Part shown: piece after piece, positions 1 to 43,377 of the stretch
Layout: each line of letters opens with the position of its first letter
How positions within the stretch are numbered: the first letter of the stretch is position 1
Source: Flavobacteriales bacterium
GTDB taxonomy: Bacteria; Bacteroidota; Bacteroidia; UBA10329
Reading direction: 5' to 3'
Assembly (NCBI GenBank): GCA_016124845.1
Contig: WGMW01000018.1
Coordinates: 1-43,377 of the forward strand
DNA length: 43,377 nucleotides
Program-made: the position numbers and the translations under genes
Notes under the pieces: model-generated
Seen by the model: only the letters and a program-made list of their open reading frames with translations
Databases searched by the model: none
What the model was told of the DNA's origin: nothing

Positions 1-81
1 ACAGATGAAATGGTGAATGAATATCTGGAGCATCACAGAAGGAGTGATGACAATGGCGGAAGCAATTTCATCATTGAGTGA
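1..81 (+). CDS. C-terminal tail of an upstream gene (partial)
   Basis: Frame 1 is open from the window edge to a TGA at 79-81 and encodes 26 residues, acidic and Asn/Gly-rich near the end (contains SDDNGGSNFIIE). It is followed at once by two hairpin repeats, as expected for the 3' end of a gene. Too little is visible to name a function. The call rests only on frame openness and position, so it could be chance. Confidence 0.4.
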   Translation, partial: TDEMVNEYLEHHRRSDDNGGSNFIIE

Positions 82-83
82 AA

Positions 84-129
84 GACGACTTTCAGTCGTC
101 AATCAAACCTATGGACTTCCAGTCCATAG
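84..129. repeat. Two adjacent GACTTYCAGTC hairpins
   Basis: Two perfect hairpins sit 8 nt apart. The first is GACGACT-TTC-AGTCGTC (84-100). The second is CTATGGACT-TCC-AGTCCATAG (109-129), with a further imperfect extension AAAC/GGTTT. Both share the core GACT-TYC-AGTC with a 3-nt loop but have different outer arms. This looks like a pair of REP-like elements rather than a terminator, because no T-tract follows on either strand. Confidence 0.6.
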
Positions 130-148
130 TGGTTTAGTTGTAAGGGTT

Positions 149-454
149 TCAATTATCTTGCCATCCGTTATAGGGAGACGCGCGAAAATCATTTTCCGGT
201 TTATCCGGCATCCATGTAAGCCATGCAAAGGTTCCGTACAGCACGATTGAAATAATATGTGGCAATATCTGATAAAGGTTGTTGTCTTTTCGTATTAACC
301 CGATGAGTGAAATTAGGAAAACGGGTATGTGTAAAAGACCAACTGCAACAATTGATAGTAAGGGCTGAAAATAGCTTTTGATTAATGTGAAGCCTATTAG
401 CAAGACAGTTGACATCACTAAGCTCACCAAAGATTTTACAAGTATGCGTTTCAT
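149..454 (-). CDS. Small hypothetical membrane protein
   Basis: A 101-residue protein with three strongly hydrophobic stretches at about residues 8-28, 32-55 and 66-82 and a short hydrophilic C-terminus ending PYNGWQDN. It begins MKRIL, a typical positively charged start before a membrane segment. No recognisable domain. It lies 89 nt downstream of the lipoprotein gene at 544-1032 on the same strand, so the two may be co-transcribed. The spacer carries an inverted repeat CAATACCC/GGGTATTG (about 24 nt apart) and ATGTTG-TG-CAACAT; neither is explained. Function unknown. Confidence 0.55.
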   Translation of the reverse strand: MKRILVKSLVSLVMSTVLLIGFTLIKSYFQPLLSIVAVGLLHIPVFLISLIGLIRKDNNLYQILPHIISIVLYGTFAWLTWMPDKPENDFRASPYNGWQDN

Positions 455-543
455 GTTGATTTGAAATGTTGTGCAACATCTCCCTCAAACGACAATACCC
501 AGAGGAGTGTACTGTCACACGTATCGGGTATTGGTAAACGGTT

Positions 544-1032
544 TTACTTTTTATAAAGGTCCTCAGATGGTTGATACTCAACCTCGTTGACAACTTTTCC
601 GTTTTGGTAATTTTCCATTTTCAATGTGTCTCCATCTAAATCAAAAAACCACCATTCCCCATCTTCAAGATTGTTAACAGCATTTCCAATTACTGCAAGC
701 TGGCCGTTAGTGTGATAGACTTTTTGCAATCCATTGTAAGCACCATTACTCATCATGTTCTCCTCGAATAAGATTCCGTTTTCATAGAACTTTTTCCACA
801 AGCCAGTTTGAACGTTATCCTCGTATTGTCCTTCAAACTTGACATTTCCATTTTCATGGTATTCGATATATTTTCCTTGGAGTTTACCTTCTTTTACCTC
901 ATATTCAGCTTTCTTATTTCCGTTCGGGTAGTTGGTGTCTGGTAACTGGTCACCTATGTCCACTTTCACCTCAGAACATGAGGAAACAATCAGTAACGCA
1001 ATGATCGGCAGAATAGAGAATGTCAATTTCAT
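544..1032 (-). CDS. YwqK/MORN-repeat lipoprotein
   Basis: A 162-residue predicted lipoprotein. The N-terminus is a short hydrophobic signal ending in the lipobox VSSC with the acylated Cys at residue 19. The mature part carries about four degenerate YwqK-type MORN repeats (YHENGNVKFEGQY, FYENGILFEENMM, YHTNGQLAVIGN, FFDLDGDTLKMENY), each with the pattern aromatic-x-x-(N/D)G-x-hydrophobic. In Bacteroidota such proteins are abundant and often annotated as 'toxin-antitoxin system YwqK family antitoxin', but there is no toxin here, so that label should not be taken literally. Probably an envelope protein-interaction scaffold. A second MORN protein occurs in the window at 33086-33673. Confidence 0.8.
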   Translation of the reverse strand: MKLTFSILPIIALLIVSSCSEVKVDIGDQLPDTNYPNGNKKAEYEVKEGKLQGKYIEYHENGNVKFEGQYEDNVQTGLWKKFYENGILFEENMMSNGAYNGLQKVYHTNGQLAVIGNAVNNLEDGEWWFFDLDGDTLKMENYQNGKVVNEVEYQPSEDLYKK

Positions 1033-1292
1033 TTGACCATTTTAAATTTTTGCCAATATAGCCATTTGCAACGTCCAACAAGGCGGTTTCGGCATTCCAT
1101 TGAACAAACTCCTTTCTTTAGATCATTGATCAAGCTACCGATCTTATTGATCCTCATTCGAACCGAGAATGCTGTGACTGTGATACGGGCTGTCTCTTCA
1201 AGTACCATTGCCATCGTTTTTTGAAGTTTTAGGCATAGCGCGGCTCCATTCCTACCTCTCTCAAACCCTCAAAGAATACTATCTTCCGCAGC

Positions 1293-4070
1293 GTGAAAAC
1301 CTTCCTCGACCAGATAGCCCGGCAACTGCTTGCCACCGATGGCAACGACCTTTCGGGCCATTGCGTGGTGCTGCCCAGTAGGCGGGCGGGTGTGTTTCTG
1401 CGCGATGCCCTCTCCAAGGCGGGCAAAAAGACCATCTGGGCACCCAGCATCCTCTCCATCGAGGATTTCGTATTCCGCCTGTCGGGCATGGTAAAGGTGG
1501 AGCAGGTCACGCTGCTGTTCAAGCTCTTCGGGGTGTACCAGCGCTCGGTGGCCGACCCGCAGCCGTTCGAACTCTTTGCCAATTGGGCACCCATCTTCTT
1601 GGCCGATGTCAACGAGGTGGACATCAACCTGGTGGATGCCGAGGACATTTACAGCCAGCTGTATTCCATCGAGCGCATTGCACGCTGGAATCCCAGCGGC
1701 AGACCGATGTCTGATTTTCAGGAACGGCACCTGCAATTTGTAAAAGGGCTGTACCCGCTCTACCGCGAACTGCGCAAGGAGCTGGAAGCGGAGAAGGTGG
1801 CCTATCAGGGGTTGGCCTTCCGCCATGTGGCGGAGAATGCGCAGCAGAGCATCCAGCGCTGCCCGTGGAGCACCGTTTGGTTTGCGGGGTTCAATGCGCT
1901 CACCGTTTCGGAAGAGCACATTATCCGCGCCTTTGAGGAGAACGGCACGGCCAAGACCTTCTGGGACATGGACGCGCACTACGTGGACGATGCGCTGCAT
2001 GAGGCGGGGTTCTATTTCAGGAAGTATGCCTCGGGCAAGGCCCACCTGAAAGTGACGCCCGATGCGCCTTGGAAGCAGCACTTCTTTGCGGAGCAGGAAA
2101 AGGATGTGAACCTTATTGCTGCCCAGCGCAACGTGACGCAGGCCGAGGCCGCGGCCACCATCCTGGCCGAAAAGGTGAGGAAGGATGGCCCGCAGAGCCT
2201 CTCGAACATGGCCGTGGTGCTGAACGATGAGAAGCTGCTGTTTCCGTTGCTGAATGCGATGCCCGCAGATATTTCGGGCGTCAACATCACCATGGGCTAC
2301 GGGCTCAAGTATTCGCAGGCGGTCAGTTTTATCGATAAGCTGTTCGGGCTGTACGTTGGTGCTGCCACGCGCGGAAGGTTCTACCATGCCGATGTAATGG
2401 CGGTGGTGACGCACAGCGTCTTCGTATCGCTGTCGGATCGACCCGCGCAGGCCATTAAAAAGCAATTGTTGGAACTGAAAAAGGCCTACTTGCAAGCAGA
2501 TGAGTTGCAGTTCTCCTCCTTCGGGAAGATTGTCTTTTCCGACACGCACCTATCGGTGGATGCCTTCATTGCCCTGCTGCAGCAGGTGTGCCGCACCATC
2601 CGCCAAACATGGAAGGAAGAAGACTTCAGGCTGGAACTGGGTTTTGTGGTACTGGTGGAGCGGTTGCTGCGCAGACTGTCCGACCTGCAACAGCAGTTCG
2701 GCATCATCGAATCCATCAAAACCCTACAGGTGTTCTGGCATCAGTTGGTCAACGGTCAGCAGTTGGATTTTGTGGGCGAACCCATCGGTGGGCTGCAGGT
2801 AATGGGCATGCTCGAAACACGGAATCTCGATTTTGAGGAGGTCATCATGCTGAGTGTGAACGAGGGAAGTCTGCCATCGAATGCGCACAGTCCGAGCTAT
2901 TTTACATTCGATGTGAGGCGGGCGTACGGACTGGCCTGCCAGAACGAGCGCGATGCGGTAACGGCCTACCATTTCTATCGGCTGATGCAGCGCGCCAAGA
3001 AGGTGCATCTCATTTATGATCAGGATACCGAATCGTTCGGTGGAGGAGAGGTAAGCCGCTTCGTGCAGCAACTGCGGTTGGAATGCGATAAGGACATTAT
3101 CCATTTTCATGAACTTCGGTTGGAGCAGAAGCTGCCCAAACGTTCGGTAGGCGAGGCCATCATCATCCCAAAAACCGAAGTGGAATTGGCCAAACTGAAA
3201 GAACATGCGGCCGATGGTTTTTCGCCTTCGGCTCTGAACACCTACCGAACGTGTCCGCTCAAATTCTACATGCGCTACGTGGCGGGTTTCAAGGAGCAGG
3301 ACGAACTGGTGGAGGATGTGGACCACGCCATGTTCGGAACGGCCATCCACGATACGTTGGAGGAACTCTACAAACCGACCTTGGGAAAACCGCTCACCGA
3401 GGAGGTGCTGAAACAGATGCAGGCCAAGGCCGATGATGAGCTGGCAAAGCAGTTTGCCGAACACATCCCGAAGGAATCGGTGATGCAAGGAACCAATCTG
3501 CTGGCCTTTGAAGTGGCCAAGACCTATGTGAACCGCGTGCTGAAAAACGACCTGCAAGCGGTAAGGAACGGCCAACCCAATACGGTGCTGCAGTTGGAGG
3601 AGAAACTAACGGGTTCCATCCCGCACCAACTGAATGGAGAATCCTTGGAAGTACATTTCAAAGGCATGGCCGACCGCATCGACCGAACTTCTAGCGGAAC
3701 GGTGAGGCTGATCGATTATAAAACAGGCTCGGCCGATAAGAAAGTGGAGATAGACAGGGTGGAGGATTTCGCCACGTCCAAGGCCGATTATGCCTTTCAG
3801 TTGCTCATCTACCATCTGCTTTACACGCAGATGACGGGAACGGACACCGCCATTCCGGCCATCTTCTTCTTGCGTTTGCATGAGATAGAGAAGGAGATAT
3901 CCATTCTGGAGGATGGGGAAAAACTCAGCGCAAAGGAATTGGACGCGTACACGGAAGAGCTTCTATCAGATATTCTTTCGGAGCTCTTCGATCTAGAAAT
4001 CCCATTCGAACAGACCGAGGACGCGAAGGCCTGTGGCTTCTGCGATTTCAAGCAGCTATGCCAGCGATGA
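1293..4070 (+). CDS. AddB-like PD-(D/E)XK nuclease / inactivated helicase
   Basis: A 925-residue protein starting at GTG 1293. The N-terminal two thirds resembles the UvrD-like helicase fold of AddB-type double-strand-break repair nucleases, with an opening segment containing VVLPSRRAGVFLRDAL. The C-terminal PD-(D/E)XK nuclease domain contains the motif LIDYKTG at about residue 806, preceded by ADRIDR. A four-Cys iron-sulphur signature brackets this nuclease: TCPLKFY near residue 654 and CGFCDFKQLC at about 914-923, exactly the C...CxxC...C arrangement of AddB. In Bacteroidota this protein usually partners a UvrD/RecB-type helicase-nuclease, which is not in this window. Family length is usually 900-1000 residues, so the gene appears complete. 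A degenerate promoter box TATCTTCC lies 5 nt upstream of the start. Likely acts in recombinational end processing. Confidence 0.85.
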   Translation: MKTFLDQIARQLLATDGNDLSGHCVVLPSRRAGVFLRDALSKAGKKTIWAPSILSIEDFVFRLSGMVKVEQVTLLFKLFGVYQRSVADPQPFELFANWAPIFLADVNEVDINLVDAEDIYSQLYSIERIARWNPSGRPMSDFQERHLQFVKGLYPLYRELRKELEAEKVAYQGLAFRHVAENAQQSIQRCPWSTVWFAGFNALTVSEEHIIRAFEENGTAKTFWDMDAHYVDDALHEAGFYFRKYASGKAHLKVTPDAPWKQHFFAEQEKDVNLIAAQRNVTQAEAAATILAEKVRKDGPQSLSNMAVVLNDEKLLFPLLNAMPADISGVNITMGYGLKYSQAVSFIDKLFGLYVGAATRGRFYHADVMAVVTHSVFVSLSDRPAQAIKKQLLELKKAYLQADELQFSSFGKIVFSDTHLSVDAFIALLQQVCRTIRQTWKEEDFRLELGFVVLVERLLRRLSDLQQQFGIIESIKTLQVFWHQLVNGQQLDFVGEPIGGLQVMGMLETRNLDFEEVIMLSVNEGSLPSNAHSPSYFTFDVRRAYGLACQNERDAVTAYHFYRLMQRAKKVHLIYDQDTESFGGGEVSRFVQQLRLECDKDIIHFHELRLEQKLPKRSVGEAIIIPKTEVELAKLKEHAADGFSPSALNTYRTCPLKFYMRYVAGFKEQDELVEDVDHAMFGTAIHDTLEELYKPTLGKPLTEEVLKQMQAKADDELAKQFAEHIPKESVMQGTNLLAFEVAKTYVNRVLKNDLQAVRNGQPNTVLQLEEKLTGSIPHQLNGESLEVHFKGMADRIDRTSSGTVRLIDYKTGSADKKVEIDRVEDFATSKADYAFQLLIYHLLYTQMTGTDTAIPAIFFLRLHEIEKEISILEDGEKLSAKELDAYTEELLSDILSELFDLEIPFEQTEDAKACGFCDFKQLCQR

Positions 4071-4146
4071 GCAGACAACTGTGTCCTTATCGTTACGTTT
4101 TCAATATTGCTGTATATCAGTATAGAATTCGGTACCTCGAAAAAAG

Positions 4147-4154
4147 TACTTTTG
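4147..4154 (+). promoter_or_regulatory. -7 promoter box TACTTTTG
   Basis: Perfect match to the Bacteroidota -7 consensus TAnnTTTG, 15 nt before the ATG at 4170. It lies downstream of the alternative TTG start at 4107, which argues that the TTG is not used. No clear TTG at the usual -33 distance. Confidence 0.6.
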
Positions 4155-4169
4155 CAACGCTTCAAAACC

Positions 4170-7079
4170 ATGAAAATGAAAAGAATAGCTACAATTATCG
4201 CGATACTGTCGGTGACGTTCTTCGCCAATTTGACCAATGTTTCGGCTCAGTGTCCCGGTTGCACCATTGACCAGACCTGCGGTGTGGGACTGAATCCGGT
4301 TCAGCCGACCCTTTGTCCGGCATCTCTGCCTAACGGTACACAAGGCGTTTACTATGATGAGAACGCAACGTTTTTCATGCCTCGCGATTTTGTGGATGCT
4401 GGTTCTGGTCAGAGTGTTACTCTGAATGGGATCACGGTCACCAGCGTTACAGGGATGCCTCAAGGAATCAGTTACACATGCGATCAGCCAGGCTGCTCTT
4501 ACACGGTTACCAACGACCCTGCCACTCAGCGCGGTTGTGTGAAGATGTGCGGAACGCCCACAGTTCCAGGTAATTATACGATTACCATTCAGGTGGTGGC
4601 CAATGTCACTACTCCTATAGGTACCATCAATCAGCCAACCGGCTTTACGATGCCGCTGACCATCGATCCATCTCCCGGAGGCAACTGCTGTTTCAGCTAC
4701 AACCCGCCTTCGGCCTGTGGTTCGCTGGATGTGACCTATGAAGGTCTTTTGAACTTTGAACCGCTGCAGCCGACCACGTACGATTGGGATTTCGGAAACG
4801 GCAACACGGCCACGGGGGCTACTCCGGCTGTTCAGTCATACACAACTCCAGGCGATTATTATCCGGAACTTACCACTACCGTTTACAATTATGTGCTAAC
4901 GGATGTGGAGGTTACTGCTTCCGGTTCGGGCTGGTGTGGTGATATTGAGGAGGCCAGCCTATTTGGCGTTTGTCAGGGTGCGCCAGACCTTTTCTTCGAT
5001 TATGCGAACAATGGCGACACCTACACCTCTTCCGCAGGTAATAATAGCCTTACACAGACTTGGAATAACCTTGGCATCGAACTTAGTTCGCTTGTGTTTT
5101 CCATGACTTTCTGGGATCAAGACAACGTTTCACAGAATGACAATCTTGGAGCATTGGCGTTTAGCGTCACTGGCCCTGGAACATTCAACTTCTCCAACTC
5201 GGAGGTGTTCGGAACCTATACCATCGGAACCGTGGTGGATACGGTTTACGTGACGGATGATACCGTTTCCGTTTATCCGGTCCCTGCTCAACCTCAGCTG
5301 AGTTTCGATCCAGGACAGAATGTATGTACAGGTGATTCTGTGCTTATCAGCGGTCCTATTGGTCCTTACCAGTACCAATGGCTCAAGTCCGGTTCGTTCA
5401 TTTCAGATTCGGTTGCGGTGTGGGTCAACGAGACCTACTATTATTCGTTGATCATTGTTGATACGACCTATTTCTGTCAGGCTGAATCGGATTCTGAATT
5501 GGTGCAGATTCTTCAGTATCCGCTTCCTCCGGTTATTACTTACAACAGTGCCACTGCCAACTTGGAGGTGACCAACAACCCGAACGGCTATGGTGTGGAA
5601 TGGTATCTGGATGGAACGCTGATCCAAGGCGAGAGCGGAGATACGCTTCCAGCCTCTGGGAATGTGGGGCCGTTCACAGCCATCTACGTCAATCAGGGAA
5701 CCTGTAGTTCACAGCTTTCTACAGAATACTGGCTGTGTCTTCCGGCAACGGTGCAGCCATTGGCCAACGACACGCTTTGCTGTGGCGATGTGGTGACCTT
5801 CGATGCTTCTGGATTCACGCTCAACCCGTATTCTACGGTTGCTTGGGCAGTTACGCCAGAGGCCATGGGGCCGGTGGTGGATCAGGCAAGTGCCACCGCT
5901 GCTGAAGATGGCGGTTACATCCTTTCCAATTTTGGATCCACGATTGATTTCACCAGAAACTGTGCGAATAATGCAGACAGTATTATCAATGGAAGTTACT
6001 ACGTTACGCCCTTTGCCATTGAGGATCCGGATGTGACACCGCTGACCTATGATACGCTTCAGGGCTGTGCTCCGTATGCTGAGATCTGCCCTTCCCTTTC
6101 TGCGGTAGATGATAACTGGGAACTGTTCCCAATGATCTTCACATTCCCTGACGGTTCGCAGCTCAATGCCAACGATGCCATTGCGTTCGGGCTGCCTATC
6201 AACCAGCAATTGCTTGATTTTGCCGGTGGACTTCCATGTATTCCATTGACCTCGCTTTATGCAGGAGACCCGAACGGAGAATGGACCATCAGCATTACCA
6301 ATACAGGCACAACAGCATTGGACATGTCCGTTCCTGATTTCGTGGTGATCAACTCGGCAGACAGCTGTAACCTGATCACACAGGATGAATCATACCTGAT
6401 CCCTGGTGTCGATCTGACAGCAAATCCGGGACAAACGGTAGTGGTAAACTTCCACATTCCACCATTGCCGAACAACTTCCCAGCGGTCAACTCCGATTGT
6501 TCCGCATTCGGTGATCCGATACTTGTCACATTCAAGGACTGCTATCCGGACCTGACGAACAACTTGCATGTCACAGGTTCTGTCAGCAACCCTGCGGTCG
6601 ATCAGCAGAACAACTATATCTACGGATACATCGATGTTACCATTACAGGAGGAACGCCACCCTACACTATTTCTTGGACGGATGGCCCGACCACTGAGGA
6701 CCGATTTAATCTCACTCCCGGTTCGTACACGATCAATGTGGTGGATGCCAATAACTTCACCGCATCAGAGACCTTTGACCTGACCGGGCCATACCTGGGT
6801 ATCGAAGACCTTGACAGATTCGGTTTCTCTCTTGGACAGAGCATTCCGAACCCGACATCAGGAAATGCGACCATACGTTTTGAGAGTGGCGAAACCGCCA
6901 ACTATCAGTTCATTGTACGCGATGCGGCAGGTAGGGAAGTGGCCCGCATGTCCATTGCCGCTATGCAAGGTGAGAACAGGATCATCTTTGATGGAAGCAG
7001 CTTGCCATCGGGCGTTTACACATATTCGCTTACCAATGGCGTAAATGTGCTCACACAGCGAATGATGATCAACAAGTAA
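4170..7079 (+). CDS. T9SS-secreted PKD/SprB-repeat surface protein
   Basis: A 969-residue secreted protein. The ATG at 4170 gives a classical signal peptide (MKMKR, hydrophobic core, cleavage after VSA-Q); the in-frame TTG at 4107 lies before the promoter box and is rejected. The N-terminal mature part is Cys-rich (several CxxC-like pairs). A PKD-type domain is visible near residues 205-235 (YDWDFGNGNTATG). A SprB-like repeat precedes the C-terminus (GGTPPYTISW ... LTPGSYTINVVD). The last about 80 residues form a type A T9SS sorting domain (SIPNPTSGNATIRF ... LPSGVYTYSL ... RMMINK). The protein should cross the outer membrane through T9SS and stay attached to the surface or be released; the ligand is unknown. 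A strong terminator follows at 7096. Confidence 0.85.
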   Translation: MKMKRIATIIAILSVTFFANLTNVSAQCPGCTIDQTCGVGLNPVQPTLCPASLPNGTQGVYYDENATFFMPRDFVDAGSGQSVTLNGITVTSVTGMPQGISYTCDQPGCSYTVTNDPATQRGCVKMCGTPTVPGNYTITIQVVANVTTPIGTINQPTGFTMPLTIDPSPGGNCCFSYNPPSACGSLDVTYEGLLNFEPLQPTTYDWDFGNGNTATGATPAVQSYTTPGDYYPELTTTVYNYVLTDVEVTASGSGWCGDIEEASLFGVCQGAPDLFFDYANNGDTYTSSAGNNSLTQTWNNLGIELSSLVFSMTFWDQDNVSQNDNLGALAFSVTGPGTFNFSNSEVFGTYTIGTVVDTVYVTDDTVSVYPVPAQPQLSFDPGQNVCTGDSVLISGPIGPYQYQWLKSGSFISDSVAVWVNETYYYSLIIVDTTYFCQAESDSELVQILQYPLPPVITYNSATANLEVTNNPNGYGVEWYLDGTLIQGESGDTLPASGNVGPFTAIYVNQGTCSSQLSTEYWLCLPATVQPLANDTLCCGDVVTFDASGFTLNPYSTVAWAVTPEAMGPVVDQASATAAEDGGYILSNFGSTIDFTRNCANNADSIINGSYYVTPFAIEDPDVTPLTYDTLQGCAPYAEICPSLSAVDDNWELFPMIFTFPDGSQLNANDAIAFGLPINQQLLDFAGGLPCIPLTSLYAGDPNGEWTISITNTGTTALDMSVPDFVVINSADSCNLITQDESYLIPGVDLTANPGQTVVVNFHIPPLPNNFPAVNSDCSAFGDPILVTFKDCYPDLTNNLHVTGSVSNPAVDQQNNYIYGYIDVTITGGTPPYTISWTDGPTTEDRFNLTPGSYTINVVDANNFTASETFDLTGPYLGIEDLDRFGFSLGQSIPNPTSGNATIRFESGETANYQFIVRDAAGREVARMSIAAMQGENRIIFDGSSLPSGVYTYSLTNGVNVLTQRMMINK

Positions 7080-7095
7080 TGAATTGAATTGAAGG

Positions 7096-7128
7096 CGCCC
7101 TTGATCCTTTTCGGGTCAGGGGCGTTTT
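7096..7128 (+). terminator. Rho-independent terminator
   Basis: A 12-bp stem (7096-7107 with 7113-7124, two G-U pairs), 5-nt loop TTTTC, then TTTT. It sits 16 nt after the stop of the T9SS gene and just before the promoter of the next gene. Confidence 0.8.
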
Positions 7129-7135
7129 GCATATA

Positions 7136-7143
7136 TATCTTTG
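7136..7143 (+). promoter_or_regulatory. -7 promoter box TATCTTTG
   Basis: Perfect TAnnTTTG match placed only 5 nt before the ATG at 7149. Transcription would begin at or just before the start codon. It also excludes the in-frame ATT/TTG-like upstream start at 7089 for the following gene. Confidence 0.6.
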
Positions 7144-7148
7144 TGCAA

Positions 7149-7580
7149 ATGTTTATGATGAGACGAGTATTAGTGATGGTGTCATTGGCCGCTGCGGTGG
7201 TAACGGTTACATCTTGCAACAAGAATCTTGATAAGACGCTGTTCGGTACGTGGAATGTGACCAAAGTGGAAGGGACCTACAATTCCAATGGAGCTTCGAT
7301 CTTTACAGCTACGGATGATACACCTACTGGAACCGTAAAATTTGAAAGTAACGGAAAGGGTAGGCAGAACTATTCATTCACCATTGCAGGAACCGTTTAC
7401 GATCAGGTGGGTGATTTCAAGTGGGAGGCGAATGATGAAGAGATCATCATCAAACGAACGGATGATACGGACATGATCTGGGAACGGATTCTGGATACCG
7501 ACAATAAGCAACAGGCATCTTACCGGGTTATTGTAAATGCTACCCAGAACTGGGATTATACCCTGACCTTAGAAAAGTAA
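7149..7580 (+). CDS. Small lipocalin-like lipoprotein
   Basis: A 143-residue predicted lipoprotein. From the ATG at 7149 the signal sequence ends in lipobox VTSC with Cys at residue 23. An upstream in-frame start at 7089 overlaps the terminator stem and precedes the promoter box, so it is rejected. The mature protein contains LFGTWNVTKVEGTY and GTVKFESNGKGRQNY, a pattern shared by Bacteroidota lipocalin-like/DUF4923-type lipoproteins that begin with a 'G-x-W' strand; assignment to a named family is inference. It ends 4 nt before the stop of the convergent GDPD gene, with no room for separate terminators. Confidence 0.7.
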   Translation: MFMMRRVLVMVSLAAAVVTVTSCNKNLDKTLFGTWNVTKVEGTYNSNGASIFTATDDTPTGTVKFESNGKGRQNYSFTIAGTVYDQVGDFKWEANDEEIIIKRTDDTDMIWERILDTDNKQQASYRVIVNATQNWDYTLTLEK

Positions 7581-7584
7581 TTCC

Positions 7585-8394
7585 CTATCTCCTCAGTATT
7601 CGGCACATGGAAGGGATGTCGTCCGTTTGGATGATATCCGGCTGAAGTTCTACTGCTTTTCGGTTTGAAATGGCAGAACCGCAGCCCCAAAGCATGATGC
7701 GCACCCCTTGACCTTTGATCACTCCGTGTACAGGTTGGTCAACTGCCTTCAAGTCAATTGAAACGCCTTTGAAACCATTTTTCAGAACGGTTTTTATTCC
7801 AGTTTCGAGGTTCTGAGCGTAGAAGTAGAGATCCGCTTTCGCACCTTTCTCTTTCAATGAGTTCAATAAGCTCTCGTTATTCGACTCCATGAGAAACGTG
7901 TACTGAGGAAATCTGTTGGTCAGCCGCATCAATTTGTCCGTATATGAATTCAGGAATTTGGCATTGTCACTTTCTGCCTTCAGGTCTAAGGAGAAGGTGG
8001 TTCCTTGTGGCCTGTCCTTCAGAATTTCTTCCAAAGAGGAAATGGGTTCGCTGGTAAACCAACCTTGGTTATGGCAATCATGCAGTTCCTCAAACGTACG
8101 TTCGTGGATGGGACCGCTGCACTCGGTATTGCTTTCCAGATCTTCATCATGAAATGCCACCAGTACAGAATCCCGTGTCATCTGCACATCCATTTCTGTT
8201 CCATCTATCGGGTACGAAAGCGCCTCATCGATCCCGGCCTTGCAATCGAGCGGTAGCAATGAGCGGATTCCCATTCCGCCATGTCCGAGAATGATTGGTT
8301 CATGTTGGTAATGAACGGGACGGTTCAACCAGAGCCAGATCGCGGCACAGACCACGACCAAAACAATTGAGAAGAGGAGAAGTGCGCGTTTCAA
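7585..8394 (-). CDS. Membrane-anchored glycerophosphodiester phosphodiesterase family protein
   Basis: A 269-residue GDPD-family protein with an N-terminal membrane anchor (residues 4-22) ahead of a TIM-barrel phosphodiesterase domain. Family landmarks seen: LGHGGMG where most members have HRG, the metal-binding pair in GTEMDVQ (E-x-D), and FHDEDL with the second catalytic His. The Arg of the usual HRG is replaced by Gly, so substrate range could differ. GDPDs cleave glycerophosphodiesters to glycerol-3-phosphate and an alcohol; with this anchor it would act at the periplasmic face. The start is TTG at 8394, directly abutting the TAA of the upstream gene (8397-8395), which implies translational coupling. 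Confidence 0.8.
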   Translation of the reverse strand: MKRALLLFSIVLVVVCAAIWLWLNRPVHYQHEPIILGHGGMGIRSLLPLDCKAGIDEALSYPIDGTEMDVQMTRDSVLVAFHDEDLESNTECSGPIHERTFEELHDCHNQGWFTSEPISSLEEILKDRPQGTTFSLDLKAESDNAKFLNSYTDKLMRLTNRFPQYTFLMESNNESLLNSLKEKGAKADLYFYAQNLETGIKTVLKNGFKGVSIDLKAVDQPVHGVIKGQGVRIMLWGCGSAISNRKAVELQPDIIQTDDIPSMCRILRR

Positions 8395-10230
8395 TTATTG
8401 CTTGATCACCTTTTTGTTGAACATGAGTCCGTCCTTGGTGTAAGCATTGATCAGGTAGGTGCCGTTTTCGAGAAATGCACCATTGAAAGAAATGCGGTTC
8501 TTTCCGGCCTTGATGCGGTCTTCCATCAGCAGTTTTACCAATCTGCCGCTCATATCCACCAGTTCCAGCCTAAGGAAAGTGGTTGAAGGAATGTCGAACA
8601 CCACGTTGATCTGCTCCGCAAACGGATTCGGAAAGGTTGAAGCATCAATATGAATGACCTCGCCATTGGCAATTCCGGTCAGTAGGTCTGGGGTGGTCAG
8701 TTCTGCGATCCAAGTTCCGTGTCCATGTAGGTTAGATCCGAAGGAGCCAACAGCCCAAACCTTTCCCGGTTCGTCATACAATCGCTGACTTCCCGAATAA
8801 TCGCCCCAGCGTTCCAGGCTGTCTGTCATTACATCCACATAACTGTCACCCGTTTTTATCTGCAATCGGGCTGAGGGCTCCAGCGATGCATTTACATGGA
8901 TGGCACTGAATCCGGCAGGTTCCGTTTGGCTGGAGTGATTGAATGTGATGATGGATTGCTCATCGTCCGAACTCAGACCGCACCACGAAATGTTAGGATA
9001 ACCGTAGTAAAGCCCCGGTTCGCTGTAAATACGGGAGACCATGCTCGGTACACCATCGATATTGTCGATCACACCATGATAGATGCCTGAAGTTCCGGTG
9101 CTTGGGTCGGTGCAGCTTTGCACGAAATGGATCCTCCCGTTCAGCACATAACCTCCCAAGATCCGACTGTCGTTCGTGTCGAACCATTGGCCGCCACCCT
9201 GCCGCGCAGGAACAGGGAGAACATAAGGCTGGTCGGTGACAAGTGTTTTCAATACCAGTTCTGTATTCGGGTCGGTCACGCGTCCGGTCACTTCCAACAG
9301 GAAAATGGAATCGTTATGAATGGCCGTGTTTCGGTTAGAGATGAGATACATGTTCTCTGCAGACGGCACATCGGCCGCAGGCATCGGAGTGATATTGAAC
9401 AACCTTCGTGTCCAAGGAAGAATATCGCTGTAGTAATTGGTGATGAGCTGATAACCGAGGTAGCCTTGGCGCAGCCCGATCTGCCACAGGCACGATTCGG
9501 TGAAACCGGAGTTGTTCGAAGAACCGTCTGTAAATGTGTTGACACCAATGTAGAGGTCCTTGCCCGAAATGCCGACAACCGGATAATCCGACCATGTATC
9601 GTTGTTCAACGGATTGCCCGGAAGTGCATACAGATTCCAATCGCCTGTTGGGTCGCTTGTTTTGCTGAAAGCCACCATGATGTGACTGTTGGCATTTGTA
9701 AAGCCACTGAGGAAGATGATAATGAAACGGTCGTTCTGTGGATCATAGATCACTTTCGGGTCGAATTTGCTGCCCGTGATGTGCAACGGCTGAACGAATC
9801 CGCCCAACGAGCGGTAGAATACCTGCTCTTCTGTCACGCCATTGTACATGTGAATACGTGAGTTGGTCACCGACACAACAATGCTATCCTTCGAAATGGC
9901 CATGTCGTTGTCATTCGGTATGCCTTGAAAAGTATTTCCCTCGAAGTTGTTTCCAAGATTGGGAGTTGGGCCAGATGCTGCCCGAGCAGAACCGGAAGCC
10001 TGTGCAGGGTACATTTCCATGATCTGCAATTTCTTCTGATGAAGTTCTGCCCGCAATCCGCTGATGCCGGGTGTTGGCGCTTCCAGATGCTGCAGATGGA
10101 TGTTCCAATCTTCCATTTCTGCCGACATGTTCACGGTAGCGCCTTTCTCAAAGGTAAAACTGTGCTTGGTGGCGTTCTGCCCGAAACAGAAAACGGTAAG
10201 GATTGAAAACAGGGCGGTAAGGATTCTCAT
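8395..10230 (-). CDS. T9SS type A sorting domain protein
   Basis: A 611-residue secreted protein. The ATG at 10230 gives a signal peptide (MRILTALFSILTVFCFGQ); a TTG 18 nt upstream is less likely. The large central region (about residues 90-520) contains repeated strand-loop patterns such as DPKVIYDPQNDRFIIIF and KDLYIGVNTFTD that suggest a beta-propeller-like exo-domain, but no enzyme motif is recognised. The last about 80 residues are a T9SS sorting domain (FPNPFAEQINVVF ... LENGTYLINAY ... NKKVIKQ). Probably exported by the PorT-dependent system whose component is encoded at 41334. It lies 25 nt after the GNAT gene and abuts the GDPD gene, forming the third gene of a likely four-gene minus-strand operon. 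Confidence 0.85.
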   Translation of the reverse strand: MRILTALFSILTVFCFGQNATKHSFTFEKGATVNMSAEMEDWNIHLQHLEAPTPGISGLRAELHQKKLQIMEMYPAQASGSARAASGPTPNLGNNFEGNTFQGIPNDNDMAISKDSIVVSVTNSRIHMYNGVTEEQVFYRSLGGFVQPLHITGSKFDPKVIYDPQNDRFIIIFLSGFTNANSHIMVAFSKTSDPTGDWNLYALPGNPLNNDTWSDYPVVGISGKDLYIGVNTFTDGSSNNSGFTESCLWQIGLRQGYLGYQLITNYYSDILPWTRRLFNITPMPAADVPSAENMYLISNRNTAIHNDSIFLLEVTGRVTDPNTELVLKTLVTDQPYVLPVPARQGGGQWFDTNDSRILGGYVLNGRIHFVQSCTDPSTGTSGIYHGVIDNIDGVPSMVSRIYSEPGLYYGYPNISWCGLSSDDEQSIITFNHSSQTEPAGFSAIHVNASLEPSARLQIKTGDSYVDVMTDSLERWGDYSGSQRLYDEPGKVWAVGSFGSNLHGHGTWIAELTTPDLLTGIANGEVIHIDASTFPNPFAEQINVVFDIPSTTFLRLELVDMSGRLVKLLMEDRIKAGKNRISFNGAFLENGTYLINAYTKDGLMFNKKVIKQ

Positions 10231-10255
10231 ATCAAAAGGTTTGACCAATGAATTT

Positions 10256-10816
10256 CTACAATTTCTTCCACATGCTTACGTGCGGGCCAACGTTCGGTAC
10301 TTCGTATTCAGGGCCGAAGCAGCACCAGCCATTGGCTTCATAAAACGGGATGGCCACAATGCGAGCCTGCAACCAGCCCGTTCTGGCATTCCAAAGTTTA
10401 ACGCTATCCTGTTCCAGCGAGGCAAGAACCTGACTGGCGAAACCTTCGCCTTGGAAATCATCCAACGTTCCCATGGCGCGAACCTGAACAGCTGGGCGAA
10501 GTCCGTCAACAGGAATCTCGGTGCCGCTGTCATCCTCCATCGGTTCGTAGTCTTCGCAAAGCGGCCCAAATGCCGGACACGCGCTTTTGGCCTTCTGGTC
10601 GTAGGCGCTTCCATCCGCATTTTCCGGGATCAAATGCGCACGGCCTACCGCAACGATCTTCCCTTCGGTCTCAACCCAACAATGGATGGCCTCGTTGTCC
10701 CCTCCAAGTCGTTCCGAACCTTTTGGCGAACCGAGCGGTTTTCTCAGGATTTCATAGCGGACATCGAAATATTCTTCTGGCAGCGCATCGCCAGGCATGC
10801 AGATAACGGTCTTCAC
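10256..10816 (-). CDS. GNAT family N-acetyltransferase
   Basis: A 186-residue protein with the GNAT core: an acetyl-CoA binding segment RAMGTLDDFQGEGFASQVL (motif A, Q-x-x-G-x-G/A-like, about residues 113-131) and the terminal AIPFYEANGWCCFGPEY typical of motif B. It most resembles the ElaA-like subgroup in which the last strand reads 'FYEANGW...' followed by a short C-terminal strand HVSMWKKL. Start is GTG at 10816 and overlaps the TGA of the upstream UbiA gene by 4 nt (GTGA), a coupling arrangement. Substrate cannot be deduced. Confidence 0.8.
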   Translation of the reverse strand: MKTVICMPGDALPEEYFDVRYEILRKPLGSPKGSERLGGDNEAIHCWVETEGKIVAVGRAHLIPENADGSAYDQKAKSACPAFGPLCEDYEPMEDDSGTEIPVDGLRPAVQVRAMGTLDDFQGEGFASQVLASLEQDSVKLWNARTGWLQARIVAIPFYEANGWCCFGPEYEVPNVGPHVSMWKKL

Positions 10817-11664
10817 AGGATGAAAAGATCAGCGATTACAAATGATGCGAATGTGACGGATGCAATTCCGTTGGTGGTGAAAAATGCGAGGTTCACGCGG
10901 CTCAGGTCGTTCGGTTTTACCAAGGCGTGTTGGTAAGTGAGCAACGAGATGAATATCGCGTAGCCGATCCAGTACAACCAATGGAAATCGCCCAAACTTC
11001 CGGCCCAGAACAGCAACGCAGCAGTTATGGCGTGAAGTGCATTCGAAAGCATCAGTGCTTTTGATTTTCCAAGCCAAACGGGAATGGAGAAAAGGTCGTT
11101 CTCGCGGTCAAACTCTTCATCCTGCAAGGCGTAAATAATGTCGAAACCGCCCACCCAAAAAAGCACGGCAAACGAAAAGAGTAGGGGAAGAAGGTCGAAT
11201 TTTCCCACCACGGCCAAGTAGGCTCCGATCGGGGCGAGGCTCAATCCCAGCCCCAAAATGAGATGACACAACGCGGTAAACCGTTTGGTGAGGCTGTAGC
11301 CCAATACGACCGCCAGCGCAACAGGCGAAAGCGCCCAGCACAACGGATTGATGAAATACGTGGTGATGACAAACGCCACCGAATTGGCGATCACAAACCA
11401 AAGGGCTGCGTTGGCATTGATGATGCCGGCCGGAATCTCGCGGATAGCCGTGCGTGGGTTCTTCTCATCAATATTGCGGTCAATGTAGCGGTTGAAAGCC
11501 ATGGCCGCGTTCCGCGCGAAAACCATGCAGAGCACCACTTTCAGCAAAAGATGCCACTCAAAACTTGCCTGCGTAAGTTGTACTGCCACAAAGAAGCCGA
11601 TCATGGCGAACGGCATGGCAAAAATGGTGTGAGAGAACTTGACGAGTGATAGATAGTTCTTCAT
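10813..11664 (-). CDS. UbiA-family polyprenyltransferase (MqnP/4-hydroxybenzoate-type)
   Basis: A 283-residue polytopic prenyltransferase with about eight or nine membrane helices. The two Asp-rich prenyl-diphosphate/Mg sites are visible: NRYIDRNIDEKNPRT (about residues 58-72) and DIIYALQDEEFDREND (about 172-187). The sequence AFNRYIDRNIDEKNPRTA matches the 'UbiA-like' group that in Bacteroidota commonly functions in the futalosine menaquinone pathway (MqnP) rather than in ubiquinone synthesis; this is an inference from family knowledge since no mqn gene is in the window. A UbiE/MenG methyltransferase at 40583 fits quinone synthesis. First gene of the minus-strand run, with a TATTTTTG box 8 nt before its ATG. 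Confidence 0.85.
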   Translation of the reverse strand: MKNYLSLVKFSHTIFAMPFAMIGFFVAVQLTQASFEWHLLLKVVLCMVFARNAAMAFNRYIDRNIDEKNPRTAIREIPAGIINANAALWFVIANSVAFVITTYFINPLCWALSPVALAVVLGYSLTKRFTALCHLILGLGLSLAPIGAYLAVVGKFDLLPLLFSFAVLFWVGGFDIIYALQDEEFDRENDLFSIPVWLGKSKALMLSNALHAITAALLFWAGSLGDFHWLYWIGYAIFISLLTYQHALVKPNDLSRVNLAFFTTNGIASVTFASFVIADLFIL

Positions 11665-11672
11665 GCAAGAGG

Positions 11673-11680
11673 CAAAAATA
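11673..11680 (-). promoter_or_regulatory. -7 promoter box TATTTTTG
   Basis: Perfect TAnnTTTG match on the minus strand, 8 nt upstream of the UbiA-like ATG at 11664. No TTG at the -33 position is obvious. Confidence 0.5.
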
Positions 11681-11715
11681 GGTTATTGATCGAGGAGTTT
11701 TCGTCAGTAGGCGAG

Positions 11716-11755
11716 TTTCTCCCCTTTGGGGAGATGCCGAAGGCAGAGGGGTAAA
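11716..11755. repeat. REP-like composite palindrome, same family as in dnaE
   Basis: Contains the hairpin CTCCCC-TTT-GGGGAG followed by ATGCCGAAGGCAGAGGGGT. The order of blocks (CTCCCC / GGGGAG / CCGnGAAGnGG-like / GAGGGG) matches the right-hand element inside dnaE at 23593-23636. It occupies the divergent gap between UbiA and the 53-aa gene at 11771 and ends just before that gene's promoter box. Confidence 0.55.
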
Positions 11756-11758
11756 TCC

Positions 11759-11766
11759 TACATTTG
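11759..11766 (+). promoter_or_regulatory. -7 promoter box TACATTTG
   Basis: Perfect TAnnTTTG match with only 4 nt (CATC) before the ATG at 11771, predicting a leaderless or nearly leaderless mRNA. Confidence 0.55.
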
Positions 11767-11770
11767 CATC

Positions 11771-11932
11771 ATGTTCAAACGGCTTTTCTTCTTATCAGGC
11801 ATCATTGCGTTCGTGTTGGCGTTCCTGACCATGTGGTTCTGGTATCTCCCAAACCATCCTGATGAGAAAACTGAAGTGAACCAAACTGAGGTCGATACGG
11901 TTACGGTTCAGGATACCGTAAAGGTGTATTGA
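11771..11932 (+). CDS. 53-aa single-pass membrane protein
   Basis: A 53-residue protein: a charged start MFKRL, one membrane helix (about residues 6-25), an aromatic boundary WFWYLP, then an acidic/Thr-Val tail EVDTVTVQDTVKVY that faces the periplasm by the positive-inside rule. An upstream in-frame start at 11726 lies in the repeat and before the promoter box, so 11771 is preferred. Its TGA is immediately followed by the ATG of the next gene with no spacer, so the two are probably translated together. No family recognised. Confidence 0.6.
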   Translation: MFKRLFFLSGIIAFVLAFLTMWFWYLPNHPDEKTEVNQTEVDTVTVQDTVKVY

Positions 11933-12697
11933 ATGGTTCGGTTCTTCCATATTTCCTTTTTCGTTTTTCTGATTCCCCTTTTCTCCAACGGGCAGCAAAA
12001 GGTGGCTTACAATCCCGATTTTCAGTTTAAGGAAGGAGTCTATCTCACCTTCGAGGATTTCAAGAACAACAATCCGATCGATATAACGCACATTTATAGC
12101 GAGTTGGACATTCGGAATGATGACTATCTGGATATGGTGCTCGATACCGATTCGGTGGTCTATTTCGACAATTTGTTGGAGGAACGAATTGTGGACACCC
12201 GTTCCGTTTGGGGATTCTGTAAGAACAATAAGATCTACATCGGCATCAACACGGTTCAAGGTTCAAAGGATTGGCGTGACCACCAGTGGTTTCCGATCCT
12301 TTCCATCGGTGCGTACAGCTATTTCACTGCAACGGTCATCGTGACGCGATTTATGCCACCGTCACCAAGCATGGGCATGGGTTACGGAGGAATGGGAGGT
12401 TTTGGTAGCATGGGTGGCATGTATGGAAATCCAGGCTTCCCAAGTAATGGCGGCTATTACGATGAGGCGGTGAACATTCATTTCCTGTTGGATTTTTCGT
12501 CAGGACAGTTGATCGAGCTGGGAACAGGCGATCTCAGCACCATCGCCCCAGAACTTCTTGACCAGTTGTTGGCGTACGACCGACCGCTTCAGAATGAGTT
12601 CGAAGACAAATCGCGCCACGACCAAAAGCAGGCGTCCATGTTTTACATCCGGAAATTCAATCAGCGGAATCCGATCTATTTCCCTTTATCCCAGTGA
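11933..12697 (+). CDS. Secreted hypothetical protein with Gly/Met-rich segment
   Basis: A 254-residue protein with a clear signal peptide (MVRFFHISFFVFLIPLFSNG, cleavage before QQKVAYN). The mature N-terminal half is a globular acidic domain (KEGVYLTFEDFKNNNPID). A low-complexity stretch at about residues 141-180 is rich in Gly, Met and Pro (SMGMGYGGMGGFGSMGGMYG), then a folded C-terminal part follows. A Gly/Met-rich loop of this kind can be a flexible surface or metal-binding segment, but no function is supported. Encoded directly after the 53-aa membrane protein with zero spacing. Confidence 0.65.
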   Translation: MVRFFHISFFVFLIPLFSNGQQKVAYNPDFQFKEGVYLTFEDFKNNNPIDITHIYSELDIRNDDYLDMVLDTDSVVYFDNLLEERIVDTRSVWGFCKNNKIYIGINTVQGSKDWRDHQWFPILSIGAYSYFTATVIVTRFMPPSPSMGMGYGGMGGFGSMGGMYGNPGFPSNGGYYDEAVNIHFLLDFSSGQLIELGTGDLSTIAPELLDQLLAYDRPLQNEFEDKSRHDQKQASMFYIRKFNQRNPIYFPLSQ

Positions 12698-12739
12698 GTT
12701 TTGTAATGGATGTGATAATTGTGAAAAATAATTGATAAG

Positions 12740-12759
12740 ACCCCTGTTTTTAAAGGGGT
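12740..12759. other. Inverted repeat upstream of ammonium transporter
   Basis: Arms ACCCCT (12740-12745) and AGGGGT (12754-12759) around an 8-nt AT-rich loop, 52 nt before amtB. No T-tract follows on the plus strand, so it may be a regulatory site or a weak stem rather than a terminator. A near-consensus box TTTCTTTG lies at 12779-12786. Confidence 0.35.
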
Positions 12760-12811
12760 AAGTGGCTTAAAAACTCATTTTCTTTGCGGTCAGATTGAAA
12801 ATTTCTGAGGT

Positions 12812-14134
12812 ATGGGAAGGAAAATGAGTAAAACATATGCAAGAGTTTCGCTTCTCTTGATGATTCTGGTAGGGCTTTTTGCAGCCTTTTATCCAACCAC
12901 GCATCCTGAAGGAGGTGATTTCAATTCGGGCGATATTGCTTGGCTCATTTCCGCTTCGGGCCTTGTGTTGTTGATGACCCCAGGGCTTTCCTATTTCTAT
13001 GGCGGAATGGTCTCCGCCAAGAACATCATCTCTACCATGCTGCAGAGTTTTGTGGCGTTGGGTGTCATCACCATTGTGTGGTTCGTGGTCGGTTTCAGCT
13101 TGAGTTTCGGAGACAGCATCGGAGGCATTATTGGTGATCCGCGCACCTTTTTCATGTTCGATAATGTTGGAACTGCGGCACATCCTGAGATAGCCACGGG
13201 AATTCCATTCGTGCTTTTTGCCGCATTCCAGTTGAAGTTTGCCATCATCACGCCAGCGCTCATTACAGGTGCATTTGCCGAGCGCATCAAGTTCTGGGGC
13301 TACATCCTTTTCATTGTGCTGTTCTGCCTTTTCATTTACACGCCATTGGCGCATTGGACCTGGCATCCCGAAGGATTCCTTTATAAATGGGGCGTACTCG
13401 ATTTCGCTGGCGGAACCGTGGTTCACATCTCGGCAGGAATGGCCGCGTTGGCCGGTGCCATGTTCTTCGGGCGCAGAAAAGTGCACATGGAAAAAGTGGA
13501 GAACACGCCCGTGAACATTCCTTATGTATTGCTCGGAACAGGTCTCCTTTGGTTCGGATGGTTCGGTTTCAACGCGGGTTCAGCCTTGGCGGCAGATGGT
13601 TTGGCGGTAAGTGCTTTCGTCAACACAAATTTGGCTTCAGCAGCGGCCATGTTGGCGTGGTTGGTTTTCGATTCATCGCAAGGCCGAAAGCCTTCTGCGT
13701 TGGGCGGAAGCATCGGTGCGGTTGTCGGTCTGGTGGCCATTACGCCAGCCGCAGGTTTTGTGAGTTTTGGGGCGAGTATCGCCATCGGAATCATTGCCAG
13801 CATCATCTCCAATATTGCGGTTCACATCAAGTCAAAATCCACCTTGGATGACACGCTGGATGTATTCCCGTGCCACGGTTTGGGTGGAATTGTGGGAATG
13901 ATCCTGACAGCGGTTTTTGCACTGGATGGTGGCCTCATCACGGGCGAAACGGACCTGTTTCTCAATCACATGCTTGCATTGGTGATCGTAGGTGCGTTCA
14001 CGTTCTTCGGTTCGTACCTGTTGTATTACATCACAAACGCCATTATTCCGCTTCGCGTGAGTGAGGAAGCGGAAGAGATCGGTCTCGACCTCACGCAGCA
14101 TGACGAGAAATACATTCTCGCGCAGCTGGATTAA
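12812..14134 (+). CDS. amtB: Ammonium transporter (Amt family)
   Basis: A 440-residue Amt/MEP/Rh channel with about eleven to twelve membrane helices. Signature segments: FYGGMVSAKN after the first helices, WTWHPEGF, and the twin pore histidines in GGTVVHISAGMAAL (about residue 204) and PCHGLGGIVGMI (about residue 354). The N-terminal hydrophobic segment (residues 10-27) could be a signal or an extra helix. It moves ammonium/ammonia across the inner membrane, important at low nitrogen. No GlnK gene is adjacent, although glnK usually partners amtB. The start at 12812 follows GAGGT closely; MSK at 12824 is an alternative. The TAA overlaps the stop of the convergent hydrolase gene (TTAA). Confidence 0.92.
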   Translation: MGRKMSKTYARVSLLLMILVGLFAAFYPTTHPEGGDFNSGDIAWLISASGLVLLMTPGLSYFYGGMVSAKNIISTMLQSFVALGVITIVWFVVGFSLSFGDSIGGIIGDPRTFFMFDNVGTAAHPEIATGIPFVLFAAFQLKFAIITPALITGAFAERIKFWGYILFIVLFCLFIYTPLAHWTWHPEGFLYKWGVLDFAGGTVVHISAGMAALAGAMFFGRRKVHMEKVENTPVNIPYVLLGTGLLWFGWFGFNAGSALAADGLAVSAFVNTNLASAAAMLAWLVFDSSQGRKPSALGGSIGAVVGLVAITPAAGFVSFGASIAIGIIASIISNIAVHIKSKSTLDDTLDVFPCHGLGGIVGMILTAVFALDGGLITGETDLFLNHMLALVIVGAFTFFGSYLLYYITNAIIPLRVSEEAEEIGLDLTQHDEKYILAQLD

Positions 14135-14952
14135 TTGAAAGTTTCCTGTAGAAGGTTTTCGAGAGCGGCCCACGATTCCTCGTCAGCCTGCTTGTTGTAA
14201 GCGATGGGAAGATTGTACTTCTCACCAACTTCTGTTGCCTTCGGGTTGGTGAATGCATGCATCGCGCCTGGATAATCAATAAAGGTGTAGTCGACCTTCG
14301 CGCTGTCCATTTCCGTTTTGAACGCATCGATACTTTCCTGCGAAACCAGTTTGTCGGCCTCGCCATTCATCACCAATATCTTCCCGCTGAAAATTCCTTC
14401 TGTGGCTTTCTTCACAGGATCCAAACTTCCATGGAAACTGCCCACCACATCGAGGTCAGCACCTTGGCGCGCCATGTTCAGAATAACGCCACCACCGAAG
14501 CAGAAACCGATGGCCGCGATCTCCTCCGGATTGCAATGCTCATTGCTTTTAAGCACATTCTCCGCAGCATTGAATCGCTCAATGGCGCCATCAAAATTCT
14601 TGTAAATGGAGCCCGCCAAAGCGGCTGCTTCGTCAGGTGTTTCCACGTGTTTACCATCTCCGTACATGTCGAGCGCAAACGCCACGTAGCCTTGTTCGGC
14701 CAACTTCTTGGCAGAATTGAGCGGATGCTCGTTCAATCCCCACCATTCGTGTACAACGAGAACTCCTGGCCTTGCTTCGGTCTGATTCGCATCGTAAAAA
14801 AGCACTCCTTTCATGGTAATGCTGTCCGCCTGGTAGGTGATCTCTTCCGAAACGATATTCGGCTCTTCCGGAGTTTCTTCCACTTCAGTTGGTTTTTGCT
14901 GTGTGCCGCATGCGGCCAGAAAAATCAGCGTTATTGGTAGTAGGTTTTTCAT
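14131..14952 (-). CDS. Dienelactone hydrolase family lipoprotein
   Basis: A 273-residue alpha/beta hydrolase. The ATG at 14952 gives a lipoprotein signal with lipobox LAAC (Cys 15), so the enzyme is expected on the periplasmic side of a membrane. Dienelactone-hydrolase landmarks: VLVVHEWWGLNEHP (oxyanion region), nucleophile elbow GFCFGGG (Cys instead of Ser), acid residue in NGEADKLV and His in GAMHAFTNP. Dienelactone hydrolases open lactone or ester bonds; the natural substrate here is unknown. The family often carries the Cys-Asp-His triad seen here, so it should be active. Divergent from the AllA-like gene at 15052. Confidence 0.85.
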   Translation of the reverse strand: MKNLLPITLIFLAACGTQQKPTEVEETPEEPNIVSEEITYQADSITMKGVLFYDANQTEARPGVLVVHEWWGLNEHPLNSAKKLAEQGYVAFALDMYGDGKHVETPDEAAALAGSIYKNFDGAIERFNAAENVLKSNEHCNPEEIAAIGFCFGGGVILNMARQGADLDVVGSFHGSLDPVKKATEGIFSGKILVMNGEADKLVSQESIDAFKTEMDSAKVDYTFIDYPGAMHAFTNPKATEVGEKYNLPIAYNKQADEESWAALENLLQETFN

Positions 14953-15039
14953 GATGGATGATTTTGGTGCAAACACCTTTCGTTCAGAGATGTTCACGAT
15001 TTCTTCACACGTACGAAGGTAAATGATTCCTGATTCGAA

Positions 15040-15047
15040 TAGATTTG
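15040..15047 (+). promoter_or_regulatory. -7 promoter box TAGATTTG
   Basis: Perfect TAnnTTTG match, 4 nt before the ATG at 15052. Confidence 0.55.
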
Positions 15048-15051
15048 GGTC

Positions 15052-15702
15052 ATGAAACTCGATTACCTCAATCCAGATGTGCCAGGCGAATTGCCATGGC
15101 ACGAAGTAGAGATCATCAAGGCTACGCCTGAAAGTTTGGAAGGCTACGGCAAGATCGTTGAGCCTGAAGAGTACAAGAATTATCCGCTGGAGATCGTCCG
15201 GTGGCCAGCGCAAGGTTGGCGCGAGGTGGACGAAGGAACGGGTGATGAAGCGGGAACGGTTTCGGGCGATTTCACCTTTTATTGGGAAGGTGATGTGTTC
15301 AAAGGAAAGAACGATGCGGTGAATTCGCAGTATGTTTTCGGGTGGAGCAAGAACCCGAAAGATGCTTCAGAAATCTCAACCGACAAGCCTGAACGTGTGC
15401 TGCTTTGGCATGCAAACTACCATCCCGATGGCGGACAATTGTTCTTTCCATTGGAAGGCTGCGATTCGTTCATGACGGCATTGGCGTTGCCAGGAGATGA
15501 TGTGAAACCAGAGCATTTCAAAGCATTCTTAGTGGAAGGAGGCAAAGGGCTTTACATCCATCCGAATGTTTGGCACGAAGCCATCGTTCCACTATCGCAA
15601 CGCGCCAAATTCTATGATGAGCAGGGCGCGGTCCACGGCCGCATCAGTGTTCACTTTCCGAAGGAATTCGGAGTATTCCTGTCAGTTCCGATTCTCAAAT
15701 AA
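15052..15702 (+). CDS. Ureidoglycolate lyase (AllA)-like protein
   Basis: A 216-residue protein resembling the ureidoglycolate lyase family (cupin-like fold). Supporting segments: VRWPAQGWREVDEGTG, VLLWHANYHPDGGQLFFPLE and GGKGLYIHPNVWHEAIVP; the family carries a similar late 'G-x-W-H' motif. It is longer than typical AllA (about 160 residues). The classical enzyme releases urea from ureidoglycolate in allantoin breakdown, but no other allantoin genes are nearby, so the true substrate may differ. Its last 21 nt overlap the 3' end of the convergent membrane protein gene. Function is moderately supported. Confidence 0.6.
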   Translation: MKLDYLNPDVPGELPWHEVEIIKATPESLEGYGKIVEPEEYKNYPLEIVRWPAQGWREVDEGTGDEAGTVSGDFTFYWEGDVFKGKNDAVNSQYVFGWSKNPKDASEISTDKPERVLLWHANYHPDGGQLFFPLEGCDSFMTALALPGDDVKPEHFKAFLVEGGKGLYIHPNVWHEAIVPLSQRAKFYDEQGAVHGRISVHFPKEFGVFLSVPILK

Positions 15703-17232
15703 TCGCACAATGCTGTTCGGAAGAAGTCGTTTCAGAAAACCTCCAAGGCTTTCGGTTTTAATCAGAGCAATAAGCGCGCAAACCAGAAACGGCAGTGCAG
15801 GAACTTTATACCGCACAATTGCCCCGACAACAGGAGTAACCAGTCCTGTCAGGAGGAGAATCACAACCGCGAATCCAACGGCCAGATAGAAGGTCGGGCT
15901 GGAAAGCCCATTTCTGTCAAACAGGATAATTGCCAGCAGAATCAGGAGCAGAACGATCAGGTTTTCCAATCCTGAAAGCAGCATGAACGGAGAATCGATC
16001 TGCCAAGGGAACGGGCGGAAAAGCGCGTTCATCAGCGCAGCGGGTGAAGCTTTGACAATACTCCAAATGCTGTCGTCCAATTTGGGAATGTCAATGGTAC
16101 TTCCCGTTCTTCCATAATCGAGCACCACATAGAATTCCGTCCCAGTTGGAAGCATTTTTTCTGTAGCATTCGGCTGTTTGGCATCTTGCCACGCAACCGC
16201 AGAAACATCTTTTAGAAGCGAAGCATCATCGCGGTCAGCCTCAAAATGAATGGCATCATAATCCTCGGCTTGGATATACAGCGTATCACCACTTGCGACC
16301 CGAACGTACGTTCCACCTTCTGCCAACTGGTAGAACTCAATCTGCTTCTTGGCCAATCGCGGTGCAACGCCTTTTTCGGGGTTTACCTGTTCCAGCGCAA
16401 CCGCTCCCAAAAACAGCAGCAGATACATTCCGCCAAATACCAACGCAGGATGGAATTTTGGCCATTTCGAGCTTATCCTCCATCCAATGATACCAGGCAT
16501 TATTGCGAGCAGCGCATAACTTTTTACCGAAAGCAACAACCACAATGAAATGCCAGCAAGCATGATTCCTTTGATGAAGTTTCCAGATTCTGAAAATCGG
16601 AGTACCGAAAGGAGTAGAAGCCCAAGACCGAGAAGTAGCAGCGGTTCTTTAAGCACGCCAGAAGCCCAGAACATCATTCCAGGCATGAGGAAGACGCCCA
16701 AGAAAAACCAACGCTCTTTGCTTGGATTCATCCGCCTCAGGAAGTGGAAAATACCCGTCAGGCCGATCAACCCAAGGAAATTCGCCACCACGTTATGAAC
16801 GTTGTAATGCCCCATGGAGAACAATCGGACGAAAGCATTGAAACGGATAATCAGATGTGTATCGTTGGCAACCCCGTAGTGGTACGGCTTGTCCCAATGG
16901 CTCATCAGGTCGTAGTAAGCGGTGAACCGTTCGCGATTATCCGCGCCCCAACCGATCAGCATTTGCAGGTAATCCATCGGTCTTTCCGGCAAGGCCGAGA
17001 ACATCACCATCGCATCGTCATAGTATTTCCAGATGTCGGCCGTGCTGCGGTCGGTGTAGTAATACGTGTAGATGAGGTAGAGCAGAAAGCCGCTCAGCAC
17101 TTTGAGTACGAATGCACCCTGAAACCATCTGACAGGAACTGAACCCATACGGAAGAACTTCATCTTTCCGATAAGGAAGAGGAAGAATGCCGTGTATGCG
17201 AGTGTCAGAAGCGTGCCCTCCAAATGATACAT
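15682..17232 (-). CDS. Polytopic membrane protein, unknown function
   Basis: A 516-residue protein with about ten membrane helices, including one after the start (MYHLEGTLLTLAYTAFFLFLI), several between residues 130 and 270 and four at the C-terminus. A soluble periplasmic loop of about 100 residues lies near 280-390. General shape resembles polysaccharide-related or glycosyltransferase-like membrane proteins (for example the EpsG/GT-C type), but no catalytic motif is clear. Start at 17232 is chosen because a perfect TACATTTG box lies just upstream; the longer frame to 17304 would begin before the promoter. The gene is convergent with and overlaps the AllA-like gene by 21 nt. Confidence 0.65.
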   Translation of the reverse strand: MYHLEGTLLTLAYTAFFLFLIGKMKFFRMGSVPVRWFQGAFVLKVLSGFLLYLIYTYYYTDRSTADIWKYYDDAMVMFSALPERPMDYLQMLIGWGADNRERFTAYYDLMSHWDKPYHYGVANDTHLIIRFNAFVRLFSMGHYNVHNVVANFLGLIGLTGIFHFLRRMNPSKERWFFLGVFLMPGMMFWASGVLKEPLLLLGLGLLLLSVLRFSESGNFIKGIMLAGISLWLLLSVKSYALLAIMPGIIGWRISSKWPKFHPALVFGGMYLLLFLGAVALEQVNPEKGVAPRLAKKQIEFYQLAEGGTYVRVASGDTLYIQAEDYDAIHFEADRDDASLLKDVSAVAWQDAKQPNATEKMLPTGTEFYVVLDYGRTGSTIDIPKLDDSIWSIVKASPAALMNALFRPFPWQIDSPFMLLSGLENLIVLLLILLAIILFDRNGLSSPTFYLAVGFAVVILLLTGLVTPVVGAIVRYKVPALPFLVCALIALIKTESLGGFLKRLLPNSIVRLFENRN

Positions 17233-17237
17233 GCAAC

Positions 17238-17245
17238 CAAATGTA
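17238..17245 (-). promoter_or_regulatory. -7 promoter box TACATTTG
   Basis: Perfect TAnnTTTG match on the minus strand, 5 nt upstream of the ATG at 17232. Confidence 0.55.
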
Positions 17246-17349
17246 ATCGGTTTCCATGATGTAAGGGCGTAGAACCATACACCCTTGCCATGTTGAAAAC
17301 TCATCTATAAGGGATGGCGACCTCGACTTCCCACAACACATGCGTTGGT

Positions 17350-17357
17350 TACTTTTG
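17350..17357 (+). promoter_or_regulatory. -7 promoter box TACTTTTG for purL
   Basis: Perfect TAnnTTTG match, 30 nt before the purL ATG at 17388. It overlaps the longer frame starting at 17340, which is therefore not the real start. Confidence 0.55.
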
Positions 17358-17387
17358 CAGCACAATTCGAACGTATTTCCAGCCGAC

Positions 17388-19643
17388 ATGAGTACCTCAA
17401 CCGACCAACTCACAACCGTAGAAACAGCCCAGAAACTTGGATTGCTCCCAGAGGAATTCGAGAAGATCAAAGGCATTCTTGGCCGAACGCCCAACTTCAC
17501 GGAGTTGAGCATTTTTTCGGTGATGTGGAGTGAGCATTGTAGCTACAAGAACTCCATTACGTGGTTGAAGACGCTTCCGCGCGAAGGTTCGAAAATGCTT
17601 GTGGAAGCGGGCGAGGAAAACGCGGGTATGGTGGACATTGGTGATGGCTTAGCGTGTGTTTTCAAGATCGAAAGTCATAACCACCCATCGGCTTTGGAGC
17701 CTTACCAAGGCGCGGCAACAGGTGTTGGCGGCATCAACCGCGATATATTTACCATGGGTGCGCGTCCGATCGCACAGTTAAACTCATTGCGTTTCGGAAA
17801 TCCAGACCTTGATAAGACCAAATGGTTGGTAAAAGGTGTGGTGAAAGGAATTGGCGATTACGGCAATTCATTCGGAATCCCGACCGTTGGTGGAGAAGTT
17901 TTCTTCGATGAATGCTACAATCAGAATCCGTTGGTGAACGCCATGTCTGTTGGAACGCTGGAAGTTGGTAAGATGGTTTCAGCAACATCTCATGGAGTTG
18001 GAAACCCAGTTTTCATTGTCGGTTCCTCTACCGGAAAAGACGGAATTCATGGTGCCGCTTTCGCGAGTAAGGACATCACGGAAGAAAGTGCTGGCGATCT
18101 TCCAGCAGTCCAGGTTGGCGACCCATTCCAAGAGAAATTATTGTTGGAAGCTTCTTTGGAAGTAATTGAAACTGGAGCCGTTATCGGTATGCAGGATATG
18201 GGCGCGGCGGGAATCACTTGTTCTACTTCAGAAATGAGCGAGAAAGGCGGCCACGGAATGGACATTTGGTTGGATAAAGTTCCAACGCGTCAGGAGAATA
18301 TGCTCGATTGGGAAATTCTTTTGAGTGAATCGCAGGAGCGAATGCTGATCGTGGTTGAGAAAGGCCGCGAGGAAGATGTGCTGGCCGTGTTCGATAAGTG
18401 GGATCTGAACTGCGTGGAGATCGGTGTGGTAACCGCTCCGAACCTTGGCGAAAAAGGCGGAACACTTCGCTACTACATGCACGGAGAATTGAAGGCTGAA
18501 ATTCCAGCTTGGGACTTGGTTCTTGGTGGAGGTGCGCCCGTTTACGAGAGAGAATACAAAGAGCCAGCCTACTACGCTGAATTCCAGAAGTTCAACATCG
18601 ATCAGCTTTCTGAACCTGAAGATTACAAGGAAGCCGCTTGGCACTTGATCGGTCACTTGAATATCGCGTCCAAGAATTGGGTAACCGAGCAATACGATAG
18701 CATGGTGGGAACTGTGAATATGAGCACGAATGCGCCATCAGATGCTGCCGTTGTCAACCTGAAAGACAGCAAACGTGCGCTGACCATGACGGTGGATTGC
18801 AACTCGCGCTACATCAATGCCGATCCAGAAAAAGGAACGCAGATCGCGGTGGCTGAGGCTGCAAGAAACTTGGTTTGCACGGGTTCAGAACCAACTGGAG
18901 TGACGAACTGTCTGAACTTCGGAAACCCGTACGTGCCAGAAGTCTACTGGCAATTTGTGGGTGCCATCAAAGGAATGGGCGCAGCATGCCGCAAGTTCGA
19001 TACACCTGTTACGGGCGGTAACGTGAGCTTCTACAATCAATCTGTTTTCAAGGACAAAACGGAACCAGTGTTCCCAACACCAACTATTGGAATGGTGGGA
19101 ATTCTTACTGATAAGGAAGATCGCATGACCTTGAATTTCAAGAATGCAGGTGATCTTATCTACTTGGTCGGCACTTCTCGAAATGATGTCAATTCATCGG
19201 AGTATCTCTACAGTTTCCGTGGCGTGAAAGGTTCGCCTGCGCCACACATCGACCTGGATGAAGAGTTCGATTTCCAGCAGCAGATTCTTTCGTTGATCCG
19301 AAGCAAAGCTGTGAAGTCCGTTCATGACGTTTCTGACGGTGGCCTTTTCGTCACGCTGTTTGAAAGCGCGATGCCGAACGGTTTCGGATTTGAGATTGAG
19401 ACAGATGACGAGATCAGAAAAGATGCCTTCCTGTTCGGGGAAAGCCAAAGCCGCGCAGTGGTTTCTGTTTCGCCAGAAGATCAGGAACAATTCGTTGAAA
19501 TGATGACTGCTTCGGGAGTGGACTTCACACTTCTCGGAACTGTGACATCAGACAATAAAATGACCATTGACGGTGATGAATTTGGGCATGTGAGCGAAGC
19601 CTCCAAAACGTACAATTCCGTATTGGCTCAGAAAATGGCTTAA
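17388..19643 (+). CDS. purL: Phosphoribosylformylglycinamidine synthase subunit PurL
   Basis: A 751-residue protein of the small PurL type, which works with separate PurQ and PurS. It catalyses the ATP- and glutamine-dependent conversion of FGAR to FGAM, the fourth step of purine synthesis. Seen features: FSVMWSEHCSYKNS near residue 50 (the catalytic-site His region), ESHNHPSALEPYQGAATG (nucleotide-binding loop), GGGAPVYERE mid-protein, the second AIRS-like half with TGGNVSFYNQ and the terminal HDVSDGGLFVTLFESA. Length matches the 720-760 residue family. The start at 17388 (MSTSTDQLT) follows a promoter box. purQ and purS are not in the window. A strong terminator follows. Confidence 0.95.
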   Translation: MSTSTDQLTTVETAQKLGLLPEEFEKIKGILGRTPNFTELSIFSVMWSEHCSYKNSITWLKTLPREGSKMLVEAGEENAGMVDIGDGLACVFKIESHNHPSALEPYQGAATGVGGINRDIFTMGARPIAQLNSLRFGNPDLDKTKWLVKGVVKGIGDYGNSFGIPTVGGEVFFDECYNQNPLVNAMSVGTLEVGKMVSATSHGVGNPVFIVGSSTGKDGIHGAAFASKDITEESAGDLPAVQVGDPFQEKLLLEASLEVIETGAVIGMQDMGAAGITCSTSEMSEKGGHGMDIWLDKVPTRQENMLDWEILLSESQERMLIVVEKGREEDVLAVFDKWDLNCVEIGVVTAPNLGEKGGTLRYYMHGELKAEIPAWDLVLGGGAPVYEREYKEPAYYAEFQKFNIDQLSEPEDYKEAAWHLIGHLNIASKNWVTEQYDSMVGTVNMSTNAPSDAAVVNLKDSKRALTMTVDCNSRYINADPEKGTQIAVAEAARNLVCTGSEPTGVTNCLNFGNPYVPEVYWQFVGAIKGMGAACRKFDTPVTGGNVSFYNQSVFKDKTEPVFPTPTIGMVGILTDKEDRMTLNFKNAGDLIYLVGTSRNDVNSSEYLYSFRGVKGSPAPHIDLDEEFDFQQQILSLIRSKAVKSVHDVSDGGLFVTLFESAMPNGFGFEIETDDEIRKDAFLFGESQSRAVVSVSPEDQEQFVEMMTASGVDFTLLGTVTSDNKMTIDGDEFGHVSEASKTYNSVLAQKMA

Positions 19644-19699
19644 GCAGAGGCTGCTTCCCGAAGCTTCATCTTGCTTGATTTCGGTGAAATCTTATTTTT

Positions 19700-19731
19700 G
19701 GTCGCTTGATAATTATCAAGCGACCTTTTTT
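19700..19731 (+). terminator. Rho-independent terminator of purL
   Basis: A perfect 26-nt palindrome (13-bp arms, 19700-19712 and 19713-19725, ending GATAA/TTATC at the centre) followed by six T. It separates purL from the acyl-CoA synthetase gene. On the minus strand an A/T-rich tract also follows, so it could be bidirectional. Confidence 0.85.
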
Positions 19732-19764
19732 ATTGCATCAACCTCAAATAAAACATCCGAATAA

Positions 19765-21408
19765 ATGAGCTACCCACTTCCTTTAGACATGCTGTACCGC
19801 TGGGAGAAAGAATCCCCGGATATGGTTTACATGCGCCAACCCATCAACGGGCAATGGAAAGAATGGACCTGGAAAGAAACGGGACAGGAAGTGCGCAAGA
19901 TGGCAGCTTATCTGAAAGGATTGGGCTACGAACCAGGTTCGAAGATCGCGGTCATCTCCAAGAACTGCGCGCATTGGATCATCTCCGACCTCGCTATTCA
20001 AATGGCCGGTTACTGTGGCGTGCCGATGTACCCGAATCTGAACGAGGATACGGTGAAGCAGATCTTGGAGCACAGCGAATCGAAGTTGCTTTTCGTAGGG
20101 AAATTGGATGGTTGGGAAAACATGCGGCCCGGTGTTCCACAGAATGTGAAGTGCATTGCATTCCCATTTTATACGGAGGAAGGGTACGATGAATGGTATG
20201 ATCTGGTAAAAGACGTGGAGCCGATAACGGAAGATGTGCAACGCAACCCGATGGACATGGCCACCATCATCTACACATCTGGAACGACAGGTATGCCGAA
20301 AGGCGTGATGCACAAGTTCTACAACTTTGGTTGGGCGGCCGAGAAAGCCATGAATGAGTTGAAATTGGAGCCGCATACACAGCGATTTTTCTCATACCTG
20401 CCGCTGTGCCACATTGCAGAAAGACTGTTGGTGGAGATGGGAAGCATCTACACAGGAAGTCAGGTTTCGTTCGCAGAATCGCTGGATACGTTTGCAGCTA
20501 ACTTGGCCGAATCGAAGCCAACGGTTTTCCTTGGTGTGCCGCGTATCTGGACCAAGTTCCAGCAGGGAATTCTGGCCAAGATGCCACAGAAAAAACTCGA
20601 TCTGTTCCTGAAAATTCCAATTCTGAATGGAATTGTGAAGAAGAAGATCCAGTCAGGACTTGGGTTGCAGGAAGCTCCGAATGTCTTTACCGGTGCGGCC
20701 CCAACGCCAGCTTCGCTCATCGAATGGTTCGCCAAATTGGGCATCAACATTCAGGAGGCTTATGCCATGACGGAGAATTGTTGCTACAGCCACGTTACGC
20801 GTAACGATGCCATCAAGGTGGGTTATGTAGGTCAGCCGCTGCCAGATTGCGAAGTGAAATTGAGTGATGTGAAGGAAATTCTCATCAAGCATGAAGCGTT
20901 GATGGATGGTTACTACAAGGAGCCAGAAATGACCGCGGAAACGCTGGTTGATGGTTGGTTGCGAACGGGAGATGAAGGCTACATTGATGAGCAGGGATTC
21001 TTGAAGATCACAGGGCGTGTGAAGGACCTTTTCAAGACCACCAAAGGGAAATATGTGGCACCATCGCCCATTGAAATGGACATCTCTGAGAACTCAGATA
21101 TTGAGCAGGTATGTGTGGTCGGAGATGGTATTCCACAACCAATTGCGCTGATCGTCACTTCAGAATCCGCAGCTGGAAAATCGAAGAATGAGATCGAGGA
21201 CAGTATTCTGAAAACGTTGGATCATGTGAATCCAGATCTGGATCACCATGAACAGGTCAAGAAGGCGATCATCGTCAAAGAACCTTGGACGGTGGAGAAT
21301 GAGTTGCTCACACCAACCATGAAAATCAAGCGGAATCCGATCGAGAAGATCTACAAGGCACGGTACGAAGAATGGTACAATTCTCCAGACAAGATCATCT
21401 GGGAATGA
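19765..21408 (+). CDS. Long-chain fatty-acid-CoA ligase (AMP-binding)
   Basis: A 547-residue member of the ANL superfamily. The AMP-binding loop is TIIYTSGTTGMPKG (about residues 168-181), followed by FSYLPLCHIAERLL, the adenine-binding YAMTENC (about 332-338), the hinge region TGDEGYIDEQGFLKITGR and, at the C-terminus, PTMKIKRNPIEKIY with the catalytic Lys. It activates fatty acids with ATP and CoA to feed the beta-oxidation operon encoded at 30657-36807. It is slightly shorter than the usual 590-600 residues of bacterial FAA1-type enzymes. A terminator follows within 30 nt of the stop. Confidence 0.88.
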   Translation: MSYPLPLDMLYRWEKESPDMVYMRQPINGQWKEWTWKETGQEVRKMAAYLKGLGYEPGSKIAVISKNCAHWIISDLAIQMAGYCGVPMYPNLNEDTVKQILEHSESKLLFVGKLDGWENMRPGVPQNVKCIAFPFYTEEGYDEWYDLVKDVEPITEDVQRNPMDMATIIYTSGTTGMPKGVMHKFYNFGWAAEKAMNELKLEPHTQRFFSYLPLCHIAERLLVEMGSIYTGSQVSFAESLDTFAANLAESKPTVFLGVPRIWTKFQQGILAKMPQKKLDLFLKIPILNGIVKKKIQSGLGLQEAPNVFTGAAPTPASLIEWFAKLGINIQEAYAMTENCCYSHVTRNDAIKVGYVGQPLPDCEVKLSDVKEILIKHEALMDGYYKEPEMTAETLVDGWLRTGDEGYIDEQGFLKITGRVKDLFKTTKGKYVAPSPIEMDISENSDIEQVCVVGDGIPQPIALIVTSESAAGKSKNEIEDSILKTLDHVNPDLDHHEQVKKAIIVKEPWTVENELLTPTMKIKRNPIEKIYKARYEEWYNSPDKIIWE

Positions 21409-21433
21409 CCCATTCGGAAATGGAATTGAAAAG

Positions 21434-21458
21434 AGCCGCTTATTGAGCGGCTTTTTTT
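21434..21458. terminator. Bidirectional terminator shared by convergent genes
   Basis: Hairpin AGCCGCT-TATTG-AGCGGCT (21434-21452) followed by six T; on the minus strand it is preceded by an A-run that becomes a T-run (AAAAG reversed). The stop codon of the minus-strand gene at 21440 lies inside the stem. Confidence 0.75.
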
Positions 21459-21685
21459 GTGCCGAAGATTTCCCACGCAGCCTTTCCGATAAAGAAAGCG
21501 AGGAACACCCACGGGAAACCATGGAAAACGAGGTCGAACCAATCCATGCCCGTCATACCGATGGCACCACCCGCCACCCAACGTATCTTACCTACAATAT
21601 GTGGTTCTGGGAAGAACGGGGCAAGACCAAGTGTAAGCGATGCAAATACCCAAGACGTGAGTTGCTTTTTTGTGTTCGGATTCAT
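21440..21685 (-). CDS. 81-aa membrane protein
   Basis: An 81-residue protein with three hydrophobic stretches (about residues 10-25, 30-48 and 52-74) and a basic end KKAAQ. Start ATG 21685 is preceded by GAAATTTG and 4 nt, a one-mismatch version of the promoter box that precedes several other genes here. Its TAA lies inside the terminator hairpin it shares with the acyl-CoA ligase. No family recognised. Confidence 0.55.
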   Translation of the reverse strand: MNPNTKKQLTSWVFASLTLGLAPFFPEPHIVGKIRWVAGGAIGMTGMDWFDLVFHGFPWVFLAFFIGKAAWEIFGTKKAAQ

Positions 21686-21785
21686 GGTGCAAATTTCGTG
21701 GTGCGTTGATCAAGTACTGTGACCTACCGCACCTTTCCAATCCACTGATCCAATCCCTTACCCAGTCGGAAATCCCTACCACCTC

Positions 21786-21950
21786 CTAAGCATTTCCTTC
21801 GAGGGTTGCATCATGGGTCTTTTCGGCAATGGCCGTTGCCAGAGCAATGGCAGAATCAGGGTTGGAATATTGAAGATCCATTGCTGCCTGCAGGTCTGGT
21901 TGAGAGAACCCATTGAGCGTTTGCAGCATCAGAAAATGGTCGAAAGCCAT
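21786..21950 (-). CDS. 54-aa hypothetical protein
   Basis: A 54-codon frame from ATG 21950 to TAG 21786 encodes an acidic, Ala-rich, Cys-free peptide (contains LMLQTLNGFSQPD and SAIALATAIAEKTHD). Codon choice is like that of neighbouring genes and the product would be a short helical protein. No promoter box is evident. Low confidence; could be a chance frame. Confidence 0.35.
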   Translation of the reverse strand: MAFDHFLMLQTLNGFSQPDLQAAMDLQYSNPDSAIALATAIAEKTHDATLEGNA

Positions 21951-22038
21951 TTCATTTTGGATTGTTGATGTGGAAGCATGTTGAAACGTGACTGAGGATT
22001 AGTTTCTATATTTCACGAATAACTGTGAAAGTAACGAT

Positions 22039-22362
22039 ATGGCACATTGGAGTTATAATGAGTTTTTGGCGTTTGTTCTTGTGTATGCGGCCAATTCAGA
22101 CCAACAAGTGGTAAGCAAGGAATTGGATTTCTTGTATAACAGGTTCGATGTCGATCTGGTCAATAGGATGCAAAAAGAGTTCAACGACCTGTCTGACTCG
22201 CAATGTGTCGATAGACTGCTCATGTACAAGGAGTCTTATGTTTCAGATAAAGTAGCGTTGGATAAATTGCTGGAGGATGTTTCGGCTGTTTATCTTGCTG
22301 ACGGCAAAATGGTCTCTGAAGAAAAAATGGCCTTGATGATGCTGAGGCGGATTCTCGCCTAA
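22039..22362 (+). CDS. TerB-like small protein
   Basis: A 107-residue all-helical protein resembling the tellurite-resistance TerB-like domain: NEFLAFVLVYAANSDQQVVSKEL at the start and LADGKMVSEEKMALMMLRRIL at the end, with the paired D-G-x-V/V-x-x-E pattern common to TerB. Such proteins are often stress-associated or act with phage-defence loci, but no ter operon is present. A weak box TATATTTC lies about 30 nt upstream. Alternative: an unrelated helical protein. Confidence 0.5.
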   Translation: MAHWSYNEFLAFVLVYAANSDQQVVSKELDFLYNRFDVDLVNRMQKEFNDLSDSQCVDRLLMYKESYVSDKVALDKLLEDVSAVYLADGKMVSEEKMALMMLRRILA

Positions 22363-22400
22363 CGTAGCGTTCTCTTGTTCAATGGTTAGCATGTGTTTAA

Positions 22401-22826
22401 ATGGGAGCGGCATCAGTCTATCATGTGGGAAACAAAAATTGCTCGCGACTTAAACTTTTTCGTTCCGAAAATGGAATTTTCAAAGTCATTGAATTTGATG
22501 AGTTCCCGTTAATCATTTCGGGACATGAACATACTCTTGTGCGAAATGACATTGCTGAAACTTTGCACTCAATTCTAAGAAATGAAATTCGGTTGGAATC
22601 GGTTTCAATAGAAAGACAATCCACGGGCGATAAGTGGAACGATTATTCAGAAGTCATCATCGGCAATGAAATCTTTCCCGAAAAAATAAGTTCTGATATG
22701 ATTTTGGACGAAAATGTTTGGATATATGATAACTGCATTTTCGTATCGCAAAATGTTAAAGATCAACTTGAAACTTTAGCTGGAGACAGATTGATGTTTT
22801 CAGAGGGATTCAGCCGGTTTGCGTGA
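22401..22826 (+). CDS. Hypothetical protein (possible immunity-like)
   Basis: A 141-residue protein, noticeably more AT-rich in codons than its neighbours. The C-terminal pattern (FPEKISSDMIL ... VWIYDNCIFVSQNVKDQLETL) resembles the layout of Imm11/DUF1629-type immunity proteins, where a 'V-S-x-x-x-K-x-x-L-E' helix precedes the end; this is a weak analogy. No toxin gene is adjacent. It follows the TerB-like gene after 38 nt and may share its transcript. The AT-rich composition suggests acquisition by transfer. Confidence 0.45.
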   Translation: MGAASVYHVGNKNCSRLKLFRSENGIFKVIEFDEFPLIISGHEHTLVRNDIAETLHSILRNEIRLESVSIERQSTGDKWNDYSEVIIGNEIFPEKISSDMILDENVWIYDNCIFVSQNVKDQLETLAGDRLMFSEGFSRFA

Positions 22827-23138
22827 AAAGAAGGCACTACGCTTATCAAAGAACTGAATTGAAAACCAAGTTTCGGTAGAGGTTTTTTGGTCGACTTTCA
22901 CAGTTTTTGACCCACTCAAATAGATTACGGTCTGCCGCCTGAACTTGGCCTAAAAGTTATCAACGAAAGGCCGATCGAACCACAACTATCAACTACCTTG
23001 AATGCCCTTTCCGCTGAAAAATGGGAAGGAAAAGTCGATGGCATTCAGTCCATAGACCACAGAAAAACCATCAACTGTGAACCGTGGACTGTCGACAATG
23101 GACTATTGAACATGAACCTGTTTCGGATTTAGAATTTC
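22827..23138. other. 312-bp gap with fossil frame and heptad repeat
   Basis: No intact gene. A frame on the plus strand is open from 22911 to 23131 (73 codons to TAG) and its first part reads like protein (QIDYGLPPELGLKVINERP), but it has no plausible start, runs into the heptad repeat at 23041 and is not recognised. It may be the eroded 3' end of a gene once upstream of dnaE. The 3' part holds the repeat listed separately. Confidence 0.4.
23041..23108. repeat. Heptad-phased repeat 5' of dnaE
   Basis: Begins GCATTCAGTCCAT and contains heptamers in one register (GTCCATA, GACCACA, then CGTGGAC, TGTCGAC, AATGGAC). The first 13 nt match the copy at 27600 exactly. It ends about 30 nt before the GTG start of dnaE. 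Confidence 0.6.
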
Positions 23139-26100
23139 GTGCTTCTAAACACTCACACATATTACAGCTTCCATTACGGCACGGTAAAGACCGAAGAGCT
23201 GCTGGAAATTGCCGTTCGGGCAGGTGCGCGGTCTGTGGCACTGACGGATGTGAACAGTTCGGCCGCGTGTCTCGATTTTTTACGGCAAGCGCGAGAATTT
23301 GACATCCATCCCGTTGTCGGGGTCGATTTCAAAAAAGGAACGCAGACCAAGTATGTGGCACTGGCGCGAAACAATGATGGTTTTGCAGAGATCAACAGGC
23401 ATCTTTCGCAGCAGTTAATGGGTGAAATTGAGGTTTCCGACCGCGCACCTGAATTCCAGCATGCGTATGTCATTTATCCGTTTGAGCAATGGATGAAAAT
23501 GACCACCCCGTCCCTTCAGGACACCCCTCCTTCCAAGGAGGGGAACGGCACTCCGAATCAAGCATACTACAAACATCAGATCAACGCACCAGCTCTCCCC
23601 CTGAAAAGGGGGAGTACCGCGAAGCGGGGAGGGGGTCTTTTTTTTGGCTTGCGCGAAAACGAATTCATTGGCATTCGTCCCACAGAACTGATGCGATTAC
23701 AGCTTTCTCCATGGGCAAAGCAGAAAGAAAAACTGGTTGTGTTGCAACCGATGACGTTCCGTAACAAGCGTGATTTCAATACACATCGACTACTGCGCGC
23801 CATTGACAACAATTGTCTACTGAGCCGATTGCCAGCCGAGGAACAGTCCACAGAAAAAGACGTTTTCTGGCATTGCGATGACCTGCGAAAAGCGTTTGCA
23901 GAATTCCCACACATCATCGCAAATACCGAACGGCTGTTACAGGATTGCCATGTGAGTTTTGAGTTCGGGAATTACGAGGCCTCACACAATCAACATCACT
24001 TTAAAGATTCGTTTCAAGAAGACAAAGAAGAACTGGAACGGCTTTGTCAGGAAGGACTTCCGTACCGTTATCCGAATGCTGACCGAACGGTTCTGGAGCG
24101 ACTTCAGAAAGAGTTGGACATCATCGAAAAGAAGAAGTTCTACAGCTACTTCCTCATCAATCATGACATTGTCAATTACGCTAAAAGCCAAGGTTATTTC
24201 CACGTTGGGCGCGGAAGCGGTGCCAACAGCATGGTGGCCTATCTAATCGGTATAACCGATGTCGATCCGATCGAACTCGACCTCTACTTCGAACGGTTCA
24301 TCAATCCATCACGGAAAAACCCGCCCGATTTTGACATTGATTTTTCGTGGACCGACCGCGAAGATGTGACGCGCTACATTTTCAACACGTATCCGAAGGC
24401 GGCTTTGCTCGGTTCGTATTCCACGTTCAAAAACCGTTCAGTAAACCGCGAATTAGGAAAGGTACTTGGCCTGCCAGCCGATGAAATTGACCGACTGAAC
24501 GACCGCTACACCAACATCAATTCACTCGACCATCTCTCGAAACTCGTGCTGAAATACGGTGCGCGCATTCAGAGTTTTCCGAACCACACCACGGTGCATT
24601 CCAGCGGCATTCTCATTCCCGAGCGCGATATCCATTATTATGGCGCCACGTTCATGCCGCCCAAAGGTTTTCAGACCACGCAGTTCGATATGTACGTTTC
24701 GGAGGATGTTGGCCTGCACAAATTCGACATTCTCGGGCAGCGCGGACTGGGCAAAATCAAAGACAGCATTTCCATCATTAAAGAAAATCAGGGCTTGGAT
24801 GTTGATGTGCATGATATTCCGAAATTCAAGGAAGACCCTGCCATCAAAAAGCTACTGAAAACGGGCAAAACGGTCGGTGCGTTTTATGTGGAATCGCCTG
24901 CCATGCGGATGTTGCTCACCAAGTTGAAAGCCGAAGATTACAACCGCTTGGTGGCGGCCAGTTCCATCATCCGTCCAGGCGTTTCGAAAAGCGGCATGAT
25001 GCGCGAGTACATTCTGCGGTTTCAGGATGAAGAAAGGCGCAAAGCGGCCGAGGCCGAACTGCCTGATTTGTACTCCATTCTGCACGACACTTTCGGGGTG
25101 ATGGTGTATCAAGAAGATGTACTGAAAGTGGCGCACCTATTTGCCGACCTCACGTTGGAAGAAGCCGACACGCTGCGCAGAGGCATGTCGTGGAAATTCC
25201 GTGAGCGCAACGAATTCTGGTCGGTGAAAGATCAGTTTTTCAGCAATTGCATTGCGAAAGGTCATCCGAAGGAAACGATTGAAAAGATCTGGGAACAGAT
25301 TATGAGTTTCGGGAATTTTGCGTTTGCGAAAGGTCACTCCGCCAGTTACGCGGTAGAGAGTTTTCAGGCGCTATTCTTAAAAGCACATTACCCGCTTGAA
25401 TACATGGTGGCCACAGTGAACAACGGTGGCGGCTTCTACTCGAAGGAACTGTATCTGCACGAAGCCAAACTGCATGGCGCGAAAATTCATTTGCCGTGCG
25501 TGAACCGTAGCAATAGCGGAGCAAACATTTACGGCAAAGACATTTTCATCGGATTGGGAATGATTGCTGGGCTGGAAGCAGAAACGCTGAAACAACTTTT
25601 GATGGAGCGTCACCAAAATGGTGCATTCCAAGACCTGCGTGATGTGGTGAAACGCGTTCCTGTTTCGTTGGAACAGTTGCGTATTCTCATCCGAATTGGC
25701 GCATTGCGGTTTACAGGTTTGGACAAAAAAGCATTGCTGTGGGATGCGCATTTTCTACTTGGACACACCAAAGTTTCTCGGCCTGTTCGCAAACTCTTCG
25801 ATGCTGAAGTGAAGGAATTCCGATTGCCCGAACTCTGGTATCATGAACTGGAAAATGCCTATGATGAAATGGAACTGCTCGGTTTCCCCGTTACCATTTC
25901 ACCGTTCGACCTGATTGACAAAACTGGTCTGCCAACACTTACGGTAGCCGAAATGAACCAGCGCGTGAACGAGACCGTGGAGATCATCGGTTATCGGGTT
26001 CATGTTCGCGGCACGCATACCAGCGATGGCAAGTACATGACCTTCGGTAATCTCATCGACCTCGAAGGGCAATGGATCAATAGCGTGCAGTTCCCGAATG

Positions 26101-26354
26101 TGGCTGATAAGTATCCGTTCCGTGGGCCAGGCATTTACAAGTTGCGCGGAAAAGTGACCGAGGAATTCGGCCACATCAGTTTGGAAACGGAGTATTTGGA
26201 GCGCATTCCGAACATCAACATCGAAACGCCCAATACGCGCGTTGCGAATGTTGCTGTGGAAAATGGAATGAAGGGTGCGAATCGGAAGTTGGTCGGTCAA
26301 AGGTTGTATGAGGCTGACCGGAGCAATGAGTCTTCATTAACCCCGTATATTTAA
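23139..26354 (+). CDS. DNA polymerase III alpha subunit, short error-prone type (DnaE2-like)
   Basis: A 1071-residue family C polymerase with GTG start at 23139. Order: PHP domain from residue 1 (NTHTYYSFHYGT, ALTDVNSSA), palm with RGSGANSMVAYLIGITD and the catalytic PPDFDIDFSW (about residues 387-396), a finger region GVMVYQEDVLKVAHLF, helix-hairpin-helix-like segment near 850 and a short C-terminal OB region. It is far shorter than replicative DnaE of Bacteroidota (about 1200-1450 residues) and sits with dinB, so it is probably the mutagenic paralogue (inference). Residues about 121-166 are encoded by an inserted palindromic repeat pair and look foreign (TPPSKEGNG ... LPLKRGSTAKRGGG). They interrupt the PHP domain between FEQW and LRENEFIGI without breaking the frame. 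Confidence 0.85.
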   Translation: MLLNTHTYYSFHYGTVKTEELLEIAVRAGARSVALTDVNSSAACLDFLRQAREFDIHPVVGVDFKKGTQTKYVALARNNDGFAEINRHLSQQLMGEIEVSDRAPEFQHAYVIYPFEQWMKMTTPSLQDTPPSKEGNGTPNQAYYKHQINAPALPLKRGSTAKRGGGLFFGLRENEFIGIRPTELMRLQLSPWAKQKEKLVVLQPMTFRNKRDFNTHRLLRAIDNNCLLSRLPAEEQSTEKDVFWHCDDLRKAFAEFPHIIANTERLLQDCHVSFEFGNYEASHNQHHFKDSFQEDKEELERLCQEGLPYRYPNADRTVLERLQKELDIIEKKKFYSYFLINHDIVNYAKSQGYFHVGRGSGANSMVAYLIGITDVDPIELDLYFERFINPSRKNPPDFDIDFSWTDREDVTRYIFNTYPKAALLGSYSTFKNRSVNRELGKVLGLPADEIDRLNDRYTNINSLDHLSKLVLKYGARIQSFPNHTTVHSSGILIPERDIHYYGATFMPPKGFQTTQFDMYVSEDVGLHKFDILGQRGLGKIKDSISIIKENQGLDVDVHDIPKFKEDPAIKKLLKTGKTVGAFYVESPAMRMLLTKLKAEDYNRLVAASSIIRPGVSKSGMMREYILRFQDEERRKAAEAELPDLYSILHDTFGVMVYQEDVLKVAHLFADLTLEEADTLRRGMSWKFRERNEFWSVKDQFFSNCIAKGHPKETIEKIWEQIMSFGNFAFAKGHSASYAVESFQALFLKAHYPLEYMVATVNNGGGFYSKELYLHEAKLHGAKIHLPCVNRSNSGANIYGKDIFIGLGMIAGLEAETLKQLLMERHQNGAFQDLRDVVKRVPVSLEQLRILIRIGALRFTGLDKKALLWDAHFLLGHTKVSRPVRKLFDAEVKEFRLPELWYHELENAYDEMELLGFPVTISPFDLIDKTGLPTLTVAEMNQRVNETVEIIGYRVHVRGTHTSDGKYMTFGNLIDLEGQWINSVQFPNVADKYPFRGPGIYKLRGKVTEEFGHISLETEYLERIPNINIETPNTRVANVAVENGMKGANRKLVGQRLYEADRSNESSLTPYI
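23501..23636. repeat. Inverted pair of 46-bp REP-like elements inserted in dnaE
   Basis: The left element (23501-23546) contains ACCCCTCC-TTCC-AAGGAGGGG-like arms; the right element (23593-23636) contains CTCCCCC-TGAAAA-GGGGGAG, then ACCGCGAAGCGGGG and AGGGGGT. Read in reverse complement the right element aligns along its length with the left one (both start GACC, both end GG(G)GA.C). About 46 bp separates them. Both stay in the dnaE frame. Confidence 0.7.
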
Positions 26355-26377
26355 AATTAAAATTTAAATTTACGGTA

Positions 26378-27547
26378 ATGGTAGTAAGAAGAATAACATC
26401 GAAAGTGATAGAGGCATTGGACAGTCAGGATGCTGTAGCCCTCTTGGGACCTCGCCAAGCGGGCAAGACCACGCTGGCTCATTTCATTCATGAACAGACA
26501 CCTTCCATTTACTTGGATCTGGAGTCGATGACCGACCGCAACAAGCTCAGTGATCCTGAACTGTTTCTTCGACAGCATGCGGATAAACTGGTCATTTTGG
26601 ATGAGATCCATCGTATGCCAGATATATTTCAGCCCATGCGCGGATTGATCGATGAAGGGCGAAGGACAGGCAATCGCAACAAGCGGTTTCTAATTCTCGG
26701 TTCAGCCGCCATCGACCTCCTCAGACAATCGGGCGAGACATTGGCCGGTCGCATCTCCTATATCGATATGGGACCATTTGATGTACTGGAGGTGGGACAT
26801 GATCTGAATTCGATGAACCGACTTTGGCTTCGAGGTGGTTTTCCCGATAGCTATTTGGCAAACTCCGAAGAACAGAGTTTCAACCTGAGACGCAACTTCG
26901 TCCGAACGTATCTTGAACGCGATGTTCCTCAGTTCGGCCCGAGGATCCCGTCAGAGACCTTGGAACGGCTTTGGACCATGCTGGCCCATAATCAGGGAAC
27001 ATTATTGAACAGTTCCCGATTGGCGTCCGGGCTTTCAGTCACATCTCCCACCGTTACCAGTTATATCAGTTTACTGACCGACCTGTTGTTGGTGAGAAGG
27101 CTGATGCCCTTTCACAAAAATGTTGGAAAACGGCTCGTCAGGTCTCCTAAAACGTATGTGCGGGACAGTGGATTGCTTCATGCTCTACTGGGAATCCGAG
27201 ATTCCGACACCTTGGCCGGACATCCGGTTGTGGGAGCCAGTTGGGAGGGATTTGCAATTGAGAACATACTGGCAGCCGCACCCGAACATGCAAAGGCCAG
27301 TTTTTATCGGACCGCTGATGGTGCTGAAGTGGACCTTGTGTTGGAACTCGGTGGTTCTGAAGGATTATGGGCAATTGAGGTAAAACTGGGCTTGGCACCG
27401 AAACCGACCAAAGGTTTTTTCAATGCCTTGGAAGATCTGCAACCTGACAGAGCATTCATTGTCTATTCAGGCGATGAACGCTATCCTTTGAACTCAGAAA
27501 TAGAGGTGATAGGATTGAGAGAATTGGCGGAAATGGTCAGTAAATAG
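26378..27547 (+). CDS. AAA/DUF4143 ATP-binding protein
   Basis: A 389-residue protein of the AAA_14/DUF4143 type. Walker A is GPRQAGKTT (residues 24-32), Walker B is VILDEIHRMPD (about 71-81), sensor-like LILGSAAIDLLRQS near 110. The C-terminal DUF4143 part has VRDSGLLHALLGI and the endonuclease-like SFYRTADGAEVDLVLE with AIEVKLG, a pattern reminiscent of a PD-(D/E)XK core. Function of this very common family is not established. It lies between dnaE and dinB, 23 nt after dnaE, behind an AT-rich promoter-like stretch (ATTTAAAATTAAAATTTAAA). Such genes are often mobile or variable; here it splits the polymerase pair. Confidence 0.85.
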   Translation: MVVRRITSKVIEALDSQDAVALLGPRQAGKTTLAHFIHEQTPSIYLDLESMTDRNKLSDPELFLRQHADKLVILDEIHRMPDIFQPMRGLIDEGRRTGNRNKRFLILGSAAIDLLRQSGETLAGRISYIDMGPFDVLEVGHDLNSMNRLWLRGGFPDSYLANSEEQSFNLRRNFVRTYLERDVPQFGPRIPSETLERLWTMLAHNQGTLLNSSRLASGLSVTSPTVTSYISLLTDLLLVRRLMPFHKNVGKRLVRSPKTYVRDSGLLHALLGIRDSDTLAGHPVVGASWEGFAIENILAAAPEHAKASFYRTADGAEVDLVLELGGSEGLWAIEVKLGLAPKPTKGFFNALEDLQPDRAFIVYSGDERYPLNSEIEVIGLRELAEMVSK

Positions 27548-27599
27548 ATCATGAGGCTATGCGGTAATGAAGAAATTGAAGTAATGAATAAGATCCATA

Positions 27600-27663
27600 G
27601 CATTCAGTCCATCGTCCACAGAGCCAAGCCGTGGACTGTCGTCTATCAACCGTGGACTATTTC
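27600..27663. repeat. Heptad-phased repeat 5' of dinB
   Basis: Starts GCATTCAGTCCATC and contains heptamers GTCCATC, GTCCACA and later GCCGTGG, ACTGTCG, ACCGTGG, ACTATTT in one 7-nt register. It ends 3 nt before the dinB ATG. The longer dinB frame from 27631 is just this repeat read as protein. Confidence 0.6.
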
Positions 27664-27666
27664 AAA

Positions 27667-28875
27667 ATGAAATCCATCATCCATATCGACCTTGATACGT
27701 TTTTCATCTCGTGTGAAAGACTGATCGATAGCCGATTGGTCGGGAAACCTGTTTTGGTGGGTGGCGTTACGGACCGTGGCGTGGTGGCTTCGTGCAGTTA
27801 TGAAGCGCGGGCTTTCGGAATTCATTCTGCTATGCCGATGAAAATGGCGCGGCAACTTTGTCCTGAAGCCATTGTAATACGGGGCGACAGCGGCACGTAC
27901 AGCAAATTCTCCAACGATGTGACGGAGATCATCAAGGAGGAATCGCCCTTGTATGAGAAATCGAGCATTGATGAGTTTTACATTGACGCTACGGGAATGG
28001 ACCGTTTTTTCGGTTGCTACAAATGGGCGCAGGAATTGCGCGGACGCATCATAAAAGAGACGGGGCTTCCTATTTCGTTTGCGCTTTCTACGAGTAAAAC
28101 CGTGGCCAAAGTGGGAACAGGTGAAGCTAAACCGAACAACCATCGGGAAATTCCGAAGGACACGGAAATGCCGTTTCTCGCACCGCTTTCCATCAAGAAG
28201 ATCCCACAAGTGGGCGACCAGACTTACCGCATGCTGCGCAGCATGGGCGTGGAGAAAGTAAAGACCGTGCAGGACATGCCGATGGAACTGATGGAACGCG
28301 TGATGGGCAAACCTGGCATCACGCTTTGGAAGAAAACCCATGCCATTGATAACACGCCCGTTATCCCGTATCACGAGCGGAAATCAATTTCCATCGAACG
28401 CACGTTTGAGCGCGATACCACCGATATGGTGAAGCTGAAAAGCATCATCAAGGCCATGGCCGAAAACTTGGCCTATCAACTTCGGAATGGCGACAAACTC
28501 ACCTCGTGTGTTACGGTCAAGATCCGTTATTCCGATTTTCAGACCACGAGCAAACAGCTTCGGATTCCGTACACGAGTGCGGATCATACGCTCATCAAAA
28601 CCGTAGAAGAACTATTCGATAAACTCTACGACCGCAGAGTGCTCATTCGGTTGGTTGGTGTACGGTTCAGCCATTTGGTGGGTGGCGGCTATCAGATCAA
28701 TATGTTTGAGGACAGCGAGGAAATGATCAAGCTCTATCAGGCCATGGACAAGGTTCGCAACAAGTACGGGCAGGATGCCGTGAAGCGAGCCGTGGCAATG
28801 GGTTCAAAAGGTATTGGAAGGTCGAATCCGTTCAACGGGCAGCCGCCTATTATTCCTGCGCATAGGAGAGCCTAA
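27667..28875 (+). CDS. dinB: DNA polymerase IV (DinB, Y family)
   Basis: A 402-residue Y-family translesion polymerase. Catalytic acidic residues are in IHIDLDTFFISCE (residues 6-18) and SIDEFYIDATG (about 101-111), with the Tyr/Phe steric gate region following the first motif. A helix-hairpin-helix thumb (IPQVGDQTYRMLRSMGVEKV) and little-finger domain with RKSISIERTFERD complete it. It extends primers across damaged bases at the cost of fidelity. The ATG at 27667 is chosen since the upstream frame is repeat sequence. With the DnaE paralogue it forms a two-polymerase cassette of the mutasome type; ImuA and ImuB are absent. Its stop overlaps the convergent gene by 4 nt. Confidence 0.92.
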   Translation: MKSIIHIDLDTFFISCERLIDSRLVGKPVLVGGVTDRGVVASCSYEARAFGIHSAMPMKMARQLCPEAIVIRGDSGTYSKFSNDVTEIIKEESPLYEKSSIDEFYIDATGMDRFFGCYKWAQELRGRIIKETGLPISFALSTSKTVAKVGTGEAKPNNHREIPKDTEMPFLAPLSIKKIPQVGDQTYRMLRSMGVEKVKTVQDMPMELMERVMGKPGITLWKKTHAIDNTPVIPYHERKSISIERTFERDTTDMVKLKSIIKAMAENLAYQLRNGDKLTSCVTVKIRYSDFQTTSKQLRIPYTSADHTLIKTVEELFDKLYDRRVLIRLVGVRFSHLVGGGYQINMFEDSEEMIKLYQAMDKVRNKYGQDAVKRAVAMGSKGIGRSNPFNGQPPIIPAHRRA

Positions 28876-29579
28876 TTCAGTCCGTGTTCAATCCAATCCA
28901 TTGCTGGATAGCCGAACTGACCATTGCTCCAGCGATGTATGATTTCTCCGTTCTTGACATACAGAAAACTCGGAAATCGTCCACGGCTCAATGCATAGGT
29001 CGCATCTGGTTCCGGAGCAAGGAAAACGGGAATTTCGGTTGATGGTACATGATTCAAGAATTGTTCAACACCCGTTGAATCATCCGCAAATACAAGAACA
29101 GAGAAGTTCAATTTGTTGGTGCGGGCCTGCATCTTTTCCAATTTTGGAATGGAATTGATGCAGTGAGGACAATTGGGTAAGGCAAGGCAGACCAGACCTT
29201 CGTAACTGCCAAATTGTTTACCAAGAAAGGCTTCAACAGGATGGGCAGCCGGAGCATCAACATTGGTAACCTCCGTACCAACCTGATTCCAATCATCGAT
29301 GTAAGGAAGATTCACGGCCAGATATCCTCCAATGCATGAGCCGAAGATCAGGATACCGATCACAACCTTCATAAACTTTGATGCATTGAAAAGTAATAGG
29401 ACGCATGAGGTTAGGGTCACGGCAGATAGAATTATCAGAATTCTGGGGAAAAGATAGGACATCATCCATCCTGAATTCAATGAATCCAATAGAATATCGG
29501 AGGCCGATTGTGAGTAAATTGTAAGAAGGCCGATGAGTGCGGCAGCTAAAAGACCTACAATGAATATGAGTAAACGCAT
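28872..29579 (-). CDS. Membrane protein with thioredoxin-like domain
   Basis: A 235-residue protein: three N-terminal membrane helices (about residues 4-22, 42-64 and 70-90), then a periplasmic thioredoxin-like domain. The redox motif NCPHC is at residues 136-140, followed by INSIPKLEKM and by the cis-Pro-like strand SRGRFPSFLYVKNGEI. The architecture suits a membrane-tethered thiol oxidoreductase; partner unknown. Its 3' end overlaps the dinB stop by 4 nt (convergent). Downstream from the 59-aa lipoprotein but separated by that gene's terminator. Confidence 0.75.
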   Translation of the reverse strand: MRLLIFIVGLLAAALIGLLTIYSQSASDILLDSLNSGWMMSYLFPRILIILSAVTLTSCVLLLFNASKFMKVVIGILIFGSCIGGYLAVNLPYIDDWNQVGTEVTNVDAPAAHPVEAFLGKQFGSYEGLVCLALPNCPHCINSIPKLEKMQARTNKLNFSVLVFADDSTGVEQFLNHVPSTEIPVFLAPEPDATYALSRGRFPSFLYVKNGEIIHRWSNGQFGYPAMDWIEHGLN

Positions 29580-29619
29580 GGGTGTTTCTACAAATGTGCT
29601 AAGTAAAGGGTGAAAAAAG

Positions 29620-29647
29620 AAGAGCCTGCCAAATTTGGCAGGCTCTT
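29620..29647 (-). terminator. Perfect 28-nt hairpin terminator of the 59-aa lipoprotein gene
   Basis: Arms of 14 bp, each complementary end to end (ends AAGAGCC / GGCTCTT, centre AAATTT). On the minus strand it is followed by CTTCTTTTTT, as for a rho-independent terminator. It lies 22 nt after the stop of the small lipoprotein gene. Confidence 0.75.
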
Positions 29648-29669
29648 GAATGATAGAAATCTGATCGAG

Positions 29670-29849
29670 TTAATCGCAGTTGTAACCTCCCGCCTCAAGA
29701 GAGGCTTTGTAATCGTCCCAATTCTGTCCTGATGGAGTGTCATCCTCACAGAATTTTGCAGTTAGTAGTTTGCAACATTCTTGTTTCTTACAAGAACTCA
29801 TTGCAACAACACCAAGTCCGAAGACTGCTAAAAAGAAGAACTTTTTCAT
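29670..29849 (-). CDS. 59-aa Cys-rich lipoprotein
   Basis: A small gene from ATG 29849 to TAA 29670. The product has a 19-residue signal with lipobox MSSC (Cys 20), then KKQECCKLLTAKFCEDD, and ends YNCD: five Cys in the mature part besides the lipidated one counts as rich for 40 residues. The terminal segment SGQNWDDYKASLEAGGYNC repeats the spacing of small Bacteroidota lipoproteins of unknown role. It has its own near-consensus promoter and a perfect terminator, strong support for a real gene despite its size. Function unknown; a metal or thiol role is possible. Confidence 0.75.
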   Translation of the reverse strand: MKKFFFLAVFGLGVVAMSSCKKQECCKLLTAKFCEDDTPSGQNWDDYKASLEAGGYNCD

Positions 29850-29887
29850 GTTTGTTAGTTTAGATTAAGTTAAATGGTTGTGAATGT

Positions 29888-29917
29888 CAAAATTAAAAAT
29901 GTTTTACACATAACAAA
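29888..29917 (-). promoter_or_regulatory. Full Bacteroidota promoter: TTTG-N18-TAATTTTG
   Basis: On the minus strand TTTG (29917-29914), 18 nt spacer and TAATTTTG (29895-29888) match the Bacteroidota sigma-factor consensus. It drives the 59-aa lipoprotein gene with a leader of about 30 nt. This is the only promoter in the window with both elements at ideal spacing. Confidence 0.75.
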
Positions 29918-29937
29918 TACGTAAGATCTCGTATTTG
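29914..29937. promoter_or_regulatory. Inverted repeat CAAATACG-N8-CGTATTTG
   Basis: Perfect 8-bp arms, 8-nt spacer TAAGATCT. It overlaps the -33 element of the lipoprotein promoter, so a regulator bound here could block or assist the polymerase. The regulator is unknown. Confidence 0.5.
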
Positions 29938-30040
29938 TAACAAGATAAGATTTTTAAGCACTATTTTAATGATCAGGTAATACCCGGTTACACTAATTCG
30001 GATTTGCGAAGAACTGTTCAGTTTTGTCTTCCAGAAAACG

Positions 30041-30052
30041 TATGCGTGCATA
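30041..30052. promoter_or_regulatory. Operator-like palindrome TATGCGTGCATA
   Basis: One-mismatch version of the perfect palindrome at 30071-30082. It is 30 bp upstream of it, start to start. Confidence 0.5.
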
Positions 30053-30070
30053 ATACTTTTTCAAATTTGG

Positions 30071-30082
30071 TATGCATGCATA
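30071..30082. promoter_or_regulatory. Operator-like palindrome TATGCATGCATA
   Basis: Perfect 12-bp palindrome, 25 nt before the marR start. It lies between TTTG (30066-30069) and the degenerate -7 box TACATTCG (30092-30099). With the copy at 30041 it fits MarR dimers binding on one face of the helix (30 bp, about three turns) and autoregulating the fad operon; this is inference. Confidence 0.6.
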
Positions 30083-30106
30083 ATAAATTTATACATTCGG
30101 CACCGC

Positions 30107-30595
30107 ATGGGTAAGAAGCGACATCTAAGGCCTGAAGAAAGTGTGTGTTTCACTACGAAAACCACATGGCACGCTATTTCGCGACTGTATAATACGACCG
30201 GTGCACAGCACGATGTAAGTGCTTCCACCGGTTTTGTTTTGCTCAATATCGATGTTGAGAATGGCACACCGGCCACCAAGATCGCGCCAGCATTGGGCAT
30301 GGAGCCACGGAGTCTGACGCGCATGCTGAAGACCATGGAAGAGAAGGGTTATTTGGAGAGAAGGGCCGATCCATCGGACGGACGGGTGATGCGCATCTTC
30401 CTGACCGAAGAAGGCAAGAAGAAGCGCGAACTGGCCAAGGTGGGTGTTGTGGCTTTCAATAAGGCAGTGAGAGACGCGGTGCCTGAGGAGAAGTTGAACA
30501 TCTTCTTCGAAGTGGCCAACACGATCAACGAGATCATTGACAAGAAGTCGATCTACGATAAAGTAAACGTGAATCAATTAGGAATTAAGAATTAG
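30107..30595 (+). CDS. MarR family transcriptional regulator
   Basis: A 162-residue winged-helix regulator. The recognition region is GTPATKIAPALGMEPRSLTRMLKTM (helix-turn-helix, about residues 64-88), the wing is YLERRADPSDGRVMRIFLTEEG, and the flanking helices form the dimer interface. MarR proteins usually repress genes and release on small ligands; acyl-CoA would suit this context. It is encoded directly before the beta-oxidation genes and after two palindromic operator candidates. Starting residues MGKKRHLRPEES are basic. The next gene begins 61 nt downstream. Confidence 0.88.
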   Translation: MGKKRHLRPEESVCFTTKTTWHAISRLYNTTGAQHDVSASTGFVLLNIDVENGTPATKIAPALGMEPRSLTRMLKTMEEKGYLERRADPSDGRVMRIFLTEEGKKKRELAKVGVVAFNKAVRDAVPEEKLNIFFEVANTINEIIDKKSIYDKVNVNQLGIKN

Positions 30596-30609
30596 AAATG
30601 AACCAAAAA

Positions 30610-30633
30610 GCGGTCAGCCGAATTGCTGGTCGC
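30610..30633 (+). other. Hairpin between marR and the dehydrogenase gene
   Basis: GCGGTCAGC (30610-30618), loop CGAATT, GCTGGTCGC (30625-30633). As RNA all nine positions pair (two G-U). No T-tract, so it is not a terminator; it may stabilise or partition the operon mRNA. Confidence 0.4.
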
Positions 30634-30656
30634 ATTTCACTAATCACTAAATACAA

Positions 30657-33053
30657 ATGAAAAGAAGTATTAAAAAGGTAGCTGTACTCGGTTCTGGTGT
30701 GATGGGGTCGCGTATTGCATGTCATTTTGCCAACGTAGGTTTGGAGGTGCTTCTTCTTGATATTGTTCCGCGCGAGCCGAACGATGCTGAGAAGGCGAAA
30801 GGACTGACAACCGAGCATCCAGCGGTAAGAAACCGCATTGTGAATGATGCATTGGCGTTTGCCATCAAGTCGAACCCGAACCCACTTTACAAGAAGTCGT
30901 TCGCAAGCCGCATCACCACAGGAAACTTTGATGACGATATGCCGAAGATCGCTGAGTGCGATTGGGTGATCGAGGTCGTTGTAGAGCGCTTGGACATTAA
31001 GCAGCAGGTATTTGCCAATGTGGAAAAATACCGCAAGCCAGGAACGCTGATCACATCAAACACATCAGGTATTCCTATTCATATGATGTTGGAAGGAAGA
31101 AGCGAGGATTTCCAGAAGCATTTTGCTGGAACGCACTTCTTCAACCCACCGCGTTATCTGAAATTGCTGGAGATCATCCCAACTCCGAAAACGGATCCGG
31201 CTGTCACTGATTTCTTGATGGATTACGGTGATCGTTTCCTTGGTAAGACCACCGTATTGTGTAAAGACACGCCAGCGTTCATCGCAAACCGTGTGGGTGT
31301 TTACAGCATTCAGGCATTGTTCCACTTGGTGGAGGAAATGGACCTGACGGTTACCGAAGTGGATAAGATGACAGGGCCGATTCTTGGTCGTGCCAAGTCT
31401 GCCACTTTCAGAACATGTGATGTGGTCGGTTTGGATACGTTGGTTCTTGTGGCTGGCGGATTGAAGCAGAACTGCCCGAACGATGAAGCCAATCACCTTT
31501 TCGATGTTCCTGGATACATCACCAAAATGGTGGAGAACGGCTGGATCGGTTCCAAGGCTGGACAAGGTTTCTATAAGAAGGAAGGGAAGACCATCCTTGA
31601 ATTGAACCTGAAAACATTGGAGTATCAGGAAGCCGCCAAAGTTGACTTCCCAACGTTGAAGGCTGCAAAGGCTGAGGATAATCTTCGCAAGCGAATGAAG
31701 ATCCTTGCTGGTGGAACCGACAAGGCAGGTGAATTCTACCGCAAGGCGTTCTACGGGTTGTTCCAGTACGCGGCAAACCGTATTCCTGAAATTTCTGACG
31801 ACCTATATAAGATTGATGATGCCATCGGTGCTGGATTCGGTTGGCAGTTGGGACCATTCGCTACTTGGGATGCACTTGGCGTTGCCGAGACCGTAAAGGC
31901 AATGGAAGAAGCTGGCAAGAAGCCTGCTCAGTGGGTGTACGACATGCTTGCAAAAGGCTGCGACACCTTCTACAAAGCGAAAGACGGCAAGCAGTTGTAC
32001 TACGATATTCCTTCGGGAGACTACAAAGTGGTTCCTGGAACGGAAGACCTTATCATATTGGATAACCTACGTGAGAACAACGTGGTTTGGAGCAACACAG
32101 GAGCAACCATCTTCGACCTTGGCGATGGCGTTCTGAACTTGGAGTTCCACACGAAGATGAACACCATCGGTAGCGAGATCCTTCAGGGAATCAATAAGGC
32201 GATCGACCTTGCCGAAGGCGATGCGAAATGGAAAGGTGTTGTGATCGCTAACAATGGCGAGAATTTCTCTGCTGGTGCCAACTTGGGAATGATCTTCATG
32301 CTTGCTGCTCAGCAAGAAGTTGAAGAATTGGACATGGCGGTGAAAGCTTTCCAAGATACCGTCATGCGAATCCGTTACTCATCCATTCCAGTTGTTTCTG
32401 CACCACACGGAATGGCGTTGGGCGGAGGTTGCGAGATCTGTCTGCACTCAGATAAGGTCATCGCGGCAGCGGAAACATATATCGGATTGGTTGAGTTCGG
32501 AGCGGGAGTTATCCCAGCAGGTGCTGGATCGAAAGAAATGGCTTTGCGCGCTTCTGACGATTTCCAAAAAGACAACTTGGAATTGCCAGCATTGCGTGAA
32601 CGCTTCCTGACAGTAGGTATGGCAAAAGTGGCCACATCTGCCGAAGAGGCCTTCGAATTGGGCATCCTCAGAAAAGGAATCGATGAGGTTTCTGTTTCTG
32701 CCGAAAGAAGGATCGGTCGTGCCAAGCGCGCAGTTATCGAACTGTACGAGCAAGGCTACTCGCAACCAGCAGAGCGCAAGGATATTAAGGTCTTGGGCAA
32801 GAAAGGGCTGGGAATTTTCGTTGCAGGAGCACGGAGCATGGAAAGCGCCAAGTACATTTCTGAACACGACAGGATCATTTCTGAAGAGTTCGGTTACGTG
32901 CTTGCAGGAGGCGACCTCTCCCAGGCTACAGAAGTATCGGAAAGATACCTTCTCGGCCTGGAGCGTAAAGCCTTCCTGAAACTGGCCATGACCCGCAAGT
33001 CGATGGAAAGGATGCAGAGCCTGGTAACCACAGGTAGACCACTTAGAAACTGA
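30657..33053 (+). CDS. 3-hydroxyacyl-CoA dehydrogenase / enoyl-CoA hydratase fusion (FadB-like)
   Basis: A 798-residue bifunctional beta-oxidation enzyme. The N-terminal dehydrogenase has the NAD-binding loop VLGSGVMGSRIACHFA (residues about 10-25), then GTHFFNPPRYLKLLEI and a C-terminal 3HCDH helical domain that includes AFIANRVGVY. The crotonase-like hydratase follows (NGENFSAGANLGMIF near 531, GGCEICLH near 588, GLVEFGAGVIPAG near 612 with the catalytic Glu position). Domain order is dehydrogenase then hydratase, the reverse of E. coli FadB, as is common in Bacteroidota. It hydrates enoyl-CoA and oxidises the hydroxy product to ketoacyl-CoA for the thiolase. Operon context supports this. 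Confidence 0.9.
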   Translation: MKRSIKKVAVLGSGVMGSRIACHFANVGLEVLLLDIVPREPNDAEKAKGLTTEHPAVRNRIVNDALAFAIKSNPNPLYKKSFASRITTGNFDDDMPKIAECDWVIEVVVERLDIKQQVFANVEKYRKPGTLITSNTSGIPIHMMLEGRSEDFQKHFAGTHFFNPPRYLKLLEIIPTPKTDPAVTDFLMDYGDRFLGKTTVLCKDTPAFIANRVGVYSIQALFHLVEEMDLTVTEVDKMTGPILGRAKSATFRTCDVVGLDTLVLVAGGLKQNCPNDEANHLFDVPGYITKMVENGWIGSKAGQGFYKKEGKTILELNLKTLEYQEAAKVDFPTLKAAKAEDNLRKRMKILAGGTDKAGEFYRKAFYGLFQYAANRIPEISDDLYKIDDAIGAGFGWQLGPFATWDALGVAETVKAMEEAGKKPAQWVYDMLAKGCDTFYKAKDGKQLYYDIPSGDYKVVPGTEDLIILDNLRENNVVWSNTGATIFDLGDGVLNLEFHTKMNTIGSEILQGINKAIDLAEGDAKWKGVVIANNGENFSAGANLGMIFMLAAQQEVEELDMAVKAFQDTVMRIRYSSIPVVSAPHGMALGGGCEICLHSDKVIAAAETYIGLVEFGAGVIPAGAGSKEMALRASDDFQKDNLELPALRERFLTVGMAKVATSAEEAFELGILRKGIDEVSVSAERRIGRAKRAVIELYEQGYSQPAERKDIKVLGKKGLGIFVAGARSMESAKYISEHDRIISEEFGYVLAGGDLSQATEVSERYLLGLERKAFLKLAMTRKSMERMQSLVTTGRPLRN

Positions 33054-33085
33054 TCCTTTCCTTTGTATAAATGCAAGGAAAGGCC

Positions 33086-33673
33086 ATGCTAAAGCACCGT
33101 GTCAAATTCATCATCATATTGTTTCTCAGCGCAGCACCGATCTTACTCTTCGGTCAGTCATCCGAGCGGCCAAAATTTGCCCCAAGGAGAGACAAGCACA
33201 GGAACGTACGCGATGAGTTTGACCGCAAGCAAGGGCTATGGAAACTCTATTCTGCTTCGCGATTGCTCATTGCAGAGATCGAATACCAGAACGACAAGAA
33301 GCACGGCATGTCCAGACGCTACTACCCGCATACGGGTGAGCTTATGGAAGAGGCTGAGTATTTTGATGGTAAGAAGCACGGAACGTATAGGAAGTTCTAT
33401 TACACGGGTGCCGCTAAAACGGAGGGCGAATACGAAAAGAACAAGCGCACAGGCTACTGGGTCAATTATTACCACAACACGGGCGAAATACGCTCTGAAG
33501 GTAATTATGAACGAGGCCAGAAGACAGGCGATTGGAAGTATTACGATTCCCAAGGCGACCTCAAATACACCTATACCTACGACAAAGGAGTTCTTGTGGC
33601 CAAGGATGGAGTTTCTATCGAAGAATTGAAAAAATTAGAAGAACAGAAGAATCAAACGATAAACATTAAATAA
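33086..33673 (+). CDS. Secreted MORN/YwqK-repeat protein within the fad operon
   Basis: A 195-residue protein (ATG 33086, or 33071 five codons earlier) with a signal peptide (MLKHRVKFIIILFLSAAPILLFG, cleavage before QSSER). About four YwqK-type MORN repeats follow, for example HGMSRRYYPHTGELMEEAEY, HGTYRKFYYTGAAKTEGEY and TGYWVNYYHNTGEIRSEGNY. It lies between the FadB-like and thiolase genes with close spacing, so it is part of the operon. An exported repeat protein in a cytosolic beta-oxidation operon is unexpected; it may sense or present envelope lipids, but no role is known. Similar MORN protein at 544-1032. Confidence 0.8.
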   Translation: MLKHRVKFIIILFLSAAPILLFGQSSERPKFAPRRDKHRNVRDEFDRKQGLWKLYSASRLLIAEIEYQNDKKHGMSRRYYPHTGELMEEAEYFDGKKHGTYRKFYYTGAAKTEGEYEKNKRTGYWVNYYHNTGEIRSEGNYERGQKTGDWKYYDSQGDLKYTYTYDKGVLVAKDGVSIEELKKLEEQKNQTINIK

Positions 33674-33674
33674 C

Positions 33675-34850
33675 ATGGACGCATACATTGTAGCAGGATT
33701 CAGATCAGCGGTCGGTAAGGCGCCACGCGGTGTATTCAAATTCACCCGCCCGGACGACATTGCGGCAGATGTGATCAAGCATCTGGTAGCATCTGTTCCT
33801 AACTTGGATAAGGACACAATTGACGATGTGATCGCTGGTTGTGCCACGCCAGAGGCCGAACTCGGTCTCAACATCGGCAGAATGATCTCTTTGATGGGAT
33901 TGGATACCGTAAAGGTTCCTGGAATGACCGTGAACCGTTACTGCTCATCAGGTTTGGAGACAATTGCCATTGCCGCATCAAAAATTCACGCTGGCTTGGC
34001 CGATTGCATCATTGCAGGAGGTGTGGAGAGCATGAGCCCGATGCCATTCGGTGGTTGGACGGTCACTCCGAATTACGAAGTTGCCAAGTACCACTCTGAT
34101 TGGTACTGGGGAATGGGACTTACCGCAGAGGAAGTTGCCGAGAAGTACAACGTGAGCCGCGAGGATCAGGATGCTTTTTCTGTGCGGTCGCACGACAGAG
34201 CGTTGGCTGCCATTGCCAGCGGACGTTTCAAAGACGACATCGTTCCAATTACCGTGAACGAAGTTTACTTGGATGCCAACGAGAAAAGAGCCGAGCGTTC
34301 TTATGTGGTAGATACCGATGAAGGTCCTCGTAAAGGAACCAATATCGAAGCGCTGTCAAGACTTCGCCCCGTATTCAAGACCGGTGGTTCTGTAACCGCT
34401 GGTAACTCATCTCAGACATCTGACGGTGCTGCCTTTGTAATGGTGGTTTCTGAGAAGAAATTAAAGGAGCTTGGCGTTGAGCCGATCGCCCGTGTGGTTT
34501 CTTATGCCGTAACAGGTTTGGAGCCTCGCGAAATGGGTGTCGGTCCGATCACTGCCATTCCAGCTGCGTTGAAGATCGCTGGTATCAAGCAGGACGACCT
34601 TGACATCATCGAACTGAACGAAGCATTCGCATCGCAGTCATTGGCTGTTGTTCGCACACTTGGTCTGAATGAGGACAAGGTGAACGTGAACGGAGGTGCC
34701 ATTGCCTTGGGTCACCCACTGGGTTGTACTGGTGGAAAACTCACTGTTCAGATGATGAACGAGTTGAAGAAGACAGGCGGTAAGTACGGTATGGTGACCA
34801 TGTGTGTGGGAACCGGACAGGGTGCTGCCGGTGTATTCGAAATGATGTAA
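33675..34850 (+). CDS. fadA: Acetyl-CoA C-acyltransferase (3-ketoacyl-CoA thiolase)
   Basis: A 391-residue thiolase. The acyl-binding Cys is in VNRYCSSGLETI (about residue 90), the His in ALGHPLGCTGG (about 347) and the second Cys in TMCVGTGQGAAGVFE (about 377); together these give the thiolase catalytic set. The typical GGVESMSPMPFGG and NEAFASQSLAV segments are present. It splits 3-ketoacyl-CoA with CoA to acetyl-CoA, the last step of beta-oxidation. ATG follows the MORN gene stop by 1 nt, so translation is coupled. A 128-bp inverted repeat follows. Confidence 0.93.
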   Translation: MDAYIVAGFRSAVGKAPRGVFKFTRPDDIAADVIKHLVASVPNLDKDTIDDVIAGCATPEAELGLNIGRMISLMGLDTVKVPGMTVNRYCSSGLETIAIAASKIHAGLADCIIAGGVESMSPMPFGGWTVTPNYEVAKYHSDWYWGMGLTAEEVAEKYNVSREDQDAFSVRSHDRALAAIASGRFKDDIVPITVNEVYLDANEKRAERSYVVDTDEGPRKGTNIEALSRLRPVFKTGGSVTAGNSSQTSDGAAFVMVVSEKKLKELGVEPIARVVSYAVTGLEPREMGVGPITAIPAALKIAGIKQDDLDIIELNEAFASQSLAVVRTLGLNEDKVNVNGGAIALGHPLGCTGGKLTVQMMNELKKTGGKYGMVTMCVGTGQGAAGVFEMM

Positions 34851-34852
34851 GA

Positions 34853-34980
34853 CTGATGCGAATTACGAATTGAATACGAATATGACGAATACGTGCGCTG
34901 ACCGTTCAATCTTGAGCTGCGATTGCGGAAGCAGCATTCGTCATATTCGTACCGCTTGCGGCATTCGTAATTCGTATCAG
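34853..34980. repeat. 128-bp nested inverted-repeat element
   Basis: Outer arms CTGATGCGAATTACGAAT (34853-34870) and ATTCGTAATTCGTATCAG (34963-34980), 17 of 18 matched. Inner arms TACGAATATGACGAAT (34875-34890) and ATTCGTCATATTCGTA (34936-34951) match perfectly. Parts read as heptamers ATTCGTA. MITE-like size; no coding capacity. It lies between the thiolase and acyl-CoA dehydrogenase genes. Confidence 0.75.
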
Positions 34981-35016
34981 CGCTAACTAAGACAACAATT
35001 ACAAAACACAATAAGA

Positions 35017-36807
35017 ATGGAAACAGTAGAAAAAAAGGCGCTGCAAGGTGGTGAGTGGCTCGTTCGCGAGTCTGAGTACCAAGACGTTTTTACTCCAGAA
35101 GAGTGGACGGAAGAGCAGCAGATGATCGCGCAGACATGTCGTGATTTCATCGCACAGGAGGTAACTCCGAACTTGGACCGCATCGACACCTTGGAAGAAG
35201 GTCTGATGGCCGGTCTGATGGACAAAGCAGGTGAGTTGGGTCTGTTGGCCATCACCGTTCCTGAGCAGTACGGTGGCATGGGAGCCAGCTTCAATACCAG
35301 CTGTCTGGTGGCCGAAGCAACAGGTTCTGGACATTCGTTCTCAGTGGCTATTTCAGCCCACACGGGAATCGGAACGCTGCCACTTCAGTATTACGGAAAC
35401 GAAGCTCAGAAGCAGAAATATCTTCCTGGTCTTGCCAGCGGTGAGTTGAAGGCTTCTTACGCTTTGACCGAGCCAAGCGCTGGATCGGATGCGAACTCAG
35501 GAAAGACCAAAGCGGTTCTTTCTGAGGATGGAAAGCATTACATCCTGAACGGACAGAAGATGTGGATCACCAATGCGGGATTCGCTGACCTGTTCACCGT
35601 TTTCGCCAAGATCGATGACGACAAGAACCTGAGCGCTTTCTTGGTTGAAGGCAGTTGGGAAGGAGTGAGCCTGAACGCAGAGGAGAAGAAGATGGGTATC
35701 AAGGGTTCATCTACCCGCCAAGTGTTCTTCAATAATGTGAAAGTTCCTGTGGAGAACCTGCTTTCCGAAAGAGGAAATGGTTTCAAGATCGCGGTGAACA
35801 TTTTGAACATCGGTCGTATCAAATTGGGTGCTGCTGCCATCGGTGGTGGTAAGCAAGCCATCACACAATCGGTGAACTACGCCAACGAGCGCGAACAGTT
35901 CGGTCGTTCCATCACCAAGTATGGTGCGATCCAATACAAATTGGCGCAGCAGGCCATCCTTTGCTGGGTGAACGAATCTGCAACCTACCGTGCTGGACAG
36001 GACATCGAAAACTGCATCGACCGATACATCTCTGAAGGCATGGACCCAGAGCAGGCAAAACTGAAAGGTGTTGCTTCTTACGCTGTGGAGTGCGCCATCC
36101 TTAAAGTATTCGGTTCTGAGATGATCGACTACGTGGTGGACGAGGCGGTTCAGATCTACGGTGGTATGGGCTTCAGTGCCGAGTCGCCAGTAGAGCGCGC
36201 GTATCGTGATGCACGTATCAACCGCATCTTCGAGGGAACCAACGAGATCAACCGTATGCTCACCGTGAACATGATGCTTCAGAAAGCCATGAAAGGTGAG
36301 TTGGATCTGATGGGACCTGCACAGAAAGTGGCTGGTGAGTTGATGAGCATTCCTGAGCTTGGCGAAGAGGACAACAGCCTTTTCGGTAAGGAGAAAGGAT
36401 ACCTGAAGAACTTCAAGAAGGCCGCATTGATGGTGGCCGGATCTGCGGTTCAGAAATTGGCCATGACATTGGCCAAGGAGCAGGAAGTGCTGATGAACAT
36501 TGCCGACATTCTGACCGCCATCTACACGGCCGAAAGCGCATTGCTTCGTGCTGAGAAGATGGTGAGCGTGAAAGGCGAAGCTGCTTGCGCTGCACAGATC
36601 GATATGGTAAAAGTTTACTTCAACGACACGGCCGACAACATCTGGAAGTGGGGCAAGGACGCCATTGCTTCTTATGCCGAAGGCGATGAGTTGAAGATGA
36701 TGAACCTTGGAATCAAGCGATTCACCAAGACGGATGTTTACAATGTGAAAGACGCCCGTAGAAGAATCGCCAAAGTGATCATTGACGAGAACAAGTATCC
36801 TTTCTAA
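35017..36807 (+). CDS. Acyl-CoA dehydrogenase
   Basis: A 596-residue FAD-dependent acyl-CoA dehydrogenase with a C-terminal extension relative to the 380-residue short type. Core segments: YALTEPSAGSDANSG (about residues 149-163, FAD and substrate binding), KMWITNAGFADLF, ERGNGFKIAVNILNIGRI and the catalytic-base region INRIFEGTNEINRM (about 402-415). The extension (residues 430-596) is helical. It makes the first step of beta-oxidation, acyl-CoA to trans-2-enoyl-CoA, passing electrons to ETF (not in the window). Last gene of the operon, followed by a rho-independent terminator at 36839. Confidence 0.92.
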   Translation: METVEKKALQGGEWLVRESEYQDVFTPEEWTEEQQMIAQTCRDFIAQEVTPNLDRIDTLEEGLMAGLMDKAGELGLLAITVPEQYGGMGASFNTSCLVAEATGSGHSFSVAISAHTGIGTLPLQYYGNEAQKQKYLPGLASGELKASYALTEPSAGSDANSGKTKAVLSEDGKHYILNGQKMWITNAGFADLFTVFAKIDDDKNLSAFLVEGSWEGVSLNAEEKKMGIKGSSTRQVFFNNVKVPVENLLSERGNGFKIAVNILNIGRIKLGAAAIGGGKQAITQSVNYANEREQFGRSITKYGAIQYKLAQQAILCWVNESATYRAGQDIENCIDRYISEGMDPEQAKLKGVASYAVECAILKVFGSEMIDYVVDEAVQIYGGMGFSAESPVERAYRDARINRIFEGTNEINRMLTVNMMLQKAMKGELDLMGPAQKVAGELMSIPELGEEDNSLFGKEKGYLKNFKKAALMVAGSAVQKLAMTLAKEQEVLMNIADILTAIYTAESALLRAEKMVSVKGEAACAAQIDMVKVYFNDTADNIWKWGKDAIASYAEGDELKMMNLGIKRFTKTDVYNVKDARRRIAKVIIDENKYPF

Positions 36808-36838
36808 GGATAATTGGTTGATTGTATAGTAAGGTTGG

Positions 36839-36871
36839 CCCCGATCGGATTTCCGGTCGGGGTTTTCTTTT
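36839..36871 (+). terminator. Rho-independent terminator of the fad operon
   Basis: CCCCGATCGG (36839-36848), loop ATTT, CCGGTCGGGG (36853-36862) with one G-U pair, then TTTTCTTTT. It closes the operon beginning at marR. Confidence 0.8.
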
Positions 36872-36915
36872 GCCCACAGTTCTGTGGATGTACATTGCGG
36901 TCTCATCCTACCTTG

Positions 36916-37231
36916 ATTCGGGCACGAATGGGTGCAGAAAGGCTTCTCATCAGAAGCATTCGGGTACGAAAGAGCGTAGAAGGACCTCTCATCACATGTA
37001 TTCGGGTACGAAAGAGCGTAGAAGGATCTCTCATCACATGTATTCGGGTACGAAAGAGGGTGGAAAGACCCCTTATAACAGGCTTTCGTGTACGAAAGAG
37101 CGTAGAAAATCCTCTCATCAGAAGCATTCGGGTACGAATGAATGCAGAAAGACCTCTTGTCACAGGCTTTCGGGTACGAATGGATGCGGTAAGACCTCCT
37201 TTCAGAGGCATTCGGGCTTGTTCTGAGAGCG
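36916..37231. repeat. Tandem array of seven 42-bp units
   Basis: Units start at 36916, 36958, 37000, 37042, 37084, 37126 and 37168 (each exactly 42 bp), plus a partial eighth at 37210. Each unit begins (A/T)TTCGGGTACGAA or a close variant; arms TTCG and CGAA are kept in all seven while the four-nt loop varies (GGCA, GGTA, TGTA). Units 2 and 3 differ by one base, others by several. The array fills most of the 506-bp gap between the fad operon terminator and the ettA promoter. Confidence 0.85.
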
Positions 37232-37286
37232 ATTTCAGACATCCTTGAATATGAAGTCTTCAAATCTTAACTGAAGCAAGGCTTTC

Positions 37287-37294
37287 TATCTTTG
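37287..37294 (+). promoter_or_regulatory. -7 promoter box TATCTTTG for ettA
   Basis: Perfect TAnnTTTG match, 19 nt before the ATG at 37314 and 56 nt after the tandem array. Confidence 0.6.
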
Positions 37295-37313
37295 CCCCCC
37301 AATTTCACAAGCC

Positions 37314-38993
37314 ATGTCAGACGATAAGAAGGTCATTTTTTCGATGGTGGGCGTCAGCAAGACGTTCCAATCCAATAACAAGAAGGTTCTCAATAATATC
37401 TACCTCTCGTTCTTCTACGGGGCCAAGATCGGTATCATCGGTCTCAACGGTTCGGGTAAATCAACCCTCCTCAAGATCATCGCAGGGCAGGATAAGAGCT
37501 ACCAAGGCGATGTCGTTTTCTCTCCGGGGTATTCCGTTGGATACTTGGAGCAGGAACCGCAGCTCGACCCTGACAAGACCGTGAAGGAAGTGGTGATGGA
37601 GGCCGTGTCGGAACTGGCCGGCATCATGAAGGAATATGATGAGGTGAACCTGAAATTCGGGGAGCCGATGAGCGATGATGAGATGAACAAACTCATTGAG
37701 CGCCAAGGCGTATTGGCGGATAAGATCGAAGCGATGGGCGGCTGGGAACTCGACCACAAGCTCGAAAGGGCTATGGACGCGTTGCGTTGTCCTCCGGACG
37801 ATCAGAAGGTAGGAACCCTTTCAGGTGGGGAGAAGCGTAGAGTGGCGCTTTGCCGTCTGTTGCTTCAAGAACCGGACATCCTTCTTTTGGATGAGCCTAC
37901 CAACCACTTGGATGCCGAGAGTATCGATTGGTTGGAGCAGCACTTGCAGCAGTACAAGGGAACGGTCATCGGCATTACGCACGACCGTTACTTCCTCGAT
38001 AACGTGGCCGGATGGATTCTCGAACTCGATAGAGGTGAAGGTATTCCGTGGGAAGGAAACTATAGCTCTTGGTTGGATCAGAAGAGCAAGCGACTCAAGC
38101 AGGAGGAGAAGCAGGAAAGCAAGCGCAGAAAGACCCTCGAACGCGAGTTGGAGTGGGTGCGCATGAGCCCCAAGGCACGGCAGGCAAAGAGCAAGGCACG
38201 TTTGAGCGCATACGACAAGCTTTTGAATGAGGATGTGAAGCAGAAAGAGGAGAAGTTGGAGATCTTCATCCCCAACGGACCGCGTTTGGGAACCAACGTC
38301 ATCGATGCCATCGACATCTCCAAAGCCTATGGCGACAAGCTGCTTTACGAACACTTGAATTTCAGTCTGCCACCGAACGGGATCGTGGGCATCATTGGCC
38401 CTAACGGTGCGGGTAAGACCACACTTTTCCGCATGATCATGGGCTTGGAGACACCAGATACGGGACAGTTTATTGTGGGCGATACCGTAAAGGTGGCCTA
38501 CGTGGATCAGCAGCATCAGGACATCGACCCGAACAAGACTGTTTGGGAAACCATTTCTGACGGATTGGAAGAGATGGAACTGGGCGGAAGAAGGATCAAC
38601 TCACGCGCCTATGTGTCGCGTTTCAACTTCGGTGGTGGCGATCAGGGCAAGAAAGTAGGAATGCTTTCGGGTGGTGAAAGAAACCGCCTGCATTTGGCCA
38701 TGACCTTGAAGCAAGAAGCGAACGTGCTCTTGCTGGATGAGCCGACCAACGATATCGATGTGAACACGCTTCGAGCGTTGGAAGAAGGTCTGGAAAGCTT
38801 CGCAGGTTGTGCGGTCATCATCTCTCACGACCGTTGGTTCTTGGACCGTATCTGTACGCACATCCTCGCGTTCGAAGGCGATTCGCAGGTGTACTACTTC
38901 GAAGGTGGCTACTCCGATTATGAGGGGAACAAGAAGAAGCGCTTAGGAGACACAGGGCCAAAACGACTGAAGTATAGAAAGTTGGTTGGATAG
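37314..38993 (+). CDS. ettA: Energy-dependent translational throttle protein EttA (ABC-F)
   Basis: A 559-residue soluble ABC-F protein with two ATPase domains. First domain: Walker A GLNGSGKST (about 43-51), signature LSGGEKRRVALCRLL, Walker B DEPTNHLDAESIDWLE. Linker with basic helices (EKQESKRRKTLERELEWVRM) and SPKARQAKSKARL. Second domain: GPNGAGKTT, LSGGERNRLHLAMTL, DEPTNDIDVNTLRALE. It ends GPKRLKYRKLVG, like EttA from other phyla. EttA binds the ribosomal E site and gates the first peptide bond according to ATP/ADP. Length agrees with the family (about 555). The stop G is the first base of a heptad repeat. Confidence 0.92.
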   Translation: MSDDKKVIFSMVGVSKTFQSNNKKVLNNIYLSFFYGAKIGIIGLNGSGKSTLLKIIAGQDKSYQGDVVFSPGYSVGYLEQEPQLDPDKTVKEVVMEAVSELAGIMKEYDEVNLKFGEPMSDDEMNKLIERQGVLADKIEAMGGWELDHKLERAMDALRCPPDDQKVGTLSGGEKRRVALCRLLLQEPDILLLDEPTNHLDAESIDWLEQHLQQYKGTVIGITHDRYFLDNVAGWILELDRGEGIPWEGNYSSWLDQKSKRLKQEEKQESKRRKTLERELEWVRMSPKARQAKSKARLSAYDKLLNEDVKQKEEKLEIFIPNGPRLGTNVIDAIDISKAYGDKLLYEHLNFSLPPNGIVGIIGPNGAGKTTLFRMIMGLETPDTGQFIVGDTVKVAYVDQQHQDIDPNKTVWETISDGLEEMELGGRRINSRAYVSRFNFGGGDQGKKVGMLSGGERNRLHLAMTLKQEANVLLLDEPTNDIDVNTLRALEEGLESFAGCAVIISHDRWFLDRICTHILAFEGDSQVYYFEGGYSDYEGNKKKRLGDTGPKRLKYRKLVG

Positions 38994-39075
38994 TCCACGG
39001 TCCATCGTCCACAGTCCACGGTCCACGGTCCATCGACAATAGCTATCGACCATGGTCTATGGACTATCGACTAAG
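38993..39075. repeat. Heptad-phased repeat 5' of hisS
   Basis: Eleven consecutive 7-nt blocks in one register, starting at the last base of the ettA stop: GTCCACG, GTCCATC, GTCCACA, GTCCACG, GTCCACG, GTCCATC, then GACAATA, GCTATCG, ACCATGG, TCTATGG, ACTATCG. Ends 13 nt before hisS. The first half is near-tandem, the second half resembles its complement. Confidence 0.75.
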
Positions 39076-39087
39076 AAGCGAAATAAA

Positions 39088-40518
39088 ATGAAGCTGAATA
39101 CCCCCAAAGGAACCCGCGATTTTTCTCCTGCCGAAATGGTGAGGCGGAATTACATTTTCGATACGGTTAAGAGCGTTTTCAAGAAGTACGGTTACCAGCC
39201 CATCGAAACGCCATCATTTGAAAATACGGATACTCTACTTGGGAAATATGGTGAAGAAGGTGATAAACTGATTTTCAGAGTTCTGAATTCAGGAACGTTT
39301 ATTAAGAACATTACGACTGATCCAGAGAAAACCGCACGTTGGAAAAGGTTATTTGAAGAAGCTGAAAAAGGGACTCTTGACGTAGATAATTACTTCAAGG
39401 AGTATCTGATTAAGGATTTACCAAGTATTTCGGATAAGGCATTACGCTACGACCTCACGGTTCCCTTCGCACGTTTCGTAGTTCAGCATAGAAACGAGAT
39501 CACGTTTCCGTTCAAGCGGTATCAGGTGCAGCCCGTGTGGCGTGCTGACCGTCCGCAGAAAGGCCGTTACCGTGAGTTCTACCAATGCGACATTGATGTG
39601 ATCGGTAGCGATTCGCTGCTCAACGAAGTGGAAATGGTACAGGTGGTCGATGAGGTTTTCAGCAAGCTGAATGTGCCCGTTACCGTCAAGATCAACAACC
39701 GAAAACTGTTGGCCGCCATTGCCGAGGTGATCGGTGCGCCAGATGCATTTGTAGATATTACCGTGGCACTCGATAAACTCGATAAGATAGGCGAGGAGAA
39801 GGTGTGCAACGAACTCAGGGAGCGCGGTATTTCCGATGCTTCCATCGAAAAGCTGTTGCCGCTCATGCGTTTCCAAGGGAACACGCCAGAAAAGCTGGAA
39901 TTCCTGAAAACCTACCTCGGAAGCAACGAAACAGGGCAGAAGGGAATTGCGGAGGTTTCGGAAGTACTCGGAACTTCACAACAACTCATTTCAGACAGAA
40001 CAGTTCTCGAACTTGACCTTACACTCGCCCGCGGACTGAACTATTACACAGGTGCCATTTTCGAAGTACGTTCCAATATTGATGGTACGCTTTCGAGCAG
40101 TATTTCGGGCGGTGGCCGTTATGACGACCTCACAGGCATCTTCGGTATGCCAGATGTTTCTGGTGTCGGAATCTCATTCGGTGCAGACAGAATTTACGAT
40201 GTGCTTCAGGAAGCGAATCTGTTCCCAGAGTTCACTTCAGACAGCACCCAGGTGTTCTTCGTCAACTTCGGAGAGAAGGAAGCAGCTTACTGTCTTGGTC
40301 TGTGCAAACAACTTCGCGAAGCTGGCATCAATACGGAGCTTTATCCCGATAGCGCCAAAATGAAGAAGCAGATGACCTACGCCAACAACAATACTATTCC
40401 GTTCGTGGCCATGGTCGGTACGCAGGAAATGGAAGCAGGCAAGATCGGTCTGAAGAATATGGTCACAGGCGAGCAGCGTTCGGTGACCGTTTCTGAATTG
40501 ATTTCCATCATCGTGTAG
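39088..40518 (+). CDS. hisS: Histidine-tRNA ligase
   Basis: A 476-residue class II synthetase. Start ATG 39088 ([17 protein letters not shown]) is chosen since the longer frame from 39052 is repeat-derived. Class II motif 2 is [20 protein letters not shown], the histidine motif [15 protein letters not shown] and motif 3 [15 protein letters not shown]; a C-terminal anticodon-binding domain follows. A segment at about residues 45-105 ([20 protein letters not shown] and following) is longer than I recall for other Bacteroidota HisRS and its DNA (39230-39430) is visibly more AT-rich than the flanks. It charges tRNA-His with histidine in the cytoplasm. Confidence 0.94.
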
Positions 40519-40538
40519 GGGCGCATGGCCATACGCCC
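40519..40538. repeat. Perfect-register palindrome after hisS
   Basis: GGGCGCATGG abutting CCATACGCCC (40519-40538), a 20-nt imperfect palindrome with one mismatch, starting one base after the hisS stop. No T-tract follows, so it is more REP-like than a terminator. Confidence 0.45.
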
Positions 40539-40568
40539 TTACTGCGCATACCCTTACTGTTCAACGAT

Positions 40569-40576
40569 TACCTTTG
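40569..40576 (+). promoter_or_regulatory. -7 promoter box TACCTTTG
   Basis: Perfect TAnnTTTG match, 6 nt before the GTG at 40583. The alternative TTG start at 40574 lies inside the box and is excluded if the promoter is used. Confidence 0.55.
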
Positions 40577-40582
40577 CCTCCC

Positions 40583-41332
40583 GTGAATTCAACAGTAGAA
40601 AATAAAGCAGAGGCGGTAAAACCCTACAGCGAGCAAGGTTCCAAGAAGGAGCAGGTGGCGAACATGTTCAACAACATCGCCCACAAGTACGACTTCCTCA
40701 ATCGTTCCCTCTCAATGGGTATCGATATCATCTGGCGCAAGAAGGCCATCGCGCAGCTGAAAGAAATTCAACCCAAGGTCATCTTGGATGTGGCCACAGG
40801 CACGGGCGATGTGGCCTTGGAGGCCATGAGCCTGAAACCTGAGAAGATCATAGGCGTGGACATTTCCACAGGCATGCTGGAACTGGGCAGAGAGAAGATC
40901 GCGAAACGACATCTTTCTGACAGAATCGAAATGATCGAGGGCGATTCGGAGAATCTTCCGTTCGAGGACAATAAATTCGATGCCGTGACCGTTGCGTTCG
41001 GGGTGAGAAATTTTGAGAACCTTTTGAAAGGATTGAAGGAGATCAACCGTGTATTGCGGCCAGGAGGGAAGTTGGTGGTGCTCGAATTCTCGCAACCGCG
41101 AAAGTTTCCCATCAAACAGTTTTACTGGTTTTATTTCAATAATATTCTGCCGCTGTTCGGCAAGATGCTTTCCAAGGATGATTCGGCCTACACGTACCTG
41201 CCCGAATCGGTGAAAGCATTCCCTGACGGACAGGATTTTCTGAATGTGATGAAAGAGGCTGGTTTCCAACGCAACACTTCCAAAACGCTGACGTTTGGTA
41301 TTTCCAGCATTTACACAGGACTAAAAGCCTGA
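40583..41332 (+). CDS. ubiE: Demethylmenaquinone methyltransferase (MenG/UbiE)
   Basis: A 249-residue SAM-dependent methyltransferase. The glycine-rich motif I is VILDVATGTGDVALEA, followed by IIGVDISTGMLELGREK, the family signature VTVAFGVRNFENLLKGL and RVLRPGGKLVVLEFSQP. It methylates demethylmenaquinone to menaquinone, the respiratory quinone of Bacteroidota. GTG at 40583 is preferred over TTG at 40574 because the latter overlaps the promoter box. ubiE followed directly by porT is a recurrent arrangement in this phylum, and its stop is 1 nt before the porT start. Confidence 0.93.
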   Translation: MNSTVENKAEAVKPYSEQGSKKEQVANMFNNIAHKYDFLNRSLSMGIDIIWRKKAIAQLKEIQPKVILDVATGTGDVALEAMSLKPEKIIGVDISTGMLELGREKIAKRHLSDRIEMIEGDSENLPFEDNKFDAVTVAFGVRNFENLLKGLKEINRVLRPGGKLVVLEFSQPRKFPIKQFYWFYFNNILPLFGKMLSKDDSAYTYLPESVKAFPDGQDFLNVMKEAGFQRNTSKTLTFGISSIYTGLKA

Positions 41333-41333
41333 T

Positions 41334-42080
41334 TTGCGCAACATAAGCCGACATATTCTTCTTATCACCACCGTGATCCTCGCGTTTGCGGCCGTTACCG
41401 TCCCCAAAATGGCAAGGGCGCAGTTTCCGCACAAATACAAGGAGAAGAAGATGCTCAACCTCACCAAGTACGACCGCAAGCTGGTTCACTTCGGGTTTAT
41501 TCTGGGTATGAATTACGCAGATATTGCGGTGAAGCTGAAAGACAACATCCAAGCGTTGGATTCGGTGTATGTGGTCCAGCCGAAAGGCTCACCTGGCTTC
41601 GACCTCGGTATCGTTTCCGACCTGCGCATGGGCGAACATTTTAACCTGCGTTTCATTCCTGGCATCTCCTTCATCGGACGAACCATGGAATACACCATTT
41701 ATGAGAAGGATACCGTGCCTGTAGTGTACGACAAGACCGTCAATTCCGTTTATCTGCAAGTGCCGTTGTATTTCAAATTCCGCTCACGCAGGATCAACAA
41801 CTGGCGCGTGTACATCATGGGCGGTGGCAAGTTCATGTACGATATGGCCACCAAGGCCGATGTGAAAAGTGATGAGGTGATTCTGAAAATGAAACGGGAA
41901 GATTACACGTGGGATCTGGGTGTCGGTGTCGATTTCTACCTCGAATATTTCAAGCTCACCACCGAAGTGAAAATGGCCTTCGGTCTGAACAACCTAATGG
42001 TGAAAGATCAAACGGTCTTCACCAACTCCATTCAGTCGCTCAACTCCAAAACCTTTCTGTTCTCGCTTTATTTTGAGTAA
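41334..42080 (+). CDS. porT: PorT family T9SS-associated protein
   Basis: A 248-residue outer-membrane beta-barrel-like protein. Signal peptide from the TTG start (MRNISRHILLITTVILAFAAVTVPKMARA, cleavage before QFPHK); there is no other start that keeps the signal. The mature part has alternating strands with LVHFGFILGMNYADIAVKL, GFDLGIVSDLRMGEHFNL, VYLQVPLYFKF and a last aromatic strand ending SLYFE. PorT is needed for type IX secretion in Porphyromonas and Flavobacterium relatives. Position 1 nt behind ubiE matches that synteny and supports the call. It fits the two sorting-domain proteins at 4170 and 8395. Confidence 0.85.
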   Translation: MRNISRHILLITTVILAFAAVTVPKMARAQFPHKYKEKKMLNLTKYDRKLVHFGFILGMNYADIAVKLKDNIQALDSVYVVQPKGSPGFDLGIVSDLRMGEHFNLRFIPGISFIGRTMEYTIYEKDTVPVVYDKTVNSVYLQVPLYFKFRSRRINNWRVYIMGGGKFMYDMATKADVKSDEVILKMKREDYTWDLGVGVDFYLEYFKLTTEVKMAFGLNNLMVKDQTVFTNSIQSLNSKTFLFSLYFE

Positions 42081-42086
42081 ATTGAC

Positions 42087-43244
42087 TCAAACCCCATATA
42101 TCACCCCATACTTTTTCTGGGCGTAATCCATAAAGTACTTGGCGTTCAGCGGTTCGCCCGTAATGCGTTCCGAAAGCTCATCCGAACCATATTGTCTTCC
42201 ATATTGGTGGATGTTCTCGCGAAGCCACGCCAACAGATTTTTCAGGTACGGACGGGCATCATTCGGGTCGAGCGTTCCGATCTGGTTTTCCGCAGCCGCA
42301 TGGAACTGAGCCGCGTAGAAACTACCAATAGAGTAGGTAGGGAAGTAGCCGATGCTGCCATGGCTCCAATGGATGTCCTGCAACACACCTTGGCTATCGC
42401 TCGGAACATCCACACCCAAATATTCCTTGTATTTCGCGTTCCACGCGGATGGAAGATCGGCCGCATTCAGCTTCTCTTCCATGATCGCCTTCTCGATCTC
42501 GTAGCGGATCAGAATATGGAAATGGTAGGTCAACTCATCGGCATTCACTCGGATCAGGCTTGGCTCAACCTTGTTCATTGCCTTGAAGAAATCCATGGCC
42601 GAAACACCGTCAAACTGCGTTGGGAAGATCTCCTTCAACCGCGCGAATTTCCATTCCCAGAAAGCAAGCGAACGACCCACGTTGTTCTCCCACAATCGGC
42701 TCTGACTTTCATGAATTCCCAATCCAACAGCCGAACCCGAAGGAAGTCCGTAATCGGTGTCTGGCAGACCTTGCTCATACAGCGCATGCCCACCTTCGTG
42801 AATACAACTCCACAGCATTTCGTTGAACGTTTCCTCCGAAACACGGGTGGTCACCCGAACATCCTTCGCCCCAAAATTGATGGTGAAAGGATGGCTCGAA
42901 AGATCTTGTCGGCCACCGTCAAAATCGTAACCCATATCCTTCAGAACCTCAATCCCGAAATCCCATTGCTTGTCGTGGTTGAAGTACTGGTCCAAGAAAC
43001 TGTCGTTCACCTGCGGCTTGGCTTTGATGGCATCCAACAGCGGCTTCAGATCGTTCTTCACACCATCGAATAATCGATCAAGTTTTGCTACGGTGCAATC
43101 AGGTTCGTACTCATCGCACAGCGCATCATACGGATGCCCTTCAAAACCCACAATTCCCGCTTCCCTGCGCTTCAGGTCGATCACCTTTTGCAGGTAAGGC
43201 GCGTAAATGCCGAAATCGTTCGCCTTCTTGGCTTCCTTGAGTCG
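42087..43244 (-). pseudogene. M32 carboxypeptidase, N-terminus missing
   Basis: A metallo-carboxypeptidase of the M32 (Taq) family, C-terminal about 385 of about 500 residues. The zinc site CIHEGGHALYEQG (HExxH, in minus frame) and the downstream GIHESQSRLWENN with the third ligand Glu are intact, as is the ending FMDYAQKKYG. Family similarity begins at LKEAKKANDFGIYAPYL and stops abruptly near 43244; upstream sequence is in an unrelated region with an inverted repeat and no start. About 130 N-terminal residues are missing, so the gene is probably disrupted by an inserted element or by a strain rearrangement at this edge. A GTG at 43184 exists but would delete conserved sequence. Confidence 0.75.
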
Positions 43245-43377
43245 TCCTAAAATAAGTTGACAGGTTTTTACTGTTGATTTTTGGAAGAACCTGCCCGATA
43301 TCGGGCAGGGTTCTTTGGTGTATGAAGTTAGGTGTTTTCATATTCAGGCTCAGGTGTGGTCTCTTCCTGTTATACGT
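43245..43377. mobile_element. Possible insertion-element end disrupting the M32 gene
   Basis: From the point where M32 similarity ends the sequence changes character: CTAAAATAAGTTGACAGG, an AT-rich stretch, then a hairpin with AAGAACC and GGTTCTT arms around CTGCCCGATATCGGGCAG (43285-43315, one extra G). No transposase frame is visible before the window edge. The reading as an IS terminus is inference. Confidence 0.4.

Follow-up and report, generated by a model that had tools for sequence, protein, structure and literature searches.

The 43,377-nucleotide stretch of DNA that was analysed here (the window), from a Flavobacteriales bacterium, contains a dnaE-like gene with a pair of palindromic sequences inside its coding frame, within the region encoding the PHP domain. 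This raises the question of how such sequences came to lie inside a polymerase gene, and of what became of the gene and its product. As argued below, the locus is in all likelihood the site at which a repeat largely confined to this genus entered a non-replicative dnaE paralogue, where it would be read as peptide in a gene that survives.

The features of the element are presented in Table 1. It is 137 bp long, and its arms of about 47 bp are imperfect inverted copies of each other, with 30 of 48 aligned positions identical (63%). The original prediction described an inverted pair of 46-bp palindromes; the inverted arms are real, but each of them is a double hairpin rather than a single palindrome. 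The element is beyond chance, as can be observed from its single-strand DNA folding in comparison with shuffled sequences (z = -4.05), from the number of matches expected per window in the shuffles (0.02 for the left hairpin and 0.00 for the right terminus), and from its repetition in the genome. A covariance model of the family, R1, which was built from 16 copies aligned end to end, matched the window copy at positions 23501-23635 with an E-value of 2.7e-14, this copy being itself a member of the training set.

Table 1. Features of the element and of its host gene in the window.
Feature	Position	Strand	Basis
dnaE paralogue, Pol III alpha-like, 1071 aa, GTG start	23139..26354	+	ORF, domains, structure match
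Whole inserted two-ended element	23501..23637	+	R1 covariance model match; gap in orthologues
Left arm: terminus GACCACCCC; hairpins at 23510-23522 (GTCC/GGAC) and 23524-23543 (CCCCTCCTT/AAGGAGGGG)	23501..23547	+	Sequence, folding, arm alignment
Spacer separating the arms, 42 bp	23548..23589	+	Sequence; most variable part among 16 aligned copies
Right arm: hairpins at 23595-23614 (CTCCCCCT/AGGGGGAG) and 23617-23627 (CCGC/GCGG); terminus GGAGGGGGTC	23590..23637	+	Sequence, folding, arm alignment
Eight-T run adjoining the right end, in-frame read-through as Leu-Phe-Phe	23638..23645	+	Sequence; flank table (23 copies)

In the protein, the element corresponds to a loop that joins the IYP strand to the NEFIG strand and has 59 residues in the window DnaE and 11 in five orthologues of the same genus. 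These orthologues are 77-82% identical over the whole gene and have a clean empty site, so that the net gain is 48 residues, or 144 bp. The loop is short in 20 of the 22 aligned proteins, the more distant DnaE homologues included (10-14 residues where measured, otherwise clearly short by eye). The segment is thus absent from near and distant homologues, which agrees with the clean gap that the original prediction had named as support for an insertion; its statement that the frame is kept and that about 46 residues (121-166) are added was also close, the ORF being open and the position near to the residues named. In the AlphaFold model, the insert (residues 125-168) has a pLDDT below 50, whereas the flanking strands reach about 87-92, and the insert peptide is predicted to be a disordered, Pro/Gly/Lys-rich segment of about 46 residues. 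The only other long loop, of 48 residues, was found in the DnaE of genome G003, where it is filled by a different dispersed repeat, with the outer ends CTCCCCTG/CAGGGGAG and with parts that are present elsewhere in G003. Two repeat families have therefore entered the same dnaE loop. Two further observations were made nearby: the dnaE of G001 has, at GARTERSR in the same PHP region, an in-frame 24-bp piece with CACTGAGCGAAGTCGAAGTG, perhaps another small repeat family, and a Lacinutrix dnaE has tandem DVATTLL units directly before the same PHP-domain strand.

A blastn search with the dnaE element found about 28 further places in the genome, and R1 found 35 distinct places at E <= 3.1e-4 (a manual count from the match list, with both strands at one place counted once). 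The family element is 100-150 bp long, two-ended and dispersed, with inverted arms that mostly have two hairpins each, and with the ends (T)GACC...GGTC(A/T). Its consensus is GACCTCCCC-[optional hairpin]-CCCCTCC..GGAGGGG-spacer-CACCAG-TCTCCCCC..GGGGGAG-[variable hairpin]-GAGGGGGTC. The flanks of the copies are A/T-rich, often with AAAAT preceding GACC (23 copies), and a target-site duplication of at least 3 bp was observed in 1 of 23 copies, against 1.7 expected from re-paired flanks. At E <= 1e-6, R1 matches were obtained in 6 of the 9 genomes belonging to the genus, as compared with 2 of the 286 from elsewhere in the class, with no other family of the order represented among the genomes searched; the repeat is non-coding and largely confined to this genus. 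The best of six Rfam matches scored 15.5 bits, far below the gathering cut-offs, and a search of plasmid and phage collections with the element gave no match. Additionally, in four copies (L002, L011, L025 and L028) a smaller CCCTTCGACAAGCTCAGGGC-like repeat is nested in the left hairpin, and relatives of the element (L247 in G057 and L248 in G179) come from two further families in the class, the left arm in G057 (ACCACCCCGTCCTGCGGACACCCCTCC) closely resembling that in the window.

An inverted pair of hairpin-forming units, separated by a spacer, dispersed and lacking target duplications, is also the repeated unit of REPINs (PMC3116915), and the genome has one REP-associated tyrosine transposase (RAYT) above the NCBIfam cut-off, at contig C33, with the motif YIHNNP as in subclass 2.6 (subclasses 2.4 and 2.6 are described in PMC6006769). 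The element could on these grounds be a REPIN proper, an inverted REP pair moved by a cognate RAYT (TnpAREP) of the genome. However, a different repeat, GATCAGTC...GACTGATC with CAAGAC...GTCTTG, flanks the C33 RAYT as well as its relatives in G005 and in G003, and this gene was rejected as the mobiliser. Moreover, the ends are GACC...GGTC and not a GT[AG]G foot, and in no Y1/RAYT locus of the genus does the element lie on both sides, the single R1 match being several hundred bp away from the RAYT of G005. In G004 and G007, of which the latter is only 76% complete, the element is present but no RAYT was matched at E <= 0.001. We therefore consider a REPIN proper unlikely. The IS200-type genes at C28, C35 and C54 had no R1 match in the flanks examined (two of them at contig ends), and no autonomous parent with the same ends was seen near the copies whose surroundings were examined. 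With prokaryotic MITEs, of which BrickBuilt of Porphyromonas is an example (PMC4596501), the element shares its short, non-coding nature, its dispersal in Bacteroidota and its imperfect terminal inverted repeats of about 48 bp; it differs from them in lacking a target-site duplication, and no parent insertion sequence was found near the copies examined. Because the arms form strong hairpins and there is no target duplication, we infer that the data suggest movement in trans by a single-strand route of the HuH/Y1 type. A second family with an in-frame copy was observed in the same genome at L221 (G000:C23:6589-7110), where a RAYT-like gene contains LHATSPHHATSPHHATSP in frame, derived from TTGCATGCAACGTCTC palindromes that also flank the gene, as for TnpAREP subclass 2.4.

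The expectation that the element would recur elsewhere in the genome was borne out, at dozens of places and in many cases in frame inside genes. Spanning ORFs enclose 11 of the 35 places, in dnaE, pheT, hutU (twice), hisH, aroA, mutA and ileS, and in genes for an ABC-transporter ATPase with a Wzt_C domain, a secreted protein with a sorting domain and a membrane protein with a methyltransferase domain. At least nine genes besides dnaE thus carry the element, several of them housekeeping genes; carB (E = 0.007) and the tail of pdxJ are weaker or terminal cases. Pfam supports the identities of the host genes, except for the N-terminal membrane part of the membrane/methyltransferase protein. It is important to mention that only copies spanned by an ORF were counted as intragenic, and that frame keeping is thereby built into this set; gene-breaking copies lie outside the count, and we do not claim that insertions are always in frame. 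Empty sites were found in the orthologues of all five genes compared (dnaE, pheT, hutU, hisH and aroA). The structure 6uek lacks both of the hutU inserts, and the carB insert sits in the linker joining the two halves of the protein, as judged from the alignment to 1bxr. The frame offset is 0 in pheT and hutU and 1 in dnaE, the ABC-transporter ATPase and pdxJ, and hisH has the opposite strand. Frame and strand vary by gene, and therefore no particular peptide is being kept. The proposal that such repeats spread into genes and become peptide is supported by the empty sites and the in-frame copies, the peptide itself presumably being made. On one contig, G000:C26, about 20 kb holds four strong copies in frame (two in hutU and one each in pheT and hisH), a denser cluster than elsewhere. 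In the 699-aa membrane/methyltransferase ORF (L169), a second, Ser/Arg-rich insertion (SLRSESQE...SLRSGKQQE) is present at residues ~505-535 and absent from the G007 and G006 versions.

The remaining copies are mostly located right behind or between ORFs, often directly behind stop codons, and some of them form at the junction a TGA that is the stop of the neighbouring ORF. Together with the RNA fold of the element (z = -3.25) and the eight T residues directly after its right end, this position could mean that the element acts as RNA or DNA, as an attenuator, a terminator or a folded control structure of the mRNA, and that the peptide is a by-product. The terminator scan did not flag the plus-strand site, however, and the location varies by gene with no conserved position relative to starts, which makes this reading very unlikely for the dnaE copy.

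The host protein has PHP, DNA_pol3_alpha (palm/NTPase), finger and HHH_6 domains, its AlphaFold model matches solved Pol III alpha chains, and it passes the cut-off of the generic polc model TIGR00594; with the DnaE2 model NCBIfam NF004225 it scored 456 bits, below the cut-off of 939. A Y-family polymerase gene (IMS family, 27631-28875) is located one gene further downstream, and a DUF4143 AAA ATPase gene (26378-27547) lies between the two. The original prediction left open that this dnaE is a decaying pseudogene that tolerates the insert. The paralogue may indeed be dispensable, as a probable replicative DnaE, about 32% identical to it, is encoded at G000:C60, and its dN/dS is slightly raised, being 0.098-0.115 against the five orthologues and 0.046-0.083 between the empty orthologues, or about 0.10 against about 0.07. 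Nevertheless, the ORF is full length, the dN/dS of about 0.10 was obtained over 992 gap-free codons, the catalytic motifs PDFDIDF and KFDILG are retained, and the same repeats occur in pheT, ileS and carB, which cells are unlikely to do without. Decay is accordingly highly improbable; the window dnaE is under purifying selection, possibly with a mild relaxation, and pheT and hutU showed no clear elevation of dN/dS. That the insert is an assembly chimera, as might happen at a repeat in a 65-contig draft genome, has a negligible probability, since a single gene continues in the same frame on either side of the insert, and the same pattern is found with different sequences in several other genes of this genome and in independent genomes of the genus.

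We consider, then, that insertion of the dispersed repeat into a loop at the surface of the PHP domain best accounts for the locus. The ORF would have stayed open because the net gain is 144 bp and the frame used is without a stop, giving the disordered residues described above, and the gene would have survived because the loop is permissive, naturally variable in length and distant from the polymerase core. The insert is probably translated, and the enzyme, which is predicted to be intact, probably works. The same process has put in-frame copies into many other genes of the genus, and different species often have them in the same loops.

Such recurrence was observed directly. The first hutU loop has different inserts in G003, in G004/G005 and in G008, and the pheT loop has a different insert in G005. 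Further genes are affected in other species: leuS of G007 has an insert of its own, and a glycosyltransferase in G002 and G004 has inserts that are partly different. In hutU and pheT of the present genome, a decayed left half is followed by AAAAT and then by a fresh copy, an arrangement that suggests insertion beside older copies, or recombination with them. A broader scenario, to which we give little weight, is that the elements return to the same permissive loops because they favour existing copies or certain genes, that whole lineages in this way keep remodelling the loops of core enzymes with selfish DNA, and that some inserts have become useful.

The principle of such insertions is already published, even for a dnaE gene, from Rickettsia palindromic elements (RPE) and from REPs in genes. 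RPE were described by Ogata et al. (2000, 2002), as summarised in PMC3733652 and PMC10969869, as palindromic repeats of ~100-150 bp found in frame in many unrelated genes, and R. conorii dnaE also carries an in-gene repeat (PMC3733652). The present element shares with RPE the in-frame insertion in unrelated genes, with gaps in the homologues (here of dnaE, pheT, hutU, hisH, aroA and carB). It differs in its phylum, in its two separate double-hairpin arms, and in that RPE families encode a conserved peptide, whereas here frame and orientation vary. This comparison rests on described features; the RPE parallel drawn in the original prediction fits the way in which the element acts, without identifying it as an RPE. 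Intragenic GTAG/CGTC REPs form inverted dimers in DNA repair and translation genes, including dnaE2 (PMC3733652). Inverted dimers inside genes, DnaE2 included, and repeat ends that often supply stop codons are common to both, whereas the consensus here has no GTAG/CGTC tag and has GACC ends and, mostly, two hairpins per arm. The closest case in the literature searched is that of TnpAREP subclass 2.4 genes, which have in-frame REPs within the transposase itself (PMC6006769). No earlier report of such in-frame repeats in Bacteroidota was found in a literature search that missed most subscription journals. New in the present case are the repeat family itself, the group of bacteria that hosts it, how many housekeeping genes are involved, and the recurrence at the same loops in sister species.

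Selfish repeats turned into protein are best known in Rickettsia, where obligate intracellular life could explain the tolerance. Here, the same outcome is observed in housekeeping genes of a Bacteroidota genus whose genomes measure 2.4-4.4 Mb. Since empty and differently filled alleles are present within one genus, loop tolerance, insertion preference and the fate of the peptides become testable. The finding also calls for caution in annotation, as a Pro/Gly/Lys-rich insertion in a protein of this kind may stem from a repeat instead of being a functional domain.
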